Made by a program: the position numbers and the translations under genes. Positions 1-64,000 of a stretch of DNA of 64,000 bases are shown piece by piece (positions within the stretch are counted from its first letter, which is position 1; each line of letters starts with the position of its first letter). The notes below the pieces were generated by a model. It had not been told where the DNA came from. It saw only the letters and a list, made by a program, of their open reading frames with translations, and did no database searches. The stretch spans positions 124,001 through 188,000 of the forward strand of contig JAMPEQ010000004.1 of NCBI GenBank assembly GCA_023665085.1, read 5' to 3'. This DNA comes from Bacteroides sp. Its GTDB lineage: Bacteria; Bacillota; Clostridia; Oscillospirales; Acutalibacteraceae.

Positions 1-284
1 TATTCTGCAATAAAAGGCATATCACTCTCTTTGAACCTATGAATTGCAGGAACTAAAGTATCGCAATAATAAAACGGAGCAACAATCTTCTTATATTCAT
101 TTTTATTCTTTTTACAGTGACAGTCATCGGTATTACAGCCACAGCTTTCACATATCGGCTCAGTTATTCTCGGTGCATTTGCACAATCATTACACAAATA
201 ATCATCAAGCTCAATAACCTCACCGCACAGTGCACAGCGATTGGTAAAAACCGCCTTAGACAAAACCTTTAATAAATGATTCAT
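1..284 (-). CDS. comF: ComF family protein, N-terminal part (runs off the window)
   Basis: The first 94 codons are visible; the rest lies beyond the window edge. Seen: zinc-finger-like cysteines C17/C20, C31/C34, C45/C48/C50 and C55/C57, followed by the start of the phosphoribosyltransferase-like fold (FYYCDTLVPAIHRFKES). This is the usual N-terminus of ComF/GntX proteins, which take part in DNA uptake in competent bacteria. The ATG overlaps the comEA stop codon (ATGA), so translation is probably coupled. It is the last visible gene of the minus-strand run. The C-terminal PRPP motif cannot be checked. Confidence 0.85.
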   Translation of the reverse strand, partial: MNHLLKVLSKAVFTNRCALCGEVIELDDYLCNDCANAPRITEPICESCGCNTDDCHCKKNKNEYKKIVAPFYYCDTLVPAIHRFKESDMPFIAE

Positions 285-799
285 ACAGTTAAATACGGTG
301 AAACTCTTTCATAAACAGCATCACCGAAGCCTTTTATGTTCTTTATTTGTTCGACAGAAGTATATTTGCCTAAATACTCTCTGTACTGAATAATTGCATC
401 TGCCTTTGCTTCACCAATACCGTCAATTGTCATAAGTTCATCTATAGTGCATGTATTTATGTCTATTGGATATGAAACAGTCAGCTCGGTCTCATGGCTT
501 TCATCTTCAGTTTTTTCATAACAACTATAAGATTTACTTGTTACTTCATCTGAAGTCAATACATCTGATCTGACAGATGTTCTGTTTACTGAATTATTTA
601 AAACATCACTAAAGTCAGCCGATGAATTCTTAGAAAAAGCAATAATAATCAAGACAATTCCTATTACTATCAAGCCTATACCTATAGCTGTTACCGACTG
701 ATATTTTGAATTATTTTTTATTCCTTTTTCCTGTGTTTTTTCTTGAGGAGTATTTTGACTGTCGATTTTTGTTATACCTCTTTTTCTGCTGATTTTCAA
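281..799 (-). CDS. comEA: ComEA-like helix-hairpin-helix DNA-binding protein
   Basis: 172 aa. A basic N-terminus is followed by one membrane helix (about residues 37-58), a polar linker, then a C-terminal helix-hairpin-helix pair (about 110-172) containing IDINTCTIDELMTIDGIG and a second hairpin IKGFGDAVYERV. This is the architecture of ComEA, the membrane-anchored double-stranded DNA receptor for transformation. The start is a TTG at 799 with a weak ribosome-binding site, and it overlaps the end of the upstream ygiQ gene by 89 bp. A start further in is possible; an AGAGG lies about 20 nt downstream without a standard start codon. It overlaps comF by 4 nt. Confidence 0.85.
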   Translation of the reverse strand: MKISRKRGITKIDSQNTPQEKTQEKGIKNNSKYQSVTAIGIGLIVIGIVLIIIAFSKNSSADFSDVLNNSVNRTSVRSDVLTSDEVTSKSYSCYEKTEDESHETELTVSYPIDINTCTIDELMTIDGIGEAKADAIIQYREYLGKYTSVEQIKNIKGFGDAVYERVSPYLTV

Positions 800-2591
800 T
801 ACTTATGGGTTTTATAAGACATTTATTGTCATAACCTATTAAATCAAATCTCCTTGCCTTTTTCAGTGCTTCCGCAACAAGATGCTGATTTTTGGGATTA
901 AAATACTGCAACAAAGCTCGCTGCAGTGCTTTGTCATGCTCACTCTTAGCAACATAAACATTTTCCATTGTATATGGATCAAGCTCTGTATAAAACATAC
1001 AGGTTGAAATTGTACCCGGTGTTGGATAAAAATCCTGAACCTGCTCAGGTCTGATGTGATTCTTTTTCAGAAAAAGGGCAAGTTCAATTGCATCATCAAG
1101 CGTAGAACCCGGATGCGAGGACATTAAATAAGGCACAAGATACTGCTCTTTATTAATCTGACCTGTATACTGAAAATATCTTCTTGAAAAATCAATATAC
1201 GCCTCAATATGCGGTTTTCCCATTTTATCCAGAACTGATGCCGAGCAATGCTCCGGTGCAACCTTAAGCTGACCTGACACATGATGCTCAACAAGCTCTT
1301 TGAAAAAGCTGTCATCCTTATCCTGCAGTAAGTAATCATATCTTATACCGCTTCTAATAAATACTTTCTTTATTCCGCCAATACTTCTTAAGCTGCGAAG
1401 AATGTCGAGGTATTCGCTGTGATTGGCTATTAGATTACTGCACGGCTTAGGTGCAAGGCATTTTCTGCCTTTACAAAGTCCATGCTCTTCCTGAAGCTCA
1501 CATGAAGGCTTTCTGAAATTAGCAGTAGGACCGCCGACATCATGAATATACCCTTTAAAATTAGGCATGTGCGTTAACTTTTCGGCCTCTATCATAAGAC
1601 TTTTCTTTGAACGGGATGTTACGTATCTCCCCTGGTGAAAAGCAATTGAGCAGAAATTACATGCACCGAAGCAGCCTCGGTTATGGGTAATTGAAAATTC
1701 AACTTCTCTTATGCCCGGAACTCCTCCCAGTTTTTCATAGGACGGATGATAAGCTCTTGCATAAGGAAGAGAATATACCCAGTCAAGCTCCTTCTGTGTC
1801 AGAGGGGGCATAGGCTTATTCTGAACTATCATAATCTTTCCGTGCTTTTGCTTAATTACTTTACCGCGTATATGATCCTGCTCATCCTGCTGAATTCTGC
1901 AGGATTTAGCATATTCTTTTTTACTGTTTAAAACATTGTCATAAGACGGGCATTCAACACCCTCATATGTAGTCTCACGGGTAGGACATGCGTATACAGT
2001 ACCTCTGATATCACGCATATCAGAAATTTTTTCTCCGTTATTAAGTCTACGTGCAATCTCGATAGTCTGGTTTTCACCCATACCAAAAGACAGTAAATCT
2101 GCTTTCGAGTCAATCAAAATACTTGGTCTTACCGCATCATCCCAGTAATCGTAATGGGCAAATCGCCGAAGAGAAGCCTCAAGCCCGCCAATAATTACAG
2201 GACTGTCAGGATATATCTCTTTAATAATATTAGAGTAAACAATAACAGCTCTGTCAGGTCTTTTTCCTGAAACTCCTCCGGCTGTATAGGCATCATCATG
2301 GCGTTTTCTTTTAGCAGCAGTATAATGCGCAACCATAGAATCAATATTCCCGCTGGTAACAAAAAAGGCCAGTCTAGGCTTACCGAACTGCATAAAGTCA
2401 TTATGATTTTTCCAATTGGGCTGACTCAATACAGCTACTCTATAGCCCTTATTTTCAAGAACTCTTGTTATTATAGATGCTCCGAAAGATGGATGGTCAA
2501 CATAAGCATCACCTGTAACATATACAAAATCTACGCTGTCCCATCCTCTTTCAAGCATTTCTTTTTTATTTATAGGAAGAAAGCTGTTCAC
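711..2591 (-). CDS. ygiQ: YgiQ family radical SAM protein
   Basis: 626 aa from a GTG at 2591. That start has a perfect GGAGG six bases upstream, which overlaps the last codons of ftsK, and lies one base after the ftsK stop. In-frame ATGs further upstream lie inside ftsK and lack a ribosome-binding site. Seen: N-terminal YgiQ region (FVYVTGDAYVDHPSFG near the start), radical SAM cluster C307/C311/C314 in CFGACNFC, and a basic Lys/Arg-rich tail typical of the family. YgiQ (UPF0313) proteins bind a 4Fe-4S cluster and SAM; the substrate is not established. Family assignment is firm, biological role unknown. Confidence 0.9.
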   Translation of the reverse strand: MNSFLPINKKEMLERGWDSVDFVYVTGDAYVDHPSFGASIITRVLENKGYRVAVLSQPNWKNHNDFMQFGKPRLAFFVTSGNIDSMVAHYTAAKRKRHDDAYTAGGVSGKRPDRAVIVYSNIIKEIYPDSPVIIGGLEASLRRFAHYDYWDDAVRPSILIDSKADLLSFGMGENQTIEIARRLNNGEKISDMRDIRGTVYACPTRETTYEGVECPSYDNVLNSKKEYAKSCRIQQDEQDHIRGKVIKQKHGKIMIVQNKPMPPLTQKELDWVYSLPYARAYHPSYEKLGGVPGIREVEFSITHNRGCFGACNFCSIAFHQGRYVTSRSKKSLMIEAEKLTHMPNFKGYIHDVGGPTANFRKPSCELQEEHGLCKGRKCLAPKPCSNLIANHSEYLDILRSLRSIGGIKKVFIRSGIRYDYLLQDKDDSFFKELVEHHVSGQLKVAPEHCSASVLDKMGKPHIEAYIDFSRRYFQYTGQINKEQYLVPYLMSSHPGSTLDDAIELALFLKKNHIRPEQVQDFYPTPGTISTCMFYTELDPYTMENVYVAKSEHDKALQRALLQYFNPKNQHLVAEALKKARRFDLIGYDNKCLIKPISIENQQKKRYNKNRQSKYSSRKNTGKRNKK

Positions 2592-2592
2592 A

Positions 2593-5148
2593 TTATTCCT
2601 CCGATTCATCATCCTGAGCATCAAACACAATGTCGTCTTCAAATGACATCTGCTCTGTATTTTCGGCTGTAAATTCTGTATTTGAGGAATTAGCCTGCAT
2701 CTGAAGCCACTGCTGTCTGTTAATAAGAATTTCTCTTGGCTTTGCACCATTTGACTGACCGATAATTCCCTTATCCTGAAGCTGATCTATTATTTTTGCA
2801 CCTCTGGCATAACCTACGGACAGCTTACGCTGGAGGAATGATGTTGACGCAGTTCCGCTTTCAAGAACAACATCAACAGCCTTTTCAAACAATGCATCAA
2901 GCTGTTCACCTTCTTCATCATCAGTAAACGGAGAAGACTTTTTATCCTGCACTGCTTTTGCTTCGATTTCTTTTTGAATATCGTCACTATACTGACTATC
3001 TCCCTGTGATTTGATAAATTCACAAAGCTCTTCTACCTCTTCGTCAGAAATAAAGCACCCCTGAACACGAACAGGCTTTGTTGCACCTATAGGTGAGTAA
3101 AGCATATCACCTCTGCCAAGGAGTTTTTCTGCTCCGCCGGAATCAAGGATTGTTCTGGAATCTATCTGAGAAGTTACTGTAAGTGCAATTCTTGATGAAA
3201 TATTTGCTTTGATAAGACCTGTAATAACATCAACAGACGGTCTCTGTGTAGCAATTACAAGATGCATTCCGGCTGCACGTCCCATCTGTGCAAGACGGCA
3301 GATAGAATCCTCAACCTCTTTAGGTGCTGCCATCATAAGATCGGCAAGCTCATCAATAAATATACATATTTTCGGCATGCGTTCCATATCTTCATGCTTA
3401 GCTACATATTTATTGTAGCCCTCAATATCACGAACTCCAACCTGTGACAAACGCTGATAACGCTGTATCATTTCTGCAACAGCCCATCCCAGTGCACCTG
3501 CCGCCTTTCGCGGATCTGTAACAACAGGAACAAGCAGATGAGGAATTCCCTCATATTTTGAAAATTCAACCTGTTTTGGATCAATCATCAAAAACTTAAC
3601 CTCTTCAGGCAATGCTCTGTAAAGAATTGATACAATAAATGAATTCATACATACAGATTTACCTGCACCTGTTGTGCCTGCAATAAGCAAATGAGGCATT
3701 TTCGAAACATCACAGAATACGCACTTACCTGCAATATCCTTACCTATACCGGCTGACAAGCTTGATTTCTGCTCTGCAAATTCAGGAGTATCAATAAGCT
3801 CACGCATAGAAACGGAATTCCTTATTGTGTTAGGAACTTCTATTCCGACTGCTGCCTTACCAGGAATAGGCGCTTCAATACGAACATGAGTAGCAGCTAG
3901 ATTTAGTGCAATATCGTCAGAAAGATTTGTTATCTTTGAAATACGGATACCTGCAGCAGGCTTAAGCTCATATCGAGTAACTGTAGGACCTCTGGAAATA
4001 TCAGTAATTGTAGCCTCTACATTAAAAGAATTCAATGTTTCAATAAGTCTTTCAGCATTCTGCTTTAACTCCCCGCTTATATCCTTAGTAGATTTCTTTT
4101 TTGCAATGCTGAGCAGTTCAACAGGCGGAATTTTATAGTCTGCCACTGATGATTCCATGGCCTCTTTCGTGACAGAAAACTCCTCGCTTTTATTTGATTT
4201 TCCTGTTTTCTTCTCTTGCTTATCCTCTGACGCCTCTTTTACGATATCGTCAATTGATTTCTTTTCTTCCTCAGCATCAGCTTTTTCAGCTGCTTTTTTA
4301 TGCATTCTTTCCCTTTTAATCTTCTCAGCTGCAGCATTGATCTGGTCGATAATATCGTCAGGAACTTTTTCAAATTCATCTTCAGCAGAATCAGCTTTAT
4401 TCTTGCTGCGCTTTTTAGTATCAGTCTTTACGCTTTCAGCCTTATCAGAAATATCATCAAGTGGAATATCAATATTATTCTTATTCATTTTTCTTTGTGC
4501 TTTTTTCTCATTAATAACAGGAACAACCTTATCAATTGTTGCCTTTGCAGGCTTTGCAGTGCCTTTTATAAACTGAAGCACTGTAAGTCCTGTTATAAGC
4601 ATAAAGTCAATAAAAATTAAAACTATTGAAAGTAATATTGCAGGTGCTTTACCCATAGTAAGCAATAACCACCCTAAAACAGCACCGATAAAACCGCCGT
4701 TAAAGGTGGAAGAAGCGTTATTATACGCATCTACAACAGTTGACTTAAACTCTGCACCGGTATCATTGCCAAATACATGCACCAACGCAGTGATAAGAAA
4801 TATCATTACAACTGTTTCAATCATTTTAGCAATCAGCTTAGGAGTTTTTGCATCTGAAAGCGCATAAACAAGCATAACGATAACCGTAAGTAACGGAAAC
4901 AGGCAGGCTGCAAAAATTCCGAATACACCGACATAGACATTATGTAAAAAGTTCCATACACCTGCGCCTGTAACTACTGCAAGGCAGAAAAAGATAACAG
5001 ACAGTGCAAATAAAACAACACCAACGATTCTTCTTACATCATCTTCATTCGTATCTGTATACTGCTTAGCTTTTGAAGAAGTATTATTTTTTGCTGAAAC
5101 ATTATTCTTTTTTACTTTACTATTATTGTTATTCTTTTTGTTCGCCAT
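2593..5148 (-). CDS. ftsK: DNA translocase FtsK/SpoIIIE
   Basis: 851 aa. N-terminal membrane domain with about four helices (residues 40-200), a charged Lys/Glu linker (200-330), then the RecA-like motor: Walker A GTTGAGKS at 491-498 and Walker B ICIFIDELADLM. A winged-helix gamma domain at the end (FLQRKLSVGYARG) reads polar chromosome sequences. It pumps DNA across the division or sporulation septum. The start at 5148 (MANKK) has AGAGGA at good spacing; the ATG 15 nt upstream has none. The tepA-proximal position matches SpoIIIE of Bacilli and Clostridia. FtsK and SpoIIIE cannot be separated from sequence alone. Confidence 0.95.
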   Translation of the reverse strand: MANKKNNNNSKVKKNNVSAKNNTSSKAKQYTDTNEDDVRRIVGVVLFALSVIFFCLAVVTGAGVWNFLHNVYVGVFGIFAACLFPLLTVIVMLVYALSDAKTPKLIAKMIETVVMIFLITALVHVFGNDTGAEFKSTVVDAYNNASSTFNGGFIGAVLGWLLLTMGKAPAILLSIVLIFIDFMLITGLTVLQFIKGTAKPAKATIDKVVPVINEKKAQRKMNKNNIDIPLDDISDKAESVKTDTKKRSKNKADSAEDEFEKVPDDIIDQINAAAEKIKRERMHKKAAEKADAEEEKKSIDDIVKEASEDKQEKKTGKSNKSEEFSVTKEAMESSVADYKIPPVELLSIAKKKSTKDISGELKQNAERLIETLNSFNVEATITDISRGPTVTRYELKPAAGIRISKITNLSDDIALNLAATHVRIEAPIPGKAAVGIEVPNTIRNSVSMRELIDTPEFAEQKSSLSAGIGKDIAGKCVFCDVSKMPHLLIAGTTGAGKSVCMNSFIVSILYRALPEEVKFLMIDPKQVEFSKYEGIPHLLVPVVTDPRKAAGALGWAVAEMIQRYQRLSQVGVRDIEGYNKYVAKHEDMERMPKICIFIDELADLMMAAPKEVEDSICRLAQMGRAAGMHLVIATQRPSVDVITGLIKANISSRIALTVTSQIDSRTILDSGGAEKLLGRGDMLYSPIGATKPVRVQGCFISDEEVEELCEFIKSQGDSQYSDDIQKEIEAKAVQDKKSSPFTDDEEGEQLDALFEKAVDVVLESGTASTSFLQRKLSVGYARGAKIIDQLQDKGIIGQSNGAKPREILINRQQWLQMQANSSNTEFTAENTEQMSFEDDIVFDAQDDESEE

Positions 5149-5159
5149 ATTTATCCTCT

Positions 5160-6014
5160 TCATTTAATTAATAACTGAAAAATTCCTATAACCGCACAAA
5201 TTGCACCTATAGATACATCATAGTATCCAAAATACTTAAGAGCACCTTTTTTCATAAGTGTATTAAATATTATTACTGAAAAATAAGATACTGCTGCTGA
5301 AATTATCAAAGCTATTACTGCACTGATTATTGAAACCTTGGTAACTGCTATGCATATTTCCGTAACACCTGCAACAAGCAAAACCATCACCGATAAAACC
5401 ATTGCGTACTTATACGCAATACCTCTTCTTAATCCTAAAATAACACCGAGAGAAAATACAGCTGCCACCAAGGATAAACCGCCTACTGCAATTGCAAATA
5501 AGGAAGCAATACCGATAATCAATCCTCTAAGCCACACAGGAGCATACTTAGGTTTATCATCAAGCTTTGTTCCTGCAAGCATAAGCAATGCACCTGTAAC
5601 TGCAAAACAAATGCCCTCATCAAGCAATGTCGGATTATATGTAAGCTGATGCAAAATCTGAAAAAGATTACCGTGACCTGTAGGTATAAGATACAGCAGT
5701 AATACCGCAAAGGAAACAATTGTCATATAAACAAATTTTCTTATAGCCGGTGATTTTTTTACATTCAGCTCTTTGTGAAACAGTTCATTCCAGCCTGTAA
5801 AAAATGATTTGCCAAGCTTAAGAAACAACTTAAAGAAAGCAATAAATATACCAATTGCAATTCCTATATGTATAACACCTGTCAGCTGTGAACAGGCGTT
5901 TGTAAATCTGCCGGAAAAATTATGAAATACAGCACTGTGTCCTGATTCAGATATGGGAAATACCCAAGCCAGCGCTTGTCCTATTGCCTGAAAGATTGCC
6001 GTTAAAATTGACAT
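5160..6014 (-). CDS. Degenerate UppP/BacA-like membrane protein
   Basis: 284 aa, about eight hydrophobic segments. The N-terminus resembles undecaprenyl-diphosphatase: FPISESGH matches the family's FLPVSSTGH. However, the glutamates of the usual EGLTEFLP are absent (GQALAWVFP here), and the second motif PGxSRSG reads VGGLSLV, so the catalytic arginine is missing. It may be a non-catalytic relative, or a lipid-binding or transport protein. The start at 6014 has a good GGAGG; the earlier in-frame ATG has none. It sits 11 bp before ftsK in the same direction. Family link moderate; loss of phosphatase activity is inference from motif loss. Confidence 0.6.
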   Translation of the reverse strand: MSILTAIFQAIGQALAWVFPISESGHSAVFHNFSGRFTNACSQLTGVIHIGIAIGIFIAFFKLFLKLGKSFFTGWNELFHKELNVKKSPAIRKFVYMTIVSFAVLLLYLIPTGHGNLFQILHQLTYNPTLLDEGICFAVTGALLMLAGTKLDDKPKYAPVWLRGLIIGIASLFAIAVGGLSLVAAVFSLGVILGLRRGIAYKYAMVLSVMVLLVAGVTEICIAVTKVSIISAVIALIISAAVSYFSVIIFNTLMKKGALKYFGYYDVSIGAICAVIGIFQLLIK

Positions 6015-6156
6015 TATTATTTCCTCCGAAAAGAGTTGCGTTATCAAGAAAATATCCGTTTCTTATATAGTCATACGGATTACTGGATCTGATTTCGTTT
6101 TTAGCATAAATCGGTGTATAGAACACATCATATTCATTAATTATTGTCTGAAACAT
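5947..6156 (-). CDS. Small ORF in the ylzJ position
   Basis: 69 codons starting [15 protein letters not shown], with AGAGGGG at ideal spacing before the ATG. It overlaps the tepA 3' end by 20 bp and the next gene by 68 bp. In Bacillus the tiny gene ylzJ lies between tepA and spoIIIE, and its product also begins with a short YTP-like stretch and carries a Tyr/Pro/Asn-rich middle; here [14 protein letters not shown] may correspond. The ribosome-binding site and synteny support a real gene; the long overlap with the next gene argues for caution. Confidence 0.4.
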
Positions 6157-6880
6157 TCGCTTCCCCTCTTTCAATTTCATGATTGAGAAAATCAAGTGCA
6201 TCACAAAGCCCGCCGAGCTCGTCAATAAGACCTGACTGAACAGCACCCTCCCCATCAAGAACGGTACCGACATCCATCACCAGCTCACCTGTTTTGAGCA
6301 TAAGATTTCTGAAGTCCTCATCACTTATTTTAGAATTATTGGCAACAAAATTTACGATTCTGTCCTGCATTTTTTCAAAATAAGATAAAGTTTGCGGTAC
6401 TCCGAGAACAAGACCGTTCATGCGCACAGGATGAACAGTCATAGTGGCACTTGGGACGATAAAACTTTTTTTACAGCTTACTGCGAGAGGAACACCTATT
6501 GAATGACCTCCGCCGAGTACAAGGGATGCCGTAGGTGTTTTCATTGTAGAAAGAAGCTCTGCAATTGCCAGACCTGCTTCGACATCACCACCTACTGTAT
6601 TCAGAATTATCAGCAGTCCCTCAATCTCCTTGCTTTCTTCTATAGCAACCAGCTGAGGAATAACATGTTCATACTTAGTTGTTTTATTCTGACTGGGCAG
6701 AATATAATGACCTTCAATTTGACCGATTATGGTTAAGCAATGAATAAAATGACCGTCTTTTGAAACAGTTATTGAACCGGTTTCAAATTCTGATGTACTT
6801 TTCACTTCAGGATTTGCTTCATTGCCATCATTGTTTTCATCAGCATTCTTAAGCTGACATTTTGTATCCTCTGAATTCAT
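6137..6880 (-). CDS. tepA: ClpP-family serine protease TepA
   Basis: 247 aa. An acidic, low-complexity N-terminus (1-35) precedes a ClpP/crotonase-type fold. Seen: [17 protein letters not shown] (substrate-binding loop), the putative nucleophile S127 in GGHSIGV, and H150 in VHPVR, matching the Ser/His arrangement of TepA, the ClpP-like translocation-enhancing protein of Bacillus. It is probably cytosolic and associated with secretion or spore formation. It is the first gene of the run ending in comF, with TGAGGTG before the ATG. Its place just upstream of the ftsK/spoIIIE block is the classic synteny and supports the name. Confidence 0.85.
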
Positions 6881-7016
6881 AAAAACACCTCAATGTAATT
6901 ATTCCTCAGCGGCACAATATTATGTATTATTTTAGCATATAAATGCAATCTTTGCAACTGCTGCTATAAGTTTTTAAATATATTATTCTAAAATAAGTAT
7001 TGTTACATTTTTGTAA

Positions 7017-7045
7017 TTGACAGATAAGTCGTTTTGTAATAGAAT
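7017..7045 (+). promoter_or_regulatory. Sigma-A type promoter of acn-icd-rex
   Basis: TTGACA at 7017-7022 and TAGAAT at 7040-7045, separated by 17 bp, followed about 35 bp later by AGGAGG and the aconitase ATG. This is the best consensus promoter in the window. Confidence 0.8.
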
Positions 7046-7049
7046 ATGT

Positions 7050-7068
7050 TTGTTAAAATATTAAACAA
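7050..7068 (+). promoter_or_regulatory. Rex-like operator
   Basis: TTGTTAAAATATTAAACAA is an imperfect palindrome with half-sites TTGTTAA and TTAAACAA. Known Rex sites follow TTGTTAANNNNTTAACAA, so this fits with one extra A. It lies just after the -10 box, where a bound repressor would block transcription, and the third gene of the operon encodes Rex itself. Confidence 0.7.
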
Positions 7069-7087
7069 ATAGGAGGATAATTTAACA

Positions 7088-9025
7088 ATGGGTTTAACTT
7101 TAGCTCAGAAATTAATCAAATCACACCTTGTTGAAGGTGAAATGGTTGTCGGCACTGAGATCGGCTTAAAAATCGACCAGACTCTTACACAGGATGCTAC
7201 AGGCACAATGGCTTATCTTGAGTTTGAAGCAATGGGTGTTGACAGAGTAAAAACAGAAAAATCTGTTGCTTATATTGATCATAACACACTTCAGACAGGT
7301 TTTGAAAATGCTGATGACCACAGATATATTCAATCTGTAACCAAAAAGCACGGCATTTATTTCAGCCGTCCCGGCAATGGTATATGCCACCAGGTACATC
7401 TTGAAAGATTTGGTATACCCGGAAAAACTCTTATCGGCTCTGACAGCCATACACCTACCGGCGGCGGTATCTGCATGCTGGCTATGGGTGCAGGCGGTCT
7501 TGATGTTGCTGTTGCTATGGGCGGCGGTACATACTATATTCCAATGCCTAAAATGACAAGAATTAATCTTACAGGCTATCTCAAACCATGGGTATCAGCA
7601 AAGGATGTAATTCTTGAGGTACTCAGAATTATGAGCGTAAAAGGCGGCGTAGGCAAAATTATTGAATACGGCGGAGAAGGTGTCAAAACATTATCTGTAC
7701 CTGAAAGAGCAACTATCACAAACATGGGAGCTGAACTCGGTGCAACAACATCTATCTTCCCTTCTGATGAAATTACACTTTCATTCTTAAAGGCACAGGG
7801 CAGAGAAGCTGACTGGACAGAAATTCAGCCTGATGCAGATGCAGTATATGATGAGGTTATTAATATTGATCTCTGCTCACTCACTCCTATGGCTGCATGT
7901 CCTCACATGCCTGACAGAGTAAAAACTACTGATGAAATCGGTAAAATCAAGGTTGATCAGGTTGCAATCGGCTCTTGCACAAACTCATCTTACGTTGACA
8001 TGATGAAGGTTGCCGCAATACTGAAAGACAAGACAATTTGTCCATCAGTATCACTCTGCATTGCACCTGGCTCAAAGCAGGTGCTTAATATGCTTGCTCT
8101 TAATGGTGCTTTGTCTGACATGATTAATGCAGGTGCAAGAATACTTGAATCAGCATGCGGTCCTTGCATAGGTATGGGACAGTCACCGAATTCAGCAGGT
8201 GTATCTCTTCGTACCTTTAACAGAAACTTTGAAGGCCGTTCAGGTACAAAGGATGCAGGAATTTATCTTGTATCACCTGAAGTTGCTGCTGCTTCAGCAC
8301 TTACAGGTTATCTCACTGATCCAAGAGAGCTTGGTGATGCTCCCGAAATTACAATGCCTGATAAATTCATTGTAAACGACAATATGATTGAAGCTCCTGC
8401 ATCTGTTGAGGAAGCTGACAGCGTTGAGGTTCTCCGCGGACCAAACATCAAGCCTTTCCCAAAGACAGAAGCTCTTCCTGAAGAAATCACTGCAAAAGCT
8501 GTTCTTAAGGTTGGAGACAACATTACAACAGATCACATTATGCCTGCAGGTGCAAAAATTCTTCCATATCGTTCAAATATTCCTCACCTTTCACAGTACT
8601 GCTTTGCAGTATGCGATGAAAGCTTTCCTGAAAGAATCAAAGCAGAGGGAAAAGGTATCATTATCGGTGGCTCAAACTACGGTCAGGGCTCATCAAGAGA
8701 GCATGCTGCTTTAGTTCCTCTTTATCTTGGTGTAAAGGCTGTTGTTACAAAGTCATTTGCAAGAATTCATGTTGCAAACCTTGTAAACGCAGGTATACTT
8801 CCTTTCACATTCGCCAATGAAGAGGATTACGATAAAATTGATCAGATGGATGAGCTTGCTCTTCCAAATATTAAAGATGCTATCGAAAACAAAAAGTCTG
8901 TTGTATTGAAGAATATAACTAAGGGTGAAGAATACGAGCTTAACACATCACACCTTTCAGACAGACAGAGAGCAATGCTTATATGCGGCGGTCTGCTTGA
9001 CTATACAAGAGAAAACAATAAATAA
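7088..9025 (+). CDS. acn: Aconitate hydratase
   Basis: 645 aa. It converts citrate to isocitrate through a 4Fe-4S cluster. The cluster cysteines are visible: C297 in SCTNSS, and C357/C360 in CGPCIGMG. The swivel domain follows from about residue 490 and includes SNYGQGSSREHAAL. Length and layout match the short, single-chain aconitases of anaerobes rather than the roughly 900-aa AcnA. AGGAGG precedes the ATG. First gene of acn-icd-rex; no citrate synthase is in the window. With the next gene it makes 2-oxoglutarate, in anaerobes mainly for glutamate synthesis. A homoaconitase or isopropylmalate-isomerase role is less likely next to isocitrate dehydrogenase. Confidence 0.93.
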   Translation: MGLTLAQKLIKSHLVEGEMVVGTEIGLKIDQTLTQDATGTMAYLEFEAMGVDRVKTEKSVAYIDHNTLQTGFENADDHRYIQSVTKKHGIYFSRPGNGICHQVHLERFGIPGKTLIGSDSHTPTGGGICMLAMGAGGLDVAVAMGGGTYYIPMPKMTRINLTGYLKPWVSAKDVILEVLRIMSVKGGVGKIIEYGGEGVKTLSVPERATITNMGAELGATTSIFPSDEITLSFLKAQGREADWTEIQPDADAVYDEVINIDLCSLTPMAACPHMPDRVKTTDEIGKIKVDQVAIGSCTNSSYVDMMKVAAILKDKTICPSVSLCIAPGSKQVLNMLALNGALSDMINAGARILESACGPCIGMGQSPNSAGVSLRTFNRNFEGRSGTKDAGIYLVSPEVAAASALTGYLTDPRELGDAPEITMPDKFIVNDNMIEAPASVEEADSVEVLRGPNIKPFPKTEALPEEITAKAVLKVGDNITTDHIMPAGAKILPYRSNIPHLSQYCFAVCDESFPERIKAEGKGIIIGGSNYGQGSSREHAALVPLYLGVKAVVTKSFARIHVANLVNAGILPFTFANEEDYDKIDQMDELALPNIKDAIENKKSVVLKNITKGEEYELNTSHLSDRQRAMLICGGLLDYTRENNK

Positions 9026-9045
9026 TCGACAGGAGGACTAACAAT

Positions 9046-10221
9046 ATGTCAAACGAAGCTAAAATTATTGACGAAGCTGTTGAAAAATTCAGATCACTGA
9101 TGGAAGCACAGCTTGCCAGAGCAAAAAAAATCAAAGAAGATAAGGATTTTACAGATTACGAGGCACTTGATACAATTGTTATAGGAATTTGCGGTGGTGA
9201 TGGAATAGGTCCTGTTATCACAAAGGAAAGTGAAAGAGTTCTTGCTTTTCTTTTAAAAGATGAAGTTGCAAGAGGAAAAGTTGCTTTTAAAGAAATAGAC
9301 GGTCTTACAATAGAAAACCGTGCTGCCTGCAACAAAGCTATTCCTGATGATGTACTTGAAGAGCTCAAGTCATGCCATGTAATCCTCAAAGGCCCTACAA
9401 CTACTCCAAGAGCAGGAGATCCATGGCCGAATGTTGAGTCTGCAAATGTTGCAATGAGAAAGGAACTTGATCTTTTCGCTAACATGAGACCAGTTAAAGT
9501 TGCCGAAGAGGGTATTGACTGGACATTCTTCAGAGAAAACACTGAGGGCGGATATGCCGTAGGCTCACACGGAGTAAACATCACTGATGATCTGGCAGTT
9601 GACTTTACTGTTGCAACTCAGGAAGGCTGTGAAAGAATCGCACGTCTTGCATACGAGTATGCAAAAAAGAACAATAAAGGCAAGGTTTCTATCATTACAA
9701 AGGCTAACATTATCAAAACAACTGATGGTAAATTCCTTAAGACTGCTCAAAAAATCGGTGAAGAATATCCTGAAATCGTTACTGATGACTGGTATGTTGA
9801 CATTACGACTGCCAAACTCATTGATCCAATGAGAAGAAAGGATTTCAAGGTATTTGTTCTTCCAAACCTTTACGGTGATATCATAACTGATGAAGCTGCG
9901 GAATTTCAGGGCGGTGTGGGAACTGCCGGCTCTGCAAACATTGGTAAAAAATATGCAATGTTTGAAGCAATTCACGGTTCTGCTCCAAGAATGATTAAAG
10001 AAGGCAGAGGTCAATATGCAGATCCTTGTTCAATGCTACGTGCATCAGTTATGCTTCTTTCTCACATCGGATATCAGAAAGAGGCAAATGCTCTTGAAGC
10101 TGCACTTGACAAGTGTATGTTTGATGAAAAGAAGCTTACCATAACAGGCAGAGACAACGGCTGCACCTGCAGTGAATTCGGTGACTATGTAATGGAAACA
10201 ATTACCGAAATGACAAAATAA
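9046..10221 (+). CDS. icd: Isocitrate dehydrogenase (isocitrate/isopropylmalate family)
   Basis: 391 aa. Oxidative decarboxylation of isocitrate to 2-oxoglutarate. Seen: substrate-binding FRENTEGGYAVG, nucleotide-binding and metal-site region NLYGDIITDEAAEFQGG, and HGSAPRMI near the C-terminus. The length and motif spacing fit the isocitrate dehydrogenase subgroup; cofactor choice (NAD or NADP) cannot be settled by eye, though co-transcription with a NADH sensor suggests NAD. A GGAGG lies 20 bp after the aconitase stop. The operon partner rex is 23 bp downstream. Confidence 0.9.
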   Translation: MSNEAKIIDEAVEKFRSLMEAQLARAKKIKEDKDFTDYEALDTIVIGICGGDGIGPVITKESERVLAFLLKDEVARGKVAFKEIDGLTIENRAACNKAIPDDVLEELKSCHVILKGPTTTPRAGDPWPNVESANVAMRKELDLFANMRPVKVAEEGIDWTFFRENTEGGYAVGSHGVNITDDLAVDFTVATQEGCERIARLAYEYAKKNNKGKVSIITKANIIKTTDGKFLKTAQKIGEEYPEIVTDDWYVDITTAKLIDPMRRKDFKVFVLPNLYGDIITDEAAEFQGGVGTAGSANIGKKYAMFEAIHGSAPRMIKEGRGQYADPCSMLRASVMLLSHIGYQKEANALEAALDKCMFDEKKLTITGRDNGCTCSEFGDYVMETITEMTK

Positions 10222-10244
10222 GTTTAAAGAGAGAGGGATAAAAA

Positions 10245-10895
10245 ATGTCTGCAAAAGAAGATATATCAATATCTGTTATAAAGCGACTTCCCCGCTATTA
10301 CCGTTTTCTGCAGTCATTAAAAGAAAACGGAATAGTACGAATAAGCTCAAAAGAGCTTGCTGCAAGAATGGGATTGACTGCATCTCAGATCAGACATGAT
10401 TTCAACTGTTTCGGCGGTTTTGGTCAGCAGGGCTACGGATACAATGTTCCGGAGCTTCATGCTAAAATTGGTGAGATTCTTTGCATTGACAAAGAGATTA
10501 AGACAATTTTAATTGGTGCAGGTAATCTTGGAAAAGCTGTTACAAACAAAATATTTTCTAAAAACAGCGGATTTAAGCTAATTGGAATATTTGATAAAAA
10601 TGAAGCTCTTTGCGGCAATATGATCAAAGGTATTCCTATCAGAAATATCAATTATCTTGAAAACTTTTGTATAGATAATGAGCCTGTATGTGCTGTTACA
10701 TGCATTCCATCAAATGATATGAGAGATATAACAGATCTTCTCTGCAAGGTTGGAATAAAATGCTTCTGGAACTTTTCAAACTTCGACATTGCAATGGTGC
10801 ACCCGGAGGTGCTTGTTGAAAATGTACATTTAACAGACAGTCTGCTGACTCTTGGTTATCTTACAAATACTTCCTTTTTTGAACAGGAGGATTAG
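10245..10895 (+). CDS. rex: Redox-sensing transcriptional repressor Rex
   Basis: 216 aa. N-terminal winged helix (about 1-80) with SKELAARMGLTASQIRHDFN as recognition region, then a Rossmann domain with GAGNLGKAV near residues 91-99. Rex binds DNA when NADH is low and lets go when NADH binds. It is encoded in the operon that carries a Rex-like operator at its promoter, so autoregulation is likely. The neighbouring lactate dehydrogenase gene is a typical Rex target in other Firmicutes, but no comparable site was seen at ldh. Confidence 0.95.
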   Translation: MSAKEDISISVIKRLPRYYRFLQSLKENGIVRISSKELAARMGLTASQIRHDFNCFGGFGQQGYGYNVPELHAKIGEILCIDKEIKTILIGAGNLGKAVTNKIFSKNSGFKLIGIFDKNEALCGNMIKGIPIRNINYLENFCIDNEPVCAVTCIPSNDMRDITDLLCKVGIKCFWNFSNFDIAMVHPEVLVENVHLTDSLLTLGYLTNTSFFEQED

Positions 10896-10897
10896 TT

Positions 10898-11575
10898 TTG
10901 CAGTTAATTACTACAAAAGAAATTGTTGATATTATCAAATATAATGAACATTCTGCTATAATTGTTGAAAAAATACCTTTAGCAAACAGCACACAATTCA
11001 AGGTTCAATATTCTGTAATAGATTTTAAAGAAAAAAGCATTGATGCTGTTACTAAGGGAGCTTATCTGCTTAGAAAATTCGGAGCAAACTATGAAAAAAT
11101 CAGCGAATCCATGCCAAACTTCGTCCAGTGTGATGCAGCTGTTCTTTATGACAGAAGGATTCTGGCTGTCTTTCCCAATGGTGAGGCAGGCATCTTTGAC
11201 AGAGAAGGAACACTTGAATGGAACGGCAGATTTGATTATCATGACAGCCCTATAAAATGCCTTGCACTTGAAGATAAATACTTCTGGAGTGTTTGCTCAA
11301 ATGAAAATTGTGTTATCAGATATTCAAGTCAGAATATGAAGCTTGATTTACGAATCGGCGGCAAAGATTCACAAACTTTTATTTCTCCAAGTCATATAAG
11401 CATTTATGATGGTGACTTATATGTCTGCTGTAACGGAAATAAGGTAAGAAAAATTGACGGATTAAATTACGCGGTTTCTGATTACCTGAATTTTAATGAC
11501 TCAATTAAAAGGTTTTATAAAATCGGAAAATGGGCTATTGCTGTAATGCATAGCGGAACATATGTAATGGACTAA
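10898..11575 (+). CDS. Conserved hypothetical protein, possible beta-propeller
   Basis: 225 aa from a TTG start with ACAGGAGG seven bases upstream; it begins two bases after rex ends. No signal peptide or membrane helix. The middle and end consist of short repeated beta-type stretches with aromatic turns (ILAVFPNGEAGIFD, YFWSVCSNENCVIRY, LYVCCNGNKVRKID), reminiscent of blades of a WD/NHL-like propeller. No catalytic motif seen and no family recognised. Tight coupling to rex suggests co-expression with the redox operon. Function unknown. Confidence 0.75.
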   Translation: MQLITTKEIVDIIKYNEHSAIIVEKIPLANSTQFKVQYSVIDFKEKSIDAVTKGAYLLRKFGANYEKISESMPNFVQCDAAVLYDRRILAVFPNGEAGIFDREGTLEWNGRFDYHDSPIKCLALEDKYFWSVCSNENCVIRYSSQNMKLDLRIGGKDSQTFISPSHISIYDGDLYVCCNGNKVRKIDGLNYAVSDYLNFNDSIKRFYKIGKWAIAVMHSGTYVMD

Positions 11576-11589
11576 TACATATAAAAAAG

Positions 11590-11632
11590 ATGACAGTTTA
11601 ACTGATGTATTATAACTCAGCTAAACTGTCAT
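11590..11632. terminator. Bidirectional terminator between the rex operon and ldh
   Basis: An 11-bp stem (ATGACAGTTTA with TAAACTGTCAT) has A-rich sequence on one side and T-rich on the other. It ends the plus-strand rex operon and the convergent ldh transcript. Confidence 0.85.
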
Positions 11633-11634
11633 TT

Positions 11635-12585
11635 TTATTTAGAATCTATTGTTTGGCTAATCATCTCTCTTATGATACTGCAAGAGGCTTTAAAGCTTTT
11701 CTTTTCATCTTCGTCCAAACTCATTTCCATAACTGTTCTTACACCATTTCTGTTTACGACTGACGGAACACCTATATAAATACCTTTTTCGCCATATTCA
11801 CCTCTTAGATATGCTGACACGGTAAATACAGAGTTTTCATCAAAAAGTATTGCTCTTGTAAGCCTTGCAAGAACCATGCCTATACCGTAATATGTTGCAT
11901 TTTTAGCTTTAATAATCTCATAAGCAGAATCTTTTACTTCTTTTGCCAGTTCAGTCATATCATTTAATAATTCAGTCCTCTCGCCTATCATTTCAGACAA
12001 AGGCTTAACTGATATATAAGCATTACTCCACGAAACGAATTCAGAATCTCCATGTTCTCCAATTACATACGCATGAACATTTCTGGGATTAACCTTAAAA
12101 TAATCACTCATAAGATACTTTAACCTGGCGGAGTCAAGTGAAGTGCCGGAACCGATAACTCTTGATGATGGAAAGCCTGATAAATCGTATACAACCTGTG
12201 TCATAACATCAACAGGATTTGACGCTACCAAAATAACACCGCCGAATCCACTTGAAACAATAGGATTAACAATTGATTTCAATACCTTATAATTCTTCTG
12301 TAGGAGATCTCTCCTGCTTTCACCGTCTTTTTGCGGTGCTCCTGCGCAAATTACAACCACATCTGCATCCATACAGTCACAATAGTCACCTGCATAAATT
12401 TTCATAGAGCTTGGTGCAAAAGGCAGACCATGGCTTAAGTCAGCAGCTTCACCTTTTGCTCTCATTTTATCTATATCGATGAGAACAAGCTCATCACAAA
12501 TATTTTGATTAAGCATTGCGTATGCAAAGCTCATCCCAACCATTCCCACACCTACAATTACAACTTTCTTATTATCATTGCACAT
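11635..12585 (-). CDS. ldh: L-lactate dehydrogenase
   Basis: 316 aa. Reduces pyruvate to L-lactate with NADH. Seen: Rossmann GVGMVG at the N-terminus; specificity loop AGAPQKDGES with Q85, the residue that marks lactate rather than malate dehydrogenases; substrate arginine R154 (SLDSARLKY); catalytic H178 (GEHGDSEF). The ATG follows directly after the poly-T of a hairpin, and the only Shine-Dalgarno-like sequence (GGGTGA) is inside that hairpin's 3' arm. Expression may therefore depend on readthrough or unfolding. It converges on the rex operon. Confidence 0.93.
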   Translation of the reverse strand: MCNDNKKVVIVGVGMVGMSFAYAMLNQNICDELVLIDIDKMRAKGEAADLSHGLPFAPSSMKIYAGDYCDCMDADVVVICAGAPQKDGESRRDLLQKNYKVLKSIVNPIVSSGFGGVILVASNPVDVMTQVVYDLSGFPSSRVIGSGTSLDSARLKYLMSDYFKVNPRNVHAYVIGEHGDSEFVSWSNAYISVKPLSEMIGERTELLNDMTELAKEVKDSAYEIIKAKNATYYGIGMVLARLTRAILFDENSVFTVSAYLRGEYGEKGIYIGVPSVVNRNGVRTVMEMSLDEDEKKSFKASCSIIREMISQTIDSK

Positions 12586-12591
12586 AAAAAA

Positions 12592-12625
12592 TCACCCGAG
12601 ATTATTATAAGTAAATCTCGGGTGA
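12592..12625 (-). terminator. Hairpin/terminator just before the ldh start
   Basis: A 12-bp perfect stem (TCACCCGAGATT with AATCTCGGGTGA) with a 10-nt loop is followed on the minus strand by TTTTTT and then the ldh ATG. It would terminate the phosphoribosyltransferase transcript, and it also hides the only ribosome-binding-site candidate of ldh. Confidence 0.8.
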
Positions 12626-12648
12626 TAATTCTTTTTATCTTATAAAGT

Positions 12649-13194
12649 TTATTCTTTTATGAACAAAGGTAATTTCGCAAGAAAGATAATATCATCTCTG
12701 TCAGCAGCATCACCCTCAGCAACAGGTGCACAGCAAGCAACAATATTACCCTTAAATTCATTTACAATACCCTGAACTACCTTAAGGCTTTCGCCTGTTG
12801 AAATAACATCATCAAGAATAAGTACACGTTTACCCACAAGCAAATCGCCGTCTTCATGGCCAAGATAAAGAGTTTGATCCTTCTGGGTTGTAATTGATCT
12901 AACTGTAAATGAAACAGGATTTTCATTATAAACCTTAACTGCCTTACGCACTACTATGTACTTCTTACCTGATTGCCTGCTCATTTCATAGGCAAGCGGA
13001 ATAGACTTGGCTTCAGGAGTAACAATATAATCAAAATCCGGACATTTATCAAGCAAAGCTTTTGCACACGCCTCTGTGAGTTCAACATCACCAAAAAGAA
13101 TAAATGCAGCTATATCAAGCTTATCTGACACAGCAAATTTTTTCAGCTTACGTTCAAGTCCCGCAATTTTCAGAGTATAATATTCATTGCTCAT
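12649..13194 (-). CDS. Phosphoribosyltransferase family protein (adenine PRTase-like)
   Basis: 181 aa. The PRPP-binding motif VLILDDVISTGES sits at about residues 126-138, and the purine-PRTase segment YIVTPEAKSIPLAYEMSR is near 56-73. This places it in the type I phosphoribosyltransferases, nearest to adenine or xanthine PRTases and to the effector domain of PurR. No DNA-binding domain is present. It probably salvages a purine base to its nucleotide, but the substrate is not shown. It overlaps the HIT gene by 4 nt, so the two are co-translated. Confidence 0.75.
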   Translation of the reverse strand: MSNEYYTLKIAGLERKLKKFAVSDKLDIAAFILFGDVELTEACAKALLDKCPDFDYIVTPEAKSIPLAYEMSRQSGKKYIVVRKAVKVYNENPVSFTVRSITTQKDQTLYLGHEDGDLLVGKRVLILDDVISTGESLKVVQGIVNEFKGNIVACCAPVAEGDAADRDDIIFLAKLPLFIKE

Positions 13195-13523
13195 ATTATT
13201 TTTTCTCCTAACTTAACACCGCCGACAATATGGAAATGAAGATGCATAACCGTCTGTCCGGCATCATCACCGCAATTATTGATAATTCTGTAAGAATCTA
13301 TTCCCTGTGACTTTGCAATCTCAGGGATTTTTTCAAATATTCTTGCAACATACGCACTGTTTTCGGCACTTACACCATTTGCAGAGTCAATATGCTCTTT
13401 AGGAATAACAATAATATGAACAGGCGCAACGGGATTGATGTCCTTAAAAGCCAAAATCATATCATCTTCATAAACCTTAGTTGACGGAATGTTACCTGCA
13501 ACTATTTCACAGAACAAACACAT
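13191..13523 (-). CDS. hinT: HIT family protein (HinT-like)
   Basis: 110 aa. Histidine-triad nucleotide hydrolase or transferase: the HxHxH signature is at residues 94-98 (HLHFH), and the N-terminus CLFCEIVAGNIPSTKVYED is typical, with CxxC for zinc. It hydrolyses purine phosphoramidates in related proteins. It lies between alaS and a PRTase gene in one direction; HinT homologues act on aminoacyl-adenylates, so proximity to alaS may be meaningful, but that is inference. Confidence 0.92.
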   Translation of the reverse strand: MCLFCEIVAGNIPSTKVYEDDMILAFKDINPVAPVHIIVIPKEHIDSANGVSAENSAYVARIFEKIPEIAKSQGIDSYRIINNCGDDAGQTVMHLHFHIVGGVKLGEKII

Positions 13524-13539
13524 AATGTATTCCTTTCAA

Positions 13540-16170
13540 TTATTTAATAAGTGATTTTACTGTAGGAATTACAGCCTCTAATGCAGTATCAAGCTTTGAC
13601 AAATCCTTTGCACCAGCCATGGCAGAATCAGGACGACCTCCTCCACCGCCGCCTGCAAGCTTGGCTATTTCACGAACAAGGTCTCCTGCCTTTACGCCCT
13701 TTGCTATTGCATTTTTGCCGCAGACAGCAACAAGATTTGCCTTATCACCATTAACACCCGCGATAACTGCTACAACATTATCACTCTTTGCCTTAAGATC
13801 ATCACCCATAGAGCGAAGAGCATCAGGAGTTGTACCCTCAACCTTGGCAACATAAACCTCTAAACCGTCAATATCAACCGGCTTTGAGAACATATCTGCA
13901 CTCTTGAGCTTTGTAAGCTCTGCATTGAGTCTTTGAATTTCCTTGTCCTTATTTTTCAGTTCATTTATAACTGCAGAAGCCTTTTCGCTGATTTCATTAT
14001 CAGAAGTCTTAAGTACAGATGCAATACACTTAACAAGTGCCTCATTCGTATTCAGATAGTTCAATAAACCTAAGCCTGTAACAGCAGTAATTCTGCGGAC
14101 ACCGGCAGCAACAGAAGCCTCTGAAACAATTTTGAACAAACCGAGCTTACCGCTGTTTGATACATGGGTACCGCCGCAGAATTCCGTTGAGAAATCGCCA
14201 GCCTTAACTACTCTTACAATATCACCGTATTTTTCACCAAAGAGCATCATTGCGCCCATTTTTTTAGCCTCTTCAATAGGCATTTCAAGCATTTTAACTT
14301 CCTGTGCTTTTAATATAAAGTCATTGACAATAAGCTCAGTTTTTGCAATTTCCTCAGCAGTCATAGGATTAAAATGAGTAAAATCAAAACGTACCTCATG
14401 TTCATTAACAAGCTGACCTGCCTGCTCAACATGTGTACCGAGAACCTGACGAAGTGCTGCCTGAAGAAAATGTGCACCGGTATGATTACGCATAATGGAT
14501 TTTCTTCTTGCTTCATTAAGACTTGCATTTACATTATCATCAACACTTATTACACCACGAGATACTGCACCGCTGTGCAAATAAATTCCATCAGCATTTT
14601 TAGAAGTATCAGCAACTATAAATGCATTATCGTCACCATTTTTAATAACACCGCTGTCGCCAACCTGTCCGCCTGACTGTGCGTAAAATGGTGTTTTATT
14701 AAGTACAACAGTACCCTTTTCACCTGCACCAAGCATATCAACAAGTTCGCCGTCAGTGTTTATGATTGCAAGAACCTTTGCATCACATTCAAAATCAGTA
14801 TAGCCGACAAAATCAGTCTTATCGGCATTAATCTTAACTGATTCGCCTTTCCATGCATCTGCACCTGCATCCTTGCGGGCAGCTCTGGCAGTTGATTTTT
14901 GATTAGCAAGAAGTGCATTGAATTTATCCTCATCAACCGTAATACCCTTTTCTTCAAGAATATCCTTAGTCAAATCAAGAGGAAAACCATAGGTATCATT
15001 CAGTTTAAATGCATCTTCACCTGAGAAAACATTGCCGTCCATCTTAGTAATATATTCATCAAGAAGTGCAAGTCCTGCATCTATAGTTTTTCCAAAGCTT
15101 TCCTCTTCTGCAAGGAGGACTTTAGTAATAAGTTCTTCCTTATCAGCAAGCTCAGGATAAGCAACAGCATTTTCTTCTATAACAGTTCTGCAAACTTTAT
15201 ATATGAATGGTTCGTTCACACCGAGAAGTCTGCCATGTCGGCAGGCACGGCGGATAAGACGACGAAGAACATATCCTCTGCCGTTATTTGACGGAATTAC
15301 ACCGTCACCAATCATAAATGTTGATGAACGGATATGGTCAGTAATAACACGAAGTGATACATCAGTTTTTGCATCTTCATGATAATTTACTCCCGCAATT
15401 TCGCTAATTTTTTTCATAATATTCTGAACGGTATCAACCTCAAAAATATTATCAACACCCTGCATTATGCATGCAAGTCTTTCAAGTCCCATACCTGTAT
15501 CAATATTAGGATGATCCAAAGGAGTATAATTATTATTGCCATCGTTGTCAAACTGTGTAAATACGTTATTCCAGAACTCTGTATATCTGTCACATTCACA
15601 ACCGGGACCGCATTCAGAACTGCCGCAGCCATATTTTTCTCCGCGGTCAAAATAAATTTCTGAGCAAGGACCGCAAGGACCGGAACCATGTTCCCAGAAA
15701 TTATCAGCTTTACCCAGTCTCACAATATGAGAAGGATCTACGCCGTTCTGCTTTGTCCAGATTTCAAAAGCTTCATCATCATTCTCATAGATAGTAACAT
15801 AAAGTTTATCTACAGGCATTTCAAGAACTTCTGTGCAGAACTCCCATGCCCATGCAGTAGCTTCTTTTTTAAAATAATCACCAAAAGAGAAATTGCCCAG
15901 CATTTCAAAAAAAGTGCCGTGACGAGCTGTTTTGCCAACACACTCAATATCAGGAGTACGAATACATTTCTGACAAGTAGTTACTCTTTTTCTGGGTGGT
16001 GTAACCTCACCTGTAAAATATTTTTTCATTGGTGCCATACCTGAATTGATAAGAAGAAGGCTCTTATCCCCATTTGGCACAAGAGAAAAGCTTGGCAGTC
16101 TGAGATGACCTTTGCTTTCAAAAAATGACAAATACTTTTCTCTTAGATCGTTTAATGATGTCCATTCCAT
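13540..16170 (-). CDS. alaS: Alanine--tRNA ligase
   Basis: 876 aa, normal family length. Catalytic core near the N-terminus (FFESKGHLRLPSFSLVPNGD, INSGMAPMKKYFTGE), editing domain with zinc ligands in HTGAHFLQAAL and CGGTHVSNSG, a coiled-coil linker, and the C-terminal glycine-rich DHHA1 domain (KLAGGGGGGRPDSAMAG). Charges tRNA-Ala and clears Ser/Gly mis-charged tRNA. The upstream gene ends with a terminator, so alaS probably has its own promoter in 16171-16218. Confidence 0.97.
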   Translation of the reverse strand: MEWTSLNDLREKYLSFFESKGHLRLPSFSLVPNGDKSLLLINSGMAPMKKYFTGEVTPPRKRVTTCQKCIRTPDIECVGKTARHGTFFEMLGNFSFGDYFKKEATAWAWEFCTEVLEMPVDKLYVTIYENDDEAFEIWTKQNGVDPSHIVRLGKADNFWEHGSGPCGPCSEIYFDRGEKYGCGSSECGPGCECDRYTEFWNNVFTQFDNDGNNNYTPLDHPNIDTGMGLERLACIMQGVDNIFEVDTVQNIMKKISEIAGVNYHEDAKTDVSLRVITDHIRSSTFMIGDGVIPSNNGRGYVLRRLIRRACRHGRLLGVNEPFIYKVCRTVIEENAVAYPELADKEELITKVLLAEEESFGKTIDAGLALLDEYITKMDGNVFSGEDAFKLNDTYGFPLDLTKDILEEKGITVDEDKFNALLANQKSTARAARKDAGADAWKGESVKINADKTDFVGYTDFECDAKVLAIINTDGELVDMLGAGEKGTVVLNKTPFYAQSGGQVGDSGVIKNGDDNAFIVADTSKNADGIYLHSGAVSRGVISVDDNVNASLNEARRKSIMRNHTGAHFLQAALRQVLGTHVEQAGQLVNEHEVRFDFTHFNPMTAEEIAKTELIVNDFILKAQEVKMLEMPIEEAKKMGAMMLFGEKYGDIVRVVKAGDFSTEFCGGTHVSNSGKLGLFKIVSEASVAAGVRRITAVTGLGLLNYLNTNEALVKCIASVLKTSDNEISEKASAVINELKNKDKEIQRLNAELTKLKSADMFSKPVDIDGLEVYVAKVEGTTPDALRSMGDDLKAKSDNVVAVIAGVNGDKANLVAVCGKNAIAKGVKAGDLVREIAKLAGGGGGGRPDSAMAGAKDLSKLDTALEAVIPTVKSLIK

Positions 16171-16218
16171 AAAATATAACCTCGATAATAAATCGTAATA
16201 GTATTAAACAAAATTCTA

Positions 16219-16243
16219 AGGGCAACAAGTGCTTTGTTGCCCT
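16219..16243 (-). terminator. Terminator after the YdbC gene
   Basis: A 10-bp stem AGGGCAACAA / TTGTTGCCCT with a 5-nt loop, followed on the minus strand by a broken T-run (TAGAATTTTGTTT). Confidence 0.75.
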
Positions 16244-16259
16244 AAAATTAACTACACTA

Positions 16260-16475
16260 TTAAAGCTTCTCAATAAGCTTTGTGAGCTCCTTTACTTCTT
16301 CAACTGTGAAGGTAAGACCTTTGCTCATTTTTGAGTGATCAGGCGACCAATCTCTTACATCGATCTTAGGATCGCGTCCATTCCAAGAAATCATATTGAC
16401 TTCTCTTGTCCAGCCCTTAGCAGTTTCTGAAATAACACCGAGATGCTCTGTGATTTCATACTTAATTTCCGGCAT
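16260..16475 (-). CDS. YdbC/PC4-like single-stranded nucleic-acid binding protein
   Basis: 71 aa. The sequence (EITEHLGVISETAKGWTREV, WNGRDPKIDVRDWSPDHSKM, KGLTFTVEEVKELTKLI) matches YdbC of Firmicutes, a homologue of the eukaryotic transcription coactivator PC4/p15 that binds single-stranded DNA as a dimer. One curved beta-sheet followed by a C-terminal helix is expected. AGGAGG precedes the ATG. A stand-alone cytosolic gene between ackA and alaS, with its own terminator. The in vivo role is not defined. Confidence 0.85.
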   Translation of the reverse strand: MPEIKYEITEHLGVISETAKGWTREVNMISWNGRDPKIDVRDWSPDHSKMSKGLTFTVEEVKELTKLIEKL

Positions 16476-16531
16476 TGATATTTCCTCCTTTTCATATTTT
16501 AATAATTTTATTCGCTAAAAAAATTACCTGA

Positions 16532-17746
16532 TTATAATGCTGAAACGATTTCAGCTGTATCTCTTGCAATAGTAAGCTCTTCATTTGTTGCAAGAATGAA
16601 TACTCTTACCTTATCAGTAGGTGCTGTGAGTTCAGCTTCAGCACCCTTCTGTGTGCCTGCATTTATTTCTTCATTAATGCTTACACCCATATAGCCAAGA
16701 TAAGAACAAATCTTTGAACGAAGCCATACACCGTTTTCACCGATACCGCCCGTAAATACAATAGCATCAACACCATTCATTGCTGCAATGTAAGAGCCGA
16801 TAAACTTAGCAATTTCATACGCCTGCATTTCATGTGCAAGAACTGCCTGCTCATCACCATCGAGCTGATGCTGGCAAACATCACGGTCATCAGAAACACC
16901 TGCAATACCATATACACCTGAATTTTTGTTAAGAACATTATCCATTTCAGCAGGTGAAAGATTTTCTTTATTCATAATAAAAGTTACTGCAGAAGGATCA
17001 ACACCGCCTGAACGTGTGCCCATCATGAAACCATCAAGAGGAGTAAAGCCCATTGAAGTATCAATAACCTTACCATTCTTAACAGCAGCAATTGATGAAC
17101 CGTTACCCAGATGGCATGTGATAATCTTTAAATCTTCAATATTCTTGCCAATTCTGTCTGCAACCCTATGTGATACAAACTTATGAGATGTGCCGTGGAA
17201 GCCATAACGGCGAACACCATACTTTTCATAATACTCATAAGGAAGAGCATACATATATGCTTTTGCAGGCATTGTGCTGTGGAAAGCTGTATCAAAAACA
17301 GCAACCTGCGGTACATCAGGACCTACAACCTCAAGACAAGCTTCGTAGCCCTGAAGGTTTGCAGGATTATGTAAAGGAGCAAGAGGAGAAAGCTCTCTTA
17401 CTGTTTCAACAACATCGCTGTCAATAAGCACGCTCTGCTTGTATTTGTCACCGCCCTGTACAAATCTGTGACCGATAGCATCAATTTCGTCAAATGAGTC
17501 AATTACCTTATACTCACCCTCTGACAAAATATATTTAACCTCATTGAAAGCAGCAGTATGATTAGGAAGTTCCTTATCATATGTATGCTTTTCATCATTT
17601 ACCTTAACAATAACATTATTTTCTCCGCCTTTAATTTCAAGACCGATTCTTTCGATACTGCCGTTACAAAGTACAGATTCATTTTCCATATCAAGAAGCT
17701 GATATTTGAGAGATGAACTGCCGCAGTTAATTACCAAAATCTTCAA
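16532..17746 (-). CDS. ackA: Acetate kinase
   Basis: 404 aa, full length. Converts acetyl phosphate and ADP to acetate and ATP, the energy-yielding last step of acetate fermentation. Seen: N-terminal NCGSSSLKYQLLDM, RRYGFHGTSHKFVSHR, HLGNGSSIAAVKNGK, DTSMGFTPLDG and FTGGIGENG, all signatures of the family. No phosphotransacetylase gene adjoins it. A divergent AT-rich spacer separates it from tmcAL, whose enzyme uses acetate and ATP, a suggestive pairing. Confidence 0.97.
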   Translation of the reverse strand: MKILVINCGSSSLKYQLLDMENESVLCNGSIERIGLEIKGGENNVIVKVNDEKHTYDKELPNHTAAFNEVKYILSEGEYKVIDSFDEIDAIGHRFVQGGDKYKQSVLIDSDVVETVRELSPLAPLHNPANLQGYEACLEVVGPDVPQVAVFDTAFHSTMPAKAYMYALPYEYYEKYGVRRYGFHGTSHKFVSHRVADRIGKNIEDLKIITCHLGNGSSIAAVKNGKVIDTSMGFTPLDGFMMGTRSGGVDPSAVTFIMNKENLSPAEMDNVLNKNSGVYGIAGVSDDRDVCQHQLDGDEQAVLAHEMQAYEIAKFIGSYIAAMNGVDAIVFTGGIGENGVWLRSKICSYLGYMGVSINEEINAGTQKGAEAELTAPTDKVRVFILATNEELTIARDTAEIVSAL

Positions 17747-17840
17747 AACATGTCCTCCAATAGTTGATTTTTATATATTAATTTAGTATTATAATAATAT
17801 ATAATATATAAATATGTCAAGAGCTTATTAAGGATTTTTT

Positions 17841-18902
17841 ATGAATTACGGAATCATTTGCGAATTTAACCCTTTTCACAAGGGACATAAGCATTTAATT
17901 GATACAATTAAGTCTGAAAATAACAATGTAATATGTGTAATGAGCGGTAATTTTGTTCAGCGCGGAGAATTTGCTGTTTACAACAAATTTGAACGTGCAA
18001 AAACGGCTATCGAAAATGGTGCTGATCTTGTTATAGAGCTTCCTTGCAGTTATTCGCTTATGTCTGCACAGGGATTCGCACAAAATGCAGTCAGAATACT
18101 TGAAGCCACCAATTGCACAGATGCTCTTGCTTTCGGTGCAGAGTGCAATGATATTGAAAGACTTAAATCTATTGCAGATGAAATTAAGAGCAGAGATGGC
18201 AAAATCAAAGAAGAGTTAAAAAAAGGTATATCCTACCCTGCGGCAAGAAAAAATATAATCAAAAGTGATATTCTTGACAAACCTAATAATATTCTTGCAA
18301 TTGAATATATAAGCAGTACGAAACTGCCGTGCAAAGCAGTAAAAAGAGTAGGAATGGGACATGACAGTGAAGATATAAATTACAGTGCATCAGCTATAAG
18401 AAATACACTTTCACCTGAAACCATATGCACATTAAATAACTGCGAACGGGCAGTTCTTGCAAAATTAAGGGTAATGAAAAAGGATGATTTTCTGCAGATT
18501 GAAGATGTCAGTGAGGGCCTTGAAAACAGGCTGGTGAATGCAGTAAAAACAGCATCAACTCTTGAGGAAATTTATGATAATGCGAAAACGAAGCGTTATA
18601 CTCATTCAAGAATAAGACGGATTATTTTAAAAGCATATCTTGGAATAACCAGAGATTTTGCATTTGATGCACCGTACATCCGAATTTTAGGATTTAATTC
18701 AAGGGGAAAGGAAATACTTTCAAGAATGAAAAAAACAGCATATCTGCCTATAATCAGCCGATATGCTGATATAAAAAAAGCTGATGAGAATTCGCAAAGG
18801 CTTTTTGAGCTTGAATGCAGATGTACGGATTTATACAATCTTGGATATAAAAACATTCTTCCATGTTCAACAGAACAAACATCGAAAATAGTTATAGTTT
18901 AA
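17841..18902 (+). CDS. tmcAL: tRNA(Met) cytidine acetate ligase
   Basis: 353 aa, slightly shorter than the usual near-400. HIGH-type nucleotidyltransferase: IICEFNPFHKGHKHLI at the N-terminus with the HxGH motif, then MSGNFVQRGEFAVYNKFERA and DLVIELPCSYS. TmcAL activates acetate with ATP and acetylates cytidine 34 of elongator tRNA-Met. The start follows AAGGATTTTTT. Divergent from ackA with a 94-bp shared AT-rich promoter region. The C-terminal helical domain seems trimmed, but the catalytic half is intact. Confidence 0.92.
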   Translation: MNYGIICEFNPFHKGHKHLIDTIKSENNNVICVMSGNFVQRGEFAVYNKFERAKTAIENGADLVIELPCSYSLMSAQGFAQNAVRILEATNCTDALAFGAECNDIERLKSIADEIKSRDGKIKEELKKGISYPAARKNIIKSDILDKPNNILAIEYISSTKLPCKAVKRVGMGHDSEDINYSASAIRNTLSPETICTLNNCERAVLAKLRVMKKDDFLQIEDVSEGLENRLVNAVKTASTLEEIYDNAKTKRYTHSRIRRIILKAYLGITRDFAFDAPYIRILGFNSRGKEILSRMKKTAYLPIISRYADIKKADENSQRLFELECRCTDLYNLGYKNILPCSTEQTSKIVIV

Positions 18903-18903
18903 A

Positions 18904-18947
18904 AACAGCTCCCGTTTATCAAAGATACATGATAAACGGGAGTTGTT
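18904..18947 (+). terminator. Terminator after tmcAL
   Basis: A 17-bp stem (AACAGCTCCCGTTTATC with GATAAACGGGAGTTGTT, one G-T pair), a 10-nt loop and TTTTT on the plus strand. Confidence 0.9.
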
Positions 18948-19040
18948 TTTATATATTTTATTATTTATGCTGACTAAAAAGCCAGTCTGCATATTGTAAA
19001 AATATTCTTCCTTACCGCATACAGTAAACATTTAAGATTC

Positions 19041-19625
19041 TCATAATTTAAGCGAATCAGCAAGTGTAATAAATTCTTCTTTGCTCATTGAAGAATTTAT
19101 GTATGACAGCAGTGAATTTGAAGATAAAAACTCAGGTAAATCAAGTTTTTTCAAAAGCTTCTTTTTATTTTCCTTTGCATTAATTGTACCTGAAAAGCCA
19201 AGGTCGAATAAATCAAAATTTGTTACAGGATTTTCTCTTACTGTTTCTGTAGCAGTGATTTCTGCCTTTTCAAAAAGCTCGGCAAGCAGTTTATCAGTCA
19301 TACCCTCTACACCAAGCTTTCCTTCCTTTGACGGCTTATCCTTGCGTTTTTCCTTTCCGAAAATATCGGGTATATAAACATGCTTTATCTGTTCTTTAGG
19401 AATACCTGAAGATATATAATTTCTAATTTGAAAGCCGCTGTGATCTGAATCGGTAAGAATAATTATTCCTCGCTCTTTTGCAAGCTTTCTGATAAATTTT
19501 AATTTGCTTTTATCTTTAAAAATTCCAAACCCGTTTGTCTCTATAATCATTGTATCAAGTATATTTGAAAGCTTGAGCTTATCATATCTGCCCTCAACAA
19601 TTACTGCCTCCTTAATTTTAAGCAT
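19041..19625 (-). CDS. rnmV: Ribonuclease M5
   Basis: 194 aa. TOPRIM-domain nuclease that matures the 5S rRNA ends. Seen: AVIVEGRYDKLKL (TOPRIM Glu), ETNGFGIF, LTDSDHSGFQIRN (DxD) and GKLGVEGM, all in the order of RNase M5. It overlaps the upstream holA by 8 nt and is the last gene of lacZ-comEC-holA-rnmV. In many Firmicutes rnmV is next to ksgA; that pairing is not seen here. Confidence 0.93.
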   Translation of the reverse strand: MLKIKEAVIVEGRYDKLKLSNILDTMIIETNGFGIFKDKSKLKFIRKLAKERGIIILTDSDHSGFQIRNYISSGIPKEQIKHVYIPDIFGKEKRKDKPSKEGKLGVEGMTDKLLAELFEKAEITATETVRENPVTNFDLFDLGFSGTINAKENKKKLLKKLDLPEFLSSNSLLSYINSSMSKEEFITLADSLKL

Positions 19626-20670
19626 ATATATCCTCCTGAGAAATCAGCAGAAGCTTTGCAATTAGCTCCTCAATAAGAATCTTGCTGTCGACAGAAGTGC
19701 TTTTCAGTTTTATATCAGTATCAATAATAGCATCGAGTGAATTTCTAAGCTGTTTTTCCGTAAGCTTTGAGCAATCTCTTGCAGCATTCTGTAAAACGAA
19801 CTCTCTTCCTGCGTAGTTAAAGGTATCTCCAACCTCTTTATAATGAAGTCCGGCTGTTTTTGCACATTTCACTCTGTACATATCAACATAAACATCACCG
19901 ATAGTTGACACAAGACGGATAGGCTCTTCCTTCATGAATAAGAGTGAATCCAGAATACCAAATGCCAAATCTGATTTGCCTGCGGCAACTGCTTTTGACA
20001 AATCAAAAATCTTTGCCTCCACACCTTTTGTTGCCATATCGTCAATAATCTGCTTTGTAATTTCATTTCCATTTACGAAATTAGCAAGCTTATCAAGCTC
20101 ATTTAGCAAGGTTTTCAAATCATTACCGCATACCGAAATCAAATAATTTGAATTGCTGATATCAAGAACAGCTTTTCTTTTCTTAGCACCACTGACCAGC
20201 ATTCTGGCAACCTCTGCTGTGGTACGTTTCTGCAAATTTACCACTGAGCCTGCCTTATCAAAAGCCTTGATGAGATTATTAAAATTATTATTCTTTTTAT
20301 CACGTACAGGCTCAATAGACTCATATGTTAAAATAAAAATTGTAGATTCAGCAACATCCTTTAAAAATTCCTTGATTGCTTCAACGTCATTTTTACTTTT
20401 GTCTGCAGGATAATTTCTTACGAGAACAAGATTGTACTCACTCATCATTGGCAGCATTTCGGCATCTTTAAAAACATCGTCCAAATCAACATCCTTGCCG
20501 TCATACTGATGCAGATTGAATGATTCAAATGCAGGATTAATAATCTTGTTTTTCAGCTGCGAAATATAGTATTCTTTTAGATACGATTCATCACCATATA
20601 TCAGGTAAGCATTAGAAAAGCTATTATTTTTTAATTGCATTTTTAATTCAGCTTCACCGATTTTAGCCAT
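19618..20670 (-). CDS. holA: DNA polymerase III, delta subunit
   Basis: 350 aa. Clamp-loader subunit that opens the beta clamp. AAA+-like N-terminus (YLIYGDESYLKEYYI) without an active ATPase site, then helical collar segments (LAFGILDSLLFMKEEPIRLV, EFVLQNAARDCSKLTEKQL). The order comEC-holA is widely conserved in Firmicutes and supports the assignment. It overlaps comEC by 8 nt upstream and rnmV by 8 nt downstream. Confidence 0.92.
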   Translation of the reverse strand: MAKIGEAELKMQLKNNSFSNAYLIYGDESYLKEYYISQLKNKIINPAFESFNLHQYDGKDVDLDDVFKDAEMLPMMSEYNLVLVRNYPADKSKNDVEAIKEFLKDVAESTIFILTYESIEPVRDKKNNNFNNLIKAFDKAGSVVNLQKRTTAEVARMLVSGAKKRKAVLDISNSNYLISVCGNDLKTLLNELDKLANFVNGNEITKQIIDDMATKGVEAKIFDLSKAVAAGKSDLAFGILDSLLFMKEEPIRLVSTIGDVYVDMYRVKCAKTAGLHYKEVGDTFNYAGREFVLQNAARDCSKLTEKQLRNSLDAIIDTDIKLKSTSVDSKILIEELIAKLLLISQEDIYA

Positions 20671-22614
20671 TACGCTTCCCCTTTACTGTTATTTTGTCAT
20701 CTAATATATTAAATTCAACGTCCGAGCGGGTTTGATACAGTGCTCTTCGATTAATTTCTTTTCCATTTATTATAACATTGTTTTTATTTATTTCAAACAA
20801 ATAGTTATTAATTTCAACATACTGTTTGTCATTTTTTATACTGAGATAAATTTTATCGTCTACCTGATAGGAATTATTCTCAGAATCAGGCACAATCATA
20901 TCACTAAAATAAGTGCTCAGCCTGTTATGGTATTTTTCACTGTTAATAAGAACGCACACCTTATTATCGGTAAAAATATTCTTAACTTCATAATAATCAC
21001 TGTAATCATTAATATCAATACCGATAACGGCATCATTATCGTAAACAATAACTCCGCCTGAGGATAAGCATTTTACTGAAATGGTTTTATACTCTGTCAC
21101 AGCCGAATACCCACAGCCTGCTGCAAGCATAAAAGAAATAAACACAGCAGTTATTTTCTTAGTAACAGATTTATTTATAATAAGTATTAACCCTAAGAAA
21201 ATGAAACATCCTGCAACAGCTAATAGCAAATATTCTGATGAGGTATTAATTCTAAACCAGTAAAAACTGCCTGCAAAGATATCGGTCAGATTAATCATAA
21301 GCTTAAGAGAAGACTCTGCTATATGCATAGGAATAAATGCAAGTATAAAGGATTTGCTGAAAACAACAAACAGCAAAACAGAGCAAAGAGCAATCTGCAG
21401 AATAGGAATAAACAGTATATTAAGAACAACACCGACAAGACTTACACCTTCAAAATAAATGCACATAGCAGGAAGCATTGAAATTGTAACTGAAAGAGTT
21501 ATAAAAACACTGTTAAGAATAAACTTAATCAGTTTTATACAATTTGTGCTGTATTTGCTGAGCTGCGGATAAATAATAAGTATTCCGAGCACTGCACAAA
21601 CAGATAATACAGCACTTGGATCAGTCACCGCAAAAGGATTAAAGCACATAATGAACACTGCAATACCAAGCGAATTCAATGCATCCGCCTTTTTCTTAAA
21701 CAGACATGATATCAGCAGTACAAAAGCCATTATTCCTGCTCTAACCGAAGATTTTGAAAAATCAGCAAGGGCAATATAAAGCATCAGAACAGCAATAGTT
21801 ACAAACACTCTCGGAAGCTTTGGCATATTTAGCATTTTAAGAATGAAATACACACCTAAACATACTAATGACGTATGAAGCCCTGACACAACTATAGCAT
21901 GCGTTACACCGCAGATTTTAAAATTATTGTAAACCTCATCACTTAAATCACTGTCATCACCTATTAAAATTGATGCAGCAAGAGCACCTATATCTTCCTC
22001 AAAAGTTTTGCTCAGCAGATTTTCAATCATAATCCTTAGCCGGATAATTTGGTAATTTAAAGGCTTATTATCATTCTGCTCAACATTAAAAACTGTATCA
22101 ACCTTTGCAGACAGATAAATGCCGTCACCATAATAACCATAGGAATTCAGCGGATTATCAGCAATGCTGTAAAATTTTACACTTGCTGTAACATTATCAT
22201 AAAAATCAGCTTCAATCTGCTTATCAGATTTAACTCTTAATTTAAATTTCTGAGGTGCATATAAGTCCTCAACCGTATTGGTTTTTACCACATAGCAATA
22301 TTCGCCCTTTTCATTTTCCTGCGATATGTCAACAATGGAAAATGAAATAGTCTGCGTAGTTTCATCAAGTGCAAGCTGAGGTTCAACAGAAAAAGTGTAC
22401 ACTGACATAAAAATCAGACAAGCCAGTATTACACTGCCTATAACCAAAGGCAAGACCTTTGCTTTTCTTATAGGATTTATCAGCATGGAAACAACAAACA
22501 TTATGGCTGCTGTCACTGCAATATATTTTGAAAAATAAAAAGGGATAACATTTAAGAGCAAAAGGGTAATTGCAACACTAAACCCAATGAATGCAAATAC
22601 CCTTTTCATAATCA

Positions 22615-22615
<1 letters not shown>
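20663..22615 (-). CDS. comEC: ComEC/Rec2 DNA-uptake channel, without an intact nuclease domain
   Basis: 650 aa. Multi-spanning membrane protein with the DUF4131-type N-terminus (1-150), a soluble OB-like loop and the Competence domain (about 215-500) including HAIVVSGLHTSLVC and SSVRAGIMAF. ComEC forms the channel for single-stranded DNA. The usual C-terminal metallo-beta-lactamase signature HxHxDH is absent; the last 130 residues keep beta-lactamase-like strands (ISVKCLSSGGVIVYDND) but no histidine cluster. The start overlaps the lacZ stop (TAATG). The signal for DNA uptake stands with comEA and comF elsewhere in the window. Confidence 0.9.
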
Positions 22616-25836
<3,221 letters not shown>

Positions 25837-25838
25837 TA

Positions 25839-25867
25839 TAGACAAGCTCATACCAATTTGTTATAAT
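25839..25867 (+). promoter_or_regulatory. Candidate promoter of the FemABX-alr operon
   Basis: TAGACA (25839-25844), a 17-bp spacer and TATAAT (25862-25867), ending about 50 bp before the first start codon. Confidence 0.55.
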
Positions 25868-25915
25868 GTAAGTTGTTAACGATTTATGATAAAACTATTT
25901 ATAACCTGAAAGGCT

Positions 25916-26977
25916 ATGGTAATTAATATGACAAATTCCAATATTGTAAGGGTAAATAAAAACAATCTTGACGAATATGAAAGCTTTATAAAACAGCATC
26001 CTAAGGGACTTTTTCAGCATTCTTCAAAATGGGCAAAAGTAAAAAGTGCATGGAAATTTGAAGCAATTATGCTCAAGGATGAAAATGGTAATATAAAAGG
26101 CTCTGCAAGCGTGTTAATCCGTTCTATTCCTGTTATTAAAAATTCTCTTATGTATTGCTGCCGAGGCTTTGTTTGTGATGAAAATGATTTTGATACATTT
26201 GACAAGCTTTTTGACGGACTTCTTGAAATAGGAAAAGAATACAAAGCCTACTGTCTGAAAATTGATCCTGAAATTGTTATTGAAAACAAGGAATTCAAAA
26301 AGCACATTACCGACAAGGGCTTTGTTGAGCTTAATCCGGGATGCATGGATTTTGAAAATGTTCAGCCAAGATTTGTTTACTGCTTTGACTACAATAATTT
26401 AAGTGAAGAAGAGTTAATGCTCACCTTTAAGTCTGATTACAGAAATAGAATAAGAAAAGCAGGCAAAAAAGGTGTTGAAATAAAAATCTGCGGTAAGGAA
26501 GCGCTTGATGACTTTGTAAGAATTATGAATGAAACAGGTGAAAGAGATGGTTTCTCTACCCGCCCTAAAGAATATTTTGAACAAATACTGGACTGCATGA
26601 CAGATGACGCAAGACTTTATATGGCTTACTATGATGGCAAAGCTATTGCAGGAACTCTTGCAATAAAATGGGGACAGAATGTTATGAAGTATCAATATGG
26701 TGCTTCATCAAATTCACACAGAAACGTATATCCTAATTACGCACTGCAGTGGGCAATGATACAGTGGGGTATGGAATGCGGATGCAAACTTTATGATTTC
26801 GGCGGTATTTCAGGCGACTGTCAGAATCCTGATAATTCTCACTATGGATTGTGGCGCTTCAAGCACGGCTTCGGCGGATATATGAAAGAATTTGTTGGTG
26901 AATTTGACTATATTATTAACAAGCCTGTTTATAACTTATATAACACAGGCATGAAGATACTTGAGAAAATAAGATAG
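25916..26977 (+). CDS. FemABX peptidyltransferase-like protein
   Basis: 353 aa. Fem family: uses aminoacyl-tRNA to add an amino acid to the lipid II stem peptide, building the peptidoglycan cross-bridge. Seen: LFQHSSKWAKVKSAWKFEAI at the N-terminus, FKSDYRNRIRKAGKKGVEI, and LYDFGGISGD near the C-terminus, typical of the double GNAT fold. Two starts are possible: the ATG at 25916 sits only 2 nt after AAAGG, and the ATG at 25928 (MTNSN) sits 14 nt after; neither spacing is ideal. It is followed 11 bp later by alanine racemase, and both act in cell-wall synthesis. Confidence 0.88.
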   Translation: MVINMTNSNIVRVNKNNLDEYESFIKQHPKGLFQHSSKWAKVKSAWKFEAIMLKDENGNIKGSASVLIRSIPVIKNSLMYCCRGFVCDENDFDTFDKLFDGLLEIGKEYKAYCLKIDPEIVIENKEFKKHITDKGFVELNPGCMDFENVQPRFVYCFDYNNLSEEELMLTFKSDYRNRIRKAGKKGVEIKICGKEALDDFVRIMNETGERDGFSTRPKEYFEQILDCMTDDARLYMAYYDGKAIAGTLAIKWGQNVMKYQYGASSNSHRNVYPNYALQWAMIQWGMECGCKLYDFGGISGDCQNPDNSHYGLWRFKHGFGGYMKEFVGEFDYIINKPVYNLYNTGMKILEKIR

Positions 26978-26988
26978 GTAAAAATAAA

Positions 26989-28062
26989 ATGAGCAGATAC
27001 GTTATAGATAAGGCGCTGTTAAAAGAAAATATTGAACTGATTAAAGAAAGAGCAGGGGTTCCGATTATTGCAGTGGTAAAAGGCAACGGATACGGCTTCG
27101 GAATCAAGGAAATGACTGCTGTTTTCAAGGCAAGCGGTATAAAGACATTTGCCGTGACAGAGGTTGACGACATAAAAGAACTCAAAGGCATGCTGAATGA
27201 AGAAGACATACTTGTTATGCGTTCAACCTGTATTAAAGAAGAAGCAGAAATAATAGTTGAAAACGGATGCATTGCAACAATAGGCTCTTTTAACAGTGCA
27301 TCGGTAATAAACGATGTTTCAAAAAAACTGGGTGTAAAAACAAAATGTCACCTGAAAATTGACACTGGTATGGGAAGATATGGCTTTATGCCCAGTGAAA
27401 TCGAAGATGCAATAAAATGTTATGATTTTGAAAATCTTGAATTCATAGGCGCTTACACTCATTTTTCATCTGCTTTTACAAACAGAGAACTTACAAAAGC
27501 TCAGCTTACACTTTTTAAAGATACAATGAAACAAATAAAAAATGCAGGCAAGGATGTAGGTATTATTCACTGTGCAAACTCCCCCGCTCTTCTTAACGTT
27601 GAGGATGTATGTCTCGATAGCGTGCGTCTGGGCTCTGCTTTTACAGGAAGGGTAATCACACAAAAAAGCACAGGTCTTAACAGACTTGGTTCGCTTGAAG
27701 CAGATGTAATAGAAATAAAAAATGTTCCGTCAGGGTATCCAATCGGCTACAACGGTCATTTTGTTACCAAAAGAGAAACTAAAATTGCAATTATTCCTAT
27801 CGGTCATTATGATGGCTTCGGACTTACAAAGGAAAAAGAAATTGCAGATTTTCATTCTGTGCTTTCTCAGCTGAAAAAGTTTTTGAAAAAGCAGCAGCTT
27901 TATGTTAAAATTAACGGCAGAATGTACAGTGTTATTGGTGAAATAGGACTGAGCCATACTGCAGTTGACATTACAGGCAGTGATGTTAAAATCGGTGACA
28001 CAGCTAGTGTAGACATATCTCCACTTATGGTTAATCCGAGAATACCAAGAGTATACAAATAA
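26989..28062 (+). CDS. alr: Alanine racemase
   Basis: 357 aa. PLP enzyme making D-alanine for peptidoglycan. Seen: PLP lysine K31 in AVVKGNGYGFG, the KIDTGMGRYGF signature, GYNGHF with the likely catalytic tyrosine, and the C-terminal beta-domain (MYSVIGEIGLSHTAVDIT). The familiar PIGYADGY is PIGHYDGFG here, a small departure. The ribosome-binding site is weak, but the gene starts 11 bp after the FemABX gene, so coupling is likely. A lysine or serine racemase specificity cannot be excluded from sequence alone. Confidence 0.85.
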   Translation: MSRYVIDKALLKENIELIKERAGVPIIAVVKGNGYGFGIKEMTAVFKASGIKTFAVTEVDDIKELKGMLNEEDILVMRSTCIKEEAEIIVENGCIATIGSFNSASVINDVSKKLGVKTKCHLKIDTGMGRYGFMPSEIEDAIKCYDFENLEFIGAYTHFSSAFTNRELTKAQLTLFKDTMKQIKNAGKDVGIIHCANSPALLNVEDVCLDSVRLGSAFTGRVITQKSTGLNRLGSLEADVIEIKNVPSGYPIGYNGHFVTKRETKIAIIPIGHYDGFGLTKEKEIADFHSVLSQLKKFLKKQQLYVKINGRMYSVIGEIGLSHTAVDITGSDVKIGDTASVDISPLMVNPRIPRVYK

Positions 28063-28107
28063 TATAATTTACTATGTTGTCAAAACATAAGACGAAAGAG
28101 GTTTTTT

Positions 28108-29040
28108 ATGATTTATAATAATGTGCTTGAAGCGCTTGGTCATACTCCCATGATTAAGCTGAATAAAATGGCGGACGAAGATTCTGCTGATATATATGTT
28201 AAGTTTGAAGGTCTCAATGTGGGCGGATCTATAAAAACAAGAACTGCATACAACATGATTTGTGATGCTGAAGCAAAGGGATTAATAAATAAAGATACCA
28301 TCATTGTCGAACCCACCAGCGGTAATCAAGGCATTGGCCTTGCCCTTGTTGGTGCCGTTAAAGGATATAAAACGATAATTATTATGCCTGATTCGGTAAG
28401 CCACGAACGAAAAATGCTTGTTGAACACTATGGTGCTAAGGTTGTGCTTATTCATGATGCCGGTAATATTGGAGACTGTATAGAGGAATGTCTTGCAACA
28501 GCAATGCGGATGAGGGATGAAGATCCTAATGTATTTATTCCGCAACAGTTTGAAAATCCTGCTAATCCAATGGTACATAGACATCACACAGGACTCGAAA
28601 TACTTGAACAGGTTGCAGGCAGAATTGACGGCTTTTGTTCAGGAATCGGTACAGGCGGAACTATCACAGGCATAGGAGAAGTTCTTAAGGCACAAAACCC
28701 GAATATTACTATATGGGCAGTTGAGCCGAAAAATGCTGCAATACTCGCTGGAGGAACTGTTGGCACACACAACCAAATGGGTATCGGTGACGGTGTAATT
28801 CCGGATATTTTAAATCAGGATATTTATGAAGATATATGCATCATAACTGATGACGAAGCAATCAATACATCAAAGGATTTAGCAAGGCTTGAAGGTTTGA
28901 TGTGCGGAATCAGCAGCGGTACAAACGTAGCAGCTGCAAAAAAGCTGGCTAAAAAGCTTGGGAAAGGAAAAACAGTTGTAACAGTTCTTCCTGATACGGC
29001 AGAACGCTACTTCTCTACTCCGCTTTTTGAAAACGATTAA
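28108..29040 (+). CDS. Cysteine synthase-like PLP enzyme
   Basis: 310 aa, fold-type II PLP protein. Seen: lysine K43 in GGSIKTRTA, the substrate loop EPTSGNQGIGLA, the GTGGTITGIG phosphate-binding glycines, and a conserved serine region (GISSGTNVAAA) at the end. O-acetylserine sulfhydrylases usually have SVKDR at the lysine; the change to SIKTR suggests a diverged subgroup, so the substrate is uncertain (cysteine synthase, beta-substituted alanine, or related). Preceded by AAAGAGG. It follows alr by 45 bp and is the third gene of the run. Confidence 0.8.
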   Translation: MIYNNVLEALGHTPMIKLNKMADEDSADIYVKFEGLNVGGSIKTRTAYNMICDAEAKGLINKDTIIVEPTSGNQGIGLALVGAVKGYKTIIIMPDSVSHERKMLVEHYGAKVVLIHDAGNIGDCIEECLATAMRMRDEDPNVFIPQQFENPANPMVHRHHTGLEILEQVAGRIDGFCSGIGTGGTITGIGEVLKAQNPNITIWAVEPKNAAILAGGTVGTHNQMGIGDGVIPDILNQDIYEDICIITDDEAINTSKDLARLEGLMCGISSGTNVAAAKKLAKKLGKGKTVVTVLPDTAERYFSTPLFEND

Positions 29041-29071
29041 TTTTAATATTATCTGATTTCCGAGGTACAAA

Positions 29072-30028
29072 ATGATTTTAAGAACTCCGTCCTTTTACAA
29101 GAATTTCAAATGCATTGCCGGTGATTGTCCTGACTCATGCTGTCAGGGCTGGGAAGTTGATGCAGATGAAAAATCTTTGAACTATTATAAAACTTTGAGC
29201 GGCGATATCCGTAAAAAAATAGACAATGTTCTTGACAAGGATGAATTTGGCAACACAATTTTCAGACTGGCAGAAAAAAAACGCTGTCCTTTTCTTAACA
29301 GTGAAAACTTATGTGATATGCATATAGCAATCGGCGGTGAACATACACCATATACATGCAGAACTTTCCCCAGATTTATTAATGACTTCGGCGGAACAAG
29401 AGAAATGGGAATATCATTCTCCTGCCCCGTTGCATCAGACATGATGTATAATTTGCGGGAACCTATGAGATTTACTGATGATTTTCTTGACGAACTGCCT
29501 GCACTTAATGATATTGATGCACAAACATACTTTTATCTTACAAAGGCAAGAAAAACAGCATTTGAAATTATTCAAAACAGGAATAAACCTATCAGTAAAA
29601 GGCTGATTGAGCTGTTAGAAATCGGTAAAGAGTGGCAGAAGGATTTGGAGAATTATCCTGAACCGTTTGATGATATCGAGTTTTTTGATATTTTCAAAAA
29701 CCCTGAGCTAATTAATCCTGAATGGGCACAAAAGGTTGACAATGGCAAAATAAAGCCTATTGAAAATAATGTTTTTTATGAAAATATTGCATCATATTTC
29801 ATTTTCAGATATTTTCTTCAGGCTGTAAATGACTACGATGTTCTATCAAAGATTAAAATGGCAGCAGTAGGTGTGCTTATTTCAGAATTCTTTGGAAATG
29901 ACAGCTGGACAATCCATCTTTGGAGCAAAGAAACGGAGCATTCGCAGTACAATATGGACAGATATATAAAACTGCTGAGATCCGCCAAATGCCTTTCAAC
30001 CGAAAACTTAATAAAACTATTGAAATAA
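29072..30028 (+). CDS. FliB-like (lysine-N-methylase) cysteine-cluster protein
   Basis: 318 aa. N-terminal cysteine pattern C14, C19, C23/C24, then CPFLNSENLCDMH and YTCRTFPRF, as in FliB, the flagellin lysine methylase family, which is thought to bind an iron-sulphur cluster. Non-flagellated gut Firmicutes also carry such proteins, so the flagellin link is not assured. The start follows TCCGAGG. Odd: the last 190 bp and the terminator are present a second time at 35505-35750, bracketing the Rhs array. Confidence 0.8.
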   Translation: MILRTPSFYKNFKCIAGDCPDSCCQGWEVDADEKSLNYYKTLSGDIRKKIDNVLDKDEFGNTIFRLAEKKRCPFLNSENLCDMHIAIGGEHTPYTCRTFPRFINDFGGTREMGISFSCPVASDMMYNLREPMRFTDDFLDELPALNDIDAQTYFYLTKARKTAFEIIQNRNKPISKRLIELLEIGKEWQKDLENYPEPFDDIEFFDIFKNPELINPEWAQKVDNGKIKPIENNVFYENIASYFIFRYFLQAVNDYDVLSKIKMAAVGVLISEFFGNDSWTIHLWSKETEHSQYNMDRYIKLLRSAKCLSTENLIKLLK

Positions 30029-30083
30029 TAATAAACTCCGCTGACGGTGATTTTATATCACTATGCCTGTGGAGTTATTTTTT
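29838..30083. repeat. Direct repeat, copy A (fliB-like 3' end plus terminator)
   Basis: About 245 bp matching 35505-35750 in the same orientation with roughly 93% identity by eye. This copy is the intact end of the gene and shows that the block between the copies (30084-35504) is an insertion or duplication unit. Confidence 0.9.
30034..30082 (+). terminator. Terminator of the FliB-like gene
   Basis: AACTCC at 30034 pairs with GGAGTT at 30071, with an inner GGTGAT/ATCAC stem, followed by TTATTTTTTA. Confidence 0.8.
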
Positions 30084-30209
30084 ATTTCAATATAAAATAT
30101 TATTATTGTATTATAATAGCATGCTAAGAAAACTCAGCCTTTTTTATGAAGTTCTATTCATAGTATTATAACAAATAAAAGAGTATATAGTGGCAATATA
30201 TAAATTACC

Positions 30210-30617
30210 TTAATATGTGCATTTTATGTAAGAAATAAATAATAACAATAAGATACTTACTATTGTGAATAATTTACTTATTTTGTATTTCTTGACAGAA
30301 ATATCTATCTTTTTATTAATTTTATAATCAAATAAAAAATATGTTAAAGTACTGACTAAAACACAGAAAATTAAAACTATTTGGGTAATTGAATAAAATG
30401 CAACGGCAAAACTTTTGTATGATGAGTATAAAATAAATAGTATTAGTCCTATTATTCCTAAAGATATTATAAACTCACCTTTGTCACCCCAATAATCATA
30501 TGTTCCGTTTTTTCTTTTTCTATTTACTAACTTCATTAATAAATGGATTCCCCAAAAAAACAGTAATGCAATTGATAGAAAATATGTTATTCCAGAATAA
30601 TAAGTTTCTTGTGCCAT
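30210..30617 (-). CDS. Small membrane protein, candidate Rhs immunity protein
   Basis: 135 aa with about four hydrophobic helices (SGITYFLSIALLFFWGIHLL, the GIIGLILFILY region, VLIFCVLVSTLTYFLF, LFTIVSILLLLFISYI). No family recognised. A good AAAAGGAG precedes the ATG. It is the last gene of the orphan Rhs array. Just upstream are about 20 bp resembling the tail of the tip remnant at 35299, so this may protect against that lost toxin. Membrane location suggests guarding against a membrane-acting or envelope-crossing toxin. Inference from position. Confidence 0.6.
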   Translation of the reverse strand: MAQETYYSGITYFLSIALLFFWGIHLLMKLVNRKRKNGTYDYWGDKGEFIISLGIIGLILFILYSSYKSFAVAFYSITQIVLIFCVLVSTLTYFLFDYKINKKIDISVKKYKISKLFTIVSILLLLFISYIKCTY

Positions 30618-30699
30618 TTAACAAAACTCCTTTTAATATCTCTTTATAATACAATGTACATATATACATTGTTGAATTAATATTCAATTTATATTTTTA

Positions 30700-30815
30700 T
30701 GATTTCAAAAATATAGTATGTAATCAAAAACGAATGAGCTTTTCTCAGCAATATTTTTGTGTTTTTCTAGTATTTCAATTCAGTATTTATAAATTTAGTC
30801 TCTTTTAGCCACTAA
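30700..30815 (-). pseudogene. Remnant of an Rhs immunity gene
   Basis: The minus-strand sequence reads WLKETKFIN... and aligns with the 3' half of the immunity gene at 32872-33162, with several mismatches and an early stop. The 5' half is gone; it is joined directly to an Rhs core fragment. Confidence 0.75.
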
Positions 30816-31043
30816 ATAAACAAATCAATTCCTGTAGATATTTCTTTTGAGTTTTGTGCAAATTGTGCCAAATCCTCATTAATGAATCTGCATATTGAAG
30901 GATCATAATAGCGGGATTGGAGATAGTAATATCCTGTTTCGGCATCACAATAATATCCGCGATATCTTATCGGATTTGCTTTTGCAAGCCGCAGCTGCTC
31001 CTCAATTCTTGAATCAGCTTTAATGATATTTTTTACATTCCCC
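30815..31043 (-). pseudogene. Rhs core fragment joined to an immunity remnant
   Basis: Encodes DSRIEEQLRLAKANPIRYRG, the RYYDPSICRFIN core box, then EDLAQFAQNSKEISTGIDLF, and a stop at the junction. 30877-31043 is almost identical to the orphan cores at 32117 and 33860, but the following residues differ (EDLAQFAQ instead of ADIPQIAK), so it comes from another Rhs variant. The upstream core and the toxin tip are missing. Confidence 0.8.
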
Positions 31044-31054
31044 CTTATGTTAAT

Positions 31055-31441
31055 CTATTTCAAATACTCAAATAATATACCATTAGCTTCTTCTTGCACA
31101 CGCTGATTAGAAATAAACAGAATACTGACTTTAGGATTATTCAATCTATCCAAAAAGGTTTGTTCTGATAAATTACTTCTTTCCTGCGTAAATGCGTCTA
31201 TAGGATAGCCATTATTAATCAAATTCTCTTTGGTTTCTTTTTCAATTTTTTTAGTTAATCCATTATTATGAGCCATTTTTAAATTAGAATCAGTTTCAAA
31301 AATGTATACTATTACAAGCGATCCGGTATTAACTTTGAAATTACCATAGTAGTATGTGGCAAAAATACTAGGAATTGAATTTACATTTGATTTTTTTACA
31401 TTAAGAATGCAGTTATTGATTATTCTTTTTAACTTACTCAT
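31055..31441 (-). CDS. Candidate immunity protein for the orphan Rhs tip at 31476
   Basis: 128 aa, soluble, no signal peptide or membrane helix. Begins MSKLKRIINNCILNVKKS; contains a beta-rich middle (GSLVIVYIFETD) and ends ILFEYLK. No family recognised. It begins 34 bp after the stop of the orphan toxin cassette, the standard toxin-then-immunity order. It probably binds the tip domain encoded just upstream. Function inferred only from position. Confidence 0.65.
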   Translation of the reverse strand: MSKLKRIINNCILNVKKSNVNSIPSIFATYYYGNFKVNTGSLVIVYIFETDSNLKMAHNNGLTKKIEKETKENLINNGYPIDAFTQERSNLSEQTFLDRLNNPKVSILFISNQRVQEEANGILFEYLK

Positions 31442-31475
31442 GTTATCGTAACCCCTAATATTATTTAATAAAATG

Positions 31476-32627
31476 CTAAATGATTTTCATTCCGGTCTCT
31501 CTAACAATTTTGTATTCTATTTGAGCAAATATGCTTTCGCTACTAAAAACAGATACTTTAATAAACACGTTAACATATGTTTGTTTTCCGACAGCCGATT
31601 TTACAAATTGTTTTGATGATGCTTCCCAAAATGGTTTCATAAATTTATATCCTTTATTGGAACCTAAAACCTTGGTTGCAGCTTTATTCATTGCAGATAA
31701 TAGTTTTCCTTTTTTAGTCATTTCAAGTGTTTTCAAACCATTTTTTGCCGCAAAATTTGCAGCAGTTCCACCAGCACCATTCATTCCGCCACCTGACCAT
31801 AAAACTATACCACTTGATCCAGCAGCTGCTGCACCTACAGCATAACCAACACAGGCACCAATTACGGCGCCAATTGCAGCACCACCAACAACATATTTCC
31901 AACGTTTATCCTTCGGTACTCTTAAGATTCGTGATAATGCATAACCAGCCGCACCACCAATCACTACACCTGCAACGGCACCAATTATTATGCAGGTTGT
32001 AACAGCTAACATTCCAGAAGGATCACTATTATTTATAGGATTATCATTGCAATATGTAAATAGATTTAATCCTATAGAATTATCTTTTGCTTGTTTTGCT
32101 ATTTGAGGAATATCGGCATTAATGAATCTGCAGATTGAAGGATCATAATAGCGGGATTGGAGATAGTAATATCCTGTTTCGGCATCACAATAATATCCGC
32201 GATATCTTATCGGATTTGCTTTTGCAAGCCGCAGCTGCTCCTCAATTCTTGAATCAGCTTTAATGATATTTTTTACATTTCCCCATTCATCATAGATATA
32301 TGATGCCATTATATTTCCGATTGTATCTGTTATTGCTATAACGTCTCCAATCTGATTTGTCATATACAGATACTGTGAGCCGTTATATGTGAATCCGAGC
32401 GGTATTCCGTTTAGATCATATTGGAAATGCATTGTGTCAGTTCCGTCTGTCTGTGACAGAATAACACCGTCTTTTGTTGTGTAGTATGTTGTTACACCGT
32501 TTACTGTTTTGCTTGTTCTTATCCCGTTTTCATCATATGTATAACTGTATTCGTTCTCTCCGTCTGTTATACTTTCAAGATTTCTGCCGCTTGTCCATGT
32601 GAATGTTTTATCACCATACGTCAGCAC
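31476..32627 (-). CDS. Orphan Rhs cassette: core end plus glycine-zipper toxin tip
   Basis: 383 aa open frame from a GTG inside the YD-repeat core; the core frame continues upstream to about 32812 without a signal peptide. Residues 1-207: YD repeats and the core-closing box (RYRGYYCDAETGYYYLQSRY, FTYCNDNPINNSDPSG). After DPSG: a glycine/alanine-rich segment (AGVVIGGAAGYAL, IGAVIGACVGYAVG), then a tip with LWSGGGMNGAGGTAANFA, GLKTLEMTKKGKLL and a Trp/Glu-containing end. The tip resembles a class of polymorphic-toxin C-termini starting WSGG and containing TLEMT; activity not assigned. Without its own secretion signal it is a silent cassette that could be recombined onto a full-length rhs. Confidence 0.75.
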   Translation of the reverse strand: MLTYGDKTFTWTSGRNLESITDGENEYSYTYDENGIRTSKTVNGVTTYYTTKDGVILSQTDGTDTMHFQYDLNGIPLGFTYNGSQYLYMTNQIGDVIAITDTIGNIMASYIYDEWGNVKNIIKADSRIEEQLRLAKANPIRYRGYYCDAETGYYYLQSRYYDPSICRFINADIPQIAKQAKDNSIGLNLFTYCNDNPINNSDPSGMLAVTTCIIIGAVAGVVIGGAAGYALSRILRVPKDKRWKYVVGGAAIGAVIGACVGYAVGAAAAGSSGIVLWSGGGMNGAGGTAANFAAKNGLKTLEMTKKGKLLSAMNKAATKVLGSNKGYKFMKPFWEASSKQFVKSAVGKQTYVNVFIKVSVFSSESIFAQIEYKIVRETGMKII

Positions 32628-32710
32628 ATTTCCGTTTGCATCATATGTCAGCTCGTCATTGTTTACTGCTGTCAGCCGGTCTTTCCAGCCACTGTTTGCA
32701 TAAGTAAATG
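32005..32710. repeat. Direct repeat R1 (Rhs core end)
   Basis: About 705 bp matching 33751-34455 in the same orientation, about 16 mismatches seen. The first 299 bp, next to the toxin junction, show no mismatch. Confidence 0.9.
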
Positions 32711-32871
32711 TTGTTATTTCAATCGGAGATGATGTAATATTTTCATCTCTCGTATGGTTGTAGATTTTCCTGAAAATAATATTGCTGCGTGCATCATATG
32801 TACAGAACTTTATACACAGGGCTGAGTTTCCCCAGCCCTGTTAGAGCAATATAATTTATATTGTTATGATT

Positions 32872-33162
32872 TTAAAAATATAGTATTAAATCAAAATTAT
32901 ATGAACTTTGCTCATCAATGTTTTTATGCTTTTCTAATATTTCGATGTTACTATTTATAAATTTTGTTTCCTTTAACCATTGAATTACAGCTGTATCGTC
33001 ATAACTTAACCCAGTAGTCATTCCTGTTTTCTCTGTATAACATTTTTGTTTTTTTAGCCATTTTTCAAATTGGTTATACAAACCTTTTTTTAATTCTTTT
33101 TCAGAAATATCTGCCACTTTTATAATTGTATAAAACATATCAAAATTTAATCTGACTATCAT
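32872..33162 (-). CDS. Candidate immunity protein for the orphan Rhs tip at 33180
   Basis: 96 aa, soluble, acidic-basic mixed (ISEKELKKGLYNQFEKWLKK, AVIQWLKETKFINSNIEILE). No family recognised. It follows the stop of the upstream tip cassette by 17 bp, so it is likely its immunity partner. A decayed copy of its 3' half lies at 30700-30815. A hairpin (CAGGGCTG/CAGCCCTG at 32818-32842) lies downstream, without a clear T-run. Confidence 0.65.
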   Translation of the reverse strand: MIVRLNFDMFYTIIKVADISEKELKKGLYNQFEKWLKKQKCYTEKTGMTTGLSYDDTAVIQWLKETKFINSNIEILEKHKNIDEQSSYNFDLILYF

Positions 33163-33179
33163 AATATATCACCATATAA

Positions 33180-34373
33180 TTAAATATAGAAAACATGAGA
33201 ATTGCTACTGTGTTTATAGATATGATAATGCCAATAATAACCCTGTCCTAAACTTCCATGTTTTTCTGGTCCTTTAGGTTTTCTGTTGCCACCAGCTATG
33301 TATGCAGCAGATTTAGCGTAACTTTGATTTCTTGACATAACATTTAACCCTTTACGAATTCTTGATATAGCCGAATTATTAGATAATCGACTTCCTAATA
33401 TCAAAACACCATGAGACATATAGGCAACCCAATAGTCATAACGTCTATCGTTTTTTACAATAGTTTTTACTTTTGCGTCTGCAACAGCAATTGAAATTGC
33501 CGTTGAAACAGCCTTTGCAGTTGTTTTAGCGATACGTTTTGCATAAGAATAAGCCGATCTTATAGAAGTTACAACTAATGTTTTAATTACAGCATATTTC
33601 AATTTATATGTTGAACTTAAACTGTTTAACATATCAGCAACAAAAGAATAATCTATTCTGCTAATTATTGTCGATAATGCCCAAGTTATGCCTATAGCGG
33701 CAACTAAAGCTAATAATATTGCTCCAATAGATGATGCAGTCAAAATTCCTGCTAACATTCCAGAAGGATCACTATTATTTATAGGATTATCATTGCAATA
33801 TGTAAATAGATTTAATCCTATAGAATTATCTTTTGCTTGTTTTGCTATTTGAGGAATATCGGCATTAATGAATCTGCAGATTGAAGGATCATAATAGCGG
33901 GATTGGAGATAGTAATATCCTGTTTCGGCATCACAATAATATCCGCGATATCTTATCGGATTTGCTTTTGCAAGCCGCAGCTGCTCCTCAATTCTTGAAT
34001 CAGCTTTAATGATATTTTTTACATTTCCCCATTCATCATAGATATATGACGCCATTATATTTCCGATTGTATCTGTTATTGCTATAACGTCTCCCATCTG
34101 ATTTGTCATATGCAAATACTGTGAGCCGTTATATGTAAATCCGAGCGGTGTTCCGTTTGGATCATATTGGAAATACATTGTGTCAGTTCCGTCTGTCTGT
34201 GACAGAATAACACCATCTTTTGTTGTGTAGTATGTTGTTACACCGTTTACTGTTTTGCTTGTTCTGATTCCGTTTTCATCATATGTATAGCTGTATTCGT
34301 TCTCTCCGTCTGTTATACTTTCAAGATTTCTGCCGCTTGTCCATGTGAATGTTTTATCACCATACGTCATCAC
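33180..34373 (-). CDS. Orphan Rhs cassette: core end plus histidine-rich tip
   Basis: 397 aa from a GTG within the YD-repeat core; the reading frame continues upstream to a TGA at 34535. The core end is nearly identical to the cassette at 31476. After DPSG the tip has a hydrophobic segment (GAILLALVAAIGITWAL), an Ala/Lys-rich helix region and a C-terminus with GGNRKPKGPEKHGSLGQGYY then WHYHIYKHSSNSHVFY. The clustered histidines suggest a metal-dependent nuclease-type toxin, but no known family is claimed. It has no signal peptide, so it is a stored cassette. Its immunity candidate follows at 33162. Confidence 0.75.
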   Translation of the reverse strand: MMTYGDKTFTWTSGRNLESITDGENEYSYTYDENGIRTSKTVNGVTTYYTTKDGVILSQTDGTDTMYFQYDPNGTPLGFTYNGSQYLHMTNQMGDVIAITDTIGNIMASYIYDEWGNVKNIIKADSRIEEQLRLAKANPIRYRGYYCDAETGYYYLQSRYYDPSICRFINADIPQIAKQAKDNSIGLNLFTYCNDNPINNSDPSGMLAGILTASSIGAILLALVAAIGITWALSTIISRIDYSFVADMLNSLSSTYKLKYAVIKTLVVTSIRSAYSYAKRIAKTTAKAVSTAISIAVADAKVKTIVKNDRRYDYWVAYMSHGVLILGSRLSNNSAISRIRKGLNVMSRNQSYAKSAAYIAGGNRKPKGPEKHGSLGQGYYWHYHIYKHSSNSHVFYI

Positions 34374-34455
34374 ATTTCCGTTTGCATCATATGTCAGCTC
34401 GTCATCGTTTGCTGCTGTCAGCTGGTCTTTCCAGCCGTTCTCTGCATAGGTAAAA
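33751..34455. repeat. Direct repeat R2 (Rhs core end)
   Basis: Partner of 32005-32710. A third short copy (30877-31043) belongs to the same family. Such repeats give homology for swapping tips by recombination. Confidence 0.9.
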
Positions 34456-34750
34456 TTAATCGTTTTTCTTGGTTTTGAAGTTATCTCATTATTTCTTGTA
34501 TATCTATAAATATTCTTTGTTAAAACATTTCCTCATTCATCATAAGTATAAGTTGATGTATATGAACTGTCTAATTTGCTGTCAACACGAACTATCTGAT
34601 TGCTCGAATTATAGGTGTAGAATTGTGAAACTTCATCAAACCCTGATGCTATAATTTTACCTTTATCATCATATTGATTTACAAATCCGGATGTATAGTT
34701 TTCATTGCTGTCTCTGTACGAATAAAGCTTATTCGTTATATTTTTTTATC
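34374..34750 (-). pseudogene. Upstream part of the orphan Rhs core, with nonsense codon
   Basis: The frame upstream of the 33180 cassette still reads as YD repeats (ITNKLYSYRDSNENYTSGFV, SNQIVRVDSKLDSSYTSTYT), interrupted by TGA at 34533-34535 where a tryptophan-type codon is expected in YDEWGNV. No start, no signal peptide. It ends around 34750, before the next small gene. Confidence 0.75.
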
Positions 34751-34809
34751 AACTAATGCATCATTTTTATAAACAGCCTCTAGCTACTCCTACGTCAAAT
34801 AATAGATAT

Positions 34810-35283
34810 TTATACCTTAATTTTTTTTTGAATTATATAACTTCTATCAGAATTCCCATTATCATTATCACATTTAATCTTAAACGTAAAAAATTCAGAT
34901 AAAAGTTTATCGTACAATTCTTCAGCCTCTGCAACAGTATTACAATCAATTGTATACCCAAATATATTTTCACTTTTACTCTGAACAGTTGAAGCGATTT
35001 CTTCTCCAATTTCAAGTGCATCAATACTAAGTGGAAAATATTCTTTAGATTCACCGTCATTACAATAAACCAATATATCGTATTTTGATTTATTATCAAT
35101 CATAAAGTTCACTTCTATTTTATTATCAGTAATTTTATCAATATCAATATCAATATTAATTACAATCTTTGACATTTCATCATTAAAATGTTTATTACTA
35201 ATAACAGCTATAGAAAAATATGAAGCAATTAAGAACGCAACAATCAAGATAAATAATAAAATATACTTTAATTTTTTATTCAT
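34810..35283 (-). CDS. Membrane-anchored small protein, candidate immunity protein
   Basis: 157 aa. One N-terminal membrane helix (KYILLFILIVAFLIASYFSI), then an extracytoplasmic domain (KITDNKIEVNFMIDNKSKYD, GESKEYFPLSIDALEIG). No lipobox cysteine. A strong GAAGGAG precedes the ATG at 35283. It starts 15 bp after the stop of a toxin-tip remnant (35299), hence likely its immunity partner. No family recognised. Confidence 0.6.
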   Translation of the reverse strand: MNKKLKYILLFILIVAFLIASYFSIAVISNKHFNDEMSKIVINIDIDIDKITDNKIEVNFMIDNKSKYDILVYCNDGESKEYFPLSIDALEIGEEIASTVQSKSENIFGYTIDCNTVAEAEELYDKLLSEFFTFKIKCDNDNGNSDRSYIIQKKIKV

Positions 35284-35298
35284 AATTCTACATCTCCT

Positions 35299-35505
35299 TC
35301 AATACAAAGTACATATGTATATAGTAGGATTAGTGTATTGAACAAATGTATATGCCACATCTGCATAAACATTCTCTTCCTTGTTGCAAATTTTACCATT
35401 TGCATTTTTACATGTTTGAACCTTATTGTTTCTAATTTTTCTAATATCATACTTTTTCTTTTTACCGTTTCTACTTCCTGTATGTGCATAATAAAAAATA
35501 TGATA
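35299..35505 (-). pseudogene. 3' remnant of an Rhs tip fused to foreign sequence
   Basis: The minus-strand frame reads TYHIFYYAHTGSRNGKKKKY ... KIRNNKVQTCKNANGKICNK ... and ends before the gene at 35283. Upstream of 35505 the same frame is antisense to the fliB copy B, so the toxin's start is lost. It is placed like the other tips: stop, short gap, immunity candidate. Confidence 0.55.
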
Positions 35506-35690
35506 TGTTCTATCAAAGATAAAAACGGCAGCAGTAGGTGTGCTTATTTCAGAGTTCTTTGGAAATGACAGCTGGACAATCCATCTGTGGAGCAAAGGAA
35601 CAGAGCATTCGCAGTATAATATGGACAGATATAAAAAACTGATGAAATCGCCAAATGCCTTTCAACCGAAAACTTAATAAAACTATTGAA
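35505..35690 (+). pseudogene. Remnant of the FliB-like gene 3' end
   Basis: Matches the last 63 codons of the gene at 29072-30028 (the VGVLISEFFGNDSWTIHLWS region is conserved), with a 1-bp deletion near 35648 and no start. Part of direct-repeat copy B. Confidence 0.85.
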
Positions 35691-35750
35691 AGAATAATAA
35701 ACTCTGCTGATGGTGATTTTATATCTTCCATCTGCGGAGTTATTTTACTA
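35505..35750. repeat. Direct repeat, copy B (fliB-like 3' end plus terminator)
   Basis: Partner of 29838-30083, same orientation. It carries its own version of the terminator (AACTCTGC ... GCGGAGTT). The divergence of about 7% from copy A suggests it came from another strain or is old. Confidence 0.9.
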
Positions 35751-35936
35751 TATTTTCATCAATTTCAACACAATATATTTGATTTTCTGATGAGCCATAA
35801 AAAACTGACAAACAGTATATATTACAACTGTATCAATAAACTAAAAATTTACTCAGGTATTTATCCTACCGGACATTTTAGTTCCTTACAAACAAATCCA
35901 TATTAATTATATGTTTATCTCATTTAATTTGTTTTT

Positions 35937-36710
35937 CTAACATGCTTGTTTTATATTCTCATAAACACTATAAATGTCTTCAACAAAATCATTTTGCTCT
36001 GTTGCATTTATATTACACAAATTAAAAACACAATATGATTCATCTGAAGATATCATTATAACTTTACTATCATTATTCTTATAAACTCTATATGATGTAT
36101 TATTGAAATTACCATAATCTGTAATTTCATAATCAAGTAACATAGTATTTTCTGCTGTAAATTGCCAAAGAACCAATCTGCTTTTCGACTTACAATACTT
36201 AACATCATATAAAACAGTTTCATCATTAAAATCGCAAAAACTTTGTATTTCAAGATATTCAGTGCTGAAAATTTTATTTTTTTCAACTGATAAATATAAA
36301 GAATTATCTGCCATTTTATTCATATCATTATAATATGGTAACATATCTTTATATATTGTATCACTAATAACATTTTCTCCAAACTGTATATTTGATGAAT
36401 AATTTGAAATGGGGAGTACAACAGAAATAATACTAAATGTAATGAATATTATCGTAAGAACAGAAAGCAAACATTTATTGACTTTATATTTTTTTACTCT
36501 TAATACAATCAAGTATAATAAAAGTGATACACCAAATAAAACAAGGCAAAGTGATATATATCTTAAAACATAAATCAAACATAACCCATTAATATTGTCA
36601 ATAAGGGTTAATTCCGCTGAACTGTAGCTTTTAAAAAAAGATATGAAAAACAATATAATTCCAAAAAACATACTAACTACAGATACTATTAAAGAGACTC
36701 TTCTTGTCAT
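35937..36710 (-). CDS. Membrane protein, candidate immunity protein of the full-length Rhs
   Basis: 257 aa. Three membrane helices in the first 110 residues (VVSMFFGIILFFISFF, LCLVLFGVSLLLYLIV, VLTIIFITFSIISVVL), then an extracytoplasmic domain (about 115-257). No family recognised. It overlaps the rhs stop by 4 nt (ATGA), so it is translated together with the toxin, the usual toxin-immunity arrangement. The membrane anchoring suggests the toxin acts at the membrane or outside it. Inference from context. Confidence 0.65.
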   Translation of the reverse strand: MTRRVSLIVSVVSMFFGIILFFISFFKSYSSAELTLIDNINGLCLIYVLRYISLCLVLFGVSLLLYLIVLRVKKYKVNKCLLSVLTIIFITFSIISVVLPISNYSSNIQFGENVISDTIYKDMLPYYNDMNKMADNSLYLSVEKNKIFSTEYLEIQSFCDFNDETVLYDVKYCKSKSRLVLWQFTAENTMLLDYEITDYGNFNNTSYRVYKNNDSKVIMISSDESYCVFNLCNINATEQNDFVEDIYSVYENIKQAC

Positions 36711-39700
36711 AATTTTTTATAACCTCTTCCCGTTACTTTTATTACATACCAACCATTCAATTGTTTATTTTTAGATACATTAATTAAATAATATCCTTGC
36801 TTATTTTTTGGATCAAGTCCCTTTTTTCCCCAGACTAAATTGTAATAGTCCGTCAAAGATTTATTTTTTATTGCATATTTAGTTAATGATATTGCAACTA
36901 CTGCAAATGACACTAACGCTGCTCCCAGACTTACACCATCACTCTCCGACATGGTTAATAAAGATTCACCAAAAACATTAAAATATGTGTTAATAGTTGG
37001 TGCACTGTAGGATTTCAGTAAATCTACCGACTTCTTCCATTGATTCTTTTTACCGTACGAAATTCGTACAAATTCAGTAGTAAAAATGTTTTTAAATTTT
37101 ACTTCTCTAACTTTCATACCAGTTTTATCAGTATATGTTTTTCCTCTTTTGATAATTCGTTTACGTACTAACAATTTATCTTCAATAAAATATGATAATA
37201 ATTCTGCTTCATTCAATACACATCCACTTGGATCCACATTATTCACAGGATCATTACAGCAGTATGCAAAGAGGTTTGTGCCTGCATAATCGTCTTTCTG
37301 CACCTTTGCATATTCAGGCAGGTCGGAATTAAGAAATCTGCAGAATGGAGCAAAATAGTATCTTGACTGAAGATAATATGAACCGATTTCCATGTCAAAA
37401 TAATAGCCTCTGTACATCATAGGGTTATTATAAATTACATAGTATTCTTCTTCGGAAAATCCGCTTATTGTTTCATAATAAATATTTCCCCATGCTGTAT
37501 AGTTATAGCCTGTTATATATGTACTGTTATCTTCATTTACTATTCCTACTACATCTCCCAGTGCACTCTTGATGTAATAATACATATTTCCGTCGCACTC
37601 TGCACCGATTACCTCATTTTCACTGCTGTAGAAAAAGTTCATTTCATGCACTTTTTCGCCGTTTTCATCTACTGTGTACTGCGAGGTTACTCTTCCGTCT
37701 ATCGTTGTGAAATAGGTTGTATTTCCGTTTACTGTTTTACTTGTTCTGATTCCATCTTCATCATAAGTGTATGAAGTCAATACTTCCCCTGTGTCTCTGG
37801 CGGTTACTTTTTCAAGCTGTCTTCCGTTTGTCCAGCTGAAATCACAGTCTGCAAGCTCTACAGGATTTCCTGCTTCATCATACAATACAGGCATATCAAA
37901 TGCTGTATTTATTTTATCAATCCACGCTGTATTTTCATACTCTAGATCAATTTTACCTGTCTCATTGGCTTTTTCGGTTATCTCGCCTCTTGTAAAATCA
38001 TATGTTTTGACTGACTTTACGTTTCCTCGCTTATCATACTCATACACCATTGTAGAATTGCTGTTATCTTCTCTAACCAGCTGTCCCTTAGCGTCATACG
38101 TATAATATGCTTCATAGTTTTCAATCCAATTACACTCTTTGCTGTTATAATGATATTCTGTTACACGTCCGTTATCATCATATTTATATGATGACAGCGC
38201 ATAATTGTCATCACGTAATTTTGTTTTTATTTCCTCAACATATCCTTTTTCATTATATGAATATGATGTGCTTAAGATTGTCTTTCCGTTATTGTCAACT
38301 ATATCTGTCGAAGCAAGACTATCACTTTCAATATTGCTGTTATAGCTGAACAGCACCTCATTGTCTTTTTTGAAAACATCTGAATTTTCGGTCTGCTCTG
38401 ATATGATAACCATATTGCCGTAGCTTTCGACAAGCTTTGCATTGGTTTTGGTTTCATTTTCTGCCTCTTTGGATTCTATATTTTCGTATGAATAGTATGG
38501 TTCTAGAATTTCTTCGCCGTTTTCATCAAATGAAAGATTGTAGATTTCTACAACTTCGTTATTATATACTGTTTTCTGACTGATATTATAGTCATACTTT
38601 GCTAAAAGCTTTGAATCCTCTTCCCTTTCAGCGTCCGCATATATATACTCAAACTGCTTTTCTTCCGGTGATGAGTCACTATACTGATGGCTTTGCGTAA
38701 GCACCTGCCCAAAGTTGTTGTAGGTATAGCTTACTGTCTGACCGTTGCCGTATTCAATACTTTCAAGGTAATCATTATCAGTGTTGTAATTATACTGAGC
38801 ATATAGATTTCCGCCGGCATAGCTTCCGTCAGCATTTGTTTTTCCGCCTATATACACATTCAGCAAATCACCGTTTTGTTTATACTCATATTTATACAAA
38901 TCAAAGGCTTCTGTTTTTACTGTGCTTGATTTATCATAATATTTATAGTATGTTGCCACGTCAATACAGTTTATTTCTTTTTCAAGGTTTCCGTTTTCGG
39001 CATAATAATATCTTGCTCCGACGTTGGCATCGGAATAGTTATTTTCAGTCGGCAAGCTGTCTTTTGATGCATCGTAATCTTCTGCACCTATCTCCTGAAT
39101 CACTCTGCCGTATTCGTCGTATACCGTTCTGGTATATTCGCCGTTTTCTTCGCAAAGAAGTGTTCTGCCTGCTTTATCATAGATATATGATGCGGTATCT
39201 TTATCACATACTGTTGTCAGAAGATTTCCCATATCATCATATGTATATGAAGTTACAGCAGTTTTTTCTTCATCATTTTCTATATATGTATATATTTCCT
39301 TTGATACATTACCACTGATGTCATATTCATACCGATATACTGCTCCATCGCTGTTTTCTTCCCCGATTACTCTGCCTTTATCGTCATAAGTATACTCTGT
39401 TTTTTCAAAGCATTCAAGTGATGCATCATAGTTTGACGGAGCTTCACCTTCATAATCATCCTTCAGAGAAGCATTTACTAATACATTTTTGTTATTATCG
39501 TAAGTATAATATGTATAGCTGCTGCCATTCTGCTCTCTTATTACATTGCCCTTTGAATCATATGTATAATATGCATCATTGTCCGCATTGCCTGTTATAT
39601 ATGATATTATATTACCATTGGAGTCATAGCTGCAGCTTGTTGTTTCGTCACCTGTCTTTTCTGTTTTTACTCTGTAATATTCATCATATTCATATGATGT

Positions 39701-40864
39701 TACCACTCCGTATTCATCTGTATATTCCACAGGCAGAAAGGCGTCGTTATACACTGTCTTTGTGGTTTCATCTGATGATGTAAGTGTAGTATATGTCATG
39801 TGAGCATCATCATAGGTATACTTAATCCATGAGCCGTTAGCGTATGTAATCTGCTCTAATCTGCCATTGTCATAATATTCAATTGATTTATCATTACTCT
39901 TTGTAAGTTTGTTGTTTGTATATTCATATTGACCTAAATATACCCCTGCCTGATCTGTAACAGTAGTATAATTCCATGTATCGCCGGTCATTGAATAATT
40001 TAATATATTGCCGTTAGGATCAGTTATATCTCTGTTAAAACTATTTCCGTTCCAAATTTGATAATACTCTTTCATAGAAAAAGAGCGTCCTGTTTGATCT
40101 GAAATTGTAAAATCAACAAGTGTAACCTCTCGATTAAGGTCCAGTTTATTATTGAAATTATCTTTTATTTCAGATAGATAATATTTGCCCGAACTCAAAG
40201 AGAAAGTATAATAGTAATTATTTAATAACAAAACATATTTATTTGATTGTTTTTTCAGGGAATAGCCATACAATTCATCAATAAATGTATCATCAGTTGT
40301 TTTTACAAAATTATAAATTGTATTATCAGGCATAGTGACTTGCGCAAAGTTATCTGATAGACTTACATAACTATCAATTGAGTCAAACCAATTTTCATCA
40401 GCACTATTATATGACCTTGAATATTCAAAAGTTACACCATTATATGAAAAATCAAAATCTGTATTACTTTCCGTGTAGACTCCTAATGCTTTACTTGTAG
40501 TAGAGAAATCCTGATACACTGCTGTACCGGATGAGCCTAATCGTGCATATATCCTTGTAGTTTGAAATGCAGGAATAGAGAAAGGAACAGAATATTTTTT
40601 CCATTCGCCATTTTCTCCTATCTTATATTGAATATTTTCAGTGTTGGCATAATCTGTTTTGTATAGCCCTACAAGTTCATTATATCTATAATATTTAACA
40701 TTAGGTGTAGCAGCTTCCGCTGTAATCAAATTATGAAAATCAATTTTATCTGATAATAAAAGATTTCCAAATGTCATTGTAACAAATGTACTAAACGCAA
40801 TTATCACTGACAATATTACACATAATATCTTTTTACTTTTTCTTATTTCATAATTTTTATTCAT
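36707..40864 (-). CDS. Secreted Rhs/YD-repeat protein with polymorphic toxin tip
   Basis: 1385 aa. Signal peptide or N-terminal anchor (residues 12-38, LCVILSVIIAFSTFVTMTFG), N-terminal beta domain, more than twenty YD repeats (TYDDAHMTYT, YEYDEYYRV, EYEYDISGNV-type units) that form a hollow shell, and the core-closing box RGYYFDMEIGSYYLQSRYYF ... NNVDPSG near residue 1220. The tip after it has about 160 residues, including a hydrophobic stretch GAALVSFAVVAISL and the basic end GRGYKKL; no family recognised. The core differs from the orphan cassettes (FLNSDLPEYAK instead of FINADIPQIAK). A conserved repeat pair lies upstream (40942-40971). Probably a contact-dependent toxin like WapA. Confidence 0.88.
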   Translation of the reverse strand: MNKNYEIRKSKKILCVILSVIIAFSTFVTMTFGNLLLSDKIDFHNLITAEAATPNVKYYRYNELVGLYKTDYANTENIQYKIGENGEWKKYSVPFSIPAFQTTRIYARLGSSGTAVYQDFSTTSKALGVYTESNTDFDFSYNGVTFEYSRSYNSADENWFDSIDSYVSLSDNFAQVTMPDNTIYNFVKTTDDTFIDELYGYSLKKQSNKYVLLLNNYYYTFSLSSGKYYLSEIKDNFNNKLDLNREVTLVDFTISDQTGRSFSMKEYYQIWNGNSFNRDITDPNGNILNYSMTGDTWNYTTVTDQAGVYLGQYEYTNNKLTKSNDKSIEYYDNGRLEQITYANGSWIKYTYDDAHMTYTTLTSSDETTKTVYNDAFLPVEYTDEYGVVTSYEYDEYYRVKTEKTGDETTSCSYDSNGNIISYITGNADNDAYYTYDSKGNVIREQNGSSYTYYTYDNNKNVLVNASLKDDYEGEAPSNYDASLECFEKTEYTYDDKGRVIGEENSDGAVYRYEYDISGNVSKEIYTYIENDEEKTAVTSYTYDDMGNLLTTVCDKDTASYIYDKAGRTLLCEENGEYTRTVYDEYGRVIQEIGAEDYDASKDSLPTENNYSDANVGARYYYAENGNLEKEINCIDVATYYKYYDKSSTVKTEAFDLYKYEYKQNGDLLNVYIGGKTNADGSYAGGNLYAQYNYNTDNDYLESIEYGNGQTVSYTYNNFGQVLTQSHQYSDSSPEEKQFEYIYADAEREEDSKLLAKYDYNISQKTVYNNEVVEIYNLSFDENGEEILEPYYSYENIESKEAENETKTNAKLVESYGNMVIISEQTENSDVFKKDNEVLFSYNSNIESDSLASTDIVDNNGKTILSTSYSYNEKGYVEEIKTKLRDDNYALSSYKYDDNGRVTEYHYNSKECNWIENYEAYYTYDAKGQLVREDNSNSTMVYEYDKRGNVKSVKTYDFTRGEITEKANETGKIDLEYENTAWIDKINTAFDMPVLYDEAGNPVELADCDFSWTNGRQLEKVTARDTGEVLTSYTYDEDGIRTSKTVNGNTTYFTTIDGRVTSQYTVDENGEKVHEMNFFYSSENEVIGAECDGNMYYYIKSALGDVVGIVNEDNSTYITGYNYTAWGNIYYETISGFSEEEYYVIYNNPMMYRGYYFDMEIGSYYLQSRYYFAPFCRFLNSDLPEYAKVQKDDYAGTNLFAYCCNDPVNNVDPSGCVLNEAELLSYFIEDKLLVRKRIIKRGKTYTDKTGMKVREVKFKNIFTTEFVRISYGKKNQWKKSVDLLKSYSAPTINTYFNVFGESLLTMSESDGVSLGAALVSFAVVAISLTKYAIKNKSLTDYYNLVWGKKGLDPKNKQGYYLINVSKNKQLNGWYVIKVTGRGYKKL

Positions 40865-40941
40865 TGCCTTTTCTCCTGAATTATATTATACACCAATAAA
40901 ATAATATAATAAAGACTTATATTTTGTCCATAATAATTGCT

Positions 40942-40971
40942 AAACTGCACGTTTTTTATACCAAACTGCAC
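40942..40971 (-). promoter_or_regulatory. LytTR/AgrA-like direct repeats upstream of rhs
   Basis: On the minus strand, GTGCAGTTT occurs at 40971-40963 and again at 40950-40942, a 21-bp period, followed 20 nt later by a TATAAG -10-like box (40921-40916). The same arrangement lies before the subtilase gene at 63100. LytTR regulators bind two 9-bp repeats with a 12-bp gap, the same geometry. Confidence 0.6.
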
Positions 40972-40984
40972 ATTTTCATACAAA

Positions 40985-41024
40985 AAGGCTGCAGACATAT
41001 CAATTAAGATACGTCTGCAGCCTT
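40985..41024 (-). terminator. Terminator of the tRNA-Leu transcript
   Basis: A 12-bp stem AAGGCTGCAGAC/GTCTGCAGCCTT with TTTTT on the minus-strand side. It separates the tRNA from rhs. Also A-rich on the plus side. Confidence 0.85.
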
Positions 41025-41084
41025 TATTCTTTGCTGAAAAGACAAATAGAAAAGACAAACAAGAGTTAAAACCTGTTTGTCTTT

Positions 41085-41170
41085 TGGTGCAGGAGATGGG
41101 ACTTGAACCCACATGAACTTGCATTCACTAGAACCTGAATCTAGCGCGTCTGCCATTCCGCCACTCCTGC
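41085..41170 (-). tRNA. tRNA-Leu (anticodon CAG)
   Basis: 86 nt with an encoded CCA end (41085-41087). Acceptor GCAGGAG/CTCCTGC, anticodon stem CTAGA/TCTAG around loop TTCAGGT (anticodon CAG), a long class II variable arm, and T-loop GTTCAAGTC. The gene is complete, so no sign that it was used as an integration site here. Confidence 0.95.
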
Positions 41171-41319
41171 GTATTCAATTTTATATCCTCTAAATTTTAC
41201 ACGACGAGGACATCCGAGGCGGAGCTTACTTTCAGTTATAAACTTACTTTTCGGCTTAATCCACAATTAAAAAGTCTGCTGAAATTTCTAATCAGCAATA
41301 GAATAATACCACAAGTGTC

Positions 41320-41347
41320 TTGAAATGTCAATTTATTATGCTATAAT
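41320..41347 (+). promoter_or_regulatory. Promoter of the 41363 gene
   Basis: TTGAAA at 41320, a 16-bp spacer and TATAAT at 41342-41347, sixteen bases before the start codon; the transcript leader is therefore very short, with GGTGA as the ribosome-binding site. Confidence 0.6.
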
Positions 41348-41362
41348 TTATTTGGTGAAATT

Positions 41363-41887
41363 ATGAAAAAATTTTTATGCATTATTCTGCCTGCAATTAC
41401 CGCAATTTATTCTTTATGCTATGCAAATTTTGGTGGATTTATCGGAAACGAATCAGCTATGTCAAAAATAGGACTTGAGCATCCACTGCTGTTTGCAATT
41501 TGGGGATTAATGACACTTGCAAGCCTTGGAATAAATCTAATTATAGGTTTCAGCAAAACTAAATACAGATTTTATATAGCGTTAATAGCAATTTCAGCAA
41601 TCGGTATGATGATGACTATTATATTTGATTTTGACTACTCTAAACACACTGAATATATGCTGCACTGCATAGGATCAATGACCTTTTCCCTTGTAACCGG
41701 TATAACAGTATTTTTATTATTTTTGCTTACTAAAAAATATATTATGATGACAATTACTTGCGTACTTCTTTTAACTGATTTGATACTTTTGATAATCTAT
41801 AAGGAAACAGCATTTATTGAGCTTATGCCTATATTTGCAGGGTATATAATTCTAGGATATAACAATATGAGAAAGGAAAAAAATTAA
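41363..41887 (+). CDS. Hypothetical membrane protein
   Basis: 174 aa with five to six helices (IILPAITAIYSLCYANFGGF, LLFAIWGLMTLASLGINLII, IALIAISAIGMMMTIIF, FSLVTGITVFLLFLL, ITCVLLLTDLILLII, IFAGYIILGY). It has the look of DUF998-type small membrane proteins but no signature residues were recognised. Runs straight into the TTG of the decarboxylase gene (adjacent, zero spacing), so they are co-transcribed. Function unknown. Confidence 0.65.
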   Translation: MKKFLCIILPAITAIYSLCYANFGGFIGNESAMSKIGLEHPLLFAIWGLMTLASLGINLIIGFSKTKYRFYIALIAISAIGMMMTIIFDFDYSKHTEYMLHCIGSMTFSLVTGITVFLLFLLTKKYIMMTITCVLLLTDLILLIIYKETAFIELMPIFAGYIILGYNNMRKEKN

Positions 41888-43195
41888 TTGAAATTAAGTA
41901 AAAAGCTAAAAAATTTGAACAGCTATCCGTTTCATATGCCTGGTCACAAGAGAAATTCAGAATTTGATATAATTGGTGCTGAAATTGATATAACTGAAAT
42001 TGACGGATTTGACAATCTTCACAATCCATGCAGCATAATTGCTGATATGGAAAAGGATTTATCCGCAATATATAACAGCAAAAAGAGCATTATATCAGTA
42101 AACGGATCTACCTGTGGTATTTTATCGGCAATAAGTGCTGTATGCAGGAAAAGAGACAAAATAATAATTGCACGAAACTGCCACAAATCTGTTTATAATG
42201 CCTGCTATATAAATGAGCTTGACGTAAAATATGTTGAGCCTGAATACAACAGTAAATTCGGTGTTTACACATATATCAGCCAGAAAAGTATTGATGAGGC
42301 AATAAAAAACAATCCTAATTCATGTGCTGTTGTTATCACCTCACCTACGTACGAGGGTTTTATAAGTAACATAAAATGTGATATACCTTTGATAATTGAC
42401 AGTGCACATGGTGCTCATTTCGGAATAAGCAGTAAATTTCCTGCTAAGCAAAACGGTGACATAATAATACAATCTCTTCACAAAACTCTGCCTGCGCTGA
42501 CACAGACAGCTGTTATACATATTAATAATGAAACATATGCTGACAGAGTTAAAATGTATATGGACATATTTGAAAGCAGTTCGCCAAGCTATATTTTACT
42601 TTCATCCGTTGACAAATGCATTGACTTTTTAAAAAATTCAAAGGATAAATTCATAAGATATTTTGAGATGCTTGAAGAATTTTACAAATTTACAAATTCC
42701 CTCAACAGCATAAAAATCTTGAAAAATGATGACAAAAGCAGAATTGTTTTGATGTCAAAAAATATCAGCGGTGTCGAGTTTGCAGATATACTAAGAACGA
42801 AATACAATATTGAAGCTGAGGCATCAACAATTAATTATGTTATTTTAATTTCTACTGTATGCGACACTGTTGAAGGCTTCGGCAGACTGAAGCAAGCATT
42901 AGAGGATATTGACAAAATTAACGGTAAATTTATTCCATTTACAGAAAAAGCAGAAATACCTGAAAAAATATTTAATTCATATATCGCTGACAGAAAAAAC
43001 ACTTACAAATTTTCAGAAAGTGAAGGAAGAGTTTCGGCAGAATATGTTTTCGCTTATCCTCCGGGAGTTCCGATACTTATACCTGGTGAGCTTATTACAG
43101 ACAAAATTATAAAATTGATAACAAAATACATCGATTCAGGTGTAAATATTATAAGTGACAGCGGATTATTGCCAAGTCAAATATTAGTATATTGA
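41888..43195 (+). CDS. Orn/Lys/Arg decarboxylase family protein
   Basis: 435 aa from a TTG start behind AAAGGAAAAAAA. PLP fold-type I: FHMPGHKRNSEFD at the N-terminus (family hallmark), VNGSTCGILSAISAVC, SPTYEGF, DSAHGAHFG and PLP lysine K199 in SLHKTLPALTQT. It belongs to the short, wingless SpeA-type or YaaO group (about 450-480 aa) rather than the 700-aa inducible enzymes. The substrate (arginine, lysine or ornithine) is not settled. Polyamine synthesis is the likely role. Confidence 0.88.
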   Translation: MKLSKKLKNLNSYPFHMPGHKRNSEFDIIGAEIDITEIDGFDNLHNPCSIIADMEKDLSAIYNSKKSIISVNGSTCGILSAISAVCRKRDKIIIARNCHKSVYNACYINELDVKYVEPEYNSKFGVYTYISQKSIDEAIKNNPNSCAVVITSPTYEGFISNIKCDIPLIIDSAHGAHFGISSKFPAKQNGDIIIQSLHKTLPALTQTAVIHINNETYADRVKMYMDIFESSSPSYILLSSVDKCIDFLKNSKDKFIRYFEMLEEFYKFTNSLNSIKILKNDDKSRIVLMSKNISGVEFADILRTKYNIEAEASTINYVILISTVCDTVEGFGRLKQALEDIDKINGKFIPFTEKAEIPEKIFNSYIADRKNTYKFSESEGRVSAEYVFAYPPGVPILIPGELITDKIIKLITKYIDSGVNIISDSGLLPSQILVY

Positions 43196-43255
43196 CAAAT
43201 ATACAATTATAATGTAATATATTGATGTTAAATATTAATGAAAGAGGTGTTCTTT

Positions 43256-43402
43256 TTGAAAAGAATTAATACATTAAGCTCTCGTAATCTTTGCGAATCA
43301 GCTAAAAAAGGCGGCTGCGGCGAATGTCAGACATCTTGCCAGTCAGCAAGCAAAACATCTTGTTCAGTAGCTAACCAGAAATGCGAACAGCTCAAGAAAT
43401 AA
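43256..43402 (+). CDS. scfA: SCIFF peptide precursor (six cysteines in forty-five)
   Basis: 48 aa from a TTG with AAGAGGTG upstream. Six cysteines at positions 13, 21, 24, 28, 36 and 43; the core GGCGECQTSCQSASKTSCSV matches the conserved SCIFF consensus of Clostridia. The partner radical SAM enzyme, in known cases, makes thioether links from these cysteines (ranthipeptide). It is a ribosomally made, post-translationally modified peptide; a signalling role has been proposed for the family. The terminator downstream would keep precursor mRNA above maturase mRNA. Confidence 0.95.
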   Translation: MKRINTLSSRNLCESAKKGGCGECQTSCQSASKTSCSVANQKCEQLKK

Positions 43403-43421
43403 GATAAATACTAATGAAATT

Positions 43422-43443
43422 AGGTGGGCATGCCCACCTTTTT
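43422..43443 (+). terminator. Intercistronic terminator between scfA and scfB
   Basis: A perfect 18-bp inverted repeat (AGGTGGGCA TGCCCACCT, 43422-43439) with TTTTT. It is 17 bp before the scfB start; partial readthrough would give more peptide than enzyme. Confidence 0.75.
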
Positions 43444-43459
43444 CTATGGGGTAATGCAT

Positions 43460-44851
43460 ATGATACACGCTTATAAAATGAACGGCTATAATATCATACT
43501 TGACCAGAACAGCGGATGTGTTCATTCTGTTGACGAGGTTGCGTATGACATTATAACTATGTACGAAAATAACAGCAAAGATGAAATAAAAAAATACATA
43601 CTCGATAAATATAGTGACCAAGATGATGTCACAGACGAAGAAATTGAATTGTGCTTTGATGATATTGAAGAGTTAATAAAGGATGGCAGACTTTTTGCAA
43701 AAGATACTTTTGAGGCAACTGCAAAGGAATTCAAAAAACGTCAGGGTGTAATAAAAGCAATATGTCTGCATGTGGCACACGACTGCAATCTTGCATGCAA
43801 ATACTGTTTTGCCTGCAAGGGTGAGTATGATGGTCCTAAAGGCCTGATGAGCTTTGAAACAGGTAAAAGAGCACTTGATTTTTTAATTGAACAAAGCGGT
43901 ACAAGAAGAAATCTTGAGGTCGACTTTTTCGGCGGAGAGCCTTTGCTTAACTGGAAGGTATGCAAAAAGCTTGTAGCGTACGGCAGAGAGCAAGAAAAAA
44001 AATACAATAAAAATTTTAGATTTACTCTCACTACAAACGGTCTGCTGATTAATAATGATGTTATAGATTTCTGCAACAAGGAAATGGGCAATGTTGTGCT
44101 TTCTCTTGACGGAAGAAAGACCACTAATGATGCAATGAGAGTATCCGCCAACGGAAAAGGCTCATATGACCTGATTGTTAACAAATTCAAAAAATTTGCC
44201 GAATCAAGAAATCAGAAAGACTACTATATGAGAGGGACTTACACTCATAACAATCTTGACTTTGCCAGTGATATTATACACATGGCTGATCTTGGTTTTA
44301 AAGAGCTTTCCATTGAGCCTGTAGTAAGCAGTCCTGATGAACCATATGCTCTTAAAGAAAGTGATTTACCTGTTCTTAAAGAGCAATATCAGATACTTGC
44401 TGATGAAATGCTCAGGAGATACTGCAAAGGAAACGGATTTACTTTTTATCATTATATGATTGACCTTGATGCAGGTCCGTGTATTGTAAAAAGAGTTTCA
44501 GGATGTGGTGTAGGAACTGAGTACATGGCAGTAACGCCTGACGGTGAATTATATCCATGCCATCAATTTGTTGGTGACGAAAAATTCCTGCTCGGAGATA
44601 TATGGAGCGGTGTTACAAATAGTAAGGTTCTTGAACAGTTTGAAACATGCAATGTATATTCACACAAAGAGTGCAAAGACTGCTTTGCTAAGCTTTACTG
44701 CTCGGGTGGATGTGCAGCTAACGCTTATCACACAACCGGCTCTGTAAACGGAGTTTATGAATTCGGATGTGAACTGCACAGAAAGCGTATTGAATGTGCA
44801 ATAATGCTGAAGGTTGCAGAGGCAGAAGAAAAACTAAAGGTTGAGTATTAA
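43460..44851 (+). CDS. scfB: SCIFF radical SAM maturase (SPASM)
   Basis: 463 aa. The start at 43460 has GGGG 8 nt upstream; an in-frame ATG at 43424 lies in the hairpin region. N-terminal peptide-binding domain (1-90), radical SAM cluster C109/C113/C116 in CNLACKYCF, then the SPASM region with GCGVGTEYMAVTPDGELYPC, CKDCFAKLYCSGGC and a final cysteine (FGCELHRKR) for two auxiliary 4Fe-4S clusters. In studied relatives it installs thioether bonds in SCIFF. The peptide and enzyme genes are adjacent, as expected. Confidence 0.95.
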   Translation: MIHAYKMNGYNIILDQNSGCVHSVDEVAYDIITMYENNSKDEIKKYILDKYSDQDDVTDEEIELCFDDIEELIKDGRLFAKDTFEATAKEFKKRQGVIKAICLHVAHDCNLACKYCFACKGEYDGPKGLMSFETGKRALDFLIEQSGTRRNLEVDFFGGEPLLNWKVCKKLVAYGREQEKKYNKNFRFTLTTNGLLINNDVIDFCNKEMGNVVLSLDGRKTTNDAMRVSANGKGSYDLIVNKFKKFAESRNQKDYYMRGTYTHNNLDFASDIIHMADLGFKELSIEPVVSSPDEPYALKESDLPVLKEQYQILADEMLRRYCKGNGFTFYHYMIDLDAGPCIVKRVSGCGVGTEYMAVTPDGELYPCHQFVGDEKFLLGDIWSGVTNSKVLEQFETCNVYSHKECKDCFAKLYCSGGCAANAYHTTGSVNGVYEFGCELHRKRIECAIMLKVAEAEEKLKVEY

Positions 44852-45038
44852 TCAAAACAATAAACAAAAAGGATTTCTGATAAAATGCATAGAGACCGTA
44901 ACAAAGTTTAGTAAAAATGAATTTCATAAGATAACTTAACTACTACACCACTTTTAAATTAAAAAATATCATAGTGGATTTAATAGTTTATATTTATACA
45001 TAATACTAAAATTTTATAAAGAAGTTACAAACGATATA

Positions 45039-45081
45039 AATCCAATGCAGATAAAAACATATTTTTCATCTGCATTGGATT
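45039..45081. terminator. Bidirectional terminator downstream of scfB and the lipoprotein gene
   Basis: A 14-bp stem (AATCCAATGCAGAT with ATCTGCATTGGATT). The 252-bp stretch 44852-45103 around it holds no other feature that I see. Confidence 0.75.
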
Positions 45082-45103
45082 ATTTATTTCAGCAATTATA
45101 AAT

Positions 45104-45982
45104 TTATGTAATAGTAATTACATCTTTTAATTTTTGTTCTGCTATATTCAAATATGAATCATAACTACTCAAATTAGAATTCTCTCTAACTTCTCTTATT
45201 TCTTTATTTGATATTGTTAAATTTTCATTGTCTAAAACCGCTTTAAATAACATACATTGCTTATAATAATATAATAAGTCATTATAAAGTTCTTCTTCAG
45301 TTAAATTATTATCTTTTAAATAATCATCAAATTTTTTATTCGACGATTTCAATTCTTTTTCTAATTCCTTAATATCTTTTTTTACTGCCAAATCTATTTC
45401 ATTCGGTATACTTTTGATTATTGATTTTTTTTCAATTTCTTGTATTACATAATTATAGTAAATTTCATTTTGAGCTCTTTTTTCTAAAAACTTAAATAGT
45501 TCTTGATTATTTGAATAGCCATAATAATCAAGAATAAAATCTTCATCATCGATTTTTACATTTCTATAAATTCCTAATAATCTTGCAGAAAATATTCTTA
45601 ATTCATTTTCCGAGTCGATAAAATCTCCAATTTCTGCTCTGATAACTTTTTCATCAAAATCTTTTGACAAACTATTAGTTCCAACAAAATAATAAAATTG
45701 TTCTTCTTCTATTTCCAATAATATAATATCGTCATTAACTACAAATGTTCTATCTTTTACAGGAAAATAAATCTCATTTGAAGATAATTCAACTAGTATT
45801 ATTTGTTCAATATCTTCATTCTCAAGTTCTAAATAACCAATAGGAACTTCTATATTTTTATAATCAAACAAATCAACATACTCATTTGAATTGTAATTCA
45901 ATATTTGAATATCAGAATTGCATGAAGATAATAAAATTGAAATACTTACTAATAAAGCAATAAAACTTAATGACCTTTTCAT
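45104..45982 (-). CDS. Lipoprotein with SurA/trigger-factor-like helical region
   Basis: 292 aa from 45982, where GGGAGATTAT precedes MKRSL; the upstream in-frame ATG lacks a ribosome-binding site. Lipobox LLSSC at residues 18-22. Mature part: a beta-rich N-terminal half (IEVPIGYLELENEDIEQIIL), then long charged helices (KKDIKELEKELKSSNKKFDD, LTEEELYNDLLYYYKQCM, LKDVITIT) that resemble the C-terminal domain of trigger factor or SurA-type chaperones. Extracytoplasmic folding aid or substrate binding is possible but unproven. It follows the small secreted protein gene. Confidence 0.65.
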   Translation of the reverse strand: MKRSLSFIALLVSISILLSSCNSDIQILNYNSNEYVDLFDYKNIEVPIGYLELENEDIEQIILVELSSNEIYFPVKDRTFVVNDDIILLEIEEEQFYYFVGTNSLSKDFDEKVIRAEIGDFIDSENELRIFSARLLGIYRNVKIDDEDFILDYYGYSNNQELFKFLEKRAQNEIYYNYVIQEIEKKSIIKSIPNEIDLAVKKDIKELEKELKSSNKKFDDYLKDNNLTEEELYNDLLYYYKQCMLFKAVLDNENLTISNKEIREVRENSNLSSYDSYLNIAEQKLKDVITIT

Positions 45983-46000
45983 ATAATCTCCCATAAATTT

Positions 46001-46023
46001 AGGGGCTGTGTAAAACAGCCCCT
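46001..46023 (-). terminator. Hairpin between the secreted protein and the lipoprotein gene
   Basis: A 9-bp stem AGGGGCTGT/ACAGCCCCT with a 5-nt loop, no strong T-run. It may be a weak terminator or an mRNA-stabilising end. Confidence 0.5.
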
Positions 46024-46031
46024 GTTGCTTG

Positions 46032-46451
46032 TTATGCAATGCTAACAGATTTAACGTTTTTTACAGCACTAACATATACTCCGCCCATACTTACATGTTT
46101 GGATTTGTTGTATCTAAATTGTAAATTGTATGAACTTTGGTTCTTTCCTAATGAGTAATCTCTATATACATATGCAACATTTTTGTTAATTGATTTAATA
46201 GTATTATTTTGTGACCAAACTACCTTATTACCTTTGAGCATTTGGATGTCAATATTTTCGCCCCAATTATCAATGCTTACTCTTACTGTACCATCTTTAA
46301 ATCTATTAGATAATTTGCAGTTAACATACTGAGACCATGTATAGTTACTTTTCATAGGAGCTGTAGCACTTGTTGCAGCAGATGCAGAAAATGGAATTGC
46401 CGAAATTACCATTACTACAAACATAAACATAGCAAGAAAACGCTTTTTCAT
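46032..46451 (-). CDS. Small secreted hypothetical protein
   Basis: 139 aa from 46451, behind a strong GGAGGTGG. Signal peptide residues 1-25 (KKRFLAMFMFVVMVISAIPF, then SASA). Mature protein about 114 residues, likely beta-sandwich (GTVRVSIDNWGENIDIQML, SSYNLQFRYNKSKH), with Trp and Tyr on exposed-looking strands. No family recognised. The long structured leader upstream suggests regulated expression. Confidence 0.65.
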   Translation of the reverse strand: MKKRFLAMFMFVVMVISAIPFSASAATSATAPMKSNYTWSQYVNCKLSNRFKDGTVRVSIDNWGENIDIQMLKGNKVVWSQNNTIKSINKNVAYVYRDYSLGKNQSSYNLQFRYNKSKHVSMGGVYVSAVKNVKSVSIA

Positions 46452-46474
46452 TCGTTCCACCTCCTCTCTAAAAT

Positions 46475-46614
46475 AAAAAATGCGTACAGCCGAAGCCATA
46501 CGCAAAAAAACACATAGCTCCAACTGTCGCCAAACAAATTATATTACCGTACAAAAATGAACAGGATACTATAACAGAGCTTGTATTTTTGATAAAACAA
46601 GTCCTGTTCATTTT
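46475..46614 (-). promoter_or_regulatory. Structured leader with attenuator hairpin
   Basis: On the minus strand, a 13-bp inverted repeat with a bulged inner stem (46614-46554, outer arm AAAATGAACAGGA) is followed by a 9-bp UUCG-tetraloop hairpin (46503-46482, GCGTATGGC TTCG GCTGTACGC) and TTTTTT, then the gene's GGAGG. The terminator sits before the coding region, so readthrough must be controlled. No known riboswitch was recognised. Confidence 0.6.
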
Positions 46615-46661
46615 GTGTACAACATTATACAGTATTAAAATATAATTTATTTGGCTCATTT

Positions 46662-46690
46662 ATTATATCATAAATATAATATCATTGCAA
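46662..46690 (-). promoter_or_regulatory. Promoter of the small secreted protein gene
   Basis: On the minus strand, TTGCAA (46690-46685), a 17-bp spacer and TATAAT (46667-46662), giving a leader of about 200 nt. Confidence 0.6.
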
Positions 46691-46721
46691 TATAAAAATG
46701 TTATAATATAATAAAAAGAAA

Positions 46722-46759
46722 ATGCCATAATGAAAATTTTGAAACCTTCATTACGGCAT
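46722..46759 (-). terminator. Terminator after the MFS gene
   Basis: A 13-bp stem (ATGCCATAATGAA with TTCATTACGGCAT, one mismatch) followed on the minus strand by TTTTCTTTTT. Confidence 0.85.
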
Positions 46760-46787
46760 ATAAAAAGCAATCCCTTTTGTCTGTTAT

Positions 46788-48128
46788 TTAATTTTCTTCA
46801 AGTTCTTTCATTAGCTTATCATGCTGTTTAGGCTGGTTATCCCTTACTATTTTAGCAGGAATAAAGCAGAAGAGCATTACAACAGCTGTTACAAGAAACA
46901 GCTCCATAGGATAAACAATCTCATTTTCCGGAACACCTTTATTAAACAAATTGATAATTATCTGAGAAAGTATCGGACCTATAATCATAGGAATAAGAAC
47001 ATACATAACCATTCGGCAGCCCTGGAACAAGCCTTCTTTTCCATTCGGAATATAATCACGGTATGATGCGGTAAACAATCCGGCATTAATAAGGCTTACA
47101 CCTATAATCAGAATACCTCCGACTATAAGAACTCCGATAAGAGCGGTCTCATTTTTACCGATAAGGAATTTCGATGACCACACAACGATGCATCCAATGA
47201 TACCTGCTATAATCGTAGGATAATAAAAATGTTTCTTTCCGTATTTATCCATTGCTGATGAAACAATTACAGAGCCGACAGCAGATATAACCATTATAAT
47301 ACCGACAGGAATTATGTAATCTGTAATTCCAAGAGTTCCCTCAACAATATTGAAAAGATAATTAACATATATTTGATAAGCTATTGCAGACACCATGTTA
47401 CCTGCAAGACAAACATAAAGCATCTTATTTTCTTTTATTACCTTAGGCTGCAAGGAATAAGTAAAATCAGAGATAAATGAATTCTCTTTATTAGGCTTTA
47501 TTCCTGCTTTATCTCTCATGATGAAAAGACCGATTACACCGCCGACAGTAGGTATCAAACCTAAAATCATGAAAAACTTTTTCCAGTCATCAGTTGTTGC
47601 GGTAGCATTAGTCAGACCGTCAAAGCCTGCAAAAACTACTGCAAGAGCAATTAATGGCATTATTGCAAGAACAGTATCAACTCTGGCTCTGTTTGAAGTA
47701 TTGGAAATATCTGTTATCCATGTATTAAAGGCTGCATCATTACTGATTGAGCCGATAATTGACATAACACAGTCCATTGCAACAACAAGAATTACCATAG
47801 GCAAAACCTTGTCAGCGCTTGGCTGCATAGGAACAAGGGCAAACATCATAATAGTAAAGCCCCATACAACATAACCCCAACAAATAAAAACTTTTCTTTT
47901 ACCCTTTCTGTCACATAATGCACCGCCAATCAAGGTTGACAGTGTTGCAAATATTGCAGAGAAAGCGACCAGAAGTGTAGTAGCATACGGAGCTCTTGTA
48001 ATTTCATTTTGCATAAATCGTGAAAAATACATATTTTCCACTACCCAAGCAATTTGACCGATTAAACCGAACAGGACAATAGAAGTCCATGTTTTAGCGC
48101 CTAAAGCACCTGCTTTTTGATTTTTCAA
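46788..48128 (-). CDS. MFS transporter
   Basis: 446 aa, about twelve membrane helices. Major facilitator signature after helix 2 (GGALCDRKGKRKVFICWG). It looks most like the glycoside/cation symporter or other carbohydrate-type MFS proteins, but there is no safe substrate call. It stands alone: terminators on both sides. No sugar-hydrolase gene is adjacent, so the context gives no hint. Confidence 0.85.
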   Translation of the reverse strand: MKNQKAGALGAKTWTSIVLFGLIGQIAWVVENMYFSRFMQNEITRAPYATTLLVAFSAIFATLSTLIGGALCDRKGKRKVFICWGYVVWGFTIMMFALVPMQPSADKVLPMVILVVAMDCVMSIIGSISNDAAFNTWITDISNTSNRARVDTVLAIMPLIALAVVFAGFDGLTNATATTDDWKKFFMILGLIPTVGGVIGLFIMRDKAGIKPNKENSFISDFTYSLQPKVIKENKMLYVCLAGNMVSAIAYQIYVNYLFNIVEGTLGITDYIIPVGIIMVISAVGSVIVSSAMDKYGKKHFYYPTIIAGIIGCIVVWSSKFLIGKNETALIGVLIVGGILIIGVSLINAGLFTASYRDYIPNGKEGLFQGCRMVMYVLIPMIIGPILSQIIINLFNKGVPENEIVYPMELFLVTAVVMLFCFIPAKIVRDNQPKQHDKLMKELEEN

Positions 48129-48218
48129 AAATATTCCCCCTAAAAATTTTTTACTTAGATAACTGGTTTTTACAATACCTGCGCAACCTTATCGAAATAA
48201 TCAGTCAAAAAAGTAAAG

Positions 48219-48243
48219 CCGTACAAGAATATTCTTTGTACGA
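48219..48243 (-). terminator. Terminator after the TatD-linked radical SAM gene
   Basis: The CGTACAA/TTGTACG stem with an ATTC-containing loop, followed on the minus strand by TTTACTTTTTT. Confidence 0.7.
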
Positions 48244-48283
48244 CTTTATCATATCATATATTAAAAATTAAAGCAACAAATTG

Positions 48284-48895
48284 TTATCTGCCTTTTTCAA
48301 AAGAACGAACCTTAAACTCTGCTCCTGTTGATTCGCAGACCTTTCGTGCCTCTTCAATTTCTTCTTCAGTAATAACATCAACAACTGTCATTCTTACTTT
48401 TTTACAATACTTGACACATTCTCTTGTAAAGTCAAGCATTGCGTCAAAGGCTTTGCCATTAAAAATATTTCTTGTAATCTTATCATATTTTTCAGAAGTC
48501 GGCTCATTTAGTGATACAGAGATGTAATCAAACACTTCGGATAATTCCTTTGCAGTAGGCTTACTGTTAATCAGATCTGATAATCCGTTTGTATTAAGTC
48601 TGAGGTTTATTTCAGGCTTAATTTTTTTTAGATACCTTGCAGTTTTAATAAGATTATCATAAGCATTTGTAGGCTCGCCGTAACCGCAAAATATAGCACT
48701 GTCTACATTTGTAAAATCATAATTATCCACTGCATTTTTGATTTCGTCAAAATCAGGTTCTTTATCAAACCAGAGCTTTTCTGCATCACCAACCGCATCA
48801 CCCTTTGAACGAATGCAAAAAGCACAATTGCAAGGACATTTGTTTGTTATATTAAAATATGTTCCGCCTTCAAGAGTATAAATAATATCTGCCAT
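48284..48895 (-). CDS. TatD-family-associated radical SAM protein
   Basis: 203 aa, short for a radical SAM enzyme. CxxxCxxC at CPCNCAFC (residues about 19-26, C19/C23/C26), then IFCGYGEPTN (SAM motif), LRLNTNGLS and VSLNEPTSEKY. The fused or neighbouring TatD nuclease usual for this family is not in the window. The substrate is unknown. The vitamin B6 genes are upstream in the same direction with 19 bp between, so it may share that transcript. Confidence 0.8.
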   Translation of the reverse strand: MADIIYTLEGGTYFNITNKCPCNCAFCIRSKGDAVGDAEKLWFDKEPDFDEIKNAVDNYDFTNVDSAIFCGYGEPTNAYDNLIKTARYLKKIKPEINLRLNTNGLSDLINSKPTAKELSEVFDYISVSLNEPTSEKYDKITRNIFNGKAFDAMLDFTRECVKYCKKVRMTVVDVITEEEIEEARKVCESTGAEFKVRSFEKGR

Positions 48896-48914
48896 AATAT
48901 TTTTTCTATCCTTT

Positions 48915-49421
48915 CTATAATCTAAATAATTTCATTTTAATTTTTGCTGTATCAAAAGCTGCACCCATTACAATAAACAAAACTGCACTTCCTGCTGCCT
49001 GTATAATATTGCCGGGAATATTAACAAAAGCATAAGCTTTATCAATTATTAAATCTGAAATAAAATATCCGCCAATGGTAATCATACCTGCCGGAATTGT
49101 TAGCACAGCTGTGACAGGTGTCAAAATTCTTTCACTTTTCTTATAACATAAAACGAAAGGAATTGCAATAAATGCCTTTACAATAAGCGTTGCAGGAGCA
49201 TAAACCACCCATCCTGCTGCAATGTCTGCAAGTGCTTCACCAACTGCAGCCGCAAAAAAAGCCCAAGGACCGCCAAGCACTGATGCAACAAGATACACAA
49301 GTGCATCACCTAAATGAACATAACCTGCTGCCACAGGTATTGAAACAAATCTAGTCAGCACAAAAATCATTGCCGTGAACATAGCCGTTATAACCATTTT
49401 AGTCAATTTATTATTTTTCAT
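48915..49421 (-). CDS. ECF transporter S component (HmpT/PdxU-like)
   Basis: 168 aa, five to six helices (ITAMFTAMIFVLTRFVSIPV, HLGDALVYLVASVLGG, FFAAAVGEALADIAAGW, LIVKAFIAIPFVLCY, VLTIPAGMITIGGYF). The VHLGDA motif is typical of small vitamin-binding S components. It overlaps the kinase gene pdxK by 4 nt, so the substrate is probably a B6 vitamer, or hydroxymethylpyrimidine in the related HmpT. It needs the shared EcfAAT module, which is not in the window. Confidence 0.82.
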   Translation of the reverse strand: MKNNKLTKMVITAMFTAMIFVLTRFVSIPVAAGYVHLGDALVYLVASVLGGPWAFFAAAVGEALADIAAGWVVYAPATLIVKAFIAIPFVLCYKKSERILTPVTAVLTIPAGMITIGGYFISDLIIDKAYAFVNIPGNIIQAAGSAVLFIVMGAAFDTAKIKMKLFRL

Positions 49422-50215
49422 ATCAAATCACCAAGTACCTTTTCAAAGGCAACACCATCATTGCCATTATTGCTTTCGGTTGCAAGAATTGCTTTTTCAA
49501 TAAAATCAGCAGCCAGAGAAACTGCATCAGAAAGCTTCATATTCTTCAAAAGTCCAGCTGTAACAATTGAAGCAAGTATATCCCCTGTTCCGCTGAAGTA
49601 ATCGCCGTGAATATTCGCTGACACAATACTTAAATCTCCGTCATCAAAAACTATATTTGATATTTTATTTCTGTCAGCTAATCCGGTTACAACTATTTTC
49701 TTTATTCCTTTTTTATACAGAATATTAATACAGCTCTTTATATCATCAAGATTTTCAGAATACGGCTCATCTGCAAGATAAGCAAGCTCTGCAATATTCG
49801 GCGTTACAACATCTGCATAATGTGCAAGCTTTTTTACCTTATCGCACATATTTTCATTATAATTATCATAAAGCTTTCCGTTATCAGCCATAACAGGATC
49901 AACGACAACAATTGTATTTTTATCTTTAAGCAGCTTTACGCATTCAGTTATAACATCAAGCTGTGACTCATCAGCAGCAAAACCAGTAAGCACAGCATCA
50001 AAGGATACACCCAGCTTTTTCCACTCGTTAATAAACGGAAGCATACAGTCAGTAAGAGATTTACATTCATAGCTGTCATATGCAGTCTGATTTGACAAAA
50101 CAGCAGTAGGAAGAGGATGAACTTCAATGCCCATTGCAGACATTATCGGAAGTGATACTGACAATGAACATTTTCCGAAACCCGATAAGTCATTAATTAC
50201 AGCCGCTTTTTTCAT
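49418..50215 (-). CDS. pdxK: Pyridoxal/pyridoxamine kinase (ribokinase superfamily)
   Basis: 265 aa from 50215 behind GGAGGAG. ThiD/PdxK fold: NDLSGFGKCSLSVSLPIMSA at the N-terminus, VVDPVMADNGKLY, VTPNIAELAYLA and the anion-hole/catalytic GDYFSGTGDIL. It phosphorylates B6 vitamers with ATP, and ThiD-like hydroxymethylpyrimidine activity is possible. It sits between the S component (overlapping) and the divergent MocR/PdxR-type regulator, a combination that favours B6. Confidence 0.85.
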   Translation of the reverse strand: MKKAAVINDLSGFGKCSLSVSLPIMSAMGIEVHPLPTAVLSNQTAYDSYECKSLTDCMLPFINEWKKLGVSFDAVLTGFAADESQLDVITECVKLLKDKNTIVVVDPVMADNGKLYDNYNENMCDKVKKLAHYADVVTPNIAELAYLADEPYSENLDDIKSCINILYKKGIKKIVVTGLADRNKISNIVFDDGDLSIVSANIHGDYFSGTGDILASIVTAGLLKNMKLSDAVSLAADFIEKAILATESNNGNDGVAFEKVLGDLI

Positions 50216-50306
50216 AATGCTCCTCCTTGACTTAGCTTTTATATCATTATATAATAAAGTGTATATTTTTAAAGGCACAATTATAATAATTTTTTAAGGT
50301 ACAGAT

Positions 50307-51566
50307 ATGAAAAAGTATTTAGAAATTTATAATTTAATTAAATCTCAAATAATCAGCAAGGAGCTGAAAACTGGTCAGAAAATTCCGTCAGTAAGAAATG
50401 CATCCGTAATATACAATGTATCAATTACAACTGTGCAGAATGCTTATTTTGAGCTTTGTGCTGACGGCTATATTGTTTCGCAGAATAAAAGCGGATATTA
50501 TGTAACGGATATTGCAAATTCAGTAACAGAAAAAATAATTAAAACCGAAAACAAAAAATTTCAATATGACCTCACCGGTGGAACAGCAGATAAAGAAATA
50601 TTCGATTTAAAGCTATGGCAGAGATATATTAAAAGCGCGCTGAGACAAAGTGAGCGAATGATGAGCTACAGCGAACCGCAGGGTGAATATGATTTGCGTC
50701 TTGCTCTTGCTGAATATATTAAAGAAAAGAGAAACGTCGTTGCTCCGGCAGAACGAATAATAATCGGAGCAGGATCTGCTACGCTGTTAGGTATACTCTG
50801 CTCTCTTATTGATAAAGACAGTATCATATCTTTTCCCGACAAAAGCTTTGCAATTGGCATGGGCTTATTTGAGGATTACGGTTTTGATGTAAGAACAAGG
50901 CACAAGGACGCTGACGTTATATATGTATCTCCTTCTCACATGACAAGATGGGGTGACGTAATGCCGATTAAACGCAGAATTGAGCTGACTGAATACTCAA
51001 GTCATAATAATTCAATAGTAATTGAAGATGACTATGAAAATGAGTTTTTATACAATGTAAGACCTACCCCCTCACTCTTTGCACTGGGAAAAGGAAATGT
51101 TGTATATCTGAGTTCATTTTCGGCAATGCTTATACCTGCAATAAGAATAAGCTTTATGGTGCTGACACCGCAATTATATGAAAGATATAAAGCAAAGATG
51201 CACCGGTTTGCCCAAACAGCCGGCAAAACTGAGCAAATTGCCCTGTGCAATTATATTCGTGACGGGCACATCAATGCTCAAACTCGAAAAATAAGTCGTT
51301 TCTACGGTGCGAAAACAAAGGAATTTACGCGACTTCTTAAAGCAAATCTTCCTGCTTCTGACATTGATATTGGTGATAATACTTTGCAGGTTATATTGAA
51401 AACTCAATTTAACAAAAGTATTGACACCTTTGAAAAGTTAGGACTCAAAGTATTTACTGAAAACTATGATAACGGAAAAATAACACTTGTATTATCGCCT
51501 TCGGGAATACCCTACGAAGAATTAGAAAATGTTGCCAAGCTGATAAAAAAAGCAATATTAAGTTAA
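50307..51566 (+). CDS. MocR/PdxR family regulator with aminotransferase-like domain lacking the PLP lysine
   Basis: 419 aa. Winged helix of GntR type (1-70, GQKIPSVRNASVIYNVSITT), then a fold-type I aminotransferase-like domain (RIIIGAGSATLLGILCSLI, VIEDDYENEFLYN). In PdxR the Schiff-base lysine lies in FSKTL; here it reads FSAMLIPAIR with Ala at position 273. It probably regulates the divergent pdxK-S component genes from the 91-bp spacer. If PLP is sensed, it would have to bind non-covalently; activity is otherwise unproven. Confidence 0.82.
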   Translation: MKKYLEIYNLIKSQIISKELKTGQKIPSVRNASVIYNVSITTVQNAYFELCADGYIVSQNKSGYYVTDIANSVTEKIIKTENKKFQYDLTGGTADKEIFDLKLWQRYIKSALRQSERMMSYSEPQGEYDLRLALAEYIKEKRNVVAPAERIIIGAGSATLLGILCSLIDKDSIISFPDKSFAIGMGLFEDYGFDVRTRHKDADVIYVSPSHMTRWGDVMPIKRRIELTEYSSHNNSIVIEDDYENEFLYNVRPTPSLFALGKGNVVYLSSFSAMLIPAIRISFMVLTPQLYERYKAKMHRFAQTAGKTEQIALCNYIRDGHINAQTRKISRFYGAKTKEFTRLLKANLPASDIDIGDNTLQVILKTQFNKSIDTFEKLGLKVFTENYDNGKITLVLSPSGIPYEELENVAKLIKKAILS

Positions 51567-51676
51567 ACATTCGTTCTATTAGTCCTTTTTTTAGTGCTAA
51601 CAAGTGCAGACATATTGTATAGAAAAAATCTTCTGATATAATGAAATTGTAAAGAAAAGAAGGAGGTTTTTTCAAT

Positions 51677-51988
51677 ATGAAAAAGTCATTTAAACAAATT
51701 TTAACAGGTATTTCTATTTGGGCAGTAACGCTTTTGGTTGGTTTTTCACTTACATCTGTATGTTTTAGTATTGCAGACAAATTAACAAGAAATGAAATGA
51801 GAATAATGTTTGTTATAGACATTGCAATTATATTAGCTATCGGAACTGCGGCATGGTTTATCTATGAATCAAAGACCGGTAAAAAAATACGTGATGAAAG
51901 ATTCGAGAAAAGGCACAATGAAAGGATAGAGAAAAACAAAGCTGATATGGCGGAATTAGAAAAAATCATTGAACAATTTGCGGCCTGA
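51677..51988 (+). CDS. Small membrane protein with coiled-coil tail
   Basis: 103 aa. Two membrane helices (ISIWAVTLLVGFSLTSVCFS, IMFVIDIAIILAIGTAAWFI) and a charged helical tail (KRHNERIEKNKADMAELEKI) that could form a coiled coil. AGAAGGAGG precedes the ATG. It lies between pdxR and the GH127 gene, each with its own signals. No family recognised. Confidence 0.6.
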   Translation: MKKSFKQILTGISIWAVTLLVGFSLTSVCFSIADKLTRNEMRIMFVIDIAIILAIGTAAWFIYESKTGKKIRDERFEKRHNERIEKNKADMAELEKIIEQFAA

Positions 51989-51990
51989 AA

Positions 51991-52071
51991 TTGAACAAAA
52001 AACTAATATATGATATAATTAAAGCACCTGATTTAGCTGAGGTATTATAACAAAGCTTTGTCAGGTGCTTT
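51991..52071 (+). promoter_or_regulatory. GH127 promoter and leader hairpin
   Basis: TTGAAC (51991-51996), a 17-bp spacer and TATAAT (52014-52019), then AAAGCACCTGA (52021) pairing with TCAGGTGCTTT (52061), with a palindromic CAAAGCTTTG inside. The hairpin starts at the expected transcript start and lacks a T-run, so it looks like a 5' stem or operator rather than a terminator. Confidence 0.6.
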
Positions 52072-52097
52072 AAATGTAGTGAATCAGGAGTATGCAT

Positions 52098-54032
52098 ATG
52101 GATAATAAGAATTTTTCAAGCTACTTAAAAATAGATAAAGTAAAAATTAACGACAGTTTCTGGAATGAAATTACAGAACTTGTAAGAAATGAAGTTATTA
52201 CATATCAATACAATGCTTTGCAGGACAAAATTGAAAATGCAGAAAAAAGCTACTGCATAGAAAACTTCATAAAAGCAGGTAAAATAAAAAAAGCTTTTGA
52301 CAGCGGCACAAGTGTACCAACCTATCCTGTTGACAAGTGGCAGTACACTGACAATAACTGCGACAAAAATGCTTTTCACGGATGGGTATTTCAAGACTCT
52401 GATGTTTACAAGTGGATTGAGGCAGCTGCATATTCCCTTCAGAATCATCATAATGAAGATTTAAAGAAAAAAGCGGATGAATTCATAGATATTATATGCA
52501 ATGCACAACTGGACAACGGATATCTTGACACACTTTACATTATCAATGACAGAAGTAAGATATTTACTAATTTAAAAGACTATCATGAGTTGTATTGCTT
52601 TGGTCATCTGGCAGAAGCAGCTGTGGCATATTACAATTGTACAGGAGAAAAAAAGCTTTTGGATTCAGCCTGCAGATTTGCAGATTTAATATGCAATACA
52701 TTTAATAAAAATGGAAAGCACGGCTATCCCGGTCACGAAATTGCCGAAATGGCTTTGGTAAAATTATATAAAACAACTAAATGCAAACAATATCTCGAAA
52801 CAGCTGAGTTTTTTATTGAAGAAAGAGGTAAAAAGCCATACTATTTTGACAAAGAGCACGGTATTGAAACAGTTGGAGACAATTATCACTACAATCAGGC
52901 TCATATTCAGCCTAAATTCCAGACTGAAGCAGTAGGACATGCTGTGAGAGGAGTTTATCTCTACAGTGCTATGGCGGATTTAGCAAAAGAAAACAACAAT
53001 GAAGAATTGTATTCAGCCTGCAATAAGATATGGAATAATATTGTAAATCAAAAGCTTTATATTACAGGAGGAATAGGTGCTACTGTTGACGGCGAATCAT
53101 TCAGCTTCGACTATGATTTACCTAATGATTTGGCTTACAGCGAAACATGCGCTTCTATTGGACTGATATTTTTTGCAAAAAGAATGAGCGAAATTGAAAA
53201 CAAATCCGAATATGCAGAGATTATTGAAAGAGCATTATATAACTGCGTACTGTCAGCAATGGCAGAAGACGGCAAAGCATTTTTCTATGTAAATCCGCTT
53301 GAGGTTCTGCCTGAGGCATCACACAAGGATTCAAGAAAAGCTCACATCAAAGCCGTACGGCAGAAATGGTTTTCATGTGCATGCTGTCCGCCTAATCTTG
53401 CGAGATTGCTTTCATCAATAAACGAATATATTTACAGCGAAAATGACAATACTATATTTATCAATCAATTTATAGAAAGTACTGCCAAATGCAAAAAATG
53501 CAAATTGGATTTATCTTCTGATATTCTTAACAGCGGTAAAATTAATATAAAAATCACAGATATACAAGAGAATTTTACACTTGCTGTAAGATTGCCTGAA
53601 TATATTGGTGATTACTATTCAAATACAGAACATGCTTTAAAAAACGGCTATATGTATTTTAATATTAACTGCAATTGCGAGATAAAGATTGAATTTGAAA
53701 TTAAGCCCATGCTCATAAAATGCTCTAACAGAGTTCGCGCTAATTTAGGAAAGGTTGCTGTATGCCGAGGCCCTATTGTATATGCCCTTGAAGAAATGGA
53801 TAATTCAAATAATTTGCATATGCTCACAATCGATGCCAAAAGCAAGCTGATATATAATGAATCTGATAAAACCATAACTGCTGTGGGATATCGAGAAAAG
53901 CCTGACGATAAGCTTTACAATAAATATAAGGAACCGGAGAAAGAAAAAATTGAACTTACATTTATTCCATATTACAAGTGGGGCAACCGCGGAGAAAACG
54001 AAATGAGTGTATATATAAGGTTAGAAAAATGA
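52098..54032 (+). CDS. Beta-L-arabinofuranosidase, glycoside hydrolase family 127
   Basis: 644 aa; the start at 52098 has AGGAG 7 nt upstream, better than the ATG six bases earlier. The family's zinc site is visible: E349 and C351 in SETCAS, and C429/C430 in CACCPPN, the same spacing as in the Bifidobacterium enzyme, where one of the adjacent cysteines is the nucleophile. No signal peptide, so it acts in the cytosol on imported arabinose oligosaccharides, perhaps from plant hydroxyproline-rich glycoproteins. Overlaps the MATE gene. Confidence 0.93.
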   Translation: MDNKNFSSYLKIDKVKINDSFWNEITELVRNEVITYQYNALQDKIENAEKSYCIENFIKAGKIKKAFDSGTSVPTYPVDKWQYTDNNCDKNAFHGWVFQDSDVYKWIEAAAYSLQNHHNEDLKKKADEFIDIICNAQLDNGYLDTLYIINDRSKIFTNLKDYHELYCFGHLAEAAVAYYNCTGEKKLLDSACRFADLICNTFNKNGKHGYPGHEIAEMALVKLYKTTKCKQYLETAEFFIEERGKKPYYFDKEHGIETVGDNYHYNQAHIQPKFQTEAVGHAVRGVYLYSAMADLAKENNNEELYSACNKIWNNIVNQKLYITGGIGATVDGESFSFDYDLPNDLAYSETCASIGLIFFAKRMSEIENKSEYAEIIERALYNCVLSAMAEDGKAFFYVNPLEVLPEASHKDSRKAHIKAVRQKWFSCACCPPNLARLLSSINEYIYSENDNTIFINQFIESTAKCKKCKLDLSSDILNSGKINIKITDIQENFTLAVRLPEYIGDYYSNTEHALKNGYMYFNINCNCEIKIEFEIKPMLIKCSNRVRANLGKVAVCRGPIVYALEEMDNSNNLHMLTIDAKSKLIYNESDKTITAVGYREKPDDKLYNKYKEPEKEKIELTFIPYYKWGNRGENEMSVYIRLEK

Positions 54033-55387
54033 AAAAATATAAAGATAAATACGATAAACTTGCAAATGCACCTGTAAAAAGCTTGATTGTTTCGCTTGCA
54101 ATACCGACTATTATTACCATGCTGGTTTCTGCTGTGTACAACATGGCAGACAGCTTCTTTGTCGGCAAAATTGACACAACGTCAGTTGCCTCGATAGGTA
54201 TTGTATTTTCTGTAATGACACTTTTGCAGGCAATTGGATTTTTTCTTGGAAACGGCAGCGGAATAATGATAAGCACCCTGCTCGGAAAGAAAGAAAAAGA
54301 AAATGCTGTAATTTATGCAAACACAGCGTTTTTTACAGCATTGATTATAGGAGTAATTCTGGCAGTTTCAGGCATATTTTTATCGACACAAATGGCTTAT
54401 CTTTTAGGGGCTACAAAAACTGCTGCCAAATCAGCTTCAAGCTATTTAAAATATATATTATTCGGCTCTCCTTTTATTCTGGGTTCTTTTGTACTTAACA
54501 ACCAACTGAGGTATCAAGGCAGTGCCATATACTCAATGGCAGGAATCTTAAGCGGAAGCCTGCTGAACATTGCACTTGATCCGCTTTTTATATTCACCTT
54601 TAAGCTTGGTGTAAGCGGTGCTGCAATTGCAACAGCTATCAGTCAGTTTACAGGCTTTATCATACTTCTTGCAGGAACAAGAAAAGGTGAAAATCTGCGT
54701 ATATCACCAAAGCAGTTCAAGCCTACACTAAAAATATACTCAGAAATATTCAAAAACGGAATGCCGTCACTTGCAAGACAAGGTGTTCAAACAGTTTCAA
54801 ATATTGCTCTAAATTTCGCCTGCTCCCCTTTCGGCGATGCTGCAATTGCAGGTATGAGTGTCTTCAATCGAGTTATGTTCCTTGGTTTCGCAGTAGTAAT
54901 AGGGATCGGACAGGGATTTCAGCCTGTATGCAGCTTTAACAACGGTGCTAAAAAATACGACAGAGTCTATGACGGATATAAATTCATTACTGTCTTAACA
55001 ACAATTTTCATTGCAATTATGGCTGCCGTTGACTTTATTTTTGCAGAAAAGCTTATTGCTGTGTTCAGAGATGATGCCGAAGTAATCAAAATAGGTGCAA
55101 AGGCTCTATGCATACAAGCATTTGCCCTATTGGTTATCGGTTACTGCACATCAACAAACATGCTTATGCAGTCACTGAAAAAGTCCGGCAAAGCAACTAT
55201 ACTGGCACTTGCAAGACAGGGAATATTTTATATACCACTTATTTTAATATTGCCAAAATTTTTGGGGGTAACAGGTCTCACAATAGTTCAGCCTATTGCA
55301 GATATACTTTCTTTTATCTTGACAATATTTATATCAAAAACAACAATAAGCGAGTTAAAGAAACTTGCTAAACAAAATAGGACATAA
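54029..55387 (+). CDS. MATE family efflux transporter
   Basis: 452 aa from 54029 (overlapping the GH127 stop as ATGA; AAGG 9 nt upstream). Twelve helices; family signatures PTIITMLVSAVYNMADSFFV near the start and GMPSLARQGVQTVSN in the middle. MATE proteins export drugs or metabolites with a Na+ or H+ gradient. Translational coupling to a glycosidase suggests export or import of a related metabolite, but no substrate is implied by sequence. Confidence 0.92.
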   Translation: MKKYKDKYDKLANAPVKSLIVSLAIPTIITMLVSAVYNMADSFFVGKIDTTSVASIGIVFSVMTLLQAIGFFLGNGSGIMISTLLGKKEKENAVIYANTAFFTALIIGVILAVSGIFLSTQMAYLLGATKTAAKSASSYLKYILFGSPFILGSFVLNNQLRYQGSAIYSMAGILSGSLLNIALDPLFIFTFKLGVSGAAIATAISQFTGFIILLAGTRKGENLRISPKQFKPTLKIYSEIFKNGMPSLARQGVQTVSNIALNFACSPFGDAAIAGMSVFNRVMFLGFAVVIGIGQGFQPVCSFNNGAKKYDRVYDGYKFITVLTTIFIAIMAAVDFIFAEKLIAVFRDDAEVIKIGAKALCIQAFALLVIGYCTSTNMLMQSLKKSGKATILALARQGIFYIPLILILPKFLGVTGLTIVQPIADILSFILTIFISKTTISELKKLAKQNRT

Positions 55388-55389
55388 AA

Positions 55390-55424
55390 AAAGAGGTGAT
55401 TATAAAATCACCTCTTTTATTTTA
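55390..55424. terminator. Bidirectional terminator after the MATE gene
   Basis: A 12-bp stem (AAAGAGGTGATT with AATCACCTCTTT), loop ATAA, and T-rich sequence on the plus side; A-rich start serves the convergent SDR gene. Confidence 0.9.
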
Positions 55425-55445
55425 TACAATTACAGTATGTATTAA

Positions 55446-56465
55446 TTATTCGCCTTTCATTTCAAGAAGCTTTGCAGTGCCGTTATAAGCAGCAACTGAA
55501 ACCTTTATTGAATCGTGAATAGCATACTCAATATCATCCTCTGTAGCACCAAGCTCTTTAGCGTATGTAGAATTGATAAAGAGATCATAGTCCATGATAT
55601 ATGGAAGGTGTAATGGATCAATACCTGAATCAATACCTTTTTCAGCATATTCCTTAACGATTTTGCCCATACCCATCTTCATCATCCATGGAGCACAGCC
55701 AACAATCTTTCTGCCTGACATTCCACGAGCATCATAAACAATGCCAAGGAACTTATCCCATTTCATATTGTACATACCGATTGGAATAGCCTCAAAGCCC
55801 TTTGCGTCCTTAACAGCAGCACCGGCAATAACCTGACCAACCTGACGGCAGGTAAGCATTGCTGTACCTCCCTTTGGATACATTGTGAATGGCCATTTAT
55901 CCATGAATGCAATCTGCTCAATAAGAATTGTCCATACAGGCTTTCTTCCTGGCTGAGTACCAAAAATGTAAGGAAGCTCAAGAACACAAGTGCTGAAGTT
56001 CTCATCAGCAGCAGCCTCACAAACATCCTCCTGCATAAGTCTTGATTTAATATACTTATTCTTCTGAGCACACTGCATCTCGGGCTTAATTTTAGCAAGA
56101 TAGCTGAAATAAGAACCGAGAACAACTGCTCTCTTAATACCTGCTTTTTTACAAAGAGGGAACATTCTCTCTAATGGAGCTATGTTAAATTTCTTGTAAT
56201 AATCCAAAACAGGAGCAGGAAATTCAACTCTCTCATCAACGCCGGCAGCGAAAATAAATACATCATTGCCCTTGAGAAGCTCTAAAATCTCATCATCTGA
56301 TCTTTTGTTGATATCACCAAAAATAATTTCCATTTCCTCAGGAATAGGAGCTCCTTCCGGAAGTGGAGGTAATGCAACAGAAGTAACCTTGTGGCCCATT
56401 TTGATAAGCTGGTGAGCAGCTTCACAGCCGAGCAGACCAGTACCACCGATCATAAAAATATTCAT
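55446..56465 (-). CDS. NAD-dependent epimerase/dehydratase-like protein (extended SDR)
   Basis: 339 aa. Rossmann GGTGLLG at residues 7-13, then a mostly Ala/Gly-rich SDR body; the catalytic YxxxK is present only loosely (KYIKSRLMQED) and no clear active Tyr-Lys pair stands out, so it may be an atypical SDR or an NmrA-type binding protein. GGAGGAAAG precedes the ATG. It ends against a bidirectional terminator. Not part of an obvious operon. Confidence 0.75.
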   Translation of the reverse strand: MNIFMIGGTGLLGCEAAHQLIKMGHKVTSVALPPLPEGAPIPEEMEIIFGDINKRSDDEILELLKGNDVFIFAAGVDERVEFPAPVLDYYKKFNIAPLERMFPLCKKAGIKRAVVLGSYFSYLAKIKPEMQCAQKNKYIKSRLMQEDVCEAAADENFSTCVLELPYIFGTQPGRKPVWTILIEQIAFMDKWPFTMYPKGGTAMLTCRQVGQVIAGAAVKDAKGFEAIPIGMYNMKWDKFLGIVYDARGMSGRKIVGCAPWMMKMGMGKIVKEYAEKGIDSGIDPLHLPYIMDYDLFINSTYAKELGATEDDIEYAIHDSIKVSVAAYNGTAKLLEMKGE

Positions 56466-56634
56466 TTTTCTTTCCTCCGTACAAATACGAGTATTTTAGC
56501 ACATTATGCCAACACATATATTATAAACTGACTTAATTGGATTGTCAACAGTAATGAAAGGTATAAAAATTTTATTTTTATAAATAGTTTTTATTATGCG
56601 ACTTATTTAATAAAAAGTATCTATTAACAATAAT

Positions 56635-56663
56635 TTGACTTTGAACTGCCAATATGATATAAT
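56635..56663 (+). promoter_or_regulatory. pnuC promoter
   Basis: TTGACT (56635-56640), a 17-bp spacer and TATAAT (56658-56663); the transcript would start near 56670. Confidence 0.65.
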
Positions 56664-56669
56664 TACCCC

Positions 56670-56747
56670 ACTGCCACCGGGTAGAAATGCAAACGCATTC
56701 GTTTCACATCGTTAGGTCTTTGAAGATGTGATTACGAATGCTTTTTT
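56670..56747 (+). promoter_or_regulatory. pnuC leader: candidate riboswitch or attenuator
   Basis: A compact 5' region: CTGCC/GGTAG hairpin (56671-56684), ATGC-AAAC-GCAT hairpin (56687-56698), then a long terminator hairpin with arms 56695-56710 and 56725-56741 and TTTTTT. The GCAT of the small hairpin is also the base of the terminator arm, so the two are mutually exclusive. The fold fits ligand-controlled termination; no known riboswitch class was recognised. Members of the pnuC leader (NAD+-II) type exist upstream of such genes. Confidence 0.55.
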
Positions 56748-56766
56748 ACTTTTTGGAGAAATATTT

Positions 56767-57468
56767 ATGATTACAGAAAAGTTGAAATTATTATTAAATT
56801 ATTTTACCAAAACCGAAATAATTTTATGGAGTTTTTCAGTGATATTAATTTTAATATCGTTTTTTGTGTTTGATAAGGAAAATTACCTTACATTGACAGC
56901 ATCACTAATTGGAGTAACCTCCTTAATTTTCAATGCAAATGGCAATCCCTTAGGTCAATTTCTTATGGTGGTTTTCAGCATTCTCTATGGAATAATTTCT
57001 TATACCTTCTTTTATTTCGGTGAAATGATAACTTATCTGGGAATGACTGCACCAATGGCGGTGTTTGCACTGATTTCATGGATTAGAAATCCTTACAGCA
57101 AAAACAAAGCAGAAGTAAAGGTAAATAAACTAAAAGCAAAAGAAATTTACTTTTTAATCATACTTACAATAATTGTAACTGCAGTTTTCTATTTCATTTT
57201 AAAAGCATTTAAAACCGCAAATCTAATACCAAGCACAATATCAGTTACAACAAGCTTTGCTGCAGTATATCTTACATTTCGCAGAAGTCCGTATTTTGCA
57301 ATTGCTTATGCTGCAAATGATATTGTATTGATAATTTTATGGATAATGGCATCACTGACCGATATATCTTATTTATCCGTAACAATATGCTTTATTGTAT
57401 TTTTAATTAATGACATTTACGGATTTATAAACTGGCGAAAAATGCAGAAGCGTCAGGAATACGCATAA
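56767..57468 (+). CDS. pnuC: PnuC-type nicotinamide riboside/vitamin transporter
   Basis: 233 aa from 56767 behind GGAGAAATATTT; an earlier in-frame ATG lies inside the leader hairpin. Seven to eight helices and the PnuC end signature IYGFINWRKMQKRQ. PnuC members carry nicotinamide riboside across the membrane by facilitated diffusion, though Pnu proteins for thiamine or riboflavin exist. No NAD kinase or NadR gene is nearby. The terminator-containing leader indicates regulation by a metabolite. Confidence 0.85.
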   Translation: MITEKLKLLLNYFTKTEIILWSFSVILILISFFVFDKENYLTLTASLIGVTSLIFNANGNPLGQFLMVVFSILYGIISYTFFYFGEMITYLGMTAPMAVFALISWIRNPYSKNKAEVKVNKLKAKEIYFLIILTIIVTAVFYFILKAFKTANLIPSTISVTTSFAAVYLTFRRSPYFAIAYAANDIVLIILWIMASLTDISYLSVTICFIVFLINDIYGFINWRKMQKRQEYA

Positions 57469-57507
57469 AAAGCATGCAGAAATTATAATCCAAACAATTG
57501 ACTAAAA

Positions 57508-57534
57508 GGACATCCTGTATAAATCAGGATGTCC
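57508..57534. terminator. Bidirectional terminator between pnuC and the GH-like gene
   Basis: A perfect 10-bp stem GGACATCCTG/CAGGATGTCC with a 7-nt loop; T-rich stretches are found on both sides. Confidence 0.85.
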
Positions 57535-57544
57535 AAAATTCTTT

Positions 57545-59389
57545 TTATGCATTATTTTTCATATCACTGTACGATTTAGAAATTTCATAAATCTTATGCT
57601 TAACTTCATGCATATCTTTAAGCATTTCATTTTTTCCGTTTTCAGTAAGCCATTTTGCCGTGCGTTCCCAAGGTTTTTTCCTTGCTACAGTATAGAATTC
57701 ATAGCTATCCTCTTTATCTCCTTTTATTGAAGAAAAGAACTTTTCGATTTCTGTTGAAATTTCAGGCATGCTTTCACGCATCATATATAATTTATTAACG
57801 TCACGCACACCCTCGTCAAGCTTTGCAAGACGCAGTGTGAATTTGCTTTCTCTTTTTTTATCATCTTTTAATGATGGATAAACCAGAAAACAATCACCTG
57901 CGGGGAACGACCAGTGAGTAGAGTCTGCTAAAGGATTTTCAACCCACGCGTCATATGCCCAACGAAGAAATCCAGTCGTGTTCAATGAGCCTGCATACAT
58001 AATCGACCAATAACTTTCAACAGGAGCTGACTTTGTAAAGCTGTTGGGAACATGTTCGGTTGCCGTGTACATTGTGATATCCTGTTTATTACCGCGTCTC
58101 AGCTTCACCTGATTTTTAAAATCACTCAAATTATCTCTGATTGGTCCAAGACCGACAGATGCATAATTAAGTCTGTTGAAAACAGAAGAATTATTCTTAA
58201 AATCATTAAAAGCCGCAGATGTTTTCAGTGACTTGCCGTCCTTATTCTTCATTGAAGAAATTAAATCGAGTGCTGTTTCCATATTATGACGTTCATCAAA
58301 ACCAATATATGTAAAATCGAACCACCCCATTTCGTCAAGGTGCATAATAAAGCTTTTTAAAAACGGACTCCAAACCTTATTATAGTTTGCTTTGCTGGAA
58401 GGTGTAACTCTTATTTTCAGTTCTTTTTTCTTTCTTTCATCATAATATCTAATAACATTCTTCCACGGCATCATGCTGTAGCATATAATTTTATCAGCAA
58501 TGCCAATGCTTCGATTTAACTGTACCCATTTGTCAAAATGGCTGTAGTCAAATTTCCATTCTCCGCCCGCAGTCTTTATCCATTTTATCATTGATGGATA
58601 GTGAACATCTTTGTCAAATCCATAGGTTTGGCCTCCCCATGCCTCTTCAACAATACTTGCTGTAACTGCATGACCGCCAAGATTTTTATAAATTGTCATA
58701 TGCTGTTTTAAAATATTTAAGTGCTCGTCAGAAAATGGCTCAACACCATAATAATATGCAACATTATAAGGATGGCTCCAGTATTCTACATCAAACAAAT
58801 AATTTTCAGTATCAGGCATTATAATATCCAACACTTCAAGATTAAAATCAAGAATAACTGTTTTACTGGAGTTTTCAACAGAAACAACAATTTTTCCATT
58901 ATAATTTCCGGGAACTGCGTCTTTGGGCACATTGATTTCCACCCACACCAGTTGAAATTTATCTTTACATATTGACACAGCATCATCAGAATAAATAACC
59001 TCAGGGAAGTATTCCCTTTTCCCTCTTGGCATTATATTAAATATGTTATTAGCATACCAGCCTGCGTGACCGATATAAGCTTTAACATCTTTAATAAACG
59101 AAAGCTTAACCACCGAAGATGGAATAATTCCTGCATTGCAGGTTAAATCTGACGCTGAAACAGAAACATTGTCAATATCCTTTTCAGCACAAATAACAGC
59201 AAATTCAGCAACGGCCTTATCATTTTTCCAGGACCACAAATTTATAGTTTTATTATAATTTGAGTTTAATATTCTGCCATAATCCTTTTGCTGATATTGG
59301 TCAAAGCTGTCAACATATACAGCATCAAATTCTTTAAAATTATATATTCTGTGAGAATTATCCTTATCATTAGTGATGTTTAAATTCAT
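57545..59389 (-). CDS. DUF4091/GH123-like glycoside hydrolase
   Basis: 614 aa, no signal peptide, so probably cytosolic. N-terminal beta domains (1-200, with NVPKDAVPGNYNGKIVVSVE), a TIM-barrel-like middle, and the DUF4091 end GFLRWAYDAWVENPLADSTH WSFPAGDCFLVYPSL. The motif FDERHNM near residue 365 carries the Asp-Glu pair typical of GH123 N-acetylgalactosaminidases. Likely acts on an N-acetylhexosamine-containing glycan; the substrate is unknown. GGAGG precedes the ATG. Confidence 0.8.
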   Translation of the reverse strand: MNLNITNDKDNSHRIYNFKEFDAVYVDSFDQYQQKDYGRILNSNYNKTINLWSWKNDKAVAEFAVICAEKDIDNVSVSASDLTCNAGIIPSSVVKLSFIKDVKAYIGHAGWYANNIFNIMPRGKREYFPEVIYSDDAVSICKDKFQLVWVEINVPKDAVPGNYNGKIVVSVENSSKTVILDFNLEVLDIIMPDTENYLFDVEYWSHPYNVAYYYGVEPFSDEHLNILKQHMTIYKNLGGHAVTASIVEEAWGGQTYGFDKDVHYPSMIKWIKTAGGEWKFDYSHFDKWVQLNRSIGIADKIICYSMMPWKNVIRYYDERKKKELKIRVTPSSKANYNKVWSPFLKSFIMHLDEMGWFDFTYIGFDERHNMETALDLISSMKNKDGKSLKTSAAFNDFKNNSSVFNRLNYASVGLGPIRDNLSDFKNQVKLRRGNKQDITMYTATEHVPNSFTKSAPVESYWSIMYAGSLNTTGFLRWAYDAWVENPLADSTHWSFPAGDCFLVYPSLKDDKKRESKFTLRLAKLDEGVRDVNKLYMMRESMPEISTEIEKFFSSIKGDKEDSYEFYTVARKKPWERTAKWLTENGKNEMLKDMHEVKHKIYEISKSYSDMKNNA

Positions 59390-59506
59390 AATACATCCTC
59401 CTATATTTAACTATATTAGCATTGTAACATAACTGCGAATAATTAATCAATTATAATTATAAAAAAATAGTATCCAGTAAAACTGAATACTATTTTTTAG
59501 TAATGT

Positions 59507-60676
59507 CTATCGCAAAGTTTTTGTTTTTACAGTAAATACAGCACTCTTGCTGCCAGCTTTTTTGAGACAATTCTTTTTATTTACAGCTGACACCTTGTAT
59601 TTGTAAGTCTTGCCTTTCTTGGCAGTTTTGTCGGTAAAAGAATTTGACTTTGTATAGCCGAGATAATCATACTTCTTGGTTTTGCTGTTGTATCTGTAAA
59701 CTCTGAAATATGAGCAATCCTGCTTTTTTATTGATAATTTTACTCCATTTTTCCACTTTGCAGATTTTACAGTTGCTTTTTTAGGTGCTTTGGGCTTAGA
59801 GATAAACTTTATATTCTTATGTCCGATTTTCTTAAAATATTTATGCACATCGCTGTTTTTAAAGCAATACACTGTGGTATTATCCGATAAAGGATTCTCC
59901 CACTGAGAAAGATTAATCGTATTTGTATTAATTTTAAGATTCTTAAAATAGATTTTGCTTATAATATCTGAATTATCATATGAATTTTGCTCAATTTTAG
60001 AAATATTAAAATTTTTTACATTTGGTGTTACAACAAGTGTTCTGAGATATTTAAATGAGTGTCCACCAAAAGCCATGGAATCAACCTTTTTAACCGTTTC
60101 AGGTATTGTGAATTTTTTACCTTTTTTGGCAACAGGATAAAAGAGCAGCTCTGTGCCTTTTTTATTATATAAAACACCTGATTTTGAAGAATAATATTTA
60201 TTATCCTTGCTTACAGTTATTTTTTCAAGGCTATATCCATAAAGTACAGAGAAACTACTTCCTTCTAAATCCTCAACACCATTGCCACACACCAAATCAA
60301 AAGTTCCAATAAGTTTAATGTTTTTGGGAATATATAAAGATTTTGCTGTATTTGCATCAAATCCCGCTAATACAGCAACATTATATCCGCCGATTTTTGA
60401 AGGAATCTTCAAATCTTTTTCTTCAACGTCATAATTACTGAATATCACCAAATCATTATCTACAATGCCATTGGAATAATATAAATTTTCACAATCCTTT
60501 GCTTTTGCAACAATCCAACCATCTATATACTGAGCTTTAACATCATAAACATCTCCATAAACACTGATTATTTTTTGAATTTTTTGTTCTTTTTTATTTT
60601 CCTCCGCCGCAAACGCTTCAAAGGGAAATGTCATAACAATTATCAGTGAAAAGAGCAGTGCTAATATTTTTTTCAT
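59507..60676 (-). CDS. Secreted protein with BspA-type leucine-rich repeats and Fn3-like end
   Basis: 389 aa. Signal peptide 1-24 (KKILALLFSLIIVMTFPFEA). Middle: LRR_5/BspA-like repeats (KSLYIPKNIKLIGTFDLV, FTIPETVKKVDSMAFGG). C-terminal domain of about 90 residues with repeated Lys/Tyr strands (KYDYLGYTKSNSFTDK, KYKVSAVNKKN), like a fibronectin III fold. No sortase motif. Probably a surface or adhesion protein. It lies 54 bp downstream of the subtilase gene. Confidence 0.78.
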   Translation of the reverse strand: MKKILALLFSLIIVMTFPFEAFAAEENKKEQKIQKIISVYGDVYDVKAQYIDGWIVAKAKDCENLYYSNGIVDNDLVIFSNYDVEEKDLKIPSKIGGYNVAVLAGFDANTAKSLYIPKNIKLIGTFDLVCGNGVEDLEGSSFSVLYGYSLEKITVSKDNKYYSSKSGVLYNKKGTELLFYPVAKKGKKFTIPETVKKVDSMAFGGHSFKYLRTLVVTPNVKNFNISKIEQNSYDNSDIISKIYFKNLKINTNTINLSQWENPLSDNTTVYCFKNSDVHKYFKKIGHKNIKFISKPKAPKKATVKSAKWKNGVKLSIKKQDCSYFRVYRYNSKTKKYDYLGYTKSNSFTDKTAKKGKTYKYKVSAVNKKNCLKKAGSKSAVFTVKTKTLR

Positions 60677-60730
60677 AATGCAACCTCCATTAAATAGTAC
60701 TTTACAAATTCATTGTATTCAATAATATTT

Positions 60731-63100
60731 TTAAACAAGAGCACCTGTGGACAATTTTTCAACTCTGTCACGAGTTGACTGCTGCAAAGCATCCCAGTTA
60801 GTGCCGGTTTCTTTAACATACTTTGTCAAACAATTTAATTTTAAGGTATAATCCGTATTACTTGGAAGAAATACAAATATTGTAAAATCCTGCTTATTTA
60901 AAAATCTTGAAATCAGTACATTTACAGCATTCTTCGTACCAATGTTATATCTTTTTGGATAAAAATCTGTACTATCTGCCTTATAATCAGTACTCCGTCT
61001 CCTATTTTCATCAATAATAAATTCTTTTATATCTCTGAATTCAACGTGACCTGACTTTAATGCACCTTGAAAACAAACAAAACAAAAACAAGGATTTCCG
61101 TTACTTTTAGATTTTTCTTTTAAATACGGATTCATTAACTCTGCTTTTTTCGAATCATAATTATGTTGTTTAGCTACATTGAAATCACCATTATTCTTAT
61201 TGAAGCATCCACCGGAATCAACAGAAGAAAGAGGCACTCTGGTACGATGTGCATAAGTATCACCTGCAAGATGGAGAGCCAAGCCGAGAATTTTATAGGC
61301 ACGGGTAGCAAGATCACCTTCATTCATATCGTCATCAATATTCATATGTAGTATTCCTTTAACCGCAACATTATCAACAATATCTCTGCCATCATCAAAT
61401 TTAACAAAAGGTCTTGTCAGCATTGTTCCACCAAAAATAATTTTCTGCAAAATAGAATAATTAGCATTAGCTTTTGTAACTTTATCTATATTTTCCTGCT
61501 TCTCTGCGTATTCAATGCTGGGGCTGTCAGCATAATACCTTGCCAATCTATATAAATATTTTGTATCAGCAACAAAGTTGCTGTTATATGAAACTAATTT
61601 ATTCTTACTATCTGCATAACCATAGGCATGCAGAGGATAAAACTGATACATATATATTTTATTAGCATCATTTTTATTATTTTTATCTTTATAATAATAG
61701 ACACCGTAAAGTTCATCCGCCATATATGCTGATTTCATCATAATTTTTATATATCTGTTTTGAAGCAAAGAGGCACTACTGTTATTTTCTATTAGATCCA
61801 TATGACAATTTTTAGACCAGCATCCAACAGCAACAGCATCGTCTTCATACTCTGTTATCTCAGCGATATTTGGTTTAATTTCATCATAAGAAGCTGAGTT
61901 TGAAAACTCTTCGTAAATATCAGCTGCGTTTTTTATATCGAGAAAATTAATCGCACTGTCATTATATGTATAGCTTGTATTAGCTGATTTTTTCAGCAAC
62001 TCTTTGACGAACTGACAATTTTTTGTATTATCCTTTGCCAAAATTCTTGCAGCGGCAGCAGTTACATGAGGAGCGGCAATACTTGTTCCGTCAACAGCCA
62101 TATATCCGTTGAGCATACCTGTGGTTATTACGCTTTCGCCCGGTGCATAAATATCAACATACTCATCATGAGCAGAGAATGAGCTGATATTACCCTGTCC
62201 GTCAACTGAGCCAACGGAAATAACCTCGTCATATTTTGCTGGATATTGTGTTTTACCCGCAGTGTTACCGGCAGAGGCAACAATTGTCATACCTTTGTTG
62301 TAGGCGTTAATAATTGCGTTGTGCAGAATTTGTGAATCGACGTCTGTACTGATACTTATGTTGAGAACATTTATATCATTTTCAACTGCCCAATTAATGC
62401 CATTAACGATTCTGCTTATAGGGGCAGTATTATCAGAGCTAAGCACCTGAATAGAATACAATTCTGCACCATTACAAATTCCTATAACGCCTTTTCCATT
62501 TTTACCGGCTCCGATAACGCCGGCAATGCCTGTACCGTGTCCTGATAAATCATGGTAAAAACCACAATTATCCTCCCTGTAATCTGGAATAAGGCAAATT
62601 TCCTCAGCAACATTTAGTTCGCTGTTATCGGATATTCCTGAATCTAAAATTCCGATTTTTACATTTGTGTTTTCGTAGATTCCCAAATCATCCTCTGTGC
62701 CGTTTACCATTTTTATATTTCCGGTATAAGCCTCTGTTGATTCTGTCTCCCCATTACTTTCAGCGAAAAATTCATCAAGCATATCGTTATCAACAGAATC
62801 TGCAGAAACAAGGACATCCTCTTCAATTATAACATCAAAGTGCTTTTCAATATTAAGGACCTCGTTTTCATTTAGTGACATAAGCAATGCATTATTATCA
62901 TCAATTTTTTCAAGATTTCTCTCAACATTATCATTAAAGCTTTCTTTTATTTTATTATAAGTTTTATCATTTTTTACTTCTACAATATAATTTTTATCTT
63001 CCGATGTATCTTCCTGTGCAAAAACACATAATCCGGGCTGTACTATACAGACAACTGATATTATGGTTAATATCAATGATAAAATTTTATTTTTATTCAT
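60731..63100 (-). CDS. Secreted subtilase (S8) with C-terminal HxxxDxxxH helical domain
   Basis: 789 aa. Signal peptide 1-28 and a propeptide-like region to about 135. Catalytic residues: D153 (ILDSGI), H188 (GHGTGIAGV), N279 (SAGN) and S340 (GTSIAAPHV), all present. Residues about 430-789 form a second domain with LHLAGDTYAHRT (H610, D614, H618), a pattern seen in zinc-dependent phospholipase C-like helical proteins. It has the same promoter pattern as the rhs gene. Extracellular protease, substrate unknown; the second domain might act on lipids or bind zinc. Confidence 0.85.
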   Translation of the reverse strand: MNKNKILSLILTIISVVCIVQPGLCVFAQEDTSEDKNYIVEVKNDKTYNKIKESFNDNVERNLEKIDDNNALLMSLNENEVLNIEKHFDVIIEEDVLVSADSVDNDMLDEFFAESNGETESTEAYTGNIKMVNGTEDDLGIYENTNVKIGILDSGISDNSELNVAEEICLIPDYREDNCGFYHDLSGHGTGIAGVIGAGKNGKGVIGICNGAELYSIQVLSSDNTAPISRIVNGINWAVENDINVLNISISTDVDSQILHNAIINAYNKGMTIVASAGNTAGKTQYPAKYDEVISVGSVDGQGNISSFSAHDEYVDIYAPGESVITTGMLNGYMAVDGTSIAAPHVTAAAARILAKDNTKNCQFVKELLKKSANTSYTYNDSAINFLDIKNAADIYEEFSNSASYDEIKPNIAEITEYEDDAVAVGCWSKNCHMDLIENNSSASLLQNRYIKIMMKSAYMADELYGVYYYKDKNNKNDANKIYMYQFYPLHAYGYADSKNKLVSYNSNFVADTKYLYRLARYYADSPSIEYAEKQENIDKVTKANANYSILQKIIFGGTMLTRPFVKFDDGRDIVDNVAVKGILHMNIDDDMNEGDLATRAYKILGLALHLAGDTYAHRTRVPLSSVDSGGCFNKNNGDFNVAKQHNYDSKKAELMNPYLKEKSKSNGNPCFCFVCFQGALKSGHVEFRDIKEFIIDENRRRSTDYKADSTDFYPKRYNIGTKNAVNVLISRFLNKQDFTIFVFLPSNTDYTLKLNCLTKYVKETGTNWDALQQSTRDRVEKLSTGALV

Positions 63101-63257
63101 GTTGTTATCCTTTACTTAAATATTAATTTAGACATGTACACAAGTTTTAAGTTATCACATCCCTACTGTTCTAACTAATCTTTTTAGTGTAGTTAAAATC
63201 TACTATATTCCAGTCATAGAATAACAAAAAAAATATATATAATCAACAATAACTGCA

Positions 63258-63287
63258 AAACTGCACAGATTTCATACAAAACTGCAC
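63258..63287 (-). promoter_or_regulatory. LytTR/AgrA-like direct repeats upstream of the subtilase gene
   Basis: On the minus strand, GTGCAGTTT at 63287-63279 and 63266-63258, a 21-bp period, then GCAGTTATTGTTGA and a TATATA box at 63239-63234. The same layout precedes rhs. The 365-bp gap 63101-63465 holds otherwise only the terminator at 63405. Confidence 0.6.
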
Positions 63288-63404
63288 AGTTATTGCTATA
63301 TATTTAAAAAATTCAAGCAAATACAGCAATCGTAAATAGTAAAATTCAAAATCTGTATGCAAAATGGTTTATAGCTGTTGGCAGTTTGATTTTGACAAAA
63401 AGAA

Positions 63405-63445
63405 AAAGTCTTAAAAACGCTTATTTAAGCAAAATTTAAGACTTT
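63405..63445 (-). terminator. Terminator after the 63466 gene
   Basis: AAAGTCTTAAA pairs with TTTAAGACTTT, with an inner GCTTATTTAAGC stem, followed on the minus strand by TTTCTTTTTG. Confidence 0.8.
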
Positions 63446-63465
63446 ACTATGTATTTGGTGCTATG

Positions 63466-63963
63466 TCAAATTTCTTCTAAACCATGTTCTTTTCTATATA
63501 TATTTACACGTTCAGTGACTTCTTTGATAAAATCATCTGCGTTTTTTACTGGAAAATAATATCGATTTCCATATTTATCCGTAATTTTCACTATACTATT
63601 CCAATTACAAAAAGTAAATGGATAAGTGTTCTGACGCATAAACATATCTCGTCTATATGTTCGCTCTTTATCAAAAAGCTCACAATCAACTATCGAAGTG
63701 AATGAAATAATATCACTGAACCAAGATTTGCCTCTTAATGTATTTATCGCATTTTTAGTTATTTTAACATAACTTCTACTTATAGTAACATTTCGTGGAA
63801 AAAAAGTAAAACAAATAAAGAATAATGCTGATATAATTAAAACAGCACAAATTATCGTATTTAAAATACGAGTCACTATTTCACTATCTATTCTTGTACT
63901 AATTGATGTCATTAAAATAAAACAAATAAAAGATAATGCAAGCATTACAAACAAATTAATCAT
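63466..63963 (-). CDS. Hypothetical membrane protein with PH-like domain
   Basis: 165 aa. Two membrane helices (FVMLALSFICFILM, ILNTIICAVLIISALFFICF) then a soluble part with alternating strands (ISRSYVKITKNAINTLRGK, WNSIVKITDKYGNRYYFPVK) and a C-terminal helix, like bacterial PH-type domains (PF03703-like). No catalytic residues. It is near the window end; the 37 bp upstream are AT-rich. Function unknown. Confidence 0.65.
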   Translation of the reverse strand: MINLFVMLALSFICFILMTSISTRIDSEIVTRILNTIICAVLIISALFFICFTFFPRNVTISRSYVKITKNAINTLRGKSWFSDIISFTSIVDCELFDKERTYRRDMFMRQNTYPFTFCNWNSIVKITDKYGNRYYFPVKNADDFIKEVTERVNIYRKEHGLEEI

Positions 63964-64000
63964 AAATTGAATTAAATAGCAAAATATTTTTTTTAAAATA

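What the first reader, a model, noticed from the sequence alone, without database searches (positions are those of the whole stretch)
30084..35750. Orphan Rhs array bracketed by duplicated fliB 3' ends
Two copies of about 245 bp (29838-30083 and 35505-35750), same orientation and about 93% identical by eye, carry the last codons and terminator of the FliB-like gene. Between them is a 5.4-kb array of orphan Rhs tips and immunity genes; outside is the full-length rhs. This suggests that a donor segment carrying its own fliB 3' end entered by homologous recombination, or an old tandem duplication. The second copy carries a 1-bp frameshift, so only copy A completes a gene. Such a flank would let the whole array be lost or gained in one step.
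Basis: partly seen in the sequence, partly recalled or inferred. Interest (0 to 1): 0.8.

Follow-up and report, generated by a model that had tools for sequence, protein, structure and literature searches.

The report
Recombination scar in Rhs toxin array
In a probable gut Eubacterium relative, a second, broken copy of the tail of a neighbouring gene lies inside a toxin locus, probably the scar where two versions of the locus were spliced and the main toxin gene was swapped for an unrelated type.

Summary
The fliB 3' end and terminator occur exactly twice in this genome, in direct orientation (29838-30081 and 35505-35746, 91.8% identical, E 3e-95). Copy A completes a 318-aa FliB. Copy B is a tail of about 62 codons with a 1-nt deletion and without copy A's stop. 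Three results change the interpretation. (1) The sequence joined to copy B at 35504/35505 resembles the C-terminus of Amidase_6-type Rhs tips of relatives; an orphan immunity candidate follows. (2) The orphan cores do not descend from the full-length rhs beside them (46% aa identity; separate clades, ultrafast bootstrap 100), so ordinary tip displacement within one core cannot have built the present order. (3) None of 57 relatives' loci with a fliB end has rhs nearby or a second tail, though not all flanks are long. Best reading: one homologous and one illegitimate crossover joined two rhs alleles that both ended at fliB, replacing the rhs by an unrelated core type and stranding an old immunity gene and orphans. 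This is the anatomy described for Vibrio cholerae T6SS effector displacement, here in a Gram-positive Rhs locus. Which side came in, and when, cannot be decided: no same-species strain was found.

The parts
29072..30028 (+). fliB-like gene, complete; ends in copy A
   Evidence: ORF of 318 aa; NF038110 1.2e-60
29838..30083 (+). Copy A: last 62 codons, stop and terminator-like hairpin of fliB
   Evidence: fold -17.2 kcal/mol, z -4.05
30210..30617 (-). imm5: small membrane-protein-like ORF (135 aa), immunity candidate by position only
   Evidence: 64% homologue in G055:C9, where no rhs core was found in the 19 kb read
30686..30817 (-). 3' end of an imm3-like gene, fused to a core fragment (deleted unit)
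   Evidence: 81% DNA match of 30679-30817 to 32848-32985; 79% over 24 aa to imm3; fusion seen
30818..31054 (-). Orphan Rhs core fragment without tip
31055..31441 (-). imm4, immunity candidate (128 aa)
   Evidence: 28% match (E 3e-12) in L147, a locus with rhs fragments
31476..32798 (-). Orphan core 3 with tip 3 (tip 32006-31476)
   Evidence: TIGR03696 7e-21; core extent
32872..33162 (-). imm3, immunity candidate of tip 2 (96 aa)
   Evidence: 65% homologue directly behind the tip-2 homologue in G027:C16
33180..34721 (-). Orphan core 2 (one in-frame stop upstream) with tip 2 (33752-33180)
   Evidence: TIGR03696 6e-21; tip 70% to G027:C16
34810..35283 (-). imm2, immunity candidate (157 aa, N-terminal hydrophobic stretch by eye) behind the truncated tip
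   Evidence: 1 of 300 family genomes matches, our own
35302..35504 (-). Remnant: C-terminus of a truncated Amidase_6-type Rhs tip, cut by copy B
   Evidence: about 29 of 69 residues align with tip C-termini in rhs loci L189, L154, L151, L114, L115; the L189 tip domain is Amidase_6, 1.3e-15
35498..35511 (.). Proposed illegitimate junction between tip remnant and fliB tail; up to 7 nt (AGAACAT on the minus strand) could be shared microhomology (inferred)
35505..35750 (+). Copy B: fliB tail with 1-nt deletion and lost stop, hairpin kept
   Evidence: fold -20.7 kcal/mol, z -5.33
35937..36710 (-). imm1, immunity candidate of the full-length rhs (257 aa)
   Evidence: overlaps the end of rhs by 4 nt; no homologue among the fetched loci
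36707..40864 (-). Full-length rhs (1385 aa), core of a different clade from the orphans
   Evidence: TIGR03696 1.2e-12; 46% to the orphan cores; tree
41085..41170 (-). tRNA-Leu(CAG), its 3' end facing rhs: other border of the island

Best explanation
Copy B is a recombination scar. Two alleles of one rhs locus, both convergent with fliB, were joined by one crossover in homologous flanking DNA and one illegitimate joint at 35504/35505. Allele 1 was rhs(new core)-imm1-fliB. Allele 2 was rhs(old core)-amidase-like tip-imm2-orphans-fliB. The joint fused a fliB tail of allele 1 to the tip end of allele 2. The active rhs was thereby replaced whole by a gene of an unrelated core type, while an old immunity gene and older orphans were kept behind it. 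I prefer the direction in which rhs(new)-imm1-fliB tail came in (about 60:40 over the array coming in). Shown: the two tails, a stretch like a tip end at the joint, the core-clade mismatch, the decayed copy B. Inferred: the existence of two alleles, the homologous anchor, the direction, and that imm1-imm5 are immunity proteins. Expected consequences, also inferred: the orphan tips can hardly be switched onto the active gene by recombination in the core (longest shared run 15-18 nt), so only the immunity genes could still be useful; and the hairpin kept in copy B may separate the active operon from the array. The confidence is for the two-allele joint in either direction.
For: Tails: exactly two in the genome, 91.8%. 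Joint: the peptide read from copy B outward matches the conserved C-terminal block of Rhs tips; in a search of all fetched loci its five best other loci are all rhs loci (L189 E 3e-4, L154 9e-4, L151 0.011, L114 0.049, L115 0.066), and per-locus searches give 5e-7 to 9e-5. The L189 tip domain is Amidase_6. In 4 of the 5, not L154, S-Y or T-Y stands where the remnant has T-Y at the joint. Core switch: full-length against orphan cores 46% aa, orphans 2 and 3 97% to each other; an ML tree of 34 cores puts the window orphans in a 27-member group (ultrafast bootstrap 100) without the window full-length core, which pairs with the L190 full-length core (94). Longest exact run between orphan and full-length core 15 and 18 nt, against 522 bp at 95% in the Salmonella tip-switching case (PMC3967940, passages). 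Same anatomy in print: new effector-immunity module, short conserved downstream region, partial old effector, its immunity gene, array (PMC5361080, passages and section 13).
Against: No parental, donor or empty allele was found: 80 genus genomes (own included) were searched and the best fliB match outside is 74% DNA, so the two alleles and the anchor are unseen. The remnant is short, only about 29 of 69 residues align, and its whole-collection E-values are modest; in 300 family genomes it found nothing better than E 0.001 beyond our own. imm2 and the L189 immunity candidate are not convincingly alike (E 0.12). By plain identity the L190 full-length core is no nearer to the window full-length core (52%) than to window orphan 2 (55%), so their pairing rests on the tree. 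Third positions (5 of 11) do not separate donor origin from decay after local copying. A once-tandem second rhs gene could explain the core mismatch without replacement.
Confidence: 0.62

Rival explanations
1. Same joint, opposite direction (a case within the best explanation, not added to it): the array with its own fliB tail came in, anchored by homology in fliB, and its broken far end was joined to the resident fliB tail, which became copy B. This is.
For: Anchor and joint would lie within one gene, less than about 800 nt apart. All sequence facts fit equally.
Against: A truncated former tip directly behind the new operon is what replacement from the rhs side predicts. No identity gradient along the tails marks a crossover: mismatches are spread along them.
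Confidence: 0.25
2. Old local duplication: the fliB tail was copied within one genome and later rearrangements placed rhs pieces on both sides; copy B has decayed since.
For: A and B resemble each other more than either resembles the ten relatives aligned. Only 5 of 11 coding differences are at third positions, whereas A against 18 relatives gives 0.53-0.75 over 29838-30000. At sites that could be polarised, B carries 4 derived substitutions plus the deletion.
Against: Nothing but the tail is clearly duplicated. Copy A also carries 2 derived replacements. Does not explain the tip-like stretch at the joint or the core switch.
Confidence: 0.15
3. Integrative element that uses the fliB 3' end as attachment site, the two tails being its ends.
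For: Direct repeats of a gene 3' end flank a segment not seen in relatives' fliB loci.
Against: No integrase or recombinase family among the six main ORFs between the repeats (Pfam, NCBIfam); the repeats are long and diverged; one end cuts what looks like a toxin tip.
Confidence: 0.03

Closest known systems
Effector displacement by homology-facilitated illegitimate recombination in Vibrio T6SS clusters (Kirchberger 2017, PMC5361080; passages and section 13 read)
   Same: New effector-immunity pair in front, a short piece of the conserved downstream flank, the 3' part of the old effector, its immunity gene, then older immunity genes.
   Different: Gram-positive Rhs locus; the flank piece is the tail of an unrelated gene (fliB) on the opposite strand; orphan core-tip units are kept too; the replaced gene belonged to another core clade; no intermediate strains available.
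Rhs C-terminal displacement (Jackson 2009, PMC2935791; passages read)
   Same: Full-length rhs followed by dissociated core-tip fragments; fragments 2 and 3 here (97% identical cores) and the core-4 piece look like ordinary products of it.
   Different: [quoted passage not shown] here the full-length core is of another clade.
Orphan Rhs activation in Salmonella (Koskiniemi 2014, PMC3967940; passages read)
   Same: Main rhs with downstream orphan module.
   Different: There 522 bp at 95% allow fusion; here the longest exact match is 15-18 nt.
WapA/Rhs of Gram-positive bacteria
   Same: Long repeat-protein toxin with a polymorphic tip and a small ORF behind it (recalled; also stated in the PMC3967940 passages).
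   Different: Secretion route and target untested here.

Membership tests
Rhs polymorphic toxin | Rhs-associated core domain followed by a variable tip after DPxG | tested here: met
   TIGR03696 on the full-length gene (1.2e-12) and orphans 2 and 3 (6e-21, 7e-21); DPSG then unrelated tips
Rhs polymorphic toxin | Cognate immunity gene directly behind the tip | tested here: inconclusive
   Small ORF behind each tip; only tip2-imm3 is seen as a pair elsewhere (G027:C16, 70% and 65%)
Rhs C-terminal displacement array (Jackson model) | Orphan cores of the same clade as the full-length gene | tested here: not met
   46% identity; separate clades, ultrafast bootstrap 100 and 94
Effector displacement by one-sided illegitimate recombination (Kirchberger model) | New module, flank piece, partial old effector, old immunity, older array, in this order | tested here: met
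   the partial effector rests on a short alignment
Effector displacement by one-sided illegitimate recombination (Kirchberger model) | Homologous anchor on the other side of the incoming DNA | not testable with these tools
   No parental or sister strain found; 80 genus genomes, best outside fliB match 74% DNA
Effector displacement by one-sided illegitimate recombination (Kirchberger model) | Joint without homology, at most short microhomology (size range recalled) | tested here: inconclusive
   Up to 7 nt could be shared, inferred from the protein family pattern; the parental sequence is unknown
Integrative element in a gene 3' end | Site-specific recombinase between the repeats | tested here: not met
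   six main ORFs scanned; smaller overlapping ORFs were not scanned
FliB, flagellin lysine-N-methylase | NF038110 above cut-off | tested here: met
   206 bits against cut-off 85

The most novel reading that the evidence does not exclude
Rhs loci of this genus change their whole delivery core, not only the tip, by one-sided illegitimate joining that can leave a piece of the far flanking gene as a scar. The layered array is then a fossil record: same-core displacement rounds first, then a core switch that locks the older tips away and leaves only immunity. G008:C23 (L190), with a full-length core that pairs with the window's in front of orphans of the other clade, would be a second case of the switch, without a recognised scar.
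Probability: 0.3. Interest if true: 0.55.

Novelty: new variant of a known kind. Interest (0 to 1): 0.4.

Why it matters
The published rule for enterobacterial Rhs arrays is that orphans match the core clade of the gene in front. Two of the four loci here that have both an intact full-length core and orphans break it, and one of them carries a flank-gene scar that suggests how: the gene can be swapped whole without homology on one side. That makes a vague step of the displacement model testable from genome sequence, and predicts that such orphans are no longer a switchable toxin reserve, only a possible immunity reserve.

Tried and rejected
Strains lacking the array: none of the same species found. 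57 of the 62 relatives' loci fetched hold the fliB 3' end; of these 53 have at least 0.5 kb behind it, 50 at least 2 kb, 37 at least 6 kb and 34 at least 9 kb. None of the 62 has an rhs core hit at E 1e-4, and none is hit by the tip or immunity queries (E 0.01); the remnant query there hits many fliB genes, but only through its antisense-fliB part. Own-tail BLAST in the 57 loci found no second tail: the matches were 22-68 nt, on the opposite strand, plus one 27-nt same-strand match in L078. imm2 homologues: 1 of 300 family genomes, our own. Remnant: 19 of 300 family genomes at E 0.1 or better, our own included, best other 0.001; not followed up. Flank-gene repeats in other rhs loci: a self-repeat scan of 26 sequences (window included) found repeats outside cores in 14, window included; I read the ORF tables of L147, L186, L187, L189 and L190 and recognised no second case of a flank-gene tail inside an array, but did not annotate every repeat. 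Viral contigs: exact 43-nt pattern, 0 hits. Pfam for tips 1-3: nothing above cut-off. The query for tip 2 was out of frame and is replaced. Literature: seven searches; the listed titles and openings of abstracts describe no flank-gene scar in a Gram-positive Rhs array, but the library lacks most subscription papers. On recheck I corrected some counts and the L189 and L190 statements, and lowered the opposite-direction rival from 0.30 to 0.25 so that it nests within the best explanation.

Full report
What is there. The window lies in a 2.34-Mb genome (contig C27). The fliB tail query has two places in the genome, at 29838 and 35505. They align over 245 columns at 91.8% and include a terminator-like hairpin that folds in both. 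Copy A completes a 318-aa gene that matches NF038110. Copy B holds about the last 62 codons with one deleted base and a lost stop.

Reading the array in the direction of rhs transcription (minus strand): full-length rhs 40864-36707, imm1 36710-35937, copy B (antisense) to 35505, tip remnant 35504-35302, imm2 35283-34810, core 2 and tip 2 to 33180, imm3 33162-32872, core 3 and tip 3 to 31476, imm4 31441-31055, a core fragment fused to an imm3-like 3' end (31054-30686), imm5 30617-30210, then copy A of fliB.

The joint. The minus-strand frame that leaves copy B reads into a peptide whose first 29 or so of 69 residues align with the C-terminal block of Rhs tips. In a search of all fetched loci, without composition correction, the five best other loci are all rhs loci: L189 (E 3e-4), L154 (9e-4), L151 (0.011), L114 (0.049), L115 (0.066); the next locus has E 0.13. 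Searches of those five alone give 5e-7 to 9e-5. With the longer ORF and composition correction, L189 was the only match not explained by antisense fliB (E 0.002). The L189 tip domain is Amidase_6, 1.3e-15, though the gene it sits on is split into several ORFs. In 4 of the 5 (not L154) a serine or threonine before tyrosine matches the T-Y at the joint, so up to 7 nt (AGAACAT) may have been common to both partners; this is inferred, since the parental tip is gone. A search of 300 family genomes with the 69 residues gave only weak matches beyond our own (best E 0.001).

The cores. Orphan cores 2 and 3 are 97% identical to each other but 46% to the full-length core beside them; orphan 2 is 69-70% to the rhs cores on the genome's own contig C6. 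An ML tree of 34 cores of at least 150 aa (of 43 collected; shorter ones and one misaligned repeat hit dropped) places the window orphans in a 27-member group (ultrafast bootstrap 100) and the full-length core with the L190 full-length core (94) outside it. In L190 (G008:C23) the full-length core likewise differs from the two orphans behind it (41%), and those orphans fall inside the 27-member group. By plain identity, however, the L190 full-length core is 52% to the window full-length core and 55% to window orphan 2, so the pairing rests on the tree. In the other two loci that have an intact full-length core and orphans, identity is 76% (L145) and 63-74% (L151); in L189 the front gene is split and shares 70%. 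So 2 of 4 loci with an intact full-length core disagree.

Relatives. Of 62 fliB loci fetched, 57 hold the fliB 3' end (37 of them with at least 6 kb behind it); none of the 62 has an rhs core hit, and 17 of the 57 have a convergent alr gene. The order ser-alr-cysK-fliB of the window differs from that of those relatives. On the other border, in 4 of 11 tRNA-Leu-odc loci read, a relative of window gene 55446 lies within about 1 kb of the tRNA-Leu, and none of the 11 shows a strong rhs or fliB match. All 80 genus genomes returned, own included, were searched with the 12-kb region: 79 match somewhere, and the best fliB match outside is 74% DNA identity. Hence the array-free state of this species could not be sought.

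Age and direction. Eleven substitutions in 191 coding nt separate A and B: 5 at third positions, 4 at second, 2 at first. Against 18 relatives A shows 53-75% third-position differences over 29838-30000; with eleven changes this cannot tell decay from donor divergence. Polarised sites give 4 derived substitutions plus the deletion in B and 2 in A.

Mechanism. One illegitimate joint plus one unseen homologous crossover explains the tail, the truncated tip, the surviving immunity candidate and the core mismatch together. Kirchberger et al. describe the same order of pieces in Vibrio cholerae strains 87395 and 490-93 and propose homology-facilitated illegitimate recombination (PMC5361080; passages, section 13). 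Jackson et al. [quoted passage not shown] passages), which is not so here. The orphan and full-length cores share at most 15-18 identical nt, so the switch shown for Salmonella (522 bp, 95%; PMC3967940, passages) is not expected.

Limits. Immunity functions, secretion and toxicity are untested; the names imm1-imm5 rest on position, except imm3 with tip 2, which recur together in G027:C16. imm5 has a 64% relative in G055:C9 without an rhs core in the 19 kb read, so it may not be an immunity gene. Promoter-like matches are close to the shuffled level (81 against 72.2, sd 8.5), and the strict terminator pattern did not list either tail.

Noticed in passing
L033 10951-12362 (G055): In the closest relative the fliB 3' end and the alr 3' end are separated by about 1.4 kb with a helix-turn-helix-like ORF (by eye), flanked by a 66-nt inverted repeat (92%) that starts at the fliB stop codon region.
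   Followed up: partly
L190 7030-15213 (G008:C23): A full-length rhs whose core pairs with the window's in the tree stands before two orphans (99% identical cores) of the other clade; its own tip is a 32% relative of window tip 2.
   Followed up: partly
window 25916-30028: Gene order ser-alr-cysK-fliB, all on one strand, differs from relatives, where cysK-fliB converges with alr-ser; the island lies at a breakpoint of synteny.
   Followed up: partly
window 30686-31054: Core fragment fused to an imm3-like 3' end: a deletion seems to have removed a tip and the start of its immunity gene.
   Followed up: no
L153 3973-15854 (G019:C3): Three long rhs genes in tandem, two of them 93% identical in the core end; a 142-nt stretch recurs before the second and third.
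   Followed up: no
L187 9233-9643 (G055:C9): A 64% relative of imm5 without an rhs core in the 19 kb read.
   Followed up: no
window 41085-41170: The tRNA-Leu(CAG) 3' end faces the rhs start, like an island border; the search for a repeat of its 3' end failed on input and was not repeated.
   Followed up: no
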